Assembly (NCBI GenBank): GCA_010094025.1
Contig: ML991795.1
Coordinates: 284,564-348,563 of the forward strand
Reading direction: 5' to 3'
Source: Viridothelium virens
Taxonomy: Eukaryota; Ascomycota; Dothideomycetes; Trypetheliales; Trypetheliaceae
DNA length: 64,000 bases
A program made the translations under genes and the position numbers. Positions 1-64,000 of the stretch are shown one piece after another (the first letter of the stretch is position 1; every line of letters begins with the position of its first letter). The notes under the pieces are model-generated. The model was not told the DNA's origin. It worked only from the letters and a program-made list of their open reading frames with translations, and made no database searches.

Positions 1-2
1 AA

Positions 3-944
3 ACCCTGCAAGCCCTCGACGCCAAAGCCCAAGCCCGCGGCGGCGTCGAATCCTCCCTCGCTGCAGAAGACTATCTACAACAGCAGGAAGAGGCCCGGCG
101 CAAATTCCAGCGCATCTCCAGCCGCATCTCCCAGAAAGTCGCCCGACTGCACTCCGCGCTCGAGCCGAACCGCGACGAAACCAACGACTGGTACTACGAA
201 GCCGTCCGCCTCTGCTCCTGCGTCTACACCCACGCCCTCACGCAGCACCAGCCCTTCTCGCTCGCCGCCACCGCCCTCGGCACCACCGCTGCCATCGAAA
301 ACGGCCGCCCCGTCGACGTCACCTACCCGCGCGCCCTCATGCTCGCCCTCATCAAGTCCGGCATCGACGACTGCTGGGCCGATATGGCGGGTGTCCTCTT
401 CTGGATCACCCTCGTCGGCTCTGCTTCGGGTCGACGCCAGCGCCCTGCCACTGCGACCCCGACGCCCGGCGCGGAATTCGTCGACCCTTTCTCTGACCCT
501 AGCCTCACTGATCTCTGGGCGTTTGAGCATCCGGCGGGCGCGGCGGGCTCGGCGTCGGCGCCCGCGTCCATTGCCGATCCGTTTGCTTCGGTGGAGTTGG
601 CGGAGTCGTCGATGGGGTTGGCGCGCTTGTCCCCGCCGACGCCGACGCCGGGGCCGAGTGGTGCGGGAGGTGGTGGAGGAGGAGGAATGGTGGCGAGGGG
701 AGAGACGGTCTCGCGGGGGACGTCTAGCGCGCTGTCGCCGTTGTCGAGGAGGAGTCCGCTGAGGGAGGAGGAGGTGAGGCGGAGGGCGGAGGCGAGGAAG
801 TGGTTGGTTGCGCTGGCGATTCGCTGCTCGGTGCTGCTGGGGTTCAGTCATGGTGTGCCGCTCATGGGTAGCCTTCGAAGGCTGATCATGGTGCAGGGGC
901 TGCTAGGGTGGGGCGGGCGGAGGATGAGTGCGAGCCCGTGGTAA
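3..944 (+). CDS. C-terminal part of a probable fungal-specific transcription factor; 5' end outside the window
   Basis: The frame is open from the window edge to TAA at 942-944, so this is the 3' part of a gene; about 313 codons are visible. Two hydrophobic helical segments stand out: one near codons 125-140 (DCWADMAGVLFWITLVG) and one near the C terminus (KWLVALAIRCSVLLGFSHG, then a GSLRRLIMVQ segment). That pattern resembles the C-terminal half of the fungal-specific transcription-factor domain found downstream of Zn2Cys6 clusters. Between them lies a disordered Pro/Ser/Gly-rich linker with a poly-Gly run. Codon use is strongly GC3-rich. The zinc cluster itself would lie upstream and is not visible, so the assignment rests on the C-terminal pattern only. 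The sequence TGGTAAGG at the stop could also be a splice donor, which would place the true end further downstream. Confidence 0.55.
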   Translation, partial: TLQALDAKAQARGGVESSLAAEDYLQQQEEARRKFQRISSRISQKVARLHSALEPNRDETNDWYYEAVRLCSCVYTHALTQHQPFSLAATALGTTAAIENGRPVDVTYPRALMLALIKSGIDDCWADMAGVLFWITLVGSASGRRQRPATATPTPGAEFVDPFSDPSLTDLWAFEHPAGAAGSASAPASIADPFASVELAESSMGLARLSPPTPTPGPSGAGGGGGGGMVARGETVSRGTSSALSPLSRRSPLREEEVRRRAEARKWLVALAIRCSVLLGFSHGVPLMGSLRRLIMVQGLLGWGGRRMSASPW

Positions 945-2709
945 GGGAGTCAGGAGGTGAGCGGCTGGTTGGATGGACTGAGTGGATGAATTCCTTCAAG
1001 GTACAATTTCCACGTCTACGGAGGAGCTCGCGTATGTGACTCAACGTGGATCTTGTGAGTCTACATCAAACTCGACGGATGGGGGAGCGGTATATCAGGG
1101 CGATGGAGCATCTTTGGAAGGAGATTGGCTCCTTCGGAAATATCTGGTCTGCATCTAGCCTGGAGCTGAGGACCTCTTGCATATCCTTCTACTTTCTTTG
1201 TCAATGTTTTCTTTTTCCACGATACCAATCTGTTGTTGTTTCATATGAACGATGTTTCTTTTTTCGGTTGGATTCGGCGAGCTGTGCTCTCTATGGTTCC
1301 ACGGCTGGCATTCTGGACTCTCATCCCCAATCTCTGCACATGATCGTCCAGAATCTCTCGACGTATCGTGCAACATGCTATGGGTTTCCCAATTTCCGTT
1401 TCTCCTAGTGAGCGCGTGGCGAGAGATGATCACTACTGCAATCAGGCATTCCTATTTCGCACGAATATCACGCTGCATGATTAATCAAGCATCTCTACTG
1501 GCATTTTGATAATTTTATGAATCTCCTTATTTTCCTAATTCCCGCAGTTCCCTTGTACGTGCATTCACCGCCTTCGTGCCCGGCAGCATCACAAGCTCTA
1601 TATCTAGTCTAGAAGCATCATAGCCCTAGCATCAAAAGTATATGACACTCATGACATTAGGCATCAACACAACATTTGCACAGCACTCATGGATAGATGC
1701 TCAAATCGAGCAGTGACTCCGTCAGGGCATGGTGCGCACGCATCGCACGATAATCCCTCCCCTATCAGGACAATCCTCCCACCCCCTCGGAAGATCCGCC
1801 CCACGTTGTCGGGAAAGCCAAGCATATTCGCCCTGCAGATCTCGTCGCCTAGTCATCCCTCCCCCTTCTAAGTATACACTGCTACCAGGGAAACATCACC
1901 GCCTCGGATACCAGGAAATCGCAGGATATCTCGGTAGCCACGCAGCATCGGATCCCCCGAACCTACGGTCTGCATCCACGGAGCTGTGACCTCACTTCGT
2001 ACCTTTGCACTAGCCATGACCCGGAGCCGTTCGCATGCACGCATATTAGATACCTATGTACATGCACATGTGCGCGCATAGCTAGTGGCATCAAAAACCG
2101 TCCTCACTCCCTCCTACACCGCCTTCGTCTTGTCTGGGTGGAGGTGGGGGTGGCGGAGCGAGGCGGGCGTCGGGCGATGAGGCACGAGGCTGGCGCAAGC
2201 AAGCAAGCAAGCAATCACGGCAAGCCACAGGGTTGTGGCTGCGCTGAGCCGCTGCACCGAAGGTTTCTGGGCGTTTTCCTGATACGGGAAATGCGCAATC
2301 TGCAGGCGTCTTTCTAGGGTGAAGGATTCTTGCTTGATTAGGAAAATGGGGATGGAAGAACGACTATAGGGAGGGAGGAAGGAGTGGTGATACCTAGGGT
2401 GACGGGATGATAGGGGGAGAGGTGAAGGAGGGAATGAGAGCTGAGGGTAGGCAATTGGTTGGGTTGCCTTGGTATTATGTATGTAGAATAGAATGGTTTG
2501 AACGGTCTTGGAGTTGAAAGTGCTTTGGTAGTGTTGTCATGGTCCGGTCGATACTGGGATCAAGAAGGGAACTGTTGAATGACCCAACCGCATGCACAAA
2601 GCTTCTGGCTCAAAATCGAAAAATTCCATGGTAAAGATTATGGGCGCTTTGATTACAGTCCGTCACTATTTTCCGTGTCAAGTTACATGTTGTTGAGCTC
2701 AATCACCTA
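945..2709. other. Intergenic stretch without a supportable gene; GCAA microsatellite
   Basis: Only short open frames occur here (the longest is about 120 codons at 1046-1408) and none has recognisable protein character. A perfect short tandem run of the unit GCAA lies near 2194-2215, within a GC-rich, GGTGG-rich patch at about 2140-2220. The rest is AT-richer than the flanking genes. I see no RNA gene. Confidence 0.6.
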
Positions 2710-3768
2710 TTATGTCGCTCTAGAGAAGGAGTCCACTGACAAAGTCCTTTCTGCGGCCATCGGATTCAGAAACTCACTCTCAGAGATTCTCTGCGATAGT
2801 TCCTGAATCCATGTCCTCTCAGATGTGGATTTCTCTGCTCCTCTCCCTAAGAACCACAGAATTTTCGATTTGAAATTAGCAAGCCTCCACGCGGTACTGC
2901 GGAGACGTGATACAAATCCTGGCGAGTTGATAGACTGAATTGGCTTCCCAAGGTGAGTAAATGCTTCTTCCACCTTGCCCAAGTCACGTCATAGGAAATC
3001 GTCCTCAATTTTGAGCCATGGAGAAAATAGAGTCTGACAGCTGAGCGGATAATAGAAAGTCCCGTAATCATGTACAATTCGCCTTTTCGGGTCCGGCCTT
3101 CGGAATCTAGGGCATGGAAGACTTTCATAAATTTGTCTCTGAAGACCGCACATTAGCCTGCGCAAGAGATGAAGCTCAATTTCGACTGGTTGGAGAATTG
3201 ACCCGACGCGATGCTGATGCCAGATTTGTGCGACCGCCCGTTCAACAGCCAACTTCCGATGAATCTCCATAGTTGCCGCAGTATGGAATGAAAAGATTGT
3301 TGAATACATTTTCTTTCAATCGATCCATATCTGAGTCTCAGGACCGTAGCTTATGATGGCGTCCTCTAGCCCAAAGTTGTTCACCAGGTAAAGTTTTTGG
3401 TCCAGTCGGATGGAAACAGCTTTGTGCGTATTCTCAGGATCCCATAAGCATGAATTCGGGCAGCACAAGTCAGCGAATTGGATATCGCAATAGTTGTGCG
3501 TCCTCCATTGAAAGCAGGCTTTGCTATCTGTATCTGAGGGCAGATCCAATACAGCGCGTTCGTATGGAAAGTATGATCGACCCCCCTACTGGTGCTGGTC
3601 GTTCTGGCAGCAAATGTACAAGCAAGTGCGTGGCAGCCACTCATGCTTGAAGACAGCTTCTGTGATGCTTCTGAGTGAATGATTGACCCTCCGGAGATTG
3701 TTCCATGCCCAGAAAGGATCCAATAATGAGACAATCTCAAGCCAGATCTCGACTGGTAGGTTCGCCAT
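2710..3768 (-). pseudogene. F-box protein pseudogene with three in-frame stop codons
   Basis: From ATG at 3768-3766 one minus-strand frame runs about 350 codons to TAA at 2710, interrupted only by in-frame stops: TAG at 3586-3588, TGA at 3316-3318 and TGA at 2989-2991. No frameshift is needed. The first 45 residues are a clear F-box (LPVEIWLEIVSLLDPFWAWN, then LRRVNHSLRSITEAVFKHEW), the domain that binds Skp1 in SCF ubiquitin ligases. The remainder has the mixed character of fungal F-box C termini, and I cannot name its substrate-binding type. The first stop follows CAC-CAG and fits CAG to TAG; the other two fit CGA to TGA. No GT...AG pair of plausible intron length removes the stops. Confidence 0.75.
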
Positions 3769-4398
3769 GCTTGTCTTGACGCACCGGAGGTCAGAGAATA
3801 GGAGGGATTTTTTCTAGGATCTGAGCGCGTGGCTCCGCGTCTCGACAGCAAGACGGCTGAGCTTCTCGAGTGATAGTAAGGGTGCCGTTCAACGGGCTTT
3901 TGCTCATTGGCATTTACCTTGGTGCAGAGAAGCGACTCTTGATTAAAATATGCCAGCTTCTGCGCGTGACAAGTGAAGAATTTAAAGCACTCACCTGCAA
4001 TTATGTGGGTATACGTAGGTACGTTACGAGCACTTCGCAGGTATCCGTGATCCGTGGTGTCCTGTGATACTCTATGGGGACACAGGTATTTGTAGGTACG
4101 CTACCTAAGGTAAGGTACTCACTGTGCCGATCACATGCTGCTCCACCCATTGTGTCCCTCCTACACCTGAACCTTTCGACCCAACTTCATCCACTCAACC
4201 TCCAGAGCTTCTTCTCGCTGCTAGTTCTACACTCACGTCAAATTGATTGCGACTGTGTTGTACATCTTTCCGCTCTTCCAAGCCCATCCAGCAGGCCTCC
4301 CCAAAGCTTTGACACCAACGTGCTCCATCAACGAAACGGACCAAACTGGTGTGGACCTATACTGTTGAGGGCGAAGTCGCCCCTATGCGACGTCTTGA
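3769..4398. other. Spacer between the F-box pseudogene and the VPS9/ankyrin gene
   Basis: This divergent spacer should hold the promoter and 5' leader of the gene starting at 4399. The part at 4130-4390 is rich in pyrimidine tracts, as is common just upstream of fungal starts. Near 4010-4110 a short motif related to GGTACGTTAC/GGTACGCTACC recurs. No gene is supportable here. Confidence 0.5.
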
Positions 4399-7300
4399 AT
4401 GCAACCGCTAAATCCCTTTCTACGCTCTTTCTTCAAAAGTGTGCTTCCATCTCAGTGTCTACCATCTCAACACCACGTTTGTCTCCCTTCCCTCCATTTT
4501 AGAAGTTTTAGTAACATGGAGTTAGGTCCTCCTCGCTCCTACTACCGAGGTTCTTCTCTACGGTCGAGATCGCGAGACACAGGCGCACTATTCCGACCTC
4601 TGCAATTCCGAAGAATTCCTAGCCAGCCATGTCTTACGTGTCCCGGGTGGACTCGCGCCCACGACCACCGTGCGAGAAAATGGGCAACAACGGGAGAACA
4701 AGAACAAGGCAAAGCAGTATTCAACGGTAAATGGGAGGACGGTAGTTGTCAAAGACACTTTCGTATACAGCAACAAAGGTACAGCCTTTCAACAATGTAT
4801 GCCGCAGTGGTGCTGAATCGATGTAGGCTTCAGAAATCTGAACCAGGCGCAGTTACTATACGATATAGTTTTTTGGCCTGATGTGCCGGATGCACAGCAA
4901 TGGGTGGTTTATTATATCACAAGACCTCTCGTCGGAGTATTCGAATCTACGGCGATAACAGCTGCGACGTTGGCATCTCCGAGAGCTCTACCAATAGATG
5001 ACGGTACAACAAGTACCGAGCCGACTTCAGACACTGAATCTCCTCGGAAAAAGGACATCAAGTCGTTTGCGGATCTGCTCAATAACTTTCCAATGATTGC
5101 GCGCCAAATGCAACCTGGCTTAGAACGCCTGTTCAAAGAATTTGGTGCCGAATTTGAAAAACCGCTACCACCGATACCATCCAAGCCGGCTTCAATCAGG
5201 TCGCGAACTTCAATCGGATCCACACAGGACGGGACATCGTTGACGAAGACCCTCTCAAACAGTAGCACGTTACGACCGCCGTCGTCAATAGTTCTCGATG
5301 ACGAAGAGGATGCATTGAGGCGGGCATTGGAGACAGCAGTCACTGCGGCTATTGACCTTTTTCAAATGGTTGACAAGCAGCAATTATCTCTACTCGGAGC
5401 TACGACCGATTTGACCGGACCCCTTGTCGAACGTATGATTGAGCGATACGTTACCGAACAGGTACATGACACGATACTGTTTCCTCGAATATGCAGTGTG
5501 CGGAAAGAGAAGGATACTGAGCTGGATTCCAAAATACGGCAGGCAATGGATATCGATATTTCACAAGTCGGTATACCAATTGAAGGTGGGCAACAAGGGA
5601 AGCAAGCGCTTGCTCTTCGATTGCGGAAGGCTGGTGACGTATTTAGGAAGATGGGAGTCGCTGGAAGCCCGCAGGAGATGATGGATATCTTGCTAAGCAC
5701 GCAAAAAGCAGTCACAGTACCAGAAACAACCCCAAATCATGGCAACCACGGACCCCTGGAAACACACTCTCCAAGGACAGAAAAACCGGCAGCTAACCTG
5801 ACCGTCAACGCGGATACACTTGTATCAATGTTGCTCATTGTCGTTATTCGCTCGTCGGTGCGCAGACTGCAAGCTAGGCTCTCTTACATGCGTCATTTTA
5901 TTTTCATTGATGACATTGAGAGTGGAGAAATGGGTTACGCCCTCAGCACCTTTGAGGCCGTAATCTCATATCTGGCAAAGAATTCTGCTGGTCTCAGGAA
6001 AGCGAGCAAGCAGAACAAGAGACTCTGGCAAGCAACGAAGTCTGGGGATGTTAAGACTCTGAAATCCATCTTTCAACCTTCTATGGCACTTGACAATGAC
6101 AGCGCAATTATAGAAGATCCTGGCGGCATCGAGGGCTTGGGTGCTTCTGCTTACAAAGCACAGGAGTCGACTGTCAACGGACTCAATGATGGAGTGGATG
6201 GAACCTATCATCAATACAATAGGCCAGAGGTACCTCTCACCAACGGTGAATCATCTCAACAAGCGTCGTTGTCACATATTTTTCCGTTTCAGCGACCGCC
6301 CACCCCTCCCCCAGATGAGGACAAGCCAAAAGCAAAGAAACGCGTATCAATGGCTTCGCGACATGCATCAATTTCTTCCGCTTATTCGTCAGGGGCCTAC
6401 TCCTCGAGGTCCCGAAGCCTTATCAGCGACTTTCCAGAGATGGAGTTAGAAGGGGACATTTCCGTTGAGACACTATCCAAAACCCAGGGTCCACAAAATA
6501 GCGAATCTGTCCTCATGATGGCTACAGAGTCTGGTCAGGTTGAGAGCCTGCGCTTCCTTCTAAGTCTATCGGAGATTTATACTTCCGACTTTGTGCTTGA
6601 AGATACTGACAGTGAAGGTACAACACTTCTCAGTGCTGCAGTTCAGTACGGCAATCAGAAAAGTATCGAGGTTATACTTGATTTTATTCTCAACAACGCC
6701 CCAAACGATGACGCTGTGGTATCCTATTTCGGACGGCAAGATAGCAAAGGCCGATGCGTCGCACACTACTTATTCAATCGACCACAACTAATATCAAAGA
6801 TCGGTTCAATGCTACCATGGAGACTGAAAGACAAAAATGGTCAAACACCGCTTTTTGCCATGTCCAGGTCTTATGACCACGAAAATTATAGTTGGATGGT
6901 CTACAATGCTTTGGAAGCAACAAAGAAGAATCAAGGTGATGATCCGGTCCTTCATCTCGATGACCACATTGATGGAAAGGGAAATACCTTGCTGCATACA
7001 ATCAACGACCCTCAAGTGACTTCTACCGTACTCAAGACGTGCGATTCGGATGTCAACGCTGCGAACGATAAACGGTTCACACCATTGATGGTTGCAAGCA
7101 AGTACGGACGTGTCGACCAAGTGCGCGCCCTCTTCGCCGATCCTAGAGTTGACTTCTTTGCCAAAGATCTTCGTGGTCTTACGGCAGTTGAACTTGCAAA
7201 AGATGACGACGTCCGTAATCGTATTGACGATCTCGCCCTCCTCTCATCCTCGCCTGGAGCAGACGGACGTACCACTACTATCGTGCGCTCTTTCTTCGTT

Positions 7301-8458
7301 GAGGACGCCACAATGCGTCTTGTCCTCAAATCTGGCGCACCCTCCGAAAACGACACAATTACAGTCACAACCTGTCGACGTTCGGTTTCTGACTTTCAAT
7401 CTCTCGCACAATGCCTTGCACTTGAACATCCCGCATCTTGGCTTCCGAACATCGCTAACCTCCCTTCACCCTTCCTCATCCCCTCGAAACCAGCTCGGGC
7501 ACTCCTGCGCGACATCCAATTTCGTCTCGATGCTTTTCTCAAAATACTTCTCACCCATCCCACATTCGCCACGCACGAGCTTGTCTGGGAATTCTTCCTC
7601 GTCCCCGACATCGACATGACCATGATCGCCGAACGCAGCAACCGCAAAGCCGAGACACGCGCCGAAAACGTCAAAGACGAATACGACGCCATCGCCATGC
7701 CGGACGTCCGCGACGTCGAGCTCTTCGTCGCCCACGCCCGCGACCAAGTCCGCGGCATCCACCACGCCACCCGCTCCCTCCTCCGCCGCACCACCGCGCT
7801 GCGCACCGGCCTCGCCGACCTCGCCTCCGCGCACACTCTCGCCTCCTCCGCCCTCGCCACCATTACCACCTCCGACTTCCTGCCCGCATCCCACCTCAAA
7901 GCGTTCGAGCGCCTCTCGCACACCCTGACGCAAACCGACTACTCGCCCCCAACGCACCTCTTCTACTCGCTCGCCGCGCACACCGCCACCACCGCCGCGC
8001 TCCTCGACGCGCTCGCCCGCCCGTCCGCGCTCATCGGCCAGATGCAGACGGCGGCGCGCGCGATCGAGAAGCAGCGCGGGAGTCTCTCGCGCTCGGCTCG
8101 GTTTCCCTTCGCGCCGAAGTCCGGGATCCCGCTGTTTGAGGAGACGAGGCGCGCGTTGGTGGAGGAGAGCGAGCGGAAGGAGAGGGAGAAGCGTGAGGAG
8201 CTGAAGGCGTTGGGGTCGGAGTTGAGGTATATGCAGAGTACGGTTGCCAGCGAGCTGAGTGGGTGGCAGGGAGAGAGAGAAAAGGTGGTTAGGGGGTTGT
8301 TGAGGGAGTTTGTGGGGAGGGTCGTGGTGGTGGAGAGGGATCGGTTGGAGGGGATGAGGAGGGCGGTTAGGGGGTTGGGGCTGGGGTTGGGGTCGAAGGT
8401 AAGGGAGAGGAGAGGTCCAGAAGGGGTGGCGGTGGGGAAGGGGAAGATGAGGGTGTGA
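4399..8458 (+). CDS. VRL1: VARP-like VPS9-domain, ankyrin-repeat and PX protein (Vrl1 type), three exons
   Basis: Proposed exons are 4399-4476, 4526-4778 and 4827-8458 (introns of 49 and 48 nt), giving 1320 aa. Joining them yields a continuous N terminus starting MQPLNPFLRSFF and removes two stops. Residues about 270-500 form a VPS9 domain, the Rab5-family exchange factor, with a predicted helical region ending at ISYLAKNSAGL. Ankyrin repeats follow at about 510-540 and 665-895. A degenerate PX-like domain spans about 930-1055, and a Glu/Arg-rich coiled-coil, BAR-like tail ends the protein. This order matches yeast Vrl1, which partners the PX-BAR protein Vin1 in the endosomal VINE coat. Codon use turns strikingly GC3-rich after about 7500, producing a long shadow frame on the other strand. 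The gene looks intact. Confidence 0.85.
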
Positions 8459-8901
8459 TGGGGATAATGGTGTGACTTTGTAGTTACTTGTCGGTAGGGG
8501 AGGCAATGTGTTTTGAGCGAGGAGTTTGGAGAATGTAGATTTCGATCTGCCGTGCGAGATGGTTGGAGAAGCATTTAGGGATCGTGACACTACGCAGGCT
8601 ACTGGATGTAGTCAGCAGGGAAGTTAATATTACATCTACTTACAAGAGTCTGTCTGCTGTGGCTAAAAGTGCTAATCAATGTTAATGGAGGATGCGAAGC
8701 AGATGGAATGTACACGTTCAATGTAGTGCAGACCTATCTCGCATCTGGATAATGGGTCTAGCGCTCGTTTCACTCGATTTCTGCATCGTAGCTTGCCTGC
8801 TATTCTGTCTCCTCGGGCCTCGCAGAGCAGGGAAGTTGGGCTCCTGATACTGGAGAACTTCTGTAAGTCATCATCTTCTCATTCAGCATACATCGAGGAG
8901 C
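8459..8901. other. Spacer between two convergent genes; nothing recognised
   Basis: This is the tail-to-tail region between the Vrl1-like gene and the NLR gene. It is expected to hold both 3' UTRs. No open frame or repeat worth calling was seen. Confidence 0.5.
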
Positions 8902-8971
8902 TCATGCATCAGGAAGTTCCTTGATGGTATTCGTGGAACTTTGAAGCAGCTTGACTACCGCCTCGCCGGGG

Positions 8972-9775
8972 TTACCTGGCTGCCATTGCCAATGCCAGTG
9001 GCGTCTGGCCGTCTTCATTCATTGAATTGGCATCCACCTTACCCGTCTCTAGTAGTAGCTTGACTACTCCCTCTTCCCCCATCCTAGCTGCGCATGATAG
9101 TGGCGACCGGCCGTCCTTATCTTTTGAATCGACATCCACTTCACCTCTCTAGTAGTAGCTTGACTACTGCCTCCCACCCCATCTCAGCTGCCCATGATAG
9201 TGGCGACTGGCCGTCCTTGTTTTTTAAGTTGATATCCACTTCACCCGTCTCTAGTAGTAGCTTGATTACTGCCTCCTGCCCTATTGCAGCTGCGTATGAT
9301 AGTGGCGACTGGCCGTTCTTGTCTTTTGAGTCAACATCCACTTCACCCGTCTCTAGTAGTAGCTTGACTACTCCCTCCTCCCCCCATCATAGCTGCGTAT
9401 GATAGTGGCGATCGGCCGTTCTTATCTTTTGAGTCGANNNNNNNNNNNNNNNNNNNNNNNNNNNNNNNNNNNNNNNNNNNNNNNNNNNNNNNNNNNNNNN
9501 NNNNNNNNNNNNNNNNNNNNNNNNNNNNNNNNNNNNNTCCACTTCACCCGTCTCTAGTAGTAGCTTGACTACTACCTCCTGCCCATTCTCCGCTGCGTAT
9601 GATAGCGGCGACCGGCCATCCTTGTCTTTTGAATTGACATCCACTTCACCCGTCTCTAGTAGTAGCTTGACTACTGCCTCGTGCCCCATATAAGCTGCGT
9701 ATGATAGTGACGACCGGCCACGCTCATTTTTTGAGTCGACGTACCCCTCACCTGTTTCTAGTAGCAGCTTGACCA
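8972..9775 (-). repeat. 102-nt ankyrin tandem repeats, near-identical units
   Basis: Copies of the minus-strand unit, marked on the plus strand by CTAGTAGTAGCTTGACTAC, recur with anchor ends at 9060, 9160, 9262, 9364, then after the gap 9565, 9667 and 9769. Spacing is 102 nt (34 codons), except 100 between 9060 and 9160, where a CG pair is missing from the usual CACCCGTCTC. Units differ by only a few bases each. Confidence 0.9.
9438..9537. other. Assembly gap of 100 N inside the ankyrin array
   Basis: Exactly 100 N, the conventional size for a gap of unknown length. It lies within near-identical repeats, so the true number of 102-nt units is unknown. Confidence 0.95.
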
Positions 9776-12494
9776 ACGCGTCAAGCCCATGAAACGATAC
9801 TATGATGAAGGAGTCGGTAGCATTTGGGATTCCGTCATAAGCTGTGCCGGACCAGACATCGTATTGCTTCGATCCTGCTTCACAAAGCCTTCTTGCTGAT
9901 ACTGCTATTGCCTCTTCGCTCCGAATACTGGCCTCGCGGAAGTGAGTTGTCCAATTTCGGGCAGAATAATGGAGTAAGGCAGAGAGGTCGGTCTTGAACA
10001 AATCCAAATCCAAATTAAGATACCAGATGCATCTCTCCGCAAGTATTCTGTTTGAAGCCTTTGGCTGTAGTGAATGTCTCCATTCAAGTCTCGATTCTTT
10101 TGACGACGCCGAGGAATCGTCCCGAACGAGAAATTCCTTCACAGTTTGATGCAGAAGGTAAATTTTCCGATCTATGATGACAACGATAAGGCCACACAAC
10201 TCACGAAGAGTGAATCGAAACCGCTCTTCAGGTTCCAACTCCTGTATAACGTCGTCGTATGATCTGTGAGTTTCCTCGATCGCCATTATCAGAGACACTT
10301 CTTTCAGAGACAGCGGTTCTGTAGCAGCAGTGACAATATGCAGAAGCCTCCTAGCCTTTACTATGTCTGGACTTCGGCCTAAAATCTTGTCGTAGGCATC
10401 ATCGACAGTTGGAGGTAATTGGCGTATTGCTCTACGGACGTTCCCTTTCGTGAAGCCCGGCATATTCTCAGGAACGTCCAGGGTGAGATGAACCCAGAGA
10501 TAAGTACGGTGACGGCGATCGACGGACGTGAGCTGTTCTTGTAGATAGATACCCTCGTCTTGCTTCAAATCCCTCATTCTAACCAAGTCCTCCACTCTGC
10601 TTTTGATTACGAGGTCTATCTCATGTGAAATCTCCCCAACTTCAGCCTCATCTTCACCACTTAAATGAATGGTAGGCAGACGATTCTCCAACTTTCGGAA
10701 CTGACGGCGTATATGATTGTATGGCCTGCTTGTTAACAAGAATTTGACTCTGAATTCCTTCTCGTTGGTGACGTAGAGGTTTCCCAATGCCTGCATGAGC
10801 CGGGATCGGTCCTCATCCTGGCACTCGTCCAAGGCGTCTAGGACGCAGACAATCTCTCCAGCGGCTGGGTTAGCCGCGACACTAGTAAATATACTCCACA
10901 AATCGTGAAATGACTGGACAAACGCATCTCCAATGGTATCCATCCTATCAAGTATCCAATCCTGTAGTAGATGAGGGCGGTTCAGAAAAAGCTGGCGTAA
11001 TATCGCGCAGACGGCATTCGCAGCGCTCTTTTGGTCTGGGAAATCATCCTTGAAAAAGAAGTAACAAGTAGTCCTTTTGCTTGTGCTCCGGAGAGTTTGG
11101 TCAACCAGATACTTTGCCAAGACCGACTTCCCACATCCTGGATCGGCAGACACCCAGAGAAGGCATGACCCTTGATTCTTGTTCCAGTTCTGGAAACGAG
11201 GATGGGAAGTGAACCATCCACATGTACCTGGTATGCGCTCGCAATTCCTCTCTTTACGATCTATATACGGACAGGTATAGAGCTTTTGGAGGAACTTGTT
11301 TGCTCTCTCGTCCCGAGCTAGCGATTTTGCCCATGTCTGCTGTTCCTCATGCTCGTTCAGAAACTCTTCAAACCGCCTTTTATGCGAAGGGAAAGCGGTT
11401 CGGTTGCCTTGAAATGAGCTCAGCGCCAGACGGATATTCTGTACCAGAGGATGGTATATACCAACCTCTCCAGGACTGATCTTGGCAATGTCGGAATGGT
11501 TGGAACTGGCAGATATTGAGATCTCATTTGACAGATACAGTCGGGCTGAATCCTCTGAAACCATCATTACCTCTGGACCAGTGCGTTTCCATGAGCCGTC
11601 GGGCTCTTGCTGAACAGTAGGTGTGGGAAGTTTTTCATAACAACTTATTATTATAGGCACACGATCCGCGACACGGTGAAAGCGGGCATTAAGAGCTTTG
11701 AGTGTCGGTGAGCCTGGCTTCAATTCTCGGATTAAATCCTCAGGAGGCTTCGCGGCTACGAGTGTCTCGAGATTTCTGACGTCTAATCCTCGATGAGGCG
11801 CTCCAAGAAAGACGATGCATGCAACGGGTAGGCGATTTGACTGAATTTCTACTTCTGCATCATCAATTAGAGCTTGTTTGATGATGAGACATCCAAGACT
11901 GTGTCCTATGAGAACGACTGGACGGTCTGTAACGTCATTTGATGCTCGCATGGCCCGCAATCGCTGGAGAAAGTCCGTTGCGTGATCGATAACATATCTT
12001 TGCATTTTACATTTGACTAGCTCGGATGGGTAACCGTACAAGAGAATCCGTGCATCCTTGATGTCTGAAGGCAGGCCATCCCGAAGCCAGACATAATCAT
12101 TCTTCGTTGCCCACGATCCGAAAGCATGGCCGGCAAGTCCGGTGACTGCCACGATCTCCACATCGGGTCGAGGGGGTTGGTGAAGAGGTGTGAATCCATA
12201 AAAATCTCGATCGACAGTCAACCCGTGAGTCGAGTTTGGCGCAGAGCAGAGCTTGGGACCATGCTCGAATGCATTTTCTCTGATAAACGAAATTGTGGCG
12301 GTGAGTTTACAATGCAACCAGGCTTCTTCCGTGGGTCCTTTCCCTCGCCTATGGCTCGCGGAAGGGACCAACGATCTCACGCGAATGTACGGTCGGTCCT
12401 CTGGGACGAAGTATTCAATCAGTGTTACTTCCGTTGTACCAGCCGGAATATTCTCAATTCTATAAGCCCATGGTCTTGCTACAGGTGGCCCCAT

Positions 12495-13554
12495 ACGTCT
12501 GAGCCAATGCTGGGATACTCGAAGCGAAAAGTAGTGCAAGCTGGTCAGCGCTTCAACCTTCACACTAAAGCTACATAAAAGCACATCCTTTGCATGACTT
12601 CCAGATCGGACGAGCGATGACCGTAGCTAAAGCACGGATCCACTAGGTCGTAGTGCACGAGTAGTCGGTAGAAAGGAGGTCCGGTCGGATGAAAGACGCT
12701 CTAGCAGCCCCTTTTCTTCCTGCTTTCTTATCAACATCAATAGTACCAGCTCAGCTATATATAGCAAGCGCGAGTCGATAGAAAATATCCAGATTTTGAT
12801 AAAAATCTAATAAGAAGAAGGGTTTGGAAGAGAGTGAGATGGACGAGTGGACTGGGTTGGCACGTTGGGAGGAAGGGAAAGTGGCCTTCTCTATTCGGAA
12901 GAATCTTTATCCGTGCACGACGAAAATGTCATAAGGTAATTGTGTAGTCGGTATCCGTACCTAGCAGTTTACAAGTTTTTTAGCTGGAGCCTGCAGCAAT
13001 TTGCCTTGGAACGCCAGCCTGCTCTATGACGGCCACGGCTTTAGCAGTCGGTGCTGCACGATGTCATTGTATACAGATGGTCTTTTCCACTGTCGCCTTT
13101 CCCCTATTCGTGGAGGAGGACAGGTCGCCCTTCGACGTATAATAAGGTCTAGAGTAAGGAGATTGGTGGCGGAGCTCTCCATGTTCAGCGATATCGTATT
13201 CTGAAGCGATCTACACGAGCGGAGCATCACAGCACCGAAGCCAGGTCACAACTGAGGCTGACTCTATCCCCCCTATCTTTGAAGGCAAGTTACGCAATGA
13301 AAAACTGCCACATAGAACCTAGTAGGAGGCAACAAAATTATGTAAAGTCGCAGAACACATTCAAACCCTAGCTTCTGGGGCCAAGAACAGATAGACGAAG
13401 CCGAGTACCTTATCTCACCTTTCGTTCGGGTCGCTACCTCTAGATACATGATGCGCTCATTCCCTTGCTGGACTACGGGGCTTATTAAACCAATCTTCCC
13501 ATTGTGACATACCTGTCTGAGGGAACAGTGTAGTAGAAGTAGTAGAATTAGCAT
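12495..13554. other. Upstream region of the NLR gene, partly duplicated at 15.3-15.6 kb
   Basis: No gene is supportable. The segment around 12756-12795 (CAGCTCAGCTATATATAGC and onward) has a close copy near 15499-15537, differing mostly by transitions. A TATA-like TATATATAG lies in this block, so it is probably the NLR promoter region. Confidence 0.55.
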
Positions 13555-14917
13555 TTGGTGAGGGAAGCGTTTGATTCCTTATCACCTCCAGTCACCGTTT
13601 TGCAGGAGGACTTGAGGAGTTCACGCCGACGGTGTGGCACAGTATCATGCAGCTGGCTATCGATGATAACGAGGTGTTCGAGCATCGTATCTGTATCTGA
13701 TGAGTCGGACACCATTTTTCGAGTGTTTCAAGATATGCAAAATGTACGGTCACAGACTATTACCGATGCCTTCTCTCATCTCCCCATGAATGGATCAACC
13801 TTGAGAACATTGAATTATGATCTTCGACGGCTCCCTTGTGATGGCCTTTATGTTAAGGAATATCACATGATGATGCCAGCGCATGCGTGATCGTGATAAC
13901 ATTTTAGCGTGTGTGAACCAAGTTCAAGCGCAGATTGATCCTAATTGTAACTGAATGGGAGGCATACAGTGGCGCTGCCACGTTACATCAGTGCCCTAGT
14001 TCAGGTTTTAGGGATCACAATTAATCATAGATTGAGACTCTTGGATTTCCGAGTCCAGGATCTCGCTGGGTCTTCACAAGACTTTGAGTGCCGAGTTCTT
14101 GCTGCTCTAGGCAGTCCTTTCGGGCAAGCCTTCCTAATGCGAGACCTATCAGAGCCGTCCCGTCGCCAGCACAGAGCTATGGTCGCATTTCCGGTTTGCA
14201 GTTCGGAGACCTTTCCTGCCGGCGAAGCCCAATTGATGTCCCCTGAAGCTATCGCGGAAGCAGAACTTCCAGATGTTTTGAGTGAACACTTGGTCAATCC
14301 ACTACATCTCTAAAGCCACAGACTTACTCATAGCAGGCGATGACCATGAAGAACCGCTGACGCCTGCCATTACTTCATGGCCACCGCAAGCAGGAAGTTC
14401 CGCGCAACATGAACTAGCTCTTGATGATTTCGTTGCCTTTTGCATTGACAGAGGAGACCGCGTTCTTCTCCCACGCCGACCCCGAGCTCGAAGCCTGTCG
14501 CAGCCATCGGTTAGAGTTGATCCGTCATCGCACGAGCCAGCCTTGGATGATGGAAGTCAGAACGCGGTTCCAGAGCCTACGGCTACTCGATGCGGCCGTT
14601 CAGCCTCGGCGGGAGATTTACGGCAAGCAGATCCTCAACACTCTTTTCCTACACCGGCCGACCAGGATAGTGTTCACTTCAGTCCAACCAGCTCGTCAAT
14701 TCAAGTTCAAGCCGAGTTGGGCACCGGTCTCAGGCGCATAGCGAATGAGTGTCGAACCAAAATCCAGCCGGTGAAGAATCTTTTGCGGAACGGCCCCAAG
14801 CAGATGTCAACGCACATAGCCTCACCTTCTGATCAAGGTCAAGGAGAACGGGAGTCCGACGCCACCCTTGAAGCGGTCGTGGAGGAAAGGAAATGTACGA
14901 TCTTGGCTGTGGGTTGA
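13555..14917 (+). other. Unrecognised open frames, possibly fragments of a decayed gene
   Basis: Open frames at 13555-13890, 13969-14313, 14282-14917 and 14421-14741 overlap in different phases. The frames at 13969-14313 and 14421-14741 have plausible protein-like composition, for example PFGQAFLMRDLSEPSRRQH and RTRFQSLRLLDAAVQPRRE. I recognise no family and no credible exon chain joins them. Given the relics on either side, I suspect a decayed gene. Confidence 0.25.
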
Positions 14918-15159
14918 AGAAGTGGAAAAGTGGTGGTGGCGTTGTCAGGGGAAAGAGATTTAATCGTGCAGTTGTCATGCAAGCTGCCTGCAATGCGCAT
15001 CATGGACTCATCCTTGGCACAAGATACAAATATAATCCAATAATGTCTATTGAGCTCGAACTTTGAGGCATCGCAGAGAGTGATGGTCAGGGCGTGGATG
15101 CGATGAATCAGTTCCATGGTGAGATCTGCGTTGCTATCCCTCGAGATGTTATGTGCGTA

Positions 15160-15600
15160 TATCCTCAGCTATGAGGTAGAAGTCTCGACTAAGCAGGAAC
15201 CCATATCGATACTCGTGGGAGCTTACAAAGTAGCCAGGCTTCTTTCGTGGAACCTTTGCCTTGTCTATAAGGGCACGCTGAAGGTGCCGACGATCTCCCA
15301 GGAATGTACGGGGAGACATACCTGCCTTAACTACAGGTGGTTCCATCCCCGATCTGCATATCCATAGAACTGGATGTCTTGTGCGCAGATCTCCCATTTT
15401 CTTTCCTCTCGCTGTTTCATCTCATCCTCTTCGAGTCCCTTCTCCTCGTTACTTTCAAGAAAATTTGAGTGGCGCTCTGTTGCACCATCGCAATTACAGC
15501 TCAGCTATATGTAGCGAGCGTGAGTTGACGGAAAGGAGCCAAATAACAAAGATTAGGTTTGTTGAGAAGAGGGAATTGGCGGAGGTGGCGGGAACAGAGA
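15160..15600 (-). pseudogene. Relic of a second NLR 5' end plus promoter, internally deleted
   Basis: ATG at 15346-15344 begins MEPPVVKA, matching the MGPPVARP start of the NLR at 12494. About 25 codons are then missing, and homology resumes as PYIPGRSSAPSACPYRQGKG followed by STKEAWLLCKL, matching PYIRVRSLVPSASHRRGKG and PTEEAWLHCKL. Upstream, 15347-15560 also resembles the NLR leader, including the CAGCTCAGCTATAT block. Homology to the NLR fades after KL, so the lipase, NACHT and repeats are absent. The fragment has the same orientation as the intact copy and lies about 2.8 kb from it. It is either a failed tandem duplication or the remnant of a former paralogue. Confidence 0.65.
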
Positions 15601-15690
15601 ACCTTGCTTGGGCTGGGAGCTCCGTCTCAGTCTTATAATCTGCGATTTTCTGGCGAGAGCACGGACCAGATTGTGCTATTCTATGCCTTA

Positions 15691-15893
15691 TAAGGTACCT
15701 TACCGCGGAGGGGGGGTTCCTCAACTGGTAATTAATACAGTGTTATTTGAACTTTACTGTTGTGACCATGTTGACCCATGTTAATACCGCCTTAACATGG
15801 GCCAATGTGGTCATACCAGTAAAGTTGAATTGACATTGTATTAATTGCTCCATACCAGTTGAGGAACCCCCCAAGCGCGGTAGGGTAAGGTTT
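15691..15893. mobile_element. Foldback MITE of about 200 bp with long terminal inverted repeats
   Basis: The left arm (GGGGGGTTCCTCAACTGGT, then ATTAATACAGTG and GAACTTTACTG) is matched by the reverse complement of the right arm (ACCAGTTGAGGAACCCCCC preceded by CATTGTATTAAT). The arms extend outwards to an ACCTTACC...CCGCG sequence at both ends and inwards to TTAACATGGG near 15788. The right arm holds about 8 extra bases (ATGGAGCA-like) relative to the left. Both ends are near TA dinucleotides. There is no coding capacity. This is the structure of a non-autonomous DNA transposon that can fold into a hairpin. Confidence 0.8.
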
Positions 15894-15943
15894 ATCTTTG
15901 AGCAAACGCGTCGCTCCGGCCCGGCCCCCGGGGCAGCAGTTTA

Positions 15944-16010
15944 CAGTCATGCGAAAAAAGTGTCCGCTCGCTGGCGCGGGAAAATTGCTGGGGGTTGCCC
16001 GGACACTTTT
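15944..16010 (+). mobile_element. Short element with TIRs AAAGTGTCCG/CGGACACTTT, copy 1
   Basis: About 50 bp bounded by AAGTGTCCGCTCGC and GTTGCCCGGACACTTTT, with a further flanking CAGTCATGCG. A second copy lies in the opposite orientation at 26883-26948 with about five differences, most of them transitions. The size and structure suit a minimal MITE or a solo terminal repeat of a larger DNA transposon. Confidence 0.65.
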
Positions 16011-16141
16011 GTCCTGTTAGAGTACTGTACCTTGGAACACCACTGGGCAGTCTGCCCTTTCGTCGGCCACGCGCTTCAAGTCTCGATCGCCAGACACTCT
16101 ATGTACTCGGTCAATTAGGTTAGCGCACCGGATTTGGGAAT

Positions 16142-19100
16142 ATGGACCCGCTATCGCTTGCAGGTGCCATCATCTCCTTCTCAGGATTTGCCGGGTAAGT
16201 TTTGGAAGGAATTCAATCTCTATGTCATTTCCTCGCGAAAGTCAAGGATGCTCCTCATGACATTCAACGCCTCTCCCACGAGCTCCAAAACTTACGACAG
16301 TCACTTCAAGACACTCAAGACTGTCAAAAAGCAGCACAGACTGTGCATCCAGCTCTAGTAGACGCTGCAAAGCTCTGCCGCGACGTGGTGAGCCCTTTGT
16401 GTATCAGAATTAGTCGTTATGAAAAAAGTCTCTCTTCTGGCAATATGACGCGGCAATGGGCAAGAGTCAAATCCGCATTTACGGAAGTGAAAACCAGCAA
16501 GATGATCGAGGACGTACAGCGCGCCCGAACTACTCTGCTGGACGCAAGGATGATGCAACTGCATGCCGACACATCCAAAAATTTTCGGCAACAAGCAGGG
16601 CTCTCAAATCTTGCATTGTCTCGACTTGAAAATCTATCTACCGGTGTCAAGTCAGTGTCTATCTCAACCTCTCAACACACACTACTCGCGGATGAAACAA
16701 GGCAAGCCGCTACAAAAACATCAAATACAGTGGAAAGGCAATTGCTACCGGTGATTCACAGCATGCAACGACAGCTGCAAGATAGTGAAGCACGTATAGC
16801 AACAGTCAGCGAGGATATACAGCATCTTCGAGCAGGCCAAGAGACCAACAGCGCCATTCTTAGTAGCACTTTCAATGTAACTAGAGCGAACATTGATCAG
16901 ATGGAATCTGCCATGGGAACTTTACCCCAACTGCTGATCGACATGAAAGGTGTCAAATCTTCTGTGCACAAAGTACTTCAGCATCAACGGACCTCTGAAA
17001 CCCTCGTTGATGCTGCCTTTGAGAAAGCAGTTAGTATAGCAGTTACAAATGCTTTGTCTCAGCCTGCGCTTGACTCTCCCATGGACCGGGGTTTGTCGAC
17101 ATCTCGTGTTGAGCCTGGTCACAACGGGGTCCGAAAGAAGCTTCTGTACTCGTATAGCAAGGCCTATTGGTTTGGTTATCTATCCGCAATGTCAACCCGG
17201 ACAGCGACTGGCACAGATGATCACGGCAACCTTTCCTTCACTATATCTACGGACGTTATCTTCACTCCTGCCCGATGGGTCTCTCGATGGATAGCGCGAC
17301 TTGAATTGCTCAAGTGCCTATTCTCAACCCGGCTGAACACCTGGGTTATTAGGACCTCGAAGGTTTTAAAAGATGAAGATACCTCATTGCTGGCTAAGCT
17401 TCTATTACATGGGACTTCTGAGCAGTTTCAGAGCGTTGTGCGCAAACGAGATATCCGTCCCAACGATCTTATCTTATCCAATGATGACGGGATCAGTTTG
17501 CTCCAAGTGTGCGTGGACTGGCTCTCCATTGTGGGCCTTGACTCGGATGAATTTATTGATGATAAGGCATCCGAGTTTGTACACGAGCAATTCTCACCGT
17601 TCGGAAGCCTGGAGGGAGCTAAATATGCCATTAAGCGCGATATTATTCCTCACCGCGCCGAAGTTGTGAAAAGAATTGGAGAGACATGTTTATGGCTTCT
17701 AGACTACGACACCTGTGGAGCCATATCTTGGTGAGCTTCAAGTCCACTTTCCTTACCACTTGTGACTACTGTTCCGTAGCCTCTGAGAATTAGGCGTGTC
17801 ACTAGATGAGTTATAATTAAATTTATCTCCAGGTAATTCGCTAACAGCGTTCTGCAGGGTCCCTTGCTTGATCGCCGAATTAGTGAGTCTTTTCGACGAT
17901 TTCGACGACCCGAGCAAGCAAACTATTTTTTCAACCATCTTTTCTCGACTTTCCATGGTTTCCTCTGGCAATCCTTTTCATGGCTTTACAAATCCGAGGG
18001 AGTACATCTATCTTGATGATCTTGTCGAATTAGCTCTTCGAGGTACGAGCCGAGAGTCTCAATGTATCGAACTCCTTGCGATCCTACACTCCATTTGGAA
18101 TTCAACGGCCTACTGCAATTTGGATGAATCGCTGGCATGCTCTAACATTTTCGATGTCCCAATAGACGAGGAAATTTGTTACAATCGCACAAGAACCCTA
18201 GCGAAAAGTGCCACTTCCAGCAAAATCTGGCTTGCAGGCGATGTAAATTAGACTGCCCTGATGCACCAGTTGGTGTTCGAAATAATCCGGGGGGCACTTG
18301 CAGTATCTAGCCCATTATCAAGAATGCCCTTCCACAAGTTCTTCCACGTTGAAGACTCGGCCCACGTACCCTTTCCACATTTGATTTGGATGGGACCGCC
18401 CCGAATTAGGTTTCACGCCTTGACGGCAAGAAACATATCGAAGATTCTTGAGATAGACCACGATGTGGTATTGACCAACAATGGAGTGGATTTAAGCCTG
18501 ACAGCGGCACAGTGGCACGTCCTCGACGTCTGGGCCGCCGCATTGGCCCTTCATGGGCTTCAGCCAGGTATCATCCTACCGCCCACACTGAATACTCTCA
18601 TTCGAACGGAATACAACCCACTAGCATATACAAGCACTGCTGATGGAGCCTTTGTTGCGGTCTGTAGTGAATGTGATATGGGGAAAGTATGTCTCGTGAT
18701 GAACGAGATTCGAAATAAGCCTCCGAGTGGGATCCTGGAGGATTGTAGGCTACGTGAAGGCGAAATGGATGAGGAATGGTGGGAGGCAGAGGCCGAACTA
18801 ATTCAGAAAACTAACAACTACCTCACAGGATTGACCCGTGATTGGCAGCATAGAACCCGCCGCGATAGCAACGGTCGTGGTGTGCACTGCCAAATCAAGA
18901 CTTCTCCTGTCGAAGTGATTCATAACACGCCTGAAAATCATTTGACGAATGGTTTGGTGAAGGAAGACTTTTGGAACCGCCCGGCTGAGAATACATACGA
19001 GCTCCGACCGCTCAGCGATGGAGGAATTGAATTATTCATTGAGATAGATGACGTTGATGCGCCTTGGGAGACCCTCCGCCAAAACACTAGATCTGAAGGG

Positions 19101-19163
19101 CAATTCCGGGATGCTTATCCTGGGATAATATCGGACCTAGAAAATTGGTATCCAGACAAATGA
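16142..19163 (+). pseudogene. STAND-like protein gene with Helo-like N-terminal domain, broken by two in-frame stops
   Basis: ATG at 16142 starts MDPLSLAGAIISFSGFAG, the typical opening of the fungal STAND N-terminal (Helo-like) domain. TAA at 16196-16198 interrupts it, and the same frame continues VLEGIQSLCHFLAKVKDA, as expected of the domain. A 127-nt intron at 17731-17857 restores the frame. A second in-frame stop, TAG at 18249-18251, precedes another 300 codons ending at 19163. Without the two stops the frame is 965 codons. The first 300 residues are helical and coiled-coil-like, the middle carries ankyrin-like helices (LLAKLLLHGTSEQFQSVV), and the last part is unrecognised. Both stops are one C-to-T step from CAA/CAG. 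The first stop also creates the donor-like GTAAGT, but no suitable acceptor follows. Confidence 0.7.
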
Positions 19164-19169
19164 ATGCAC

Positions 19170-20059
19170 TTTCGATAGACAAAGAAAGAGCACCAGGATA
19201 AGGGAGATGAGCGCAGTGTCCACATCATCATCTTCGACGAGCTGAACGCCGTCTACAAACAGCGGGGATTAGGGACCTGATGGTGGTATAGGTGTTGGTG
19301 ACAGCGTATTTAACCAACTGCTATCTAAATTGGTTGGAGTGGACCCGCTCAAAAATATCCTGCTGATTGGCATGACAAACCGGAAGGTATGATTGACGAT
19401 CCGCTCTTTCGACCTGATCGCCTTGAAGTCCATCAGGAGATCTCTCTCCCAGATGAGTCTGGTCGACTCGAACTTCTCAAATTCACACTTCAAGATGAGG
19501 ACAATTGGTCTGTTGGACCTGACGTCAACCTAGAGGAGTTGGTACGGCTCACAAAGAATCTCTCGGGCGCCAAGCTCAACGGTATTATCAAGACGGCGAC
19601 TTTGTTTTCTTTCTCATGGCACACCGAGATCGCGCAGCTGGCTGCCGTCAAGCAGGAAGTGGAAGACATGAAGCTCAACCGTAGTGCCTTCATGCAGGCT
19701 CTGACCGAGGTCCGTCACGCTTACGGCGTATCCGAGGCAGGGCTAGAGGAAGCCGTCAGATTGAGTATCATACACCACACCACAGCCCTCATGTCGACGG
19801 CGCGCATCATCTCCCAGATGGCGCCGTCGACATGATCAGGGAGAACCCGAATAAATTCAGCACCTCTGTGCTTTTCCATGGACCCGAGGCTTCGGGTAAG
19901 ACCGCATTGGCAACGCACATTGCAATGCAGTCCGGCTTTCCGTGTATCAAGATGGTCATGCCAGCAAATCTGGTAGGATATCGGGACGACCTCGCCAAGA
20001 AAGATTACGTTCACAAGGCTTTCACAGAAGTAGTCCAGAACTATCGTTTACTGATTGTC
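19170..20059 (+). pseudogene. sec18: Truncated copy of the Sec18/NSF ATPase (end of D1 and start of D2)
   Basis: The fragment starts within 10 nt of the preceding gene's stop. It reads HIIIFDELNAVYKQRG (D1 Walker B), then after a frameshift [19 protein letters not shown] and LLIGMTNRK, then after another shift [18 protein letters not shown] and LPDESGRLELL. A further change of frame near 19830 leads to the D2 P-loop GPEASGKTALA and SGFPCIKM. Homology stops abruptly near 20059, inside D2, where the 3' end of the minus-strand F-box gene begins. Sec18 is the AAA ATPase that disassembles SNARE complexes. This copy lacks its N domain, the D1 P-loop and most of D2, so it cannot be functional. A complete sec18 is presumably elsewhere in the genome. 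Confidence 0.8.
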
Positions 20060-21103
20060 AAAGGACGTAGAGAGGCTCGAGATTTCAGACTCTGACTCTG
20101 CGTCGGAGTTGTCCGTTATAGTCGCCCCGTCGGCGTCCCAAGGCTTGTGCTCGTAGATGTCTTCAGTCAGCAGCATATGCTTGCCCGTCAAGACATCCAC
20201 GGACAGCAGCTCGAACTTTGGGATCGAGTGGGATAAGATGCGGAATATCTTGGGAGATTCCATGTTGGCAGCGAGGATCTTGGCTTGAGTCTCCAAACCT
20301 GTTTTCATTTCAAGGAAATTTAAGTCCAAGGCATTACAACTGAGAGAATGTGGTGGTGCTGTTGCAATTTCCGGTCCCTCCGATAGATCGAGATTAATGA
20401 TAACCTCGCTTAGGCGTAGGCTACTTTCATGATCTAGAGGTCTCAAGACGTCCGCGCAGATTCTACGCATGCGTAATCGAAGTCGCCTTAGCACCGTGAG
20501 AAGAGCGCCGATGTCAGGGCAGATGTGGAAGGGGACGTGGCCCCCTGGGTGCGACAGCAATGAGCTTCCACAGAGATCCAGGTCCAGTACTGTCAGATTT
20601 TTGACTGGCAGGAAAGGCTTTATGCCAGGTATTGTGAGATAATCGTGGCGGGGCAGCTGTGCAATGATGGGGTAAACCTCGCTCGAGGCGTGGATTCGCA
20701 CTGTGCGTAGCTTGGGACAATCTTGGGCCAGACTAGCGAGTTTCTTAAGATCGATCTCGAAGGTTGCTGTCCAGTCTGTGAGTGTATGGCGTCCGTCATC
20801 GCCACCTCTAAATAGGTTCCACCGCTGATCTGGTATCGCGCTCGAGTCCTCGTACCCCATCAGCCGAAGGGTCAGACTTTCCATAGTGTCTTTTATCAGC
20901 CGTATGTCGACCGCGTCCCATGAACGCATCATACGTTGAAGAGTCCCTTGAGAGAGGTTAAGATCCTTGAAACAAACAAGACGAGCGAATTGAAACCATT
21001 GCTTGCAGATAGTTAGGCGAGCTATCTTCTCGCAGAAGAAAGACGAGCCTGCGCAGTCAAGAATCTGCAGCAGAGTCTCTGCGGGCAATTGCAAGAGGGA
21101 CAT
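20048..21103 (-). CDS. F-box protein, 351 aa, intact
   Basis: A single uninterrupted frame starts at ATG 21103. The N terminus is an F-box (LQLPAETLLQILDCAGSSFF, then CKQWFQFARLVCF), which would recruit the protein to an SCF ubiquitin ligase. The middle has leucine-rich segments such as FLPVKNLTVLDLDLCGSSLL and LLTVLRRLRLRMRRI, suggesting a degenerate LRR substrate-binding fold. The C terminus is acidic and Ser-rich. The last codons (about 20048-20060) coincide with the breakpoint of the Sec18 relic, so the native end may have been replaced when the two sequences were joined. It is unrelated in sequence to the F-box pseudogene at 2710-3768 beyond the F-box itself. Confidence 0.7.
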   Translation of the reverse strand: MSLLQLPAETLLQILDCAGSSFFCEKIARLTICKQWFQFARLVCFKDLNLSQGTLQRMMRSWDAVDIRLIKDTMESLTLRLMGYEDSSAIPDQRWNLFRGGDDGRHTLTDWTATFEIDLKKLASLAQDCPKLRTVRIHASSEVYPIIAQLPRHDYLTIPGIKPFLPVKNLTVLDLDLCGSSLLSHPGGHVPFHICPDIGALLTVLRRLRLRMRRICADVLRPLDHESSLRLSEVIINLDLSEGPEIATAPPHSLSCNALDLNFLEMKTGLETQAKILAANMESPKIFRILSHSIPKFELLSVDVLTGKHMLLTEDIYEHKPWDADGATITDNSDAESESEISSLSTSFDNQ

Positions 21104-21655
21104 ATCGTAGAGGAGCTGCTCCTCGGACGAAGTTCGGAGAGCAAATGCTCTGTTAATGGGAGGCTAGAATGCGCAAAGAGTGATTCAGGGAAGCGGCTTC
21201 TACGAGGTCAACAACGATGCGAAAAATTGCATCTGCTGGCCTGGATGTGCTTGAAAACGCATAAGACGAAGACCGAATCAACCAGCGATGTTCCACTGGA
21301 GTGGAGACATCATTCGCGCGATCACGTGCGGGGTCTTAGCGGAAGTGCGCGGCGTGACTTTCAACTTTACGATTTTGTATCTCTGGTGATCAAGCTGATG
21401 GCGACGGCGACGTCCGCATTGTTCTCCTTTAACCCGCAGACGCCTCTGCAGCAGACAACACATATGCCAATCCCGCGTCGGCGGAGTTTCTCCAAGAATG
21501 TGGTTGTGCACTCGTCTTTCTAACGAGCTCTATTCCCTGTCCTCGGAGCAGAAGCTGTCGCTATCCCAGGCACCCCCCACCCTCTACCTCTCTTCCCCAA
21601 AGAACCATACTGAAGAACAAATTGGAGTTTACATACTACGACCATTACAATTTTC
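21104..21655. other. Spacer with one 144-codon open frame of doubtful status
   Basis: The plus-strand frame 21089-21523 overlaps the start of the F-box gene and has no recognisable family. Nothing else is seen. This region should include the F-box gene's promoter. Confidence 0.35.
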
Positions 21656-22480
21656 CTAAGTTTCTCGGTGGGTCAAATTGTATATCTCTTGAATGACCTG
21701 CTTGGACACGTGCTGCTTCCTCTGCCAGCGTATGGCCATTGTGTGCGTCACCAGGTTTTTGATTTCTCGCCCGTCGAGTGCAAAGTCTTCTCCAAGTTCT
21801 TCGCAGAATGAGTCGATGTTGCATTCTGCCAAGAGCTGTTCTTTTTTCATCAGCTGTGCTTTCCATAGCTTCGCTCTGTCTTTCGAATTCAGTGGCCGAT
21901 AGTGGAGTGTGACGACCCTTGAGTTGACAGCCTCGTCGAACTCTGTCGCATGATTCGTCGTTAAAAATAGGACACCTGAAAAGTACTCGAGATGCCTCAG
22001 GAAGATAGACACCATGATGTTATGATACGAGTTTACAGTGACACCGCCGGTAGATCTTTTGCTAAGCATGGCATCTGCTTCATCGATAAGCACTGTTGCC
22101 GAACCCTTCAAGGAAAGCTCGAGGAGAGCTTGAAGATTCCGATCGACTTCATCCGGACGATAACCAAGGTTGCCGAAAGAAATCCGCATCAGCGGTTTCT
22201 TGCATTCTTCCGCCATCAGTTCTGTCACAGTTATTAATGCATACAGAGCAAATATAGAGCGAATCAGGATACTCACCAGCCGTGAGAGTCTTTCCACATC
22301 CTGGCGGTCCACACAGAAGAAATACCAAGCCTTCTCCTTTTCCTCGGATTACTGAGATATAAGCTACGGTAGCCTTCGTAAGGCTAGCCTCCATCTGGCT
22401 GCCCATATATGAGGTAGTGTAGTATACGATATCCATACTCCGTACATGTTGAACCACAATATTCGACAGTACCTCAGTCC
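21656..22480 (-). pseudogene. N-terminally truncated AAA+ ATPase (fungal BCS1/Spo7-neighbour type fold uncertain)
   Basis: Two exons can be read: about 22480-22277 and 22221-21656, with a 55-nt intron at 22222-22276. The first ends with Walker A GPPGCGKTLTA, and joining gives ELMAEECKKPLMRISFGNLG. Further on are Walker B TVLIDEADAMLSKR, a second region of homology VFLTTNHATEFDEAV-like (printed as GVLFLTTNHATEFDEAV), and the helical lid TMAIRWQRKQH. This is the C-terminal ATPase domain of a large fungal AAA+ family whose members normally carry several hundred residues N-terminal to the P-loop. Only about 40 plausible residues precede it here and no upstream exon is evident, so I call it truncated. 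The ATPase core itself has no stop. Confidence 0.65.
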
Positions 22481-23026
22481 TGGATTAAAACCTAACACCA
22501 CTATTGTATGAGCCTCCGGTCCAATTTATCTGCACCCCGACTTTTGACGACGTCAATACTGACAACAAATCTTCGCAGTGATCAAAGTAGAAGTATCGCA
22601 TGGTGGACAGAATCCTAGAGTGGCCTTTCGTGCAAACTCAAAGCATACGCCGGAGCGACTATCCTTAATTTGTGCTGCTCTTGCTCTCTCTGAAGTAGAT
22701 ACAGTTACCGCTGATGTGCGCGGCGTATCATTCGATCTTTGCGCTACTGTAATGTGGGAGCTTTCTCGAACGCGCCGAAGAAGGAGAGCTGAACGTAGAA
22801 ATGCTCTTGGCTATGCGGTAGATTTAAGCATCAGAAAGATATCGTATCTTCTGACTCACTTTTATCCATTGCTCTAAACTTCTTCCACAATGCATTTCAG
22901 CATCTTAGCCCGCATTGTTCTCATACTGTGTGTGCTATTCCATTTCATCGCAGCATTACACCCAATAGCCTGAGAGTTTCGTATTCCAATGTAATCTTAC
23001 CGTTTGCTACTATTAGAAATTCTAGA
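22481..23026. other. No supportable gene
   Basis: A 99-codon frame at 22578-22877 has no recognisable features. The rest is AT-rich and without long frames. Confidence 0.4.
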
Positions 23027-23658
23027 GGATAACCATTATTTGTTCTCCCAGCGGAGAAGAGATTATCGTCAACTCAAGTAAAACGCTTAGCTTTGACAAG
23101 ACCAACAGTGTGGGTACGCTGGATGCCACTCTCACTCTCAACGACGGTTCTCTTGTTTCGATAGTCAATACAAGAAGCTCGTTAATGCTTGTTGAAGGCC
23201 AGCACGACTCTACAGCCTCTATTCCGAAAAAGTCCACTTCATCGACAGGGACAAACTCCACTGTCAATAGTATCTCTGCTAACTCCACTCGACCGTCAAA
23301 CTCGTCCAGCTCGACGTCGAACACAGCAACCACCAGTCAGATTAGGCTAACGCAGAAAAAAGGCACTACATCGTCTTCCGCCTCTACAACCTCGTCTCTC
23401 AATCAAAAAAATGACTCTACCTCTACCTCTACCTCTACCGACCCCGATTCTACGCATAGTAATCTTGCTGCTGTTGTAACAGGTTATGCTGTTAATGTCC
23501 TTTTCTTTTCATCAGAACAGAGGAAGCGAGACATCGGAAAGTCTGACGAGTATGATACACTGGTCGTTGCAAGGAAACTAGTGCGCGCGCTCGTCGCCTG
23601 TGACTCTGCCTGTTGCCTAGGAGTTTATCCTCGATTGTCGCCCAGCGAGGCGTCATGA
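23027..23658 (+). pseudogene. Fragment of a Ser/Thr-rich, probably extracellular protein
   Basis: The frame is open from just after a TAG near 23025 and reads ICSPSGEEIIVNSSKTLSFD then VGTLDATLTLNDGSLVSIVN, which looks like a folded beta-rich segment. A Ser/Thr/Asn-rich stretch with an STSTSTS run follows, then a possible hydrophobic segment LAAVVTGYAVNVLFF. There is no signal peptide or convincing start upstream. The Ser/Thr-rich region implies O-glycosylation and an outside location if expressed. I interpret it as a gene missing its 5' end. Confidence 0.35.
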
Positions 23659-25176
23659 ACTGATTTGAGGGGAGCTAAATATGGATGGGTCCAAAAGTAC
23701 GGTTTGCTCTTCTTCAGGATTAGGCTTGATTCCCACATCAGACTGCGCCCTGTGCCCTCGGCGCTTGTCTTATGCTTCCTTACTTATTTTCTTTCCATCA
23801 CCGTTCTCATAGTATAAGTCCTGGCACAAAAAATTTCTGATGACCTGTCACAGCCCAAAAACAGCGCCTCCTTCCACTGCATATCGCGATTATACATAAG
23901 CGCTCTTCGAAAATTCCATAATTCCATCATGGCTGCCTCGGAAGCAGACCATAACGACAGTAAAAATTCAACCACGGACGTGGCCCCGGAATCCGACCAA
24001 GCGATAATGAAGGGCGAGGATCATGACGTTAAAATGCAGCAGCCAGTGCAGATGCTGAGGGCCAAGAAACTGCGGAAAGCGACCCGAAAATCATTGCTTG
24101 GGACCCGGATGACCCAGATCCTCCCCGTCGTACATTCCTATCGTCCTGGCAAGGACAAGCGAAGGCAGAAAACTCTTGCATACAATTCACTTGAACTTCA
24201 CCCTCCTGATCTAATAAGCAATTTGTGTTCTTGCGATTACACTAAGTCAACTGTTTACGGCGCCGGATATAGTATCGCGGTCTTGCCAGTCGAAGAAGCT
24301 ATATCGAGATGGTAAGATCCAAATACCAAACGTTTGAAGGCTATGGTCTACTGGATAGTCTTCTTTATTGGCTGTAAAACCTTCTTCTTCGTATACCGTC
24401 TACTTCTTATCCAGTAACGTTTGCGTAGGTTTGCTACCTTTCCTTTGTTGCTTTGTCGCCTTGATATGGACCGTGAGTTCTATCAACGTTCGTAGGAGAC
24501 TGCTCACGCACTTATTCTTTGTCGTGGAAAATATCTTCCGCAAACACTCGCACCAAACAGTAATCACCCTCACCTGTAGATGCTAATGTTTCTTGTTGAT
24601 TATTTGCCATGCACTGTGATGTGCTGTTTGCTATGAGCAAAGGTAGATGGATTGATATGATAGCATGTAATACTTCTCAGTTACATATAGTACCTTTGGT
24701 TCTCTTTAGTAAACAAGAAGCAGTCATTTCCTAATATCCGTCACTTTCTGCGCAGTCATCGTTGCCAGATTGCTTTCCCGCAATATGAATTCCAAGCTGT
24801 CAACCGGTAGTGCCATGGTTTTCAAGCTACGCTCTTCCACCGAGTTCTCTCTGAATACAAAGGATGAAAAAGTGCACAATGTATTTTCGACTTCTTATCG
24901 GCATGCTTTGCCGTTACACTTTCTGTTTTCGTCTCGATTCCTGTTTTCGTCACAACTTACATTCCCAATACTTCCGTTTCCATGCCAACTCATAACTCGG
25001 AATCTTTCAAAGATTTTCAGCTGCGAACGTCATTTCAAGTGTTTGAATTCGGATATTTATTTCCAGATACCTTTACCAGGTACTTTACTATTCTCTGAAT
25101 TCAACCCACTGCTTGTTGAGCTCAACTCATTACTATTACAGCCAAGCTTCCACTTCCACAGAGAGAAGACGAGGAA
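23659..25176. other. Mostly non-coding; one unassigned 128-codon frame
   Basis: ATG at 23929 opens a Lys/Asp-rich frame to 24315 with no recognised domain. The frame at 24770-25219 overlaps the protease gene's leader and is probably fortuitous. A short direct repeat of CTGTTTTCGTC occurs near 24920-24955. Confidence 0.35.
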
Positions 25177-26884
25177 ATGGACAGAAGACTTCCTTATCGT
25201 CGTGGCTTGCCTTTGCTAAAACCTCTACCCTTGAGAGCTGCAATGGTGACAGATGATCTCGCACTCATGGGAAGAGATACGCAAAACGAGCTGACCACGA
25301 AAATTGCCGGAATTCTCAGAGAAGGTCATGTTTACTTCCACTCTGCCTGTTTCGCACGTCGATATCATGCCGATGATACCGACCGGGAGTCTGAGGACGT
25401 GACCTTTTTCATCGAAAGCGACTTGGAGAAGAGTTCGATTGAAAGTTGGGAACTGGCAGTCAGGTCAATTCGGGAGCTGCTTGATACAACCCATTTGCAA
25501 CAGATCTGGGTCGAGATTATCGATTTTCGGAGCCAGGCTAGATCGTCTTTCGCCATCACTAAAGAGCTCTTCCCAAGTGATCAAGTAGAGTCACTTTACA
25601 CTTCAGCGCGGCTTTATCTTAAGGCTTTGGGGATGAGATGGACAACAATAACGCTCCTGGATCGGGGTAGCAACTCCTCAGACCTTCATCCGAAGTTTCT
25701 TGTCACAGCCTTGGATGCACAAAATCAAAAATGGTGGGATGAGGCTTTACCCAGGCTACAACAGATGTGTCTTGATGTTTCGCCAAAGTTGGAGGTGGAA
25801 CTACTACAAGGAGCTGTCTCCTATGCCCATGGGCAAGATGATATGTCTCTGCACAGCCTAGACTTTGGAAAGACTCTCCAGTTGGGTGGCAGTATCAGCG
25901 CCAAAGGGTCTACTGGTAGCGGTTCCATCGGCGCAGCTATAAAGCTTCGTATTGGTCAGGACCCACCAGCAACGTTTGTACTCACCAATCACCATGTCAC
26001 CACACAAGCCAAAGACAGCAAGAGTGAGTACATAACTTTCTGCCCTGACCCACACTTTTAAAGATTAACGATACATAGGTTCCCAAGACCATTATTCGAT
26101 TCGCAGCCCAAGCGATCGCGACGTTCTTCTCTACCGAGATGCCTTGATGGATGATATCGCGACCTATAAGAAAGAAAGAGATCATAGGGCAGCATTGCAT
26201 AACGCAAAGGCAGAAATGGTACAGCGCATGAGGAGCTATATCGCCGTTTATGAGGACAAGTTGAGCAAGATTCCTGCTGACGATAACGCAAGACATATTG
26301 GGAACCTATTTGCATCTAGGCAGGATCTTTCTGGTGGCTGGATTGTTGATTGGTCGCTTACCAGATTGGACGATGACCGCTCAATGATCAATGAGGTGCC
26401 TCAAGTGATTGAGAGGGCTACAACAAGCAAAACCCTCCAAAACGCAAATTCATCCCCAACAGAGAGCATTACTACCTGGTCCGACAAGATGGATTTCCGA
26501 GGATGCAGAGTTGTTAAGAGAGGCAGAACGACAGGATGGACTGTCGGGATTGTTAACATGTACAAGACTTTTGTTATGGATGATGCGGGACGATTTGCTG
26601 TACATGAGACTAACCAAAACGGTAAAGTATTGGAGGGGAACGCATGGCCAATCTGTTCCACTGCACTACTACATGATGTGAGGCCATTTATGGCTGAAGG
26701 TGATTCAGGATCCATCATCATTCAGACAGAGAATAACGCTTCCACTGAAGGGGAAGTAGGGACGATGATTGGATTAGGATTTGGAGTCAATCACGACTTC
26801 GGACTCATGTCGCCGCTGAGTGCTGTCTTCGCAGATATCGAGGAGAAAGTGGATGGAGTGATCATTGAGCCACGCAAGCTTTAA
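25177..26884 (+). CDS. Trypsin-like serine protease-domain protein with fungal-specific N-terminal domain, 550 aa
   Basis: Two exons, 25177-26023 and 26079-26884 (55-nt intron), give 550 aa. Residues about 1-240 form a mixed alpha/beta domain that I cannot name (SIESWELAVRSIRELLD, then LKALGMRWTTITLLDRG). The C-terminal half looks like a chymotrypsin-fold protease. The candidate triad is His in FVLTNHHV (near residue 273), Asp in SDRDVLLYRD just after the intron, and Ser in AEGDSGSIII near 510. A helical insert of about 60 residues follows the Asp. There is no signal peptide, so it is likely cytosolic. The stop TAA at 26882-26884 overlaps the edge of the inverted element at 26883. The gene is intact while most neighbours are broken. 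Its context among STAND genes suggests, but does not show, a role in non-self response. Confidence 0.7.
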
Positions 26885-26948
26885 AGTGTCCGGGCAACCC
26901 CCAGCAATTTTTCCGCGCTAGCGAGTGGACACTTTTCTCGCATGACTG
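26883..26948 (-). mobile_element. Short element with TIRs AAAGTGTCCG/GTGGACACTTT, copy 2 (inverted relative to 15944-16010)
   Basis: The reverse complement of copy 1 matches here with about five differences (for example CCCGCGCC versus TCCGCGCT), mostly C/T transitions. It abuts the protease stop codon. The two copies bracket about 10.9 kb in inverted orientation. Confidence 0.65.
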
Positions 26949-27230
26949 TCAGAATATGACATGGCCTGTGAGGTAGCGCCTGCCGCTGAGGGGTACCCAG
27001 AACGCTATGCTCGTCATTACACAGATCTTCCTGTTGACTGTCGATGATCTTTATACTTCTCTGCAATGTGTGGCTACACTAGCATCATCATAGTCTACTA
27101 TATGGAGACTGAGACTTCACTGAATTATTGAAATTTCACAGATTCTCCCATATGAAATCAACCTACAATCCGGCCAGATATGACAAAAGATAGTCTATCT
27201 TTTGTGCTAGTACTGCATTACACATGCAGT
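26949..27230. other. Short non-coding stretch
   Basis: AT-rich sequence without a supportable gene. It includes a palindromic-looking AAAAGATAGTCTATCTTTTG at about 27184-27203, a perfect short inverted repeat. Confidence 0.4.
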
Positions 27231-28110
27231 CTAAAACCTCCGTGACGTCCATGGGTGTAACGAACCTCCATACAAAGGTCCGCGGAAGAATTGAGTGCCT
27301 ATAGCTAAATATACGACGGCGACGTGGTTTGCAGAGCTTGTTCCGGTACAGGACTTGGGGTTCGATGAGCTTGAGCTGCTTGACGAGTTCGAAGACGACT
27401 CAGTTATAGAACCCGAATGACTAAACGTATCTGACTTTGTGTTATCTTTCGTCATATCCTGTGTCTCAGACTTAGGATCCTCCATCAAGTTATCCACGCA
27501 GTCAGTTGGATTATTGTTGATGTCATTTTCAATGTCATCGAGATCTTTTGCTACATGGATGAGGCTCTTCACAATGTCTGTTATAGGACTCAAGAGGCCT
27601 CTCTTTCCCGTTCACTTTGATCCGCACTCTGGATCCGAACTCTTTCCCCTAGCTCCGATGTAAGATTCTCAAGGCTTTGATGGTTGGTTTTGATCTTACT
27701 GAGCGTATCATCCTGAAGTGGTGTTGGCTTGCTCTTCTAAGAATTGAAAACAGGAAGAAGTCCAAGGACCTCGGATGAGACAGTGGAAATAATGCTTGAA
27801 GAATCGAAAGTGTCCAGCGTCGTCGTAGCGGGTAGAAGTGGTGTAGACGTTAATTTTTGCCCACCGGTGATGATCGGGACCAGTTCTGTAGAGTCTGACG
27901 TAACACCAGTGGTTATGGATATTCCTAGGGACCCCAGGAGTACAGAGGAGCTTGAGAAGAAAGGGTTGCTTACAATGGACGTGAAAAATGTGTTTTAATT
28001 TTTAGAGCTGGTGCTTCTTGTGGTTGAGACGCCTGACGATGAGGCAGTAGTGTCATTCGATAAATGAGTGATTGTCGAGAATGCCCCGTTTCCAGTCAGA
28101 CTACAGCAGC
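27231..28110 (-). pseudogene. Degenerate Ser/Thr-rich protein gene
   Basis: On the minus strand, Ser/Thr-rich coding-like sequence runs in pieces: from about 28110 (STITHLSNDTTASSSGVSTT), a TAA near 28003, then the same frame continuing NTFFTSIVSNPFFSSSSVLL and VLLGSLGISITTGVTSDSTE down to about 27738. After frame changes a segment with coiled-coil character (LSKIKTNHQSLENLTSELGE) and a poly-Ser tract (SSSNSSSSSSSS, near 27390) follow, ending at TGA 27231. The first stop fits CAA to TAA. The composition suggests a former wall or surface protein. It is similar in style, but not demonstrably homologous, to the fragment at 23027-23658. Confidence 0.4.
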
Positions 28111-28162
28111 AAGATTACGATCGACCATGACTTGGCGGCCACTGATGATCTAGCTTTCTGTC

Positions 28163-28630
28163 TCAATGTCTGTCAGGACTTCCACTTGAAGCTTTATCCG
28201 ACTGTTCCGGCTTATCTCTTTTCTCATCTGACCTCTCATCTTCCTCGCCTTCTCTAATTGCCCCGGGGGCACGAGAGCCAGCCAACGAGCCTTGCCACAG
28301 AAATATTCCCGAACCCGCAAGGACCAAGCCCAGCAAGCCTCGCAAGAACCATTTCCCCGTTTCTCCGAATTCGTAAATCCAGCCAGCCAACCATCGCATT
28401 ACAGGTGTAACCAGCTGCTTCCTTTCTGTCTCTAGATCGGGATTTAGTGTGTACAGCAAACCCAGCAAAGACACGAGGATAAGTGTCAGGAGGACAACGG
28501 TGAGGATTTGAATGGCGGCTAGGAGAATCGCAATGTTCTTGATCGTCGAGAGAACTTCGTACGCCGCGGCAACGAGCGGAGTTACCTGCTCAAAGGCCGC
28601 ATTGATCTCGCGCGAATAAGGTATTCCCAT
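28163..28630 (-). CDS. Small membrane protein, 155 aa, with N-myristoylation-type N terminus
   Basis: One exon from ATG at 28630. The start MGIPYSRE has Gly2 and Ser6, the classic N-myristoylation pattern. Residues 8-32 form an amphipathic helix (INAAFEQVTPLVAAAYEVL), residues 33-60 a long hydrophobic helix pair (IAILLAAIQILTVVLLTLIL then SLLGLLYTL), and a second hydrophobic segment lies at about 95-112 (FLRGLLGLVLAGSGIFLW). The C-terminal 40 residues are charged and hydrophilic. I believe similar small proteins occur in other Pezizomycotina, but I know no function. It is complete, unlike the Ser/Thr-rich gene just downstream on the same strand. Confidence 0.6.
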   Translation of the reverse strand: MGIPYSREINAAFEQVTPLVAAAYEVLSTIKNIAILLAAIQILTVVLLTLILVSLLGLLYTLNPDLETERKQLVTPVMRWLAGWIYEFGETGKWFLRGLLGLVLAGSGIFLWQGSLAGSRAPGAIREGEEDERSDEKRDKPEQSDKASSGSPDRH

Positions 28631-29919
28631 TGCGATTGTGAAGATAGTAGTGTCAAGGCAGACTCAGCCCTTTGTCATGTGCATTGGACGTTGATTCCAT
28701 GCTTGACATAGCATCAATCACTATCTTAAGGGACTCGGACGGCGATGGTTAGGTTCGATGTCGTAAGTGGCGTACATGGAGGGTAGCGCACGGTGGCACT
28801 CTGATCAATACCTCTTACTGGGGGCCGCCTTCGGTCTCGATCGCTCTTTCGGCAACTTCACCAATTCCAGGGCAGGACTCCTATCCAACGAATACAATCT
28901 GACTTCTCTACTCTAGCCAAGTTGATCGTCACAAGGCTTTGGGCGATCTTGCCTTTGAGTGCTTGGTAATGCATGACATGCTACGCCGTAGACACGACCT
29001 AAGTGGACGTGGACATAGAGTACTCGATGGAGCACCACTGTGACTGAAGTTGCCCGACTGCCTCATGAACGGTATCACTGTGTTCCCTCGGCAACGACTG
29101 CGAAGTTGATTTTATGCACGAATCTCTGAACGAACCTATCTAACCTTGCCACCCTGCATGAAGGGATGTTTTCTTTACCTCAACCGAGGCAGTATCTTTT
29201 TTCCACGCATACCTCTTTGCAGGCGCTCAACTCTAGGCCTCTTCGATCTCTGAACGTCTCATACGAAAGCCATCGATGGAAGACGAAACATGAGACCTGG
29301 CAAGGGCAGAGTGATCAAATCAACCAGACCGCTGTCCACTCTAGGAAGTGACATGGAAGGGCAGCGAGCGAACATCTCCAAAGAGCACCTATCCAAGGAT
29401 TTGAGCGGTTTAAACTCGATATCTTCAATTCATTTATCATACTTTTCAAGTACATGGCACATTCTGGCCAACTGATCGAGCGTGTCAAAGAAACGAAACT
29501 TGTAGTTGTTCGAAGCAGATCTCTATGCTTCGCATCTCGTGTCCTAATCCTAATTAGTCCCAGCATCTAACCTAACCAAGGAAGGCGGTACGATATTCTC
29601 TGTGCTCGAAGATACTTCGAAGGTATCGCGAGATTCTTCCGAGGACGTTCTCCCTATTGCTGTGCCGCCCCCTCTCCGGCATTGGCATGTCAGCATTGTC
29701 GAAAGATTAGGCTAAAGAGGCAGATCCATAACAATCCCTTCTGAACTTGATGCTAATGCTCAGCGGTGACAGCTTATGTGCCTTGGCGGCCTTCCTTCAT
29801 ACGGCTCCCGTGAAAACGCTTACTTCTATATACCATCCACGCATTGTGTAGCTGTATAAGCTGCGGTCCTCATCGTCCATCATTTTCGTTCATTCCCATT
29901 TAGTCCGCTCAATCTCATC
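28631..29919. other. Intergenic region; no gene seen
   Basis: Only frames of about 60-80 codons occur. It separates the small membrane protein (-) and the transporter (+), so both promoters should be here. A pyrimidine-rich leader precedes ATG 29920. Confidence 0.5.
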
Positions 29920-31624
29920 ATGTCTACCTTCAAAGACCCCCAAAAATTGCATATCCTCCACAACCCCCCCTCGGAGCCGCCGACTCTGGGTGCCCTCAAT
30001 ATCAATTCTAAAGCACGTGATGAAGCCTTGGATTTCCTCGAAAACCATCGCGATGAATCCAGGGCGGCCCTTGCTTTTGATGAGGCGTACATGGCCCAGT
30101 TGAAATGGAAAATCGATTGGAGATTTCTACCGCTCGGCTTTGTAGTCATTACCTTCAACATCATTGATAAGGTCTTATTGAACGTATGTGCCCTTGTCAT
30201 TTGGAGCTGTGTCGCGTGGATTCAGATAACTTTGATGTAGTACGGAAACGTCATGGGGCTCTCCCAGGATCTATATCTCAAAGGCAATGACTTTACAAAC
30301 GCCTCGACCTCTTTTTATATTGCCAACGCCGTCTTCGCAGTCTTCAACGGTAGGATCTCGGGTGACTGTCAGCTATTACGACTATATTACTGACTTTCTC
30401 CAGTCTTTCTACTCCAAAGATTACCAGTCGCGAAGTGGCTAGCGGCTTCTCTTGGTATCTGGTCCATCGCCACGTGCTGTACAGCTGCCGTCCATGATTA
30501 TCGCGGTTTGCTGGCTGTTCGAATCATTGCTGGCGCCATAGAATCCACGGTACCCCCAGCCTTGATGCTCCTAACCGCTCAGTGGTATACGAGATCAGAA
30601 CAAGCATCCCGGTACAGTCTCTGGTTCCTGGGCACAGGCTTGGGCCAAACCATTGGCGGCTTCGTCTCTTGGGCCTTTCAGCACGTTAGCAAAACCGCCC
30701 CTCTCGCTGGATGGCGGATTATGTATGTCTTGCAAATTGACCACATGACTGAAGGTTTACAAAATCAGGTTTCTGACCCTCGGCCTTTGCACATTTGTCT
30801 TCGCACTCGTCTTGCTCCTCTTGCTTCCAGACACGCCAATGCAGGCCCGCTTTCTCATGAACCAGGAAAAAGTGGCTCTCATTGAGCACGTGAAGGTCAA
30901 TCAGACTGGTATTGAGGGTAAAATCTTCATTCCGCAGCAGTTGATTGAAGCGGTCTTGGATGTTCAGATATGGATCTTCTTCGTTGCATTCATGCTCGGT
31001 GGCACGGGTAGTGGCGCAATCACTGTTTACTCCTCAACCCTCCTCACGCACCTTGGCTACAGCTCGAAGCGTTCAGCTCTACTGCTTATGGCCACCGGGC
31101 CCATGACCATCATTGGTTCCCTATTTACGGGCTATGGTGTCCGTTATTTTGGCAATCGCTGGGCCTTTATTAATATTGTCATGATCATTGCCGTGCTTGG
31201 CGCGGCGCTGCTGGCTTTTCCAAGAGGCGATCAATCCGCTTGTGGCTTCGCCGGCATCTTACTTGCCGACATTCTGATTGGACAGACACCTGTCATTTAT
31301 CAATGGCTTCAGGCGAATGTTGCTGGCCATACCAAACGTGCCTACAGTGCGGCAATGCTACAGGTAGCGTTCGCACTTGGCAGCATCATCGGTCCTCAAA
31401 CTTTCCAGGCTCGGGACGCACCGAATTACAAGCCCGCCAAGATCGCCTTTATGTGCTTCCTAGCGACGGAAGTTGTTCTCATCACGATGTTACGAATTTA
31501 TTACGGCTGGTGCAACCAACATCGAGACAAGCGGTCTCAGCCAGCAACCGCGGATATCGCAGACGCAGCCGCCTTCGCGGGATTGACCGACAAGCAGAAT
31601 CCCACATTCCGTTACGTGTATTGA
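29920..31624 (+). CDS. MFS transporter, allantoate permease (Dal5)-like anion:cation symporter family, 515 aa
   Basis: Four exons: 29920-30183, 30241-30349, 30404-30722 and 30769-31624. All joins keep frame and give 515 aa. After a hydrophilic N terminus the first helix reads WRFLPLGFVVITFNIIDKV, followed by YGNVMGLSQDLYLKGNDFTN, a hallmark of the fungal ACS family (usually NAR/NAK...GL..DL). Further helices include LLAVRIIAGAIESTVPPALM with a WY.R.EQ motif (TAQWYTRSEQASR) after it, and the C-terminal half GSLFTGYGVRYFGNR. Such carriers import small organic acids, vitamins or ureides at the plasma membrane; the substrate cannot be told from sequence. Its neighbour is an O-methyltransferase on the same strand. 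Confidence 0.85.
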
Positions 31625-32570
31625 GAATAGAATGATTGAAATCTTTGCGTCTTCTTCGAGTTAAGTTTTCGCACCTTCTCTCACTTGGATACTGGCACAT
31701 GGGCAGGCTGAGACTACCCGATCACTTCCAAGGTAATTATATGCCAGGGTCTCCGATCCATCATGCAAATAAATCCTGGGGACGATTCGCGTGACGACGT
31801 ACACGTATGGAAGTAATGAATAGTTCTAGTCAGGTACACATCTTCGGACTGCTTTGGCGAGCTGTGCAATCAATTTCAGAAGAGTGAAATGAGTCCAGAG
31901 ATTATCCGAGGGAAGTGACTGCACCTTGCCGGTGGCCATCTCAGATTCCCACCGATATTACTAGCTCTCAAGGTGGGCTTGCACCAAGAGCGGCACAGCA
32001 GATCCGGCTGCCCGAGCCTCGGTCTTGTGTGTAAAGCATCTCTGCGAATCCTGTAACAAAGTGGAGCACCAGGGGAGGTGCGTAATCTCAAGGATCAGGT
32101 ATCTCCACTCTGATAAGGTGGCATCATTGCGAATTTTGTACGATGCATCATACTGTCCATTTGACTGTGGCTTCGCCGATTTAAACAACTTAGACTCTGT
32201 CCCCTTATCGTTGTCCTTGTAGAGATCGAATACCCATATTAAGTTCGATAGACTTTCTCTTAAGCAGTAGGCCATGCGACTGATAGCTACGATACATGTA
32301 TTGATCATCTAACATCTCGATATTACGCTAAGAAATTGCCATATGTTTTACTTTACCTGACGTAGATCAACATCACCCCACTCTCCACAGCACAGGTCAT
32401 TATTCTATCCGGAAGAATGTGTCCGCTAGCCAATTTACCTTAGAATATACTAACTTATCTGCCCAGTACTCGCTTGTGAAGCTCCTTAACACTGAGGGTC
32501 GACCCAACCTATTTACGAGATTTATGTTGAATCAGTAGATGAAAGACTAAAGACTCACGATTCTTGAATT
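31625..32570. other. Intergenic region upstream of the O-methyltransferase
   Basis: No supportable gene; short frames on the minus strand at 31876-32308 are fortuitous in appearance. The promoter of the methyltransferase is expected near 32300-32570. Confidence 0.5.
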
Positions 32571-34112
32571 ATGGGATCTCTGCAACAAGCGATTCGAGCC
32601 GTGGAAAATGCTGCTCTCGCGCAAGACAACGGAGAAGAAGGTGCACATGGGCGGCTGCTTGATGCCATCGACAACCTGACTTCGCTGACCTCCACGCCGA
32701 CGGACATGGTCGCTAGAATTAGACGCCAGGTAGGCAGAGAAGCTTGCTTGCTTTCCATTGGGGGGCCCTTGCATCCTCCGAGCCCTTCATTCAGTGCCTA
32801 GTGATTGCGAAAGAAGTGCGCATGCTGATAAGGTTCGCCGGAGTCATGACAGGCTATGCCACTTGCAATTTTGAGAATCGTGATTGAGATGGGACTCCTT
32901 GACGCCTTGAACGAGACGCCTGACAAGGCTGTCACTACGGAGGCGCTTGGCCAGAAGACGGAAATAAACGAGCTCCTGATCCGTGAGTCTTTGAGAGAAT
33001 CGGGGCGTCTCCACCGCAATGAGAAGTAACTAAATCCTCACCAGTTCGCTTGATGCGCTGCATAGCCGGTATAGGTGCGGTGGATGAGGTTGGTGAGAAT
33101 ACATTTGCGGCAAATCAAGCAACAAGATATGTCTTGCAGCCTGGATCAACAGCGGCTTTGAGGTTTCAGTATGCCTATCTGTCAAGAGTTGTCCTATGTT
33201 CTATTAGTACGAGCCCCTGTTATCGACTCTAACACTTTTAGGCACGATATCTTTTACGGCATGTTCAACGCACTGGTTCCATATCTACAGAAGCATCAAA
33301 CAATACATCAGTTCCCGGAAAAGTCGGGCGAGGAAACTGTGTTTCAATACGCGTTCGGCAATACCTTCTTTGAATACATCAAATCCAATCAGGCTTGGAA
33401 GCGCAATTTCGATAACTTTATGTCATATCGCCATAGCTCCACCACATGGTATGAAACGTATCCAGTGGAGAAAGAATTGGAGATCGACAATTTGAAACAA
33501 GATCCTCAATCGGTGCTCCTTGTAGATGTCGCAGGGGGTTCCGGACATGATGCTCTTACTTTTCGGGAGCGGTTCCCCGGATTACCTGGCAGATGCATTC
33601 TGGAGGATCTGCCAGAAACGTTGCAACGAGTAGACCAGATTGAGCGCCCAGGCATCGAGCTAGTCCCGTACGACTTTTATACACCACAGCCCATCAAAGG
33701 TCTGTTCGTGGCCTCACAAGTCATTCTGGGAAGACGATTCCCCATACAAATGGGCTTACGCTGAACATCATGCTCAGGTGCGCGAGTATATTTCTTCCGA
33801 CGTATTCTACACGACTGGTCTGATGATCAGTGTCGAAAATTTCTTGTCAACACTGTCGCGGCTATGGACGCTGGATACTCCCGCATCTTGATAGAAGATC
33901 GCATTTTACCGTCGTCTGGTGTTAATTTGAGCACGGCATTGGCCGATGTAAATATTATGATGGTAGCAGCTGGAATTGAACGAACGGAGACTCAATTCCG
34001 CCAGCTGCTACACTCGGTGGGTCTCGAAGTTGTCAAAGTTTGGTACTCCTCCGGAAGTGTTATAGAGGGTGTGATTGAAGCCCGCAGGAGAGGACCAAGC
34101 AAACATGATTAG
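32571..34112 (+). CDS. SAM-dependent O-methyltransferase (secondary-metabolite type), 401 aa, five exons
   Basis: Exons 32571-32729, 32853-32982, 33045-33168, 33242-33699 and 33778-34112 join in frame to 401 aa. The N terminus is a dimerisation winged-helix domain (LRIVIEMGLLDALNETPDKA). The SAM-binding loop is VLLVDVAGGSGHDALTFRER, followed by CILEDLPETLQRV. The catalytic region after intron 4 reads ARVYFFRRILHDWSDDQCRK, with the catalytic His in HDW as in the COMT-like family. It would methylate a hydroxyl of a phenolic or polyketide-like substrate in the cytosol; the substrate is unknown. It lies between the MFS carrier and an alpha/beta hydrolase whose 3' end faces it 92 bp away. Confidence 0.85.
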
Positions 34113-34204
34113 CTATAGAAAAACATTAGAATTGAGCAGCTCATCCAGTCGAGCTGGACCAAGTTCAGAAAACAGCAGGACGTATACCAGCAGGTGCCGA
34201 ATGC

Positions 34205-35038
34205 TTAGGTGGCAGCGCACTGTTCGATGACTTGAACGACTTTCTCCGGTTGGCTGAGCCAGACACTATGACTCGCATCCACTTTGACAATGTCCCACGG
34301 TCTTCCACTGTCGGCCTCCCGATTCTTGAGCATGAAGTCTTGCAGAAATGGGTAGACACCTTGATCTCTTTCGCAGAACAGGTAGGAACAGCGTACCATA
34401 CCGTTCGCCCAACATGTCGACTCCACCTTAGAAAGGAAGGTGGAGATGGGCTGAGGCCGCATCTTGTCAACGAAGGGCTTCGAAGCTTCCTCGGGCAAGT
34501 CGTTGTAGAAAGTTTCGTGAAAGTTGTCAACAAGGCAATAGGAAGCATCGTCGGGCTTTGGTGAGTTAGCAATTGCATTCCATTCAAACATGAAACCCTC
34601 GTACTGGGGGACCATTGCTTGACTTACATCTTCAATCAGATACGGCGGTTTCTGTGGAAATTGCCCCAGCAAGCTTTGGCCCTTATCCACCAGAAATGCA
34701 GCGATGAAGACAGCGGCGACAACGCCTCCCTGCTCGCCTGCCGCATTCCTCCGCACCTTCTCTAGGCCTTCCACAGCGCCTGCGCCTGCCAGACCGCCAT
34801 AAGAATGCATCACAAGCACAACGTCTTTGCCATTCTTTTCGATGAGATGTTCTAGCTCCTTGCGTACAACGGCTACGTCCTCGAGGTGGGATTTCACAGC
34901 CGGTTTACTGCCAGGACTGACAAGGGCGACGGTGGCGGTTGGATAGGAAAGAGCAGACAGCTGCGCCCGAACCCTATCCCAGCATGATACATCATGCCAA
35001 GCACCATGGATGAGAAGAATGGTAGGCTTGCTTGCCAT
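34205..35038 (-). CDS. Alpha/beta hydrolase, 277 aa
   Basis: Single exon from ATG 35038. The oxyanion-hole motif is LLIHGAWHDVSCWDRV, typical of the AB hydrolase family with an HGAW/HGxxH signature. The nucleophile elbow is VVLVMHSYGGLAGAGAV (Ser in HSYGG). The likely acid lies in the CERDQGVYPF segment, and the catalytic His is in VDASHSVWLSQPEKV near the C terminus. The complete triad and normal family length suggest an active cytosolic esterase or lactonase. The internal GTAAGT within IEDVSQ is read as coding because no acceptor at a suitable distance is needed. It converges with the O-methyltransferase and may form a small metabolic group with it and the transporter. Confidence 0.8.
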   Translation of the reverse strand: MASKPTILLIHGAWHDVSCWDRVRAQLSALSYPTATVALVSPGSKPAVKSHLEDVAVVRKELEHLIEKNGKDVVLVMHSYGGLAGAGAVEGLEKVRRNAAGEQGGVVAAVFIAAFLVDKGQSLLGQFPQKPPYLIEDVSQAMVPQYEGFMFEWNAIANSPKPDDASYCLVDNFHETFYNDLPEEASKPFVDKMRPQPISTFLSKVESTCWANGMVRCSYLFCERDQGVYPFLQDFMLKNREADSGRPWDIVKVDASHSVWLSQPEKVVQVIEQCAAT

Positions 35039-36149
35039 TGTGAATAGGTATATGTTCAGTTTTTGTGAAACGGGAATTGTCGTTGCTCGAAAAGAAATAT
35101 CAGCATAAGATAACTAAAGTTAAATGAGACGATCCAGAGGAAGACTCGGCATCGATAATGGCACAAACTTCTACAATGGGACCCGATACCAGCCTGTCAA
35201 TCAATCGCGAAGGGAAAGTCTGGGACTACCACAAGCATAACTGGGAAAAAAGGTGATGTAGGACGAGCTGCCGGTCAGGACCAAAGAACGTGTCTAGGGG
35301 AGTGACGGCATGCAGACTCATGATCGACATTGTTCAGCTGGAAGACGGAATGAAATGAAAGGCAGCCAGCCACTAGTACCAATGCTGACGGAGGAGAGGC
35401 TGAACGAGTACCCGCCGGTGTAGATTACACTGGCGTACGAGTAGCGCTTTGGGGGTACCAGGGAGTCGCTGTAGGACTCTGTAATTGTCCGTGCAAGAGG
35501 AGAGTCTGCGGCCTGGTCTCGTCCCCTTGCATCATGTCAGAGGAAAGTTCTGATTCAGCCTGAGCCGTCCATTGAAGCTGCGAATGAGCTCCACTCCGTC
35601 AATATTAGAGTTGGGCAACATCTGATTAGCTCTATAGAGCAGATGGTGTAGCGATCTCCTTGATGCTCGGGAGGCTGAAGCATAAACTTGAAGACACGGG
35701 AAAAAAGGCACAGGAAAAGACCACCAAAGTATACCGAAGGTGTTGGTCCGTGCTGGATACACGTTTAGAGTCTACCAGTCGGGCATGTAGAAGCCTAGAA
35801 TTGAAAGATAATTCTGCCACTGAGATCTGCAGATGCTGAGCACACTTTACAAGAATCTATATGTTGTTTCACCTTTCGACACGACATTTCGTCACACTCT
35901 CCCAAGACTGAGTCACCCCCCACCTTCTCGGCCCCGCGAATTTTTTTCCACACAGGTCGGGGAGGACAGGTAGGTGACCCAGCCCAGGTAGCGTGTCTAC
36001 CGCGTATCTACGTCTAGCCATTCGCGCAAAATTCCAATACTACCCGCGGACATACCTTCGTGTTCAGACTTTAGAGCGACTACAAAATCCTATACCTCTA
36101 GCACCCCTCCTCGTCTCGGGTTCGCGACCTTCTTTCATTTGACACCAAG
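35039..36149. other. Divergent promoter region between hydrolase and seryl-tRNA synthetase
   Basis: No gene is supportable. Pyrimidine-rich sequence (CACTCTCCCAAGACTGAGTC and after) at 35890-36140 probably belongs to the synthetase promoter and leader. Confidence 0.5.
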
Positions 36150-37746
36150 ATGTTGGACCTTGAAGACTTCATCGAGGAGCGCGGTGGTAATCCACAAAAA
36201 ATCAAAGAAAGCCAGAGGCGTCGAGGTGCCTCAGAGGAGCTCGTCGACGAAGTCATTGCTCTCTGGCAAGACTCCCGCGCTGGTAAAAACCGCCAAGCTC
36301 TGTCGCAATGATTAAAGGAAACTGACCGGTCTTATAGCACAGTACGACGTCGATCAGACGGGCAGCGAGATCAATTCCCTCCAAAAACAGATCGGACAGA
36401 GAAAGAAAGCAAAAGAGGACGCCGACGATCTATTGGAACAGAAGAATCAGCTGCAAGCACAAAAAAAAGCCAAGGAGGAAGTCGCCACCGTGAAGCGGGA
36501 TACTTTACAACAAAAGATTCGATTAGTCGGCAATTATGTCCATCATACCGTGCCCGTCAGTACCGATGAGGCGAACAACGAGATTGTGCGATCATGGACA
36601 CCTGAAGGCTTTGATCCAAGCAAAAAGCAAGCCTTGTCACACCACGAGGTTCTTTGGAGGATTGATGGCTATGACCCCGTCAGGGGCGTAAAGCTTGTTG
36701 GACACCGTGGGTACTGCCTGACAGGCTACGGCATGTTTCTGTACGATTCTTGATTTGCGAGCGCCCTAGTTCCTCCTACTTATCTCTTCTAGGAACATGG
36801 CTTTGATCAATTACGGAATGGAATTCCTCTTCCTAAAAGGTTATGCCACTGTGGATTTGACTCTGTGCTTTCTCAAACCAGACTAATAAATTTTCAGGCT
36901 ACAGCCCAAACCAGCCGCCTTTCTTCCTAGATCGCGAGCAGATGGCGAAGACGGCGCAACTGTCTCAGTTCGACGAAGAGCTATACCATGTTTCCGAAGG
37001 CGGAACCAATCCTGCCTCAGACAAATACCTCATTGCGACCAGCGAGCAGCCCCTCTCTTGTCTCCACTCCAACGAGTGGCTGCAGCTAAGCCAGCTTCCT
37101 ATCAAATACGCCGGCTACAGCACCTGCTTCCGTAAAGAGGCCGGCAGCCACGGACGGGACGCCTGGGGCATTTTCCGAGTGCACCAGTTCGAGAAGATCG
37201 AGCAGTTCATACTTTGCAAGCCGGATGACAGCTGGCAGCACTTCGACGAGATGATTGCCGTTTCTGAGGAATTCTACAAGTCTCTTGGTCTACCTTACAG
37301 GGTGGTCAGCATTGTTTCGGGTGCTTTGAATAACGCCGCTGCTAAAAAGTACGACCTTGAAGCCTACTTTCCCTTCCAAGCCGAATATAAGGAGCTGGTG
37401 TCATGTTCCAATTGCGAGACCTATCAGACTAGGGACCTTGAGATTCGCTATGGCGTTAAAAAAGGAAAGACGGTTGTTGGCGGGGGAAAGAAGGAATATG
37501 TTCATGCATTAAATGCTGTGAGTCTGCTTATTCACTCAATGTGTGGCTCTAAACTTAATCTTGCAGACATTGTGCGCGACCGAGAGGACTCTGTGTGCTC
37601 TACTGGAGTATTTTCAAACGGATGAGGGTCTGGCTATTCCAGAGGTCCTCAGAAAATACATACCAGGCCAACCATCAGTCATACCTTTCGTCAAGGAAGG
37701 ACCTGGGAAGGATGTGTTGTTGCCAATACGAGAAAATAAAGGATGA
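36150..37746 (+). CDS. SES1: Cytosolic seryl-tRNA synthetase, 460 aa, five exons
   Basis: Exons 36150-36282, 36338-36740, 36793-36839, 36898-37517 and 37567-37746 join in frame to 460 aa, the usual fungal length. The N-terminal tRNA-binding coiled coil spans about residues 40-100 ([20 protein letters not shown]). Class II motifs are all present: motif 1 around [20 protein letters not shown], motif 2 [20 protein letters not shown] with [11 protein letters not shown], and motif 3 [18 protein letters not shown]. The serine-binding [14 protein letters not shown] segment and the [18 protein letters not shown] block are conserved. It charges tRNA-Ser with serine in the cytosol and is an essential housekeeping gene. 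It is intact, which argues that sequence quality is good here. Confidence 0.95.
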
Positions 37747-38343
37747 AAGATATTAGCAGAAGGATTTCCCTTTCGGGGTTCTAGTCATTAAAAATCCAGA
37801 GGCAGAGAGGAAGTCTCGGATCCTGGGGGTAGCTGACACTCGAAATGATAAGAGCAGACAGATAGCAGCTTACCAGGCATCCCTTTGGCTAGAATCTCAT
37901 CAATCCGACTGCTCGGCCTTGGGGATATCGTGTCTAGTGATAGCACCTCGCTTAGGCTTGAGCCCAAGGCGCCAATAATGTCTCGTTGCTCGCCTATGTC
38001 CTTAATTTTCTTCTTTTGTGCAAAGTCGAAGACCCTGTATCAATATCATCTCTGAGTTCCTCGTTAAACACTAAGCCTGTTGTAGCAATACAGTAGACAC
38101 CTCAAACCAGTCTCCGAGTTGTCATCGTGTCTCCAATGCGTACTCGGGAAAAGAAAGATAGGTAGATCATAGGAAGGTCAAGCACTTGTATCCCGGGTAT
38201 CTTCGACTGGAGGATTCAGCTGGCACATCTCTTCCTTCAGTTTATTGCGAATAACACCCTATTGTCCTAACGTTCATTATCGCTTTTCACTCGTATCTCA
38301 ACCCCCTTTCATTTCCAACCATTAAGTATCTTCAAGGTAGAGA
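37747..38343. other. Intergenic, no gene seen
   Basis: Contains the synthetase 3' UTR. No open frame of interest and no repeat were seen. Confidence 0.5.
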
Positions 38344-38602
38344 GTGTGTGAGGGTGTTAAGCATCTAGCACCTCTATCATCAACCGAACACACTCAACTA
38401 TTGGTTCAATAGCTTCATCGCCGCAATCTTTCCGTTTCTGCGTAAAAGCGACGTTGTTCATGCTGGTCAGCGTTCCGGGATACTCTTCGCCTAGCTCCCT
38501 CAGGTGTCGCCGAACTGTGAGCCGCCTTGGTGGACATGCGTGTCGCGAGGCTGCAGGCCTGGTGGACTGGGGTGCGCGCCCGCAGCTCACTGCGCTTGAT
38601 CC
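38344..38602 (-). pseudogene. Relic of a second amyloid-motif NLR: N-terminal motif region joined to the last TPR, NB-ARC missing
   Basis: ATG at 38602-38600 starts MDQAQ, stop (TGA), AAGAHPSPPGLQPRDTHVHQ and GGSQFGDT, stop (TGA). This aligns with the NLR at 40457: MEPVQ, QAAGARFTVQSLPPHDTQIH and QAGSCFGDTQ. A few bases later and in another frame comes a TPR of the kinesin-light-chain type, LGEEYPGTLTSMNNVAFTQK with VECVRLMIEVLDA, ending at TAA 38357; after that stop HPHTLST still resembles a following TPR helix. The P-loop, the rest of NB-ARC and nearly all TPRs are deleted. It sits on the minus strand just downstream of the SesB-type gene. It cannot be functional but shows that the locus once held two such receptors. 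Confidence 0.7.
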
Positions 38603-38883
38603 ATGTCGGACAGTAAATAGCGTCTGAGGCTCGAAGAATGGATGCCGTCATCTTCAGCGTTTTTGCCTCTGCAGGCTGTCTAAATGCGCGAGATTGAGAT
38701 GCTGGCGCACGCGAGGCGCAGGATGAGCGCAACGATTGGTTGGCGCTGCTGTGTTGATCTCACGCACAAGTAACGAGGTGATTTGAATCGATTTTATCAT
38801 CATCGGGCTGTATTGCATACAGACCCGCAATGTATGTTGTGCACGGAGAAAATCGTTCTGATCCTCTTGATAAATGCCTGCTC
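38603..38883. other. Short spacer, no gene
   Basis: Spacer between the NLR relic and the 3' end of the SesB-type gene. Nothing recognised. Confidence 0.4.
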
Positions 38884-40193
38884 TTAGAAGCTGCCGCTGC
38901 CTTGTCCGGCGTAGTTCCCCTGAAATAGCGAGCCCCCGCTCACCGTAGTTGATCCAGTAAACCTTGAGCCTCCTTGAGTTATCCTAAGTACTTGTCTTTC
39001 TTCTCCCTCTCTTGATGCGCTTTCCGCAGTATCTGCAGAAGAATTGGTCAATGCCGTTCCAGCTGGATGCAAAGCCTTCACCCATCGATGAAGCTCTCCT
39101 ACAACAGCCTTGAAACCTGGGTCATCTGCGTCATTGAATTTCGTCATATCCATATGGTTCGCATGTATACCGATTGGAATATATCCAGGTAATATGGCGG
39201 AATGTGATGGAACGACCTGGAGTTTGTCAGCCTGGCATATATTGCATAATTTATATCCCTTCACATACAATACCCACACCTCGCAATGGCAATTCCTCGT
39301 AGAAACATGTGATATGGATTGGTTGATATTCATCTTGATTTCGTGCTCTTATCATAGTATGAAAACTGTCCTGTATCCGTGCAAGAACCTCAGAGTCGCT
39401 TTCGAGTACTTCGACAATCCGAGAGTTTGCCTGCTTCACGAGACCCATGACTTTTGCCAGCTTTTCGGCCCATGACGCGAGGCCAGAGCCGTGGTGAGGC
39501 GTTCCGAGAAATATAATGCCTCGTGCATATTGCAGAATGTTTTGCAGATGCCTTTCCGGTCGCTGTCGCGCTGTTACAAGGGCCTATCGTGACTGTAAGC
39601 CAAGTACAGTTATCATGGCAGCTTAACCTACGTCTTCACAAATGAGGCCCCCCAGACTATGGCATACAAATAGCAAAGGTCGGTCATTCTGCGACAGTCA
39701 GCCCAACAACTCGAACGAGTGCGTATAGGACCCGACTGTATCGTCCTCTTCTCTGTACGTCGCAAGAGCCGTAAGGAGATTCGTAGCATGGTTTCCAGTG
39801 GTGTTCTTTGACACCAGTCCTCGCCAGTCCGTGACATTAGCGTCATATCCGAATGCGAGAATGCGAGCGCTTTTGATCTTGCTAGGCAGCAAGGCTTGCG
39901 GCCATGGTTTCGAGGCGTGCTTTGCGGTTCAGGTCCTCTCACGATCGCCCGTCAGACCGTGGATAAAAACAATGCTATGGAGTAGCAGAACCGGTGAGTT
40001 GGATGGTGTATTTAGAAAAGTCCGAATCCTTGTGTGGCATGAGTGAGCATGGAGTTCCCGTAACTTACTCTACTACACTCTCTTCGGCGTCATGAAGGAG
40101 CTTGACCCCTGCCGGCGAAGCGTCGGCAGAACCAACAATGTCGCTTGTGGGGCTCTTCGCTCCCCGGCTTAAGCTTTTCAACCAAGACGTCAT
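38884..40193 (-). pseudogene. SesB-type lipase-like effector with C-terminal amyloid motif; two stops and a frameshift
   Basis: Exons read 40193-40069, 39974-39633, 39583-39269 and 39216-38884, with introns of 94, 49 and 52 nt. The alpha/beta hydrolase domain is recognisable by IVFIHGLTGDRERT, ILAFGYDANVTDWRG, the elbow region CHSLGG, IIFLGTPHHGSGLASWAEK and the catalytic His block GIHANHMDMTKF. After a linker the C terminus carries GGSRFTGSTTVSGGSLFQGN followed by YAG, the putative amyloid signalling motif. Lesions: TGA at 39929-39931 where Trp is usual, TGA at 39698-39700, and one G too few in the run at 39649-39653, which shifts frame inside the nucleophile elbow. Family members are cell-death or defence effectors triggered by a partner NLR. 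It is divergent from that NLR with 263 bp between starts. Confidence 0.75.
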
Positions 40194-40456
40194 CTTGACC
40201 GCCGGAGGACTTGCAACTTCGAGAGTCAAAGTATGATTGCTAGAAGATCAAAGCAATTTGGACGCTTACCTGTTCTTAACGCGTTCAAGCAACATCCACC
40301 CCAGCTGCACAGCATGAAGCTATTCCGCCACGTAGACCAATCGACGCACTCCTCCAGCGCCATGCAGGCGCCCGGATCTTAGCCTCGCGCATATCCTCCA
40401 GAGATCATGATGCTGAGCACGATGGCATCTCTTCTTCGAGCTTCGTATCGTCCTAT
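40194..40456. promoter_or_regulatory. Shared divergent promoter between the lipase-like effector and the NB-ARC/TPR receptor
   Basis: 263 bp separate the two start codons, so both genes must be driven from here. The frame of the receptor's first exon is open further back to about 40277, but no upstream ATG exists in it. No specific operator was identified. Confidence 0.5.
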
Positions 40457-42019
40457 ATGGAGCCGGTTCAGCAAGCTGCTGGTGCGCGGTTCACTGTACA
40501 AAGCTTGCCGCCTCATGACACCCAGATACACCAAGCTGGCTCGTGTTTCGGAGATACTCAGGTAATGGGCGGCCCCATCTTCCAAGGCAACTTCGTTGGC
40601 CTTCCTGTCAGTTAGTATCTCTCCATTGTCACAGCGCTGGCTCGACTGCTTAGCACACGTAGACCCTGCAATCGCGGCCCGGCCCGACTACCTGGGACAC
40701 TTCTCCAACTCCTCGCTGGCGCCAGTCAAAGCATTTATCCCTCGAGTCCTCCTCCGCGATCAAATCCGGGCACAGCTCTGCGACGGCGAGGCAAACGGAA
40801 CTACAAGCATGCTAGCTGTGTGGGGACTTGGAGGTGCTGGAAAGACGCAACTTGTGCTGGACTATGTGCAGCAGTATCGGAGGCAGTACAAGGCGACGTT
40901 CTGGATAGAGGCTGGGCAGAAGGAGTCGCTCGAGCGTGACTTTGTCAACCTCTATCAGACGCTGTTTGGAGAGCACAATGGTGCTGGTCAGGAGACGATT
41001 AGCGTGGATAAAGCTGTGACGGCAGTGAAGAGCTGGTTCTCTGGGCGACAAGGGCCATGGCTGTTTGTATTTGACGGCGCGGATGCGATCGACGACGAGA
41101 AGGCCAAGGGGTACATTGCCATCAAACACTTCATTCCGGACATACCTTCTTTGCATGTCGTTATCACGACTCGAACCGGAGCGGCGAAGGGCATGACCCG
41201 GCTGGGCGGCGTACAAGTAGGTGACATGGAAGAGGTACAGGCTATTGACCTATTTTGTAGATGCTCTGAAGTACAACGCGACGACGGAAGTATCGAGGAA
41301 GTCAAGGCGATTGTCAGAGAGCTTGGGTATCTGGCGCTGGCCATCACACTTGCTGGCACGTACGTAGGCACAACTCCCCGTCTACAATTTGACATTAAGG
41401 CATATCTTCCTGAGTATCGACAGCGCCGGCGCGAATTACTCAAACGAAAACCGGAGAGTATACTGCATCAGTACAGCGAGAGCGTGTTGACAACATGGGA
41501 GACGTCATACCAAGCTATTTCTGATAGTGATTACCCAGAGGCGGCGGATATCATGACAATGCTATCGTTCCTAAGCTCCGACGATATATTTCTACAATTA
41601 TTCAATACAGGCCTTCAGACGTCAGCCAAAGCAATGTCGCACATGGATATATATAAGATCGAGGACTGCTTCAGGATATTGGAAAAGTACTCATTTTTGC
41701 AGTGGAAGAAGGATCAAGCAAGCTTCGCGATGCATAAGTTGGTACACGCCTGGGGCTTTGACAGGCTCGAAGAATCTAAGCAGTCGTCATTCAGTATCAC
41801 TGTGCTCAAGCTTATGGCGGCAGCAATTACAGGGTGTAGCAGTTGGCCAGACGACAAGCTTCGACTAGTACCACATGTGATGGCGAACTTTTATACGGTA
41901 GCTCAGCCTGGGTATATATCAAATAGGATTGGAGAGGAAATTGTTGATGACATTGAAAGTCTGGCGCTATTTCTAGCAGAGATTGGCTGGACTCGTGAAG
42001 AGCAGATGCTTAAGGAGTT

Positions 42020-43085
42020 TGTTCTGAGTAAGCGTAAGCAGATAGTTGGCGAGGAGCATCCCGACACTATGCGTGCCTTGGATGAGCTCGCTATTACACT
42101 CCGTCTCCAAGGCCATCTCTCAGAGGCAGCTCAGATACAGAGGGANNNNNNNNNNNNNNNNNNNNNNNNNNNNNNNNNNNNNNNNNNNNNNNNNNNNNNN
42201 NNNNNNNNNNNNNNNNNNNNNNNNNNNNNNNNNNNNNNNNNNNNNNNNNNNNNNNNNNNNGTACTAGAGAAGAGGAGGCGGATCCTCGGCGAGGAGCACC
42301 CCCATACAATCGTTACGATGCATAACCTTGCTGTTACACTTGGAGACCATGGCCATCTCTCAGAGGCAGCTCGGATACAGAGGGAAGTACTAGGGAAGTG
42401 GAAGCTGATCCTTGGCGAGGAGCACCTCAATACGATCCTTACGATGCATAACCTCGCCGTTACACTTGGAGACCAAGGCCATCTCTCCGAGGCAGCTCGG
42501 ATGCAGAGGGAAGTACTAGAGAAGTGGAGGTTGATCCTTGGTGAGGAGCACCCCGATACGATCCTTACGATGCATAACCTCGCTGTTACACTTCGTCGCC
42601 AAGGCCATCTCTCAGAGGCAGCTCAGATACATAGGGAAGTATTAGAGAAGAGGAGGCAAATCCTTGGTGAGGAGCATCCTGACACAATAAGTACAACAAG
42701 CCACCTTGCTACAACGCTCCATTACCAAGGCTATTCATCAGAGGCGGTTCAGACGCACAGGGAAGTGCTAGAAAAGAGCAGGCGGATCCTCGGTGAGGAG
42801 CATCCCTATACACTAACTATAATGAAAAATCTCGCCGTCACGCTCCACAATCAAGGCTATTTATCAGAGGCGATTCAGATGCACAGGGAAGTGCTAGAAA
42901 ACAGAAGGCGGATCCTCGGTGAGGAGCATCCCCATACAATAAATACAATGAACAATCTCGCCGTCACACTCGACAGGTAAGGGTGTCTTTCAGAGGTAAT
43001 CTCCCTTCTAGAAATCGCCCTGCGAAAGATGTAGGAGATGTTCGGCGATGAGCATCCGCACGTGAAAATGATACTGGACAATCTT
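42020..43085 (+). repeat. 126-nt TPR tandem repeats (42 codons each)
   Basis: Units share REVLEK.R.ILGEEHPDT with a second helix TMHNLAVTL..QGHLSEAA. The unit length is 126 nt, seen for example between successive GGGAAGTACTAGAGAAG starts. Central units are more alike than the outer ones. The TPR type is that of kinesin light chain, typical of fungal NLR sensor domains. Confidence 0.9.
42146..42260. other. Assembly gap of 115 N inside the TPR array
   Basis: The flanking bases AGGGA and GTACTAG are one base short of a perfect unit junction, so a true gap of 1 plus a multiple of 126 nt is expected rather than 115. The real unit number is unknown. Confidence 0.9.
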
Positions 43086-43220
43086 GCAGGTTCTACAGAC
43101 CGAGGCTATTAGGAAATGTTGGCAGACGGGGAGAAGGAGAGCAAGAAAGCTTCACTGTATAGACATTTGAAGGCAGTAATCCGAAAGGGCCGGCGAGATA
43201 GAAATGATCAGGTAATATAG

Positions 43221-44175
43221 GGGCATGACTTGGTCGCGCATGCACGACAGGATATGTTGCATAGTTTGCTCCCGCGTTCACTAAGCAGTGTGAGCAGAGC
43301 CTCATCCTCGCGGGCTTATAGCGTTTTACACAGGTGACGCGACAAGGAAGCGCAAACCGCTTAAGGACCGGTTTGGGGGGTTTCCAGCATGTGGAATTAC
43401 TTTTCTAGATAGGGCAGCCGCTCTAATACTCGCTGGTGCCCGGTCAAGTGTAGATAGGCTTTCCCTGATATCAGATGGTAGCTTTGGTTAACCGCATCAA
43501 CAAAATGTTCACTTAAGATCTCATGAATCGAACAGACATTGAGCAGCCACGATTTAGAGTTATGTAGAGTAGCAGCAGGCTGTAGCTGTGTTCAACTTGC
43601 TAACCCCTCCGATAACTTTTGCGGAGGATCAGCAAATCCTTTACAAATAGATTAGCCGAAACTTAGAATTACTTACCGTACCCTTAGGTTGTACGGTAAG
43701 AGCGGAGTGAACCAAGATTTCCCGTATGGTCTATATTTTCAGAGTGCTCAGTAATCATTTTCATTAGATGAGTATATCCACGTTCAGTACGAGTAATTCT
43801 CTAGCCTCCGCTATTGCCCCTATTGCGTCGTCAACAGCTCAGGCACTCACGGTCGCACCAGGAATTCTTCGTGCTAAAATTACCTCATTCTATCCCCGCA
43901 ACTAGTACGAACAACAGCCGAAGGCTAATTCGTGACGAGGGCGTTCAAGGAGAATTCCAGAGGTCTTTGCTTTCGAATCAACCTCGACAACTGTACGATT
44001 ACAATATGTAGATAATTATTTGACTCGACAACGCGGCGCTCGCTCAACGCTTCAAGCTTAGCTTGTCCTTTCGGTCTGTCCTGTCCCATGGCGAATTTGC
44101 TCGTTCCCTTTCCAACCGCTGATTGCTGCTTCACTTCGTCCATTCGCCCTCTTTAACTCCTTTCTTTCTACCATA
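43221..44175. other. Intergenic region with a short hairpin
   Basis: No gene seen. CTTACCGTAC at 43672-43681 and its exact reverse complement GTACGGTAAG at 43691-43700 form a 10-bp stem with a 9-nt loop. The promoter of the sulfatase is expected near 43950-44170. Confidence 0.5.
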
Positions 44176-45684
44176 ATGACATCTCTATCTTCGGAGAAAA
44201 ACATACTTCTACTTCTTGCCGATGATCTTGGAAAGTACGTTGGGTGCTACGGCTGTCCTTCGATCAAGACCCCACATCTTGATCGCCTCGCATCTCAAGG
44301 CGTGCGCTTCACGTCCGCATTTGCGAGTACAGCATCTTGCTCTGGCAGTAGGAGCACAATTTACACTGGTTTGCATACGCATGAGAATGGCCAATATGGT
44401 CTTCGCATGCACAGGACGCATTTTCAGACGTTCGAGCACGTTGATTCGCTGCCTAAGCTACTGCGAGAGCGAGGCTATCTAACAGTTATTGGGGGCAAGC
44501 TTCACGTCGGACCTCCGAATGTGTATAGCTGGGAAGTCGTCGAGGAAAGCGAAACCCGAGACGTCGCATGGGTTGCAGATCGATGCGAGTCATTCGTTCA
44601 GCAGGCTAGGAGCGAGAGCAAGCCGTGGTATCTGACGGTAGGTTTTATCGATCCTCATCGCGATGTTACAACGCGTGGTGGATTTGGAAATCAGAAAACC
44701 TATGATAAGCGGGTTTCCCTGCTAGATGTGCGACCGGAAGACATTGAGATTCCGAGTTGGCTGAGTGACCTTCCTGAGACGAGAAAGGAATTCGTCGAGT
44801 ATTACCAGGCGATCCACCGTATGGATGCTGGTGTCGGGATGATCTTAGACGCATTGGCACGTCAAGGCATGACTGAAAATACGATGGTAATCTTCACAAG
44901 TGACAAGGGCCCGCCGTTCGTGAACTCAAAAACAACGCTCTATGAGGCTGGAATGAACCTTCCACTGATCGTAAGAACGCCTGGGTTGAAGCCGGGGCTG
45001 GAGAATCCGAATATGGTCTCTTTCATTGACATCCTTCCTAGTTGCCTCGAATGGACCGGCATCGATACTGCTGCAAGGACGCGAAACAGCTCAAGCCCAC
45101 CAAGGTTGGGGCGGTCGTTCTTTCCAATACTCGGCGAAACCACACTGCTTGACGAGAGCAAATGGCAACACCACATCTTTGGCTCACATACGTTTCATGA
45201 ACTGCAGAATTACTGGCCGACACGCGTCCTGCGAACGCGAAAATACAAATACCATCGAAACCTCGCCTGGCGCCTTGACTTTCCGTTCGCCACTGATCTC
45301 TACGCCTCTCTTACCTTCGAGGGCATCCGTAACACGGACGGACCGGTGATGATCGGGGGTCGCCAGCTCAAAGATTATATTTTCCGGCCAGCAGAGGAGC
45401 TTTACGATCTTGACGAGGATCCACAGGAACTGCATAATCTAGCCCCTGAAGCTGGACACAGAGATCTCTTGCTCGAGCTGAGGAGGAAGCTCGAAGATTG
45501 GCAGCGTCAGACAAAGGATTTGTGGTGGAATCGTGATGGCGTTTCCCTTACTATGCTGGCACGATATGCGAAAGACGGACTTGCAATTCCAGATCGACTG
45601 GACTTCGATGTTGAGAACCCAAGCACGAGGGGCGTTAGGCTGGTACAGTTGGATCTGGAGGATCACTCTAGAGTGAAGAGTTGA
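44176..45684 (+). CDS. Sulfatase-family protein (heparan N-sulfatase-like), 502 aa, atypical active-site motifs
   Basis: Single exon. The N terminus ILLLLADDLGKYVGCYG has the metal-binding Asp pair, and there is no signal peptide, so it is probably cytosolic. The Cys that would become formylglycine lies in TASCSGSRSTIYTG (Cys55), where the consensus C-x-P-x-R reads C-S-G-S-R. Other landmarks are GGKLHVGP, GFIDPHRD and the C-terminal AEELYDLDEDPQELHNLA. The metal-site motif usually SDNG reads TSDKGPPF (Lys near residue 244). The fold is complete and of normal length, close to the SGSH/bacterial heparan sulfatase subgroup. It would cleave a sulfate ester or sulfamate if modified, but the two substitutions leave activity open. 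The next two genes encode wall-polysaccharide hydrolases. Confidence 0.8.
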   Translation: MTSLSSEKNILLLLADDLGKYVGCYGCPSIKTPHLDRLASQGVRFTSAFASTASCSGSRSTIYTGLHTHENGQYGLRMHRTHFQTFEHVDSLPKLLRERGYLTVIGGKLHVGPPNVYSWEVVEESETRDVAWVADRCESFVQQARSESKPWYLTVGFIDPHRDVTTRGGFGNQKTYDKRVSLLDVRPEDIEIPSWLSDLPETRKEFVEYYQAIHRMDAGVGMILDALARQGMTENTMVIFTSDKGPPFVNSKTTLYEAGMNLPLIVRTPGLKPGLENPNMVSFIDILPSCLEWTGIDTAARTRNSSSPPRLGRSFFPILGETTLLDESKWQHHIFGSHTFHELQNYWPTRVLRTRKYKYHRNLAWRLDFPFATDLYASLTFEGIRNTDGPVMIGGRQLKDYIFRPAEELYDLDEDPQELHNLAPEAGHRDLLLELRRKLEDWQRQTKDLWWNRDGVSLTMLARYAKDGLAIPDRLDFDVENPSTRGVRLVQLDLEDHSRVKS

Positions 45685-45889
45685 GCATGTTGTTCTGCAG
45701 AGCATAGGATAAAAGAAACTTTCGAGAAACGTCAAAGCGAAAATTCCGTGTCACATATTGGTGATGTCTCTTTGGTGTTTCTCAATTGGGCGTCATCATC
45801 ATTGACAGGTGCAGACACGCTGGATGTTATGTTAATGTAAGCGGAACAATATGCTGATCTATTGCCAAATTCACACATTTGAGATCTTA

Positions 45890-47149
45890 TTATACTGGCT
45901 GACATTTTTCATCATATCCGTGGATATTCGTGCATGAAAGAGTGGCAGTACCATTCGGCGGACGGACATCGATATCTGTAAAGGTAAACCCTGTGCAATT
46001 CGACTTTGGTGAACACGCAAGCGAAGCTACTGTTGTCCCCACGCTCGGGTTGGTGTTTCCCGTGAAATTCTTCCAGGTAACGTTCTGAAACGTGAAACCC
46101 GTAGCTGGAAAGTCCGCGCACGGGGGCACGTTGTAGCCTTCCCAGTGAGTGCACTGCTGGATAAGAACGGGCGCGGCGGTGATGTTCTGGATGTAGAAGT
46201 TCTCGAATAAGACGTTCTGAACACGGCCCGTACCGTTCCCGCCGCCTTGTGGAGGATAATAGACGCTGATTCCATTATACGTCTTGATGTACGCGCCATT
46301 GCGACTACTGACAAGCTTGATGTCTCGCGCCGTGATGTTCTCAACCAGGTCAAATTGGCCCTGATACTGGCCGAGGCTGCCGACTGCGATACCAGCAGTG
46401 TTGACACAAGTCAGATTTTGCACGTAGATATTGGTCGAGCCGGGCTTGAAACTGACACAGTCATCGCCACTGTTGATGTAGCTATTCGTAATCCGCACGT
46501 CGTCGCTGTAGAGCGTGTCGAAACCATCTGTATTGCCTAGGTTTCCCGGATTCGCCTGAAAGTCATCGGAAGTGCTCGAGATGAAAATATTGTCGGCCGT
46601 GATATTATGAGACTCGATGATGACAAAATTCCATTTGCCGGATTGCTTGATCTCAAGATTTCGAGCTATTGAATGGTTCGCATTACGCAGTGAAAAGGGG
46701 ATTGGCCTTCCGAAGAGTCCCCCTACTCCAAGAGCCAGGTCATACCACACCTGTCCCTGGCCATCGATGACGCCTTGACTATGACCGTCTATATTAATGT
46801 ACTCTCCAGAAAATTCCATAGCGATGGAAATGTTCTGAAAGTGGTAGTACGATCCATGCTGTATCCAATAACGAACGTCAGTTGAGAAAAGGATCGTTCC
46901 AAGAAAATCGATCTGTACGTTGCTTAGATTGTGCAGTTGCAAGACCGTCTGTACATAGTAAGTTGTATTTGCTGAAAATGTGATTTGACCACCTTTGCCG
47001 CAGTCTTGGAAGGCTTGGATGATTGCCGGCGAGTCATCACTCTCATCACCAGCAGCGGGTATGACGCAAACAGGGCTCGCATCAGCTCTAGCACCAAGAC
47101 AGTACCAAGATGAGAAGAAAAGCAAAAATTCCAGACCGTGTGGTTTCAT
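45890..47149 (-). CDS. Secreted GH28 (polygalacturonase-superfamily) protein lacking catalytic His and Arg
   Basis: The frame opens at 47173, but Met at 47149 gives a better signal peptide (MKPHGLEFLLFFSSWYCLGA, then RA), so I use it; about 419 aa. The body is a right-handed parallel beta-helix with many N-glycosylation sites. GH28 motifs: NTDGFDTLYSDD and SGDDCVSFKPGSTN keep the three catalytic Asp. However, the usual SHG is TAG in CVNTAGIAVGSLGQY, and the usual RIK is YIK in NGAYIKTYNG. The GSLGQY motif places it in the exo-acting or rhamnogalacturonan-active branch. Secreted, it should act on pectin-like chains. It shares a 301-bp divergent promoter with the GH106-like gene, suggesting co-induction. 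Confidence 0.8.
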   Translation of the reverse strand: MKPHGLEFLLFFSSWYCLGARADASPVCVIPAAGDESDDSPAIIQAFQDCGKGGQITFSANTTYYVQTVLQLHNLSNVQIDFLGTILFSTDVRYWIQHGSYYHFQNISIAMEFSGEYINIDGHSQGVIDGQGQVWYDLALGVGGLFGRPIPFSLRNANHSIARNLEIKQSGKWNFVIIESHNITADNIFISSTSDDFQANPGNLGNTDGFDTLYSDDVRITNSYINSGDDCVSFKPGSTNIYVQNLTCVNTAGIAVGSLGQYQGQFDLVENITARDIKLVSSRNGAYIKTYNGISVYYPPQGGGNGTGRVQNVLFENFYIQNITAAPVLIQQCTHWEGYNVPPCADFPATGFTFQNVTWKNFTGNTNPSVGTTVASLACSPKSNCTGFTFTDIDVRPPNGTATLSCTNIHGYDEKCQPV

Positions 47150-47450
47150 TTTGGATTTCGAATCGCCCACCATGCGCTGCTGCTAAGGCAGTACTCTACT
47201 TGGGAGAACGACAACCTAGAAGTCTGGTGCTCGAGGAACAATGATCCACAGCGAGGCTTGTCCGGCAATGTTGCGCCATATGGCGACATTCTATTCCTGG
47301 TAATTGACAAATGAAGTCGTGCCATGGGTGTTCGGCCTCTCGTGGGAATATATAGCGACGTGGGGATGGGTGGATGTAAAAACAAAGTTGCAATCCGTTT
47401 CTCTCTAAAGAGGGTTGGCCAACCCCTGACCGCCGCCTGCTCGGTACGAG
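47150..47450. promoter_or_regulatory. Divergent promoter between the GH28 and GH106-like genes
   Basis: About 300 bp separate the proposed starts. GGGAATATATAGCG at about 47343-47356 is a TATA-like element positioned for the plus-strand gene. CCAATCCC-like and CTCGTGGG-type motifs occur but I cannot assign a regulator. Confidence 0.4.
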
Positions 47451-50400
47451 ATGAGCTTACTCAGCCGCTTTCTCTTCCTCCTCTTCCTTGTCGCTGTCAT
47501 TGCACAAGCGGATCTCAAGCCAACAGGATTTGGCAATCGGCCGACGCCGTGGGAAAGACATGATGTGCCCGCTGAATTCAGTGATCCATTTGGACTGCCA
47601 CGCCCTACTTTCAGGTACTGGGTGCCGGATGCGGATGTGGAGGACAACGTCCTCTACACTGATTTGAGGGAGATTAAAGCAGCAGGATGGGATGGTGTTG
47701 AAGTCATATGTCTCGAAAATTACGGCATCGAAAGAGCAGTCGTCGATCCCGCCATTTTTGGCTATGGAGGATCGTTATGGCGGCAACGATTCAACACGAT
47801 GCTCCGCGCCGCTCAGGATCTGAATTTGACCGTGGACTTCGCTCTGGGCCCCACTCAAGGTGCTTCAATACCGATTCTAGACCCTAATTCTCCGGGAATG
47901 AACACTGAGCTGGTCTATGGCCAAGTCAATCTCACAGCTGGTCAAGCATTTTCTAGTCCACTTCCCCAGCCAATGAGAGTCAATCCTGGGTATGCCAATG
48001 CGCCAGACTTCTATCCACCTCAGGAAAGTTACACCAACACATTTGTTGCCGCGGTTCTGATAAGAAGGAGCGACTGTAAGTGACATCAGTGTGGGTAAAA
48101 TTTTCAGTCCTAATAATGTCAGCTACTTCTCATGATCCGCGCGTTGTCCAGCTTGACTATTCTAGCGTACAAGAACTTAACTCGCGCGTGGCGAACAATA
48201 CCCTCACATTTAAGACACCTAACGATGGCGACTACGTGCTTCTCGCTTTCTGGCAGCGTCGAACTGGCTATTTGGCGGCCCAAGGCGCTTTTAACAATGC
48301 AACTGGCCCATCAAATCCTGCATCCTGGTTTGCTTATGTCGTAGACCACTTCAGTCAAGCAGGTACTGATCTTTGGACCAATTTCACCGAGCAGTACGTC
48401 ATGAATGGTGAGAATGCCGATCTTTTGCAGCAACTAGGACTGTACGCCTGGGAGGACTCCGCTGAGTTCCGAGCGGAACTCTTCTGGACGGACGGTTTCA
48501 TTTCTTACTTTATACAGTCCCGCGGTTATAGTCCTATTGCGGCGCTTGCTTGCCAATTTGGAACCACTGGGCTGCCTCCGAGCACGCTTGCCAACGGCTT
48601 CTTTTACTTCTCATTTGTGGATGACAGTGGCGCTGATATAAGTTGGAAGCTGCGGAACGATTATCGCCAAGCACTTCAGGAAGCATACGAACAGTATCAT
48701 TTAGAAGGGCTGTCGAAGTGGGCTGCCACTTGGAATCTCCAAGGCAGTCTTCAACCATATGCGACGGCGCCCAATTTGGCTCCGCCATGGGACATGAACT
48801 CAGCTGCTGCCCACATAGACGCCCCAGAGACGGAATCAAATTATTTCGATGATGTCTTGGATGCGTTCCGTGCTATGGGCGGAGGAGCAATGATGGGCCA
48901 GAAACAAATCTTCTCTTCTGAGCTTGGAGCGCATCGTTATTACACGTACGCAGTGACTTGGCCGATCATTCTCAATGACTGTCGCATCAACTACGCCGGC
49001 GACGTCAACCGTATCGTCACCCATGGATTCCCGTATTCCGGATTGCGACCCGCCGTGGAATGGCCTGGCTTGACGACCTTTGAATGGACTTACTCGGAAA
49101 TGTGGGGACCTCGACAGCCTAGCTGGGACTATGTGCGGGAATTTGGTGACTGGATTGGTCGGACGCAGCTCATACTCCAGTCAGGCAGACCTCGAGTAGA
49201 CATTGGCATCTATCGGCACCAATATATTTCTGTCGACATCAAGCACTTTGGTATGGGCGAAGTAATCTTTGGTGACTCATCCCTGGCAAATGCTGGATAC
49301 TCATATGTCTCCGTAAGCCCTTCCTTGCCCACCAGAGATAACGCTGTAGTAGAAGACGATCTGCTGGCTCCGGATGGCCCGGGATTCTCCGCCTTCATTG
49401 TCGATAATTCCACAAACATCACGTCCGAGGTGCTCTCACAGTTCCTAGATTATGCCAATAAGGGATTCCCGATCATCTTTGTAGGAGGCGTGCCCCATGA
49501 GTCTCCCTACTTCTGCACAGCTTGCGATGAATACATATTGGACAATATTGAAAAACTCTTGGCCTATCCTTCGGTTGGCAATGTTTCCACTGAGGCAGAG
49601 GTGGTGAGCGTTCTGCAGCGAATGAACGTGATTCCTGCAGCCGAGAATCTTGATCCATGCCCGATTCTTTACGTTCACCGCATCGACGAGGCTAATGGTG
49701 TTGAATATTTTTGGGCTTACAATTCTGATCTCCACGGCGACCATGCAACGAAAGCAGCGTTTAAGGCCACAGGTACTCCCTTCCAACTTAATGCTTGGAA
49801 TGGTGCAATCACGCCCGCGGTCAACTACACAGTGAATGCTGGCAGATACGAACTGTGGATTGATTTGCGCTCAAATGCAAGCACAATCATTGCTTTTGCG
49901 CCGAAAGACTTTTTTCCAAATGTCACCGTTCCTCAAAGTCATATTGTGTCAACCAACTATGAAGACGGTGAATACGACGCAGCGACTAAAAGCATTTTAT
50001 TGAAGAGCAGTTGGGATGGTCCTGATGGGGCAACCTTGAGCGATGGCAGGACACTTCGCTCGAACTCTACCACCACGCTTCCGCCGGTCTCTATCTTAAC
50101 CTCCTGGCAGCTCGTTGTCCAAGATTGGCTGCCCAATCCCGACCCCTACCACAACTATACATCCGTCTTTAAGTACCACAACTATACCCTCTCAGAATTG
50201 GTTCCTTGGTGCAACATTAAGGGGTTGGAGTTCTCCTCCGGCATTGGGACATATACGGCATCCTTCCAGTGGTCATCCAATAGCACATCCACAGGGGCTT
50301 ATCTAGACCTAGGAAAGATTCTCCACACAGCACGTCTGTGGGTAAATGAACATTGGACCGGTCCGATTGAAATCGAAAATCCAGTCGTAGATATTAGGCC

Positions 50401-50590
50401 ATATCTCGTGTATGGTGTCAACACGGTCAAGATTGAAGTCTCGACGACGCTGAGGAATAGACTCCTGCAATTCAACAACACGCAGAGCTGGGAGCAGGCT
50501 AAGTATGCAGCTACATATGCACCGCAGCCTTACGGCCTGGTTCAGCCAGTTGTCCTACGACCGTATTCACTACTGAAGATACCATTGTAA
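47451..50590 (+). CDS. Secreted GH106-like alpha-L-rhamnosidase-family protein, 1030 aa
   Basis: Exons 47451-48075 and 48123-50590; the 47-nt intron holds a CTAAT branch-point sequence and keeps frame. The signal peptide is MSLLSRFLFLLFLVAVIAQA. The N-terminal barrel starts with FRYWVPDADVEDNVLYTDLR and EIKAAGWDGVEVICLENYG, as in the GH106-type rhamnosidases of fungi. A central catalytic region includes MMGQKQIFSSELGAHRYYT and WPGLTTFEWTYSEMWGPRQP. A beta-sandwich carbohydrate-binding-like domain ends the protein (YLDLGKILHTARLWVNEHW). There are many N-glycosylation sites. It is likely to remove terminal rhamnose from pectic or other rhamnose-bearing glycans outside the cell. The gene is intact. 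Family membership is clear at the fold level; the exact substrate is not. Confidence 0.75.
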
Positions 50591-51511
50591 CTTGATTCAA
50601 GTGTTCAGTACAAGTTCCAAGTCCTCAGTTCATTCCAATCGTTAAGATTGAGTTGAGCTACGGGCTACTCTAGAAAAGATCACATGAGAAAGCCACTCGG
50701 TGCATTTCCCAAGTCCTTTGCCGTTGTTACCCATGTCAGAGATTGGAACGAAGGGAAAGGAACGTAAGTTGCTGGAGCCGAGAATGGCTGGTATTGGGAG
50801 ACGAAATGAGTTTTATCTTAGGATGTATTGCAGAAGGGCGGTTCTCCATGACTCTAAAGTCGAGCCTGCCCAGAAAGACACAGATGTTACGTGAGCAAGC
50901 TATTTCCCTTCTACCTTGCGGGCGGTAGGCTCGCTTGAGACTAATGGTGGCGCCACTCGCGAAACAATGGTCCGTAAGTAGTACGGCAGCTTGTTTACCA
51001 GTCATCTTCCCGAAAAGGGACTAGATACAGGAATCGGGTAGCACTCTGTGTACCATCCTGTGTACCAACTTTGTTTCAACCTCTGGTCTTGAGTTTTCAA
51101 CGGAAGTGTCTGATCCCAAACATTAGGACCAAGCTTCTATGATGAACTATATGCAACCTTGGGAATACATAATTCACGCACTACCAGCGCCACACTATGC
51201 ATGAACCTGAGAGTCCCGTACGAAGTTCGGGGAACAATGCAGGAAGAAAAGACCAATCGACGTAAGAATTAATATGGGGCATCATCTCCGCAGACTATCC
51301 TAACCACTTCTTACTCATTTATCAAAATCTAGATAATTCTCCGCTTCGGAAGACCTCAGCATAGACTTTCCCCATTATTCATAGACATAGAGCCAAGCAC
51401 TTTCGTACTAATCACGGCCAGCCAACAGAAAGAATCTGAAGAAAACTTCTAGATTAGATCTTGCGGTGCAATTAAAACGCTGCGTAGAAGCAGCAAAGGA
51501 TTCAGAGGGTC
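50591..51511. other. Tail-to-tail spacer, nothing recognised
   Basis: Lies between the 3' ends of the GH106-like and metallo-hydrolase genes. Only short frames of no apparent quality occur. Confidence 0.5.
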
Positions 51512-52594
51512 CTAGTCCACTCTGAACCTGTATTGATCTGAGCGATCCAGATAAACGACCTTGTGGCTCAGTCCGGCCTCTTCGACCGCTTTCTTGAAGT
51601 CTTTCAGTGGAGATAGAAACACGTCGTAATCACTACATCCATGTCAGCGCTCAGATTGACTTCATGAATATCATGAAGCATACTCGTAGTGGATTGGGAT
51701 TGTGACGTCTGGGTTGATTAGCTGCACCAGTTCAATACCCTGCTTTGCATCCATTGTCACCATAAGCAACGGCACTGATGGGCTAGGTATCGTCGTCCCA
51801 CCCAGATGTATCAACATCAGATCGATGTTTTGGTCCTTGTAACGCTCAGGAATCTCTTTTAGCTCGTCGTGCATTAGGGTGTCGCCTGAGATGTAGATTC
51901 TATAGCCACTCTTGAAGGATTTGTCGTCGCCTCTGGTATCTATATATCCAAGCTCCACCATCCAGCCATTGGTAGGTGGAACTGCCTGGAGTAGATCATT
52001 GGCAACAGACAAAGGTCCAGGTGGTATGTGTTTGCCGGGCATGCCAGTCACCTTGATTGACGGCACTCCACGGTGACTGCCCTGCTGCTGCGCAACAATA
52101 TCTACCATCATGCTATCAAAGAAGTCAAGGTCATAAACGTTCTGAAAAGATTCCTGCTCGCCTTTAGATTGCAAGTGCTTCTTCGCGTGCGGAGTCGTGA
52201 TGATCGGAAGAGTTCTCCTTAACTTTGCCTCCACCTCTTGATCGAAATGGTCCGCGTGGTAATGTGACAAGAGCACTAGATCAATCCTAGGAAGCTGATG
52301 AAAATCCACCGCTGGATTGGTGACCCGTGTGCCAGTGACTCCGGGCCCCAAATGGACATGATCCCCACTATGCAGAAAGTTTGGGTCGGTCATGATCCGT
52401 ATTCCGGCCCACTCGAATATAGTTGTTGCGGTACCAACGAAGAAGATAGAGGCATTTTCATCTCCAGCCAGTCCAATACCAGGCTTAGCTTTCGTCTCCT
52501 TGGCAGAAGGTAGAGTTTGGGGAAGCTCGCTGAGGCTAGTCTCGTCACGTAAAGGTGCTTCTGCCTTAGAGGGATCGAGAACTAAATGATGCAT
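51512..52594 (-). CDS. Metallo-beta-lactamase-fold hydrolase (UlaG/NAPE-PLD-like), 343 aa
   Basis: Exons 52594-51684 and 51632-51512 (51-nt intron) give 343 aa. I prefer ATG 52594 (MHHLVLDPSKAEA) because the frame upstream only has a TTG. The metal-binding motif is LLSHYHADHFD (HxHxDH), preceded by FFVGTATTIFEWAGIRIMTD. Later ligands are in ISGDTLMHDELKE and HLGGTTIP, and the last exon restores IPIHYDDYDVFLSPLKDFKK. This family cleaves lactones or phosphodiesters, and in fungi is often annotated as a Zn-dependent hydrolase of unknown substrate. No signal peptide, so cytosolic. All ligands are present, so it should be active. It is divergent from the aldo-keto reductase across about 800 bp. 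Confidence 0.85.
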
Positions 52595-53398
52595 CTTGAG
52601 CTGGATTTTTTCAGACCACGCAAAGGCGTTGAAACGTCGCAGAGGAGCATATCGCAAAAATAGCAGAAGCAAAAAAATGCGGCATTCTTTAGCTCATCAG
52701 TGAGAAAGAGTCTCTACTACGTCATCCTAGGTGTTAGGTGACGTTCTGCTCTAGGAAGGCGCGAGAAGGGGCACCTTCGCAGGAAAATTTTCTGCATTAC
52801 CAAGCTTCTTTTGCAGAGGTCCTCAGAGAACATTGTCATTCCGCAGCCAGTTTGGAGCTGAATATATGCACGATATAGGTCAAAAAGCGAGGATCAGGTG
52901 GCTGGAGTACGGCGTCAAAGTTATTGGGGCTCCGTATGTACGTACAGCGGAGCGGACTTAAGGGCGGGGCAAGCCACTGGCCAGCTATCGCCGCTGTGGA
53001 TCAACGGATAATTCCGGTAGCAGTGCCCAAACGCGTAGGATATGCTTGCACTGGTGAGATCATTGGTCGCATATGATGACCGGACGCCATTTTTATCGAA
53101 AAAGGGACAGCTTATTTCGCAAATAGATGAAATTTGAAGGGAATTAGGGGGCCGGCGAAAGCGCAGAGCCGGACGGGACTTGTAAAACGCCAAGCTTGCT
53201 ATTGTGGAAGGACATTTCGTCAACGTAGACTAAGGTTTGCTGCGGTTTCGATCGAGGGGTATAAAGTTGATGACCTGCACTGCAGATTGAGACTTCATTC
53301 AATCAATTGACAGAGTATCTGAGTTCCCAGAACACATTTGAGACTTCCGAGCAACCTAATCAACAATATTTTTTGGATCCCCAAGCGCAACAAGCATC
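52595..53398. other. Divergent promoter region
   Basis: Non-coding; short frames on the minus strand at 52921-53223 look fortuitous. GGGGTATAAAGTTG near 53257 is a TATA-like box for the aldo-keto reductase gene. Confidence 0.5.
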
Positions 53399-54548
53399 AT
53401 GGTGAAGATTGTAGGAAACGAAGTCGGGCCTCTCGGCTATGGTCTCATGCGTATGCCTCCAATTCCTTCCACCTACCTTTGTCTTCGTCTCCATGATTCG
53501 CCATTGACACTTAATCATCTACAGGTCTTACATGGAGCGTGACACCTGCGTCCAAGACGCAATCCCTCGGAGCGATGAAAACTGCCCTCGACAAAGGCTG
53601 CTCCTTCTGGAACGGCGGCACATTCTACGGCACCCCAGAATACAACTCCCTGCACCTCCTCAACGAATACTTCACCCAATACCCCTCTGACGCCGACAAG
53701 GTTGTTCTCAGCATCAAAGGCGGCATGAATGCTGCCACACGCCAACCGGATGGTAGTCGTGAGGGAGTGCGCCAAAGCATCGACGAGTCCCTGCGCGTAC
53801 TCGACGGCAAGAAGAAGCTTGACATCTTTGAGTGTGCACGCGTTGATTCTAAGGTGCCAGTTGAGGTGACTATTCGGGCCGCAGCGGAGTATATAAAGGA
53901 GGGGAAGCTCGGGGGTATTGCGTTGAGCGAGTGCAGTGCGGATACTATTCGACGGGCGGCCAAGGTGCATCCGATTGCATGTGTGGAGGTCGAGTACAGC
54001 TTGTGGGCAACTGAGATAGAGGAGAATGGAGTGGCGCAAGCGTGTAAGGAAAATAACATTCCGATCGTGGCATATTCACCTCTCGGGCGTGGATTCTTGG
54101 TAAGTGGAGTGACGAGAATGATTTGAACCTGACAGTGGCTGATGTGATGTTTGCGTGGCGATAGACCGGCCAAATCAAGACTCCGAATGACATTCCGGAA
54201 GATGACATGCGTCGTCACATGCCCCGCTTCCAGCCAGATGTCTTCGATGAGAACTTGAAGCTTGTCCACGAAATCACCGCCATCGCAGACAAGAAAGGCT
54301 GTAAACCGAGTCAGATGGCTTTGGCTTGGATCTTCAAGACCAGTGGCCGAGGTGGAATGCCGGAGATTATTCCAATCCCTGGAGCTAGAGTTGAGGAACG
54401 GGTGTTGGAGAACACGACACTGGTCAGTTTGACAGATTCCGAGTTTGATGAGCTCAATGCGGTAATCAAGAGGATTCCCGTGGTGGGAGGCAGATATCCA
54501 GAGGCATTCTCCCACATGAACTTTGGTGACAGTCCTCCGGAAAAATAG
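53399..54548 (+). CDS. Aldo-keto reductase, pyridoxal reductase (Plr1)-like, 336 aa
   Basis: Exons 53399-53450, 53525-54099 and 54165-54548 join in frame to 336 aa. The N terminus is MVKIVGNEVGPLGYGLM. The active-site region reads CSFWNGGTFYGTPEYNSLHL with the catalytic Tyr in FYG and Lys in VVLSIKGGMN. The NADPH-binding end has IPIPGARVEERVLENT, and the helix CVEVEYSLWATEIEENGV is typical. S. pombe Plr1 reduces pyridoxal to pyridoxine; the high similarity in pattern to filamentous-fungal Plr1 homologues supports the same broad role, cytosolic and NADPH-dependent. The gene is intact. Confidence 0.85.
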
Positions 54549-55187
54549 TTCAGCTGTTACCTAGCATACATCAGAGTAGCGAGAGAGGGACTATAGAGTC
54601 GAGGTAGAAATGTATCGAATTTGACGCGCCTGTCATGGATCCATTGCAGATCTCGCGTTCCTGAAATGTGTTTTGTCAGCCATCAATCTGAGATTGGGTT
54701 CTGCGAAGGTATCGTCAAGGTATCGTAGTCAGATCAAGTGTAGTTTTGAGAAGTCGTCCTATGGCCCAGAAGACCATCCGTATTGCAGAATTCATTTGTG
54801 CATCATTGAAGCTGTTGTGTGAAACATGGTTCATGCTTACCGGGGGGTTCTCCGATGGTTGTTACCCAGAAGCCAAGTTGCTTGCATTTGGTGACATTTT
54901 TCGGCTCGAAGTAGTGAGAGACCTGTTCGGTTACAGAAACTGCTTGCCATGATATCGAGGATTGGAACGGAAATTTTGAAGACGTGCGCAAGACTTTGAC
55001 AGAGAGAGTGGTTATCTAAGGGAGCTGGGCGACACACGCTAGAGCAAGGTAACCATCGTAAGCCCTAACCTGAGCTCGCCGACTTGCAACCGCGTTCTCG
55101 ACACTGCTCACTCATTGCACACGCCGACACAGACGTCCTCATCTACTTTGCTGCTACCCTCTTGGCCCTCGTCCGCAGTTTCTCATC
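54549..55187. other. Intergenic, no gene seen
   Basis: A short direct repeat AAGGTATCGT occurs at about 54707 and 54718. CT-rich sequence near 55090-55180 belongs to the leader of the next gene. Confidence 0.5.
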
Positions 55188-56716
55188 ATGGCCGACTCGC
55201 CGGGCTCTCCTCTTTCTTCCATTGCCTCCGACGAGTTCGCAGAAGACGTCAAAACCGAAGACCGCAGCGTCAGCGTCGATACCTACGTTGATCACGACGT
55301 CGATGCATCCATCGAACGTCCCAAGAAGAAGCGGCGCACTGCTAGAGGCGAAGAGTCGATTCTCGAAGAACCGCGCGAACCCTCTCCACCCGATACCGAC
55401 GTCTCATCCGATACTGACGGTTCCGTTCCTGGCTCCCCTGCGCTAGGTGTACATCAGGACGAGGAAGCCATGGGCGCAGAGCAAATCACTGTTTGCAAGT
55501 GGGACGGATGCGATGCCGGCGACCTCAAGAACATGGACAACCTAGTGCAACATATTCATGACTCGCATATTGGAGCCAAAAGGCAGCGATACAGCTGCGA
55601 ATGGGGAGACTGCGCAAGAAAGGGAACGGCACATGCGAGCGGATACGCGCTGCGCGCGCACATGAGAAGCCACACGAGAGAAAAGCCCTTCTACTGTCTC
55701 CTACCTGGTAAGTCCATCCACCCAGTCTCAAATCCTCTACTCTCTCCTCTCCCTAACCGCCACCCTCAGAATGCGATCGCTCCTTCACCCGCTCCGACGC
55801 CCTCGCCAAACACATGCGCACCGTCCACGAAACCGAGCCCCCCCGACCCTCCGACCCCATCCCCAAACACCACCCCTCGCACCCCTCGCACTCCCTCCCC
55901 CCCGGCACCACCTCAACCCCCACCTCCTCCAGCACGAAGCCCACCCGCCTGCGCCTCGTCCTAAACAACAACCACAACCAGCAATCCAGCTCGTCCGGCA
56001 GCGGCGGCGGTGGCCCACCCACGAAACGCGAATCCCTCCCCCCGACCCCCACCAGCGCCGCCGCCGCCTCCGGCCCCACCACCCTCTCCACGCACGACGC
56101 GGCGCGCGACCCCGACGAAGAAGACCCCTCCGACCCGAACAACATCGCGTACCTGCCCGGGTTCCATCCACTAACGGGCCAGGCGGGGTATATGATCCAC
56201 TGGCCTGCGGACATCCAGTTTTCGGAGCACGAGAAGCAGATGCGGGCGGATCAGCTGCGGCAGGTGCTGCGGCGGCAGTTGGAGTGGGCGGAGCGCGAGC
56301 GCGAGGCGTTGAGGCAGGAGTGTGAGGGTTTGGAACGGGTGGTCAGGGAGGAGTGGGTGGGGAAGGAGGGGGTGTTGGAGAATGTGATGGAGGTGGAGGG
56401 GGAGGTTGCGGTGGAATTGGGGGAGAAGAGGAGGCGGGGGAAGGGTGCGGGGGGGGGAGATGGAGGAGGGGATGAAGAGGTGGGGAGGGCGATGAGGGAG
56501 AGTCTGAGGAGGTATGAGATGAGGGATGGGGATGGGAAGGTTGTGGATGAGGAGCTGTGGTGGAGGAGGAAGGCCAACGGGGCGTTGGCGGGGAAAGATG
56601 CTGGCGACGCGCCTCATACGTCCGATCCGACGCTCATGGCTGCGAAGGAGCTGTTGGAGATGAGTGCAGGAAAGGGGCAGGATGAGAAGATGGGAGGCAC
56701 ACAGTTGGCTGCATAG
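55188..56716 (+). CDS. GLI-type C2H2 zinc-finger protein, 488 aa (possibly the INO80 subunit Iec1 type)
   Basis: Exons 55188-55707 and 55770-56716; the 62-nt intron splits the last finger and the join restores ECDRSFTRSDALAKHM. Three fingers are visible: CKWDGCDAGDL...H..DSH, CEWGDCARKG...HMRSHTREKPF, and the split C-x4-C type finger ending HMRTVH. This spacing is that of GLI/YY1-type proteins and of the S. pombe INO80-complex subunit Iec1, which is my best guess. The N terminus is acidic with a KKKRRT nuclear-localisation signal. The C-terminal half has a conserved-looking NNIAYLPGFHPLTGQAGYMI and then a long charged helix. It should be nuclear. The second exon is extremely GC-rich and generates Arg-rich shadow frames. 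Confidence 0.75.
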
Positions 56717-57330
56717 GTTTTTTCCGTTGACTGCGCGTGACCGTGCTGGTATGGTCTTTTTGGGGATTCGATTTCTACCTGAGGATAAGGTGTATCACTT
56801 GTGTGACCAGGCTATCTGGATAAAGTCAACTTCTATGTTTGTATGAAAAGGACTAGTATGTCTTGACAAAGGAGAGAATGACCAGTACCCCTCGAACCAA
56901 GTCTTAGCGGGATCTGATCTATTACGACAGCCAAACCGACGACTTCACAAAGGCATGGCATCCCTCGCAAAGGAATCTGGATGGCTTGTGAACGACCAAG
57001 GAGTCTGCAATGGCCCCAAGGACTGTGTCCGTAATTTCCTGAAAGCCAAAGACAAAACGGTCCAGATGAAGGCATACAAAAGAGATCATGGGCAAAACAA
57101 AGTGAAGAACATGCAAAGGACGTGAGGAAGGTGGGTCGCCAATTTTGACAATTGATCTTGAGCCCCCATCTCAGATTTGGACTAGAAATCTAGCATTGCC
57201 AAGACACCGGGCGCCCTGCTGATGTTCAAAGTACGATATATCCATTCTTATATACCCTTGCGACCGGCCAGCGGAGAACAGACTACCACGAACGTCCACC
57301 AAGGTAGTATCTTCCCTCAACGACTATTCC
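56717..57330. other. Tail-to-tail spacer
   Basis: Between convergent genes. Nothing recognised, but a further 3' exon of the minus-strand gene may lie here (see next feature). Confidence 0.4.
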
Positions 57331-59079
57331 TTATTGAGTAGAATCATTCAAAGACATACTTACGGCTTCGATAACCTTCCATTCCTCCTCGGCCATCTCC
57401 TTGTCTTCAAGTTCTGGATCCTTTGCGTCTTTAAGCAGTCCATCATATCTAGTGCCGCTGCCACTTCTCGCCCGGTTTCGCCCTCGAGGTCTGCTTCTGT
57501 TGCGTCTGCCTTCGTTCGTCAAAGTCCTTTCGGTATGATCCGAGCTTGATAGTTCATTTTGATCAATCTGTTCGCATTCATTCTCACTACCCGTTGGCCG
57601 CGTGTGCGGTTCAAATCGAGTCATGCTGCATGTGCGATTACTAGGAGTGCCATGGTTCGCCGAGCGGAGGCTTGGTCCAGTGCTCAGCTTAGTTTCTTGG
57701 TCCATGTTTTCCTGCTGGGTTGGATTATTTCCAAGACGAGTCGTACTACGAGATCGATCACGAGCCATGGTATCCCCGGTCGAGCTCACATTCAGTTCTT
57801 CAGTCCGCCTCTTTTCCTCATTGCTGGTGATCGCTTGATCCGTAAGGGAGTTGCGGTGGAGCCCAGTACACGCCCGGTTCTCAGCTCCTACACTCTCCGC
57901 TTTATTCAACACGGCGCATTCAACGCTTCCGTCTCTCACAAGATTGTTGGGTGCAGTGACAGGACACTCTTCCATCAGACATGAGCGAGGTTTCCGTCCA
58001 TCTCCACGGAGTTCCACTGTTTTGCTCTTCGGGCCAAGATCCGTCGCCACCATCTTTGGTCCCCTATGCCTACTTCGACGAAATATGACTTCCGTTGCCA
58101 CACCTTGCTCGATAGGTGTCTCTATAACAGTAGACGGTGTGTCTACAGTTATATCTAAACTTTGATCGGCCGTAAACGTAGATGGAGGGCATGTAGACAG
58201 AGACGATGATGATACACCATGGATTGCATCCATGTGTAGCCCTTCCTGTGTTTCCGTAGCAGTGCTCGAAGGCTCATCTGATACTGAACAGATTCGGGAT
58301 TCGAGTGTAGGAGCTACTGGTGGTGGTGTGTACGCTTTATACCTCTGAATAGGCGGTGTGAGAGGTCGCCACGGAGAGATAGGAGGGCCTGGAAGGAGTG
58401 AAGGAGGATGGTGGGAAAGACGTCGGGTCTCAATAATTTGCAGAGTATCTTGGCGGATAGAGGATGCGTCCATAGGTCCGGGCGCACTATGTGTTCTGGG
58501 TCTAGTCGAAGATCGGCTGCATTCTCCTCCTGCTAGCATCGAGTATGAACTCTGCGTTCCGGCAAAGTCCGAGGAATTCAGGGGTGTCCAAGCGGTGAAA
58601 GTCGATGCATCTTTTGGTTGGTAAGCTGGGGACGCGTAGTGTGGGGTTAAATGAGTAGGAGAAGGGGATCGTGATCGTTGCTGCAAAGATGCAAGCGTTT
58701 CTGGTGGAAGATGGTGGGCCGATAAGGAGGTAGACTTGGGTCGATTCGCACTACTATGATCTCGAATCCAGAGCTCATTGGTGAGTGTTTCTTGTGGGCC
58801 TGGGCCGGACCGAGAGTGTTCATGCCGTGAAGATTCTTTGGGCTCGGCAATGGATGGGGCACAGTCTCCTTTCTGTAATGTCTCTGAAGAGTAAGCCAAT
58901 ATTTGGTCTGGTGAGTATGGATATCTGGATACGGGGCGCTGGTCTTCATGCTGTTGTAAACTGTGCGAGAGAATGGGAGTGGTTAAAGCAGCTATGTCGT
59001 CAGCGTAATCATTCCCTTTCTTCGTCCTTTCAGAAACATGAGAAGCAAGTTTATGGACGAAATATTCGACTTTAATCAT
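57331..59079 (-). CDS. Hypothetical, mostly disordered protein, 582 aa or longer
   Basis: A long uninterrupted frame from ATG 59079. The N-terminal 25 residues (MIKVEYFVHKLASHVSERTK) look ordered; the rest is Ser/Pro/Thr/Arg-rich and low in hydrophobics, with an SRPRGRNRARSGSGTRYDG basic patch and an acidic end DPELEDKEMAEEEWKVIEA. No domain is recognised. The sequence GCC-GTAAGTATG directly after WKVIEA is a strong splice donor, so the final residues VSMSLNDSTQ may be intronic and a further exon may follow downstream. The length of the frame and lack of a better frame on the other strand support a real gene. Function unknown. Confidence 0.55.
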   Translation of the reverse strand: MIKVEYFVHKLASHVSERTKKGNDYADDIAALTTPILSHSLQQHEDQRPVSRYPYSPDQILAYSSETLQKGDCAPSIAEPKESSRHEHSRSGPGPQETLTNELWIRDHSSANRPKSTSLSAHHLPPETLASLQQRSRSPSPTHLTPHYASPAYQPKDASTFTAWTPLNSSDFAGTQSSYSMLAGGECSRSSTRPRTHSAPGPMDASSIRQDTLQIIETRRLSHHPPSLLPGPPISPWRPLTPPIQRYKAYTPPPVAPTLESRICSVSDEPSSTATETQEGLHMDAIHGVSSSSLSTCPPSTFTADQSLDITVDTPSTVIETPIEQGVATEVIFRRSRHRGPKMVATDLGPKSKTVELRGDGRKPRSCLMEECPVTAPNNLVRDGSVECAVLNKAESVGAENRACTGLHRNSLTDQAITSNEEKRRTEELNVSSTGDTMARDRSRSTTRLGNNPTQQENMDQETKLSTGPSLRSANHGTPSNRTCSMTRFEPHTRPTGSENECEQIDQNELSSSDHTERTLTNEGRRNRSRPRGRNRARSGSGTRYDGLLKDAKDPELEDKEMAEEEWKVIEAVSMSLNDSTQ

Positions 59080-60426
59080 TTCAAATATGCTTGAGCAGGC
59101 CGCTCCTGTCTGGGCAAGACAATGGTATACAGGTAATCGAGATAAAGATTCTGTCGGCGGGGGGAGGCTTTTCAGAGAAGAGGCTACGAGAAAAAAAAAG
59201 GAAGCAACGCAGTCATCCGGATATCAACGAGAAAATGTTGGCAGCATTTGATCTCATTCTTCGAGAACAAGCCGCCACATAGGACTTAAACCGTGCCACT
59301 TGCGAGAAGAAGTCTAGTGCTCAAAACATAACCTGAAGTCTCGGCAAGACTGATTGGCGAAAATTTACCCGTAGGCTGAGTATGGACGCCTGATGAGTAG
59401 TGTCTTGTCGAGGCTAAGGTTTCAAGAATCCAAAGGCCTCGCAATTTCCAAATGCATGGTTTCAGAGTCCACCACTTTCCGTCTTTGCTCTGGGCTATTG
59501 ACGCTTAGTAGATGAACCTTGAAGATAGATTGCTCGGGTCATCAATCCCCATTTGAACGTGACGTAGATGGTGCCGTGGCCAATGATCAGCGGATACATT
59601 GCTAGCCGCGAGCTTGTCAAGCGTAAGCACGCCCGTAGACCAGTGGAGGGTGAAGACATGAGGCGCAGAAAATTCGTCCGCGTCAATGCACGGCGCAGCA
59701 TGTACACACGAACCAAGCCTTGTCGATTGAATTCACAACTAAGTCTGTACCAGTCTTGAAACTCTTTGTTTAATTCAAGGCAGACATAAGATTCGACTCA
59801 GCTATGCTGTGTTACTTGAAGAGGAGAGCGTCGGAAGTGGTGGTGGCTTGGCTCAGACGATGTTCTCTGAGCCCGCAAATAATCAGCCCAGGATGTCGAA
59901 TCTGACTAATCATTCTCATCGGTCTTTACATTGCGGAGTACGGAGATACGCTGTGGGATGAGAAGACAGGAAGGGGCAGTCCAACCGATAAGAAAGGGTA
60001 AGTGCGGCGTCACCTGACCCTTTCCTAGCTTCCCTCCTAGCTGCACGTGCGTGGCGTAGGTAGAACACTCAGATATATCCTCGCTGAAATCAATTCAGTT
60101 GGTGTCAATCCTTGCTCACTGTAGATCTGTATCTCAATGCCATCTAGGCGGTCTCGAATTGGAGATATCGGCCTCATCCGACCTGGAGTAGGCACCGACT
60201 CTACCCCAACCAGTATGGAGACTCTCCTTCGGGCACCGATCGGGAGACAGAACATCCTTTGGCGTCGGTGATCTGGATAAGAGGCTCTCAAGCGCATGAC
60301 AGTACACTAGGCGTCAACATCCGGGATGTCTCTTGAAAAGGACGATCATGATGGGGACATATACCACTGCTGTGGAGTCAACTGGTAATCCCCCAGACTA
60401 CGCGACCTCTACGTCGAATTCCTCCA
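59080..60426. other. Intergenic, no gene seen
   Basis: Small frames (59091-59282, 60037-60297) have no recognisable features. It should contain the promoters of the disordered-protein gene and of the second O-methyltransferase. Confidence 0.45.
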
Positions 60427-61923
60427 ATGTCTCTTGAACAGTCAGCTAGTAAATCTGAAGCGACATTCCCTCTCGAAGAGCTGAGCTGGCAGATCACGAA
60501 GAATGCCAGTATCGTGAGTCAGTACCTGGGAGCCAACAATAAGCCGCAGCCCTCGTTCACCACCAACGGACCAAGTACGGTCATTCCGGCCGGTGCACCC
60601 CATGGAATCCAGCAAGCGCGGCAGAATCTCATTGCAGCATCTCTTGAGATTTTGCAACTTGCAATTGGGCCCAGCGAGTTCTTGCCAAACCTCGCTACCG
60701 GTGTAAGACTTGAGCTTTCCTCCACTCTATAGCTGCAGTAAGGTGTACTCATGATCTCAAGTTTCAATACATCTCCTGCATGTCCTGGCTCTGCCAGTAT
60801 GACATCTTCCATCTTGTACCTCTAGACGGAGCCATTAGTTATGCAGACCTTGCTGCTAAAACCGGTGTCCCTGAGCAGCGCCTCAAGAGCATCGTCCGCA
60901 TGGCCATCACCAATACACTATTCCGCGAGCAGCCGGACGGCAAACACATCAGCCACTCAGCGACATCAGTGCTTCTGGCATGCAATGCTGATGTGTATGC
61001 CTACGCCACCTACATGTGTAGTAAGTCGGCGCCGATGGCTATGCACATGTCAGAAGCCCATCACAAGTGGGGGCCTGCCAGTATGCGCACCCATGAGACA
61101 GCATACAATATCGCCTTCGATACGGATCTTCCCTTCTTCGAACACATCTCACGGGACGAGGCCAAGACGAGCGAATTTGCGAGGTACATGCGGAATGTGA
61201 GGAGTAGCGAAGGTGTTGCCCTCGAACATCTCGTAGCTGGCTTCACGTGGAAGGATCTCTGCGATGGTGGAGTAATCGTTGATGTGAGCGCCCCAAGTCC
61301 TCATAGGTCATGTCAGAGATGAACACATTGGCTAATTTCTCCTCGCTGTCCAGGTCGGAGGATCGACCGGTAGCGCTTCTATAGCGCTGGCCAAGGAGTT
61401 CCCCCATCTCACCTTTGTAGTACAGGATTCTCCCGCCAATTCAGATAGCGGTCGTAAAGCAGCAATGGAATCGCTGCCTGCTGATGTCGTATCTCGCCTC
61501 ACCTTCCAGGGCCACGACTTCACCCAGCCGCAGCCGGTGCCAGGCGCCGACGTATATCTTCTTAGGATGATCCTGCACGATTGGCCTGATGACGAAGCCA
61601 TTAAAATCCTCAGACACATCGTCGCGGTGATGGACGAGAAAAAGTCACGGTTACTCATCATGGATACAGTGCTACCAAAGCCAGGATCAGTGCCTGTCTC
61701 TATCGAGCGCATTGTCCGGGTCAGAGACTTAACGATGATGCAGGCATTCAATAGCAAGGAAAGAGATCTGGATGACTGGACAGATCTGCTTGGTGCTGCC
61801 GACCCAAGATTGCAGTTGGTTCGCGTCGTACAACCGTTTGGCAGTGCGATGTCAATTTTGGAGGTAGCATTGGGTCTTATGGGCACTGAAAAGAGTAAGA
61901 CCGCAAGCAGCGAGCCAACATGA
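60427..61923 (+). CDS. SAM-dependent O-methyltransferase, 455 aa, three exons
   Basis: Exons 60427-60702, 60762-61283 and 61354-61923 join in frame to 455 aa. The first join gives NLATGFQYISCMSWLCQYDI, as expected for fungal OMTs. The N-terminal dimerisation domain includes LVPLDGAISYADLAAKTGV. The SAM loop is split by intron 2 (GGVIVD / VGGSTGSASIALAKEFP). The catalytic block is YLLRMILHDWPDDEAIKILR with His in HDW, then MDTVLPKPG. It belongs to the same broad family as the gene at 32571 but is not a recent copy, as the sequences differ throughout. Such enzymes methylate phenolic hydroxyls of aromatic polyketides; no polyketide synthase is in this window. Confidence 0.85.
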
Positions 61924-62619
61924 TTTTATGGTTTTTGGGAGCTCCCAAATTACTTCAATGTTTTCTGTGCATTGCCCGCTTCTATTCTACAGAACCCTGT
62001 TCTAGGATTTCATTAGAGCTTCCTCAAAATAGCTTTGGCATGAGCTACACATCTAGCTGTGTCTTCAAGAGATTTTAAATACAGTATGTCTCTAGAGCGT
62101 CAAGAGTAGTCAGGAGTATATAAATACTTGGGAGCAAGCTTTTCAAGCGTTTCGGCCCGCATCCCCGGTTCTCGAAGTGCGACCTTTGAGTATGTGCACG
62201 AGTGAATGGCGAATAGTCGAGTGGTTGTATATCCGCTGTCATGCTAACGTTACATTCATTCAATTCACATACTTGCCCGACACCATCCGGCGGAAAGACG
62301 TGTTTTCAAGGTACTCACATAAAAAATTTTCTAAGTTAGAAGTTGAGTCGAGTAATACCGAGAAAAGGATGAATACAAATGAGTCTGGTAGCGGTGTAAG
62401 CAGGATAGGGGCAGGTTGTCAGATTAGGGCTTTGGATTTTCGCTTACCGACGAAAGATGCTGCTTTTAAGTTCGGATTTGGAAATCTAAACACCTTGACA
62501 CAGAATATTTGTTCATAGGTGTAGAAATAGCCATGTCCAGCTTCCCATAATAGATAGGAAAAGTACATTCTCGTCAGTTCCTCGCTTTCAATCTCGCATA
62601 TACCCTCAATGTCGTTGTA
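61924..62619. other. Intergenic, no gene seen
   Basis: 3' UTR of the methyltransferase and AT-rich sequence. The frame at 62177-62518 has no recognised content. Confidence 0.45.
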
Positions 62620-63039
62620 TTGAATATGGAAGCCAGTTATCCCCTGAGCACGACGACAAACATCCAACTCTCTGTCGACGCTAGTCCTGAATTTGCAGAC
62701 GTCAAATACCCCCTCAGAAAAAGCACTAAAAAAACGTCTGAGCTACTCACAACCAATCATTCTTTACACTACACGCGCTTCAATGCGGGCTTCCACAGTG
62801 AATGGCAATGATCCAGTTGAACAGGCACCCTAATTGATCTTGAACATAGATCAGATCGTTCTCATCTTCTCACGCTTGGGGCTCTTGGGGTATCACTTGA
62901 TGTGATACAAGATGAATGGGAAATTTACCAGTCCTATCAGATCCCAATCGAACGGATTCATGGAACGTGCCCGATCGATCTGGATCTTACGGATCCGGCC
63001 CTAATTAATAAACGTCTTGGAAAGATGATTATTATGTAG
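62620..63039 (+). pseudogene. Unrecognised protein relic with two in-frame TGA codons
   Basis: One frame runs from 62620 to TAG 63037-63039 with TGA at 62809-62811 and 62818-62820. After the stops it reads TGTLIDLEHRSDRSHLLTLG, ALGVSLDVIQDEWEIYQSYQ and PIERIHGTCPIDLDLTDPAL, which looks like genuine protein. In the next frame SPVIRIAHIGIFEIREPP continues to about 63115. Both stops fit CGA to TGA. I do not recognise the family, and no upstream start is convincing. Confidence 0.35.
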
Positions 63040-64000
63040 ATTCTCCGGTAATAAGGATTGCGCACATAGGTATTTTCGAAATACGAGAACCCCCTGTGAC
63101 TAATGAGGAAATATAGGAGAGGACAAATTCCGATACTAAGACTTTGAGAGCTTCAATCAGACCTGGTTCCATCTGACATGTTTTTTCGGTCTCGGAGAAG
63201 TGAGATGATACTGACTATTCTTTTTCTTGGAAAGTCCGATTGTCCCCGAGTTCATTGAACCCCGAATGCGTAGGAGGCCGAGTGCGCATGGTGTTGAACC
63301 CCGAATGTGCCCGATTGGAGGTAATCTTAAGCCTTGCCTATAACGTTTCAAGTTCGAAAGCATACTATGACATAAATTCTCTTCGATCTCATGTATTTAT
63401 GGAGTGGGTAAAGCATGGAATGGTATTTGATGTCAGTAGCTTTTCCAACAAATACCTCCTACCGGAGAGCACGTATTATTTCAAGGAGCGTAGACTCGTC
63501 GAGCCCAAAATTCTCGAGCTTATAGGCATCCTTCGCCTGTCCCATTCCCTGGGTATCTTAGTGTCGCGACGGCGTCGTGGCGCCGTCTTGTCAAACCGGC
63601 TCGTGAGCTTTCAATTGTCATTGGGGAGTATCCTCTTGGCACCCCAGAGGGTCGGTCCATGTTATCCCTCTCTATAGCAGCGCTCGTAAGCATTAATGAA
63701 TTGAATAAAAATGAATAAAGCTGCATAAGCATGCATAAGCGTGAATCAGACAATAGTTGATTCTTCACTTTGACTCGTCCATACGCGTGTACTAATCCTA
63801 AAACGGTCTAGCTGTGCGCGTTTAAAATTAAAATTCCACATAGCCGATCCAATCTACTTCTTCTTCTCTCTATAAACAGCAGCGGTATATTTTAGCCCTA
63901 GCTTTGTACAAAGCTTGCTAAATTAGGCAAATAAGACCTTTTTGAGTATTAGTTAGCTAATAAATACTACAGATTAGTAACCACCACCACTACTGCTGCC
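63040..64000. other. End of window, no gene supported
   Basis: The frame at 63240-63677 (145 codons) has no recognised family. A CCCGAATG.G repeat (TTGAACCCCGAATG at about 63255 and 63294) occurs twice, and short GAATAAA/GCATAAGC repeats lie near 63700-63745. The last 20 bases begin a trinucleotide-rich tract. Confidence 0.4.

What the first reader, a model, noticed from the sequence alone, without database searches (positions are those of the whole stretch)
38884..43220. Divergent lipase/NLR gene pair sharing a FQGN-type amyloid signalling motif
Seen: the minus-strand SesB-type protein ends with GGSRFTGSTTVSGGSLFQGN plus YAG, and the divergent NB-ARC/TPR protein starts with QAGSCFGDTQVMGGPIFQGN plus FVG. 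The two align as G-S-x-F-x...T-x-V-x-G-G-x-[LI]-F-Q-G-N-[YF]-x-G with one gap, while the rest of the proteins are unrelated. Known: fungal NLRs can carry an N-terminal prion-forming motif that templates a matching motif on an effector encoded next to them; the PP-motif trio HELLP/SBP/PNT1 of Chaetomium globosum includes exactly a lipase-like SBP and an NB-ARC/TPR PNT1. Inference: this is a PP-type or closely related pair. No HELLP-like gene is seen beside it.
Basis: partly seen in the sequence, partly recalled or inferred. Interest (0 to 1): 0.85.

Follow-up and report, generated by a model that had tools for sequence, protein, structure and literature searches.

The report
New fungal receptor–lipase amyloid-type motif pair
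In a lichen fungus, an immune-type receptor and a neighbouring lipase carry the same short sticky-looking tag, apparently a new family of the amyloid tags by which fungal receptors are thought to switch on cell-death enzymes, although the lipase copy in this strain looks broken.

Summary
In Viridothelium virens (lichen-forming Dothideomycete), a SesB-type lipase (minus, 38884-40193) and a divergent NB-ARC/TPR NLR (plus, 40457-42980) share a ~25-residue motif, roughly I-x-Q-x-G-S-x-F ... T-x-V-x-G-G-x-[LIV]-F-Q-G-N-[FY]-x-G. A coding pattern for its second half occurs twice in the 30.7-Mb genome, both times here. It is a conserved family: a profile built only from lipase C-termini finds 20 of 121 NLR N-termini above the best of 12,100 shuffles; the reverse profile finds 9 of 121 lipase C-termini; profile-profile P=5.5e-16. 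In Trichoglossum hirsutum the pair has consecutive locus tags.

'PP-type' fails: 0 of 10 lipase and 0 of 20 NLR motifs have the PP core, the PP Pfam profile does not match the window motifs, and a real PP pair (HeLo protein/NLR) lies elsewhere in this genome. Sigma, PUASM, HET-s and GDQN definitions are not met either. Best reading: an undescribed fungal amyloid signalling motif by which an oligomerised NLR templates a SesB lipase. Amyloid formation is untested. The lipase here has one premature stop (codon 57); a deleted NLR relic lies on its other side.

The parts
38884..40193 (-). SesB-type lipase gene (alpha/beta hydrolase); exons 40193-40069, 39974-39737, 39688-39632, 39583-39269, 39216-38884; 355 codons with one premature stop
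   Evidence: GT-AG introns chosen to match intact relatives; 75% identity to P0002 Trypethelium subeluteriae; model of relative P0006 folds as alpha/beta hydrolase
38905..38982 (-). effector-side motif ITQGGSRFTGSTTVSGGSLFQGNYAG at the lipase C-terminus
   Evidence: the same motif ends 9 relatives, incl. the looser P0081
39929..39931 (-). premature in-frame stop (TGA, codon 57) in the lipase; the 8 of 11 aligned relatives that cover the position read through
40457..42980 (+). NLR gene: motif / NB-ARC / TPR; exon 1 40457-40610, exon 2 40654-42980; divergent to the lipase, 263 bases between the two start codons
   Evidence: NCBI model P0123 uses the same first intron
40526..40600 (+). receptor-side motif IHQAGSCFGDTQVMGGPIFQGNFVG, NLR residues 24-48
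40611..40653 (+). 43-nt intron that joins the motif exon to the NB-ARC exon
   Evidence: frame and GT-AG sites; same junction LPV-THV in P0123
40761..41360 (+). NB-ARC domain
   Evidence: PF00931 4.7e-05, 23.2 bits (cut-off 23.5), and NACHT 4.8e-05, 23.7 bits (cut-off 26.7)
42261..42977 (+). TPR array (42-residue repeats)
   Evidence: PF13374 9.3e-62, PF13424 3e-47
38315..38745 (-). relic of a second NLR on the other side of the lipase: 5' exon with the first half of the motif joined to TPR-tail sequence, with stops

Best explanation
This is a two-gene NLR/effector signalling cassette. The NLR (short N-terminal motif, NB-ARC, TPR) lacks an effector domain of its own; the divergent neighbour is a SesB-type alpha/beta-hydrolase with the matching motif on a disordered C-terminal tail. 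Shown here: motif homology between the two proteins, its conservation across ascomycete genera, clustering in two to three species, the domain architectures, and its failure to match the published fungal amyloid-motif definitions that I could test. Inferred: ligand binding to the TPRs makes the NLR oligomerise; its clustered motifs nucleate a beta-arch/amyloid fold that templates the lipase tails; the gathered or activated lipase attacks membrane lipids and drives regulated cell death or another defence. It works like the HET-S/NWD2, HELLP/PNT1 and sigma (SesB/HET-eN) systems, but through its own motif family. In this V. virens assembly the lipase reading frame is interrupted once, so the cassette is probably impaired in this strain unless that base is a sequencing error.
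For: Lipase-only HMM (10 sequences, the window's included) scores 20 of 121 NLR N-terminal windows above the best of 12,100 shuffles (11.4 bits), top 38.4 bits; NLR-only HMM (20 sequences) scores 9 of 121 lipase C-termini, the window's included, above the best of 12,100 shuffles (14.2 bits), top 38.4; hhalign 98.6%, P 5.5e-16. In 9 lipases mean pairwise identity is 77% in the hydrolase domain, 21% in the linker and 72% in the motif: the motif is kept while the linker drifts. In T. eluteriae the NLR model P0122 begins with the plus-strand reading across the lipase's start exon (window 40138-40230), so that DNA, and probably the divergent layout, persists there. Cenococcum P0224 fuses a lipase 73.5% identical to this one to an NB-ARC/TPR NLR 43% identical to this one: the in-cis alternative described for such systems (PMC3321046, passages). 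Motif composition is G-, N/Q-, S/T-rich and low in charge compared with the hydrolase domain. The P0006 model has a confident hydrolase core and a tail at pLDDT<50.
Against: No fibril, seeding or cell-death experiment on this motif is known to me. The lipase here has a premature stop. 15 of 34 NLR windows taken as N-terminally complete do not reach 11.4 bits. Only one other species gave two motif-bearing genes with consecutive tags. The NB-ARC score is just under Pfam's cut-off.
Confidence: 0.74

Rival explanations
1. The pair is a PP-motif (fungal RHIM) system, i.e. a PNT1/SBP-like pair without HELLP.
For: Same architecture as C. globosum SBP (lipase; PMC7885112 passages) and PNT1 (PP-NB-ARC-TPR; PMC12881547 passages); short Q/G/N motif.
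Against: No G-phi-Q-phi-G core in any of 10 + 20 motifs; no PF17046 match at E<=10 in the window motifs or in 5 relatives at E<=1, while the same profile finds P0011 and a genuine PP pair in this genome; my two HMMs give at most 0.9 bits to those PP motifs. The motif lies at NLR residues 24-48, while PP motifs mostly lie at positions 5-9 (PMC9815663 section 19).
Confidence: 0.04
2. The shared motif is a homotypic docking or beta-solenoid adhesion module that recruits the lipase to the NLR without amyloid templating.
For: Sequence alone cannot show amyloid; the tail weakly resembles the PATR beta-helix repeat (16.7 bits, below the 27-bit cut-off; 14.6 in P0098).
Against: The fungal NLR N-terminus/effector C-terminus motifs that I know to have been tested (recalled; PMC7885112 abstract) behave as amyloids; the composition fits.
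Confidence: 0.15
3. The cassette is dead or decaying in this strain: premature stop in the lipase, an internally deleted NLR relic beside it, and a lipase-tail relic on another contig.
For: Stop at codon 57; relic NLR 38315-38745; relic tail C128:21696-21812 with a stop. Not exclusive with the best explanation for the family.
Against: Splice sites, the HSLGG and NHMDM segments and the motif are otherwise kept and collinear with intact relatives; a single-base assembly error is possible; the NLR frame is open to the same end as in T. eluteriae.
Confidence: 0.5
4. The similarity arose by a recent local duplication or gene conversion between neighbours and has no signalling meaning.
For: The genes are adjacent.
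Against: 46 of 75 bases identical only; each side is conserved with its own orthologues in other genera.
Confidence: 0.02

Closest known systems
HELLP/SBP/PNT1 (PP motif; Chaetomium globosum, Podospora anserina)
   Same: NB-ARC/TPR NLR with an N-terminal motif matched at the C-terminus of a neighbouring lipase (SBP)
   Different: PP core absent; motif lies further into the NLR; no HeLo-like partner with the motif found; V. virens has a separate PP pair (HeLo protein and NLR) on contig C24
sigma system (SesA/SesB/HET-eN, Nectria haematococca)
   Same: SesB lipase with a C-terminal motif shared with an NLR N-terminus; motif not at the extreme N-terminus of the NLR
   Different: sigma repeats GxGxQFNxx / GGTQNINT three times over ~40 residues; none of the 30 motifs here has the GxGxQFN or GGTQN cores; NACHT/ankyrin NLR in the type system; no SesA found with this motif
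HET-S/NWD2 (HRAM motifs)
   Same: divergent two-gene layout, short motif, split effector/NLR
   Different: no HET-s Pfam match seen; effector is HeLo with the motif doubled; here a single motif and a lipase
PUASM and GDQN motifs (PMC9815663; PMC12261475)
   Same: recently added families of paired NLR/effector motifs
   Different: FxGxGxQxxGxGxF and NxxxGxQYxxxGxGDQNxVSxxxxQxN patterns absent; PNP_UDP or SesA effectors
NLR34 (unassigned ascomycete motif, 28 residues, 29 NLRs, PMC9815663 Table 1)
   Same: could conceivably be the same NLR-side motif
   Different: its logo is only in a figure that I could not see; that study found no effector or neighbour carrying it, whereas this motif has a lipase partner

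Membership tests
PP motif (fungal RHIM) | FxGx(x)NxGLQLxGxNxGxL, core G-phi-Q-phi-G | tested here: not met
   0 of 10 effector and 0 of 20 NLR motifs
PP motif (fungal RHIM) | match to PF17046 (Ses_B, the PP profile) | tested here: not met
   no match in window motifs at E<=10 or in P0002, P0003, P0006, P0098, P0126 at E<=1; for P0125 and P0129 only the best 25 families were shown, without it; positive controls P0011 and the C24 pair
PP system | HeLo or HeLo-like partner with the same motif | tested here: not met
   further genome matches to either motif were only relics of an NLR and of a lipase tail; short-query searches, so a diverged copy could be missed
sigma motif | three repeats of GxGxQFNxx and/or GGTQNINT | tested here: not met
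   cores GxGxQFN and GGTQN in 0 of 10 and 0 of 20; PF17106 gave no match to the window motifs, but no positive control rang
HRAM (HET-s motif) | Pfam HET-s profile match; 21-residue repeat with N ladder | tested here: not met
   no HET-s Pfam family for the window motifs at E<=10 or among families shown for 7 relatives; no positive control run; the repeat pattern itself was not scored
PUASM | FxGxGxQxxGxGxF with PNP_UDP effector | tested here: not met
   0 of 10 and 0 of 20
GDQN motif | NxxxGxQYxxxGxGDQNxVSxxxxQxN | tested here: not met
   0 of 10 and 0 of 20
NLR-associated amyloid signalling pair (general kind) | same motif at NLR N-terminus and effector C-terminus of neighbouring genes | tested here: met
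   window; T. hirsutum pair; HMM cross-detection
NLR-associated amyloid signalling pair (general kind) | motif forms amyloid/prion and activates the effector | not testable with these tools
   needs ThT, foci, seeding and cell-death assays
SesB-type lipase | alpha/beta hydrolase fold with a nucleophile-elbow serine | tested here: met
   fold of P0006; HSLGG in the window and 7 of 9 motif-bearing relatives (the other two gene models skip that stretch)

The most novel reading that the evidence does not exclude
A previously undescribed family of fungal amyloid signalling motif (G-S-x-F ... G-G-x-[LIV]-F-Q-G-N), present in NB-ARC/TPR NLRs of Dothideomycetes, Geoglossomycetes, Chaetothyriales and lichenised Lecanoromycetes (class placements recalled). 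It controls a SesB-type lipase as its only detected partner, i.e. an amyloid-gated phospholipase death switch without a pore-forming HeLo partner, with a gene-fused (motif-free) form of the same receptor and lipase in Cenococcum.
Probability: 0.6. Interest if true: 0.72.

Novelty: new variant of a known kind. Interest (0 to 1): 0.62.

Why it matters
Few fungal families of amyloid signalling motif are in print: PMC12261475 counts five FASS families and adds GDQN. A further family that pairs with a lipase gives an independent case for how short motifs with no common sequence converge on the same signalling job, and a test of whether a lipase alone, without a HeLo/MLKL-like pore former, can be an amyloid-gated executioner. 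The presence of a separate PP pair in the same genome makes a natural test of signalling insulation between amyloid motifs, and the Cenococcum fusion lets the in-cis and in-trans forms of one receptor/effector pair be compared.

Tried and rejected
PP, sigma, PUASM, HET-s and GDQN membership: tested and not met, with the limits given in the membership table. Recent duplication: rejected. Two stops in the lipase: my first reading counted two; splicing against relatives placed one in an intron. I first took the PP effector on contig C24 for a HeLo-like (HELLP) protein; a Pfam scan made while checking this report shows a HeLo domain instead (PF14479, 186 bits).

A search for other effectors with the motif (P0003 residues 300-343) returned 1 protein (the query) among 2 candidates and missed P0004, which carries nearly the same tail; it has no power and says nothing. 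NACHT_sigma in the own genome rang nowhere, controls included, so absence of sigma systems is not shown. Searches of the paper library for five literal strings of the motif found 0 papers, and FQGN with amyloid and fungal found 0; a listing of 20 of 261 papers on amyloid signalling, NLRs and lipases since 2022 pointed to no other paper that I judged to bear on it. Figures and supplements are not covered, so NLR34 cannot be excluded. Adjacency in metagenome contigs or in Aaosphaeria and Glonium could not be examined. With so few proven pairs, within-pair co-evolution was not tested.
Full report
Where it is. The window lies on contig 25 (348,563 bases) of a 30.7-Mb, 175-contig fungal genome. The receptor hit from a contig of that same length is TPR-like protein P0123 of Viridothelium virens, 100% identical over 92% of the query, and contig C9 has the length of the contig of another V. 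virens record, P0048. So the organism is V. virens, Trypetheliales, a lichen former (recalled).

The observation. The minus-strand lipase ends in ITQGGSRFTGSTTVSGGSLFQGNYAGQGSGSF and the plus-strand receptor begins MEPVQQAAGARFTVQSLPPHDTQIHQAGSCFGDTQVMGGPIFQGNFVGLPV. A degenerate coding pattern for GG-x-x-FQGN occurs twice in the whole genome, both at this locus; the reversed control pattern occurs 0 times.

Gene models. Lipase: five exons, all introns GT-AG, placed so that the product aligns end to end with relatives; one premature TGA at codon 57, where the 8 of 11 aligned relatives that cover it read through. Receptor: ATG 40457, one 43-nt intron (40611-40653), NB-ARC and TPRs, stop at 42978-42980, with a 115-base N gap inside the TPR array. 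The public V. virens model uses the same junction after LPV but departs from mine at the end, splicing on to another tail; the T. eluteriae protein P0122 (98% identical to the searched region) ends at my stop and reads the first junction differently. The 13 motif residues before the public model's start are conserved in relatives whose own models include them, so the public start is probably too late.

A motif family. I inspected the C-termini of the 120 lipase homologues listed of 374 found, and the N-termini of the 120 NLR homologues listed of 368 found. Nine lipase records end in the motif: T. subeluteriae P0002, Tolypocladium P0005, Aaosphaeria P0006, Trichoglossum P0098, a looser Penicillium subrubescens P0081, and four unnamed metagenome proteins (P0003, P0004, P0009, P0068); Paraphaeosphaeria P0074 is cut off inside it. 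On the NLR side it, or a variant of it, is seen in Trypethelium, Mytilinidion, Trichoglossum, Geoglossum, Glonium, Periconia, Kalmusia, Didymella, Bipolaris, Boeremia, Fonsecaea, Exophiala, Lepraria and Teloschistes. The remaining listed lipases have other tails or none; Nemania P0008 has a tail that may be a diverged form (12.7 bits).

Tests against chance. An HMM from the 10 effector motifs (window included) was run on 121 NLR N-terminal windows (120 homologues plus the window): 20 exceed 11.4 bits, the best of 12,100 shuffled sequences; the top is 38.4 bits. One of the 20, P0123, is the window's own gene, so 19 are distinct. Of 34 windows taken as N-terminally complete 19 exceed that score and 15 do not. 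The reverse HMM from 20 NLR motifs was run on 121 lipase C-termini (120 plus the window): 9 exceed 14.2 bits, the best of 12,100 shuffles; P0081 (11.8) and all the others do not. hhalign of the two profiles gives 98.6% and P 5.5e-16. In 9 lipases the linker before the motif is 21% identical, the motif 72%, the hydrolase 77%; in 19 NLRs the stretch before the motif is 30%, the motif 58%, the NB-ARC region 56%. The 20 NLR motifs were picked by an FQGN-like anchor, so the NLR-side HMM is not a blind set; the effector-side test does not depend on that choice.

Pairing. T. hirsutum GP486_002572 (lipase) and GP486_002573 (NLR) have consecutive tags on contigs of the same length, 19,271. The T. eluteriae NLR model starts with the plus-strand reading of window 40138-40230, across the lipase start exon. 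For P0002, P0005 and P0081 no partner NLR is in the list. In Cenococcum P0224 the two proteins are one: residues 72-339 match the window lipase at 73.5% and 348-763 the NLR at 43%. Related NLRs also carry other effectors in cis: PNP_UDP in P0130 and SesA in P0168 and P0173 (precomputed Pfam).

Not PP. The PP consensus and the sigma repeats are printed in PMC3321046 (passages); PUASM in PMC9815663 (sections 19 and 24); GDQN in PMC12261475 (section 12). None of the 10+20 motifs meets any of them. PF17046 does not match the window motifs or five relatives at E<=1, and is not among the 25 families shown for two more. The same profile scores 42.0 and 28.7 bits on contig C24, where a HeLo-domain protein (PF14479, 186 bits) ending VFSGDHNSGLQIAHNIGTMSNTFNKGT and a divergent NLR with IEFSGSENQGLQVGCNATGGTIE have their motifs about 1 kb apart: a real PP pair in the same genome, of the HeLo/STAND kind described in PMC3321046. 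My two HMMs give these at most 0.9 bits.

Structure. AlphaFold2 of the relative P0006 with 50 sequences (mean pLDDT 77): a confident core between residues 11 and 282, weaker at 71-80, 151-190 and 221-240, and the motif tail below 50. Foldseek finds alpha/beta hydrolases (best a thioesterase domain, E 1.6e-8; also monoglyceride lipases and esterases) with modest TM-scores (0.32-0.45 by query length in the rows shown). A Ser (HSLGG), an acidic residue after strand 213-219 and the invariant His 249 of NHMDM are the likely triad (inference).

Turnover at the locus. On the other side of the lipase, 38315-38745 (minus), lies a relic of a second NLR: the 5' exon with HVHQGGSQFGDT joined to TPR-tail sequence, with stops. 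A relic of the lipase tail lies on contig C128 with a stop. The NLR has no close paralogue among the scored candidates; the next best in the genome is 34%. This fits the birth-and-death usual for fungal NLR genes (recalled).

How it probably works. By analogy with HET-S/NWD2 and HELLP/PNT1 (PMC7885112, abstract and passages), NLR oligomerisation brings motifs together, these adopt a beta-arch amyloid fold and template the lipase tails; the lipase then damages membranes. Every step from oligomerisation on is inference. In this strain the lipase is interrupted, so the observed cassette may be silent; intact copies exist in relatives.

Novelty. I found no printed sign of this motif: 0 papers for five motif strings, 0 for FQGN with amyloid and fungal, and no description in the parts that I read of PMC9815663 (outline, sections 19 and 24, passages), PMC12261475 (section 12, passages), PMC12258605, PMC12881547, PMC3321046 and PMC8086366 (passages) and PMC5485727 (section 7, passages). 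Motif NLR34 of PMC9815663 is an orphan whose logo I could not see. Hence 'new variant of a known kind'.

Noticed in passing
G000 contig C24:325299-326412 (L023, L024): A genuine PP-motif pair in this genome: HeLo-domain protein (PF14479) with a C-terminal PP motif and a divergent NLR with an N-terminal PP motif; the NLR match further on holds a TGA.
   Followed up: partly
window 16142-16471, plus strand: A gene beginning MDPLSLAGAIISFSGFAG with a sub-threshold PF17111 (HeLo-like) match, 25.1 bits against a cut-off of 27.2, about 22 kb from the pair; the DNA pattern of the motif is not in it.
   Followed up: partly
lipase homologues, C-termini: SesB-type lipases end in several other short G/N-rich tails that look like further motif classes, e.g. 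GTQKxVxGHYFEAxGDQNFGM, GITIWGNVVxSNVVNGSQTVNGDLxF and GGDVKIGNSEQNLSGNFYG.
   Followed up: no
P0224 Cenococcum geophilum, 1132 aa: Lipase and NB-ARC/TPR receptor of these two families fused in one protein, with a GITINS-like stretch between them.
   Followed up: partly
P0008 Nemania sp., C-terminus: A tail NASNFSGNYTMSGGNLALGNVMN that scores 12.7 bits with the effector HMM: perhaps a diverged member of the family.
   Followed up: no
window 15696-15887: Two nested inverted repeats (35 nt, 89%; 55 nt, 84% complementary), possibly a small foldback transposable element.
   Followed up: partly
window 42146-42260: 115 N inside the TPR array; the reading frame is open on both sides in the same frame.
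   Followed up: no
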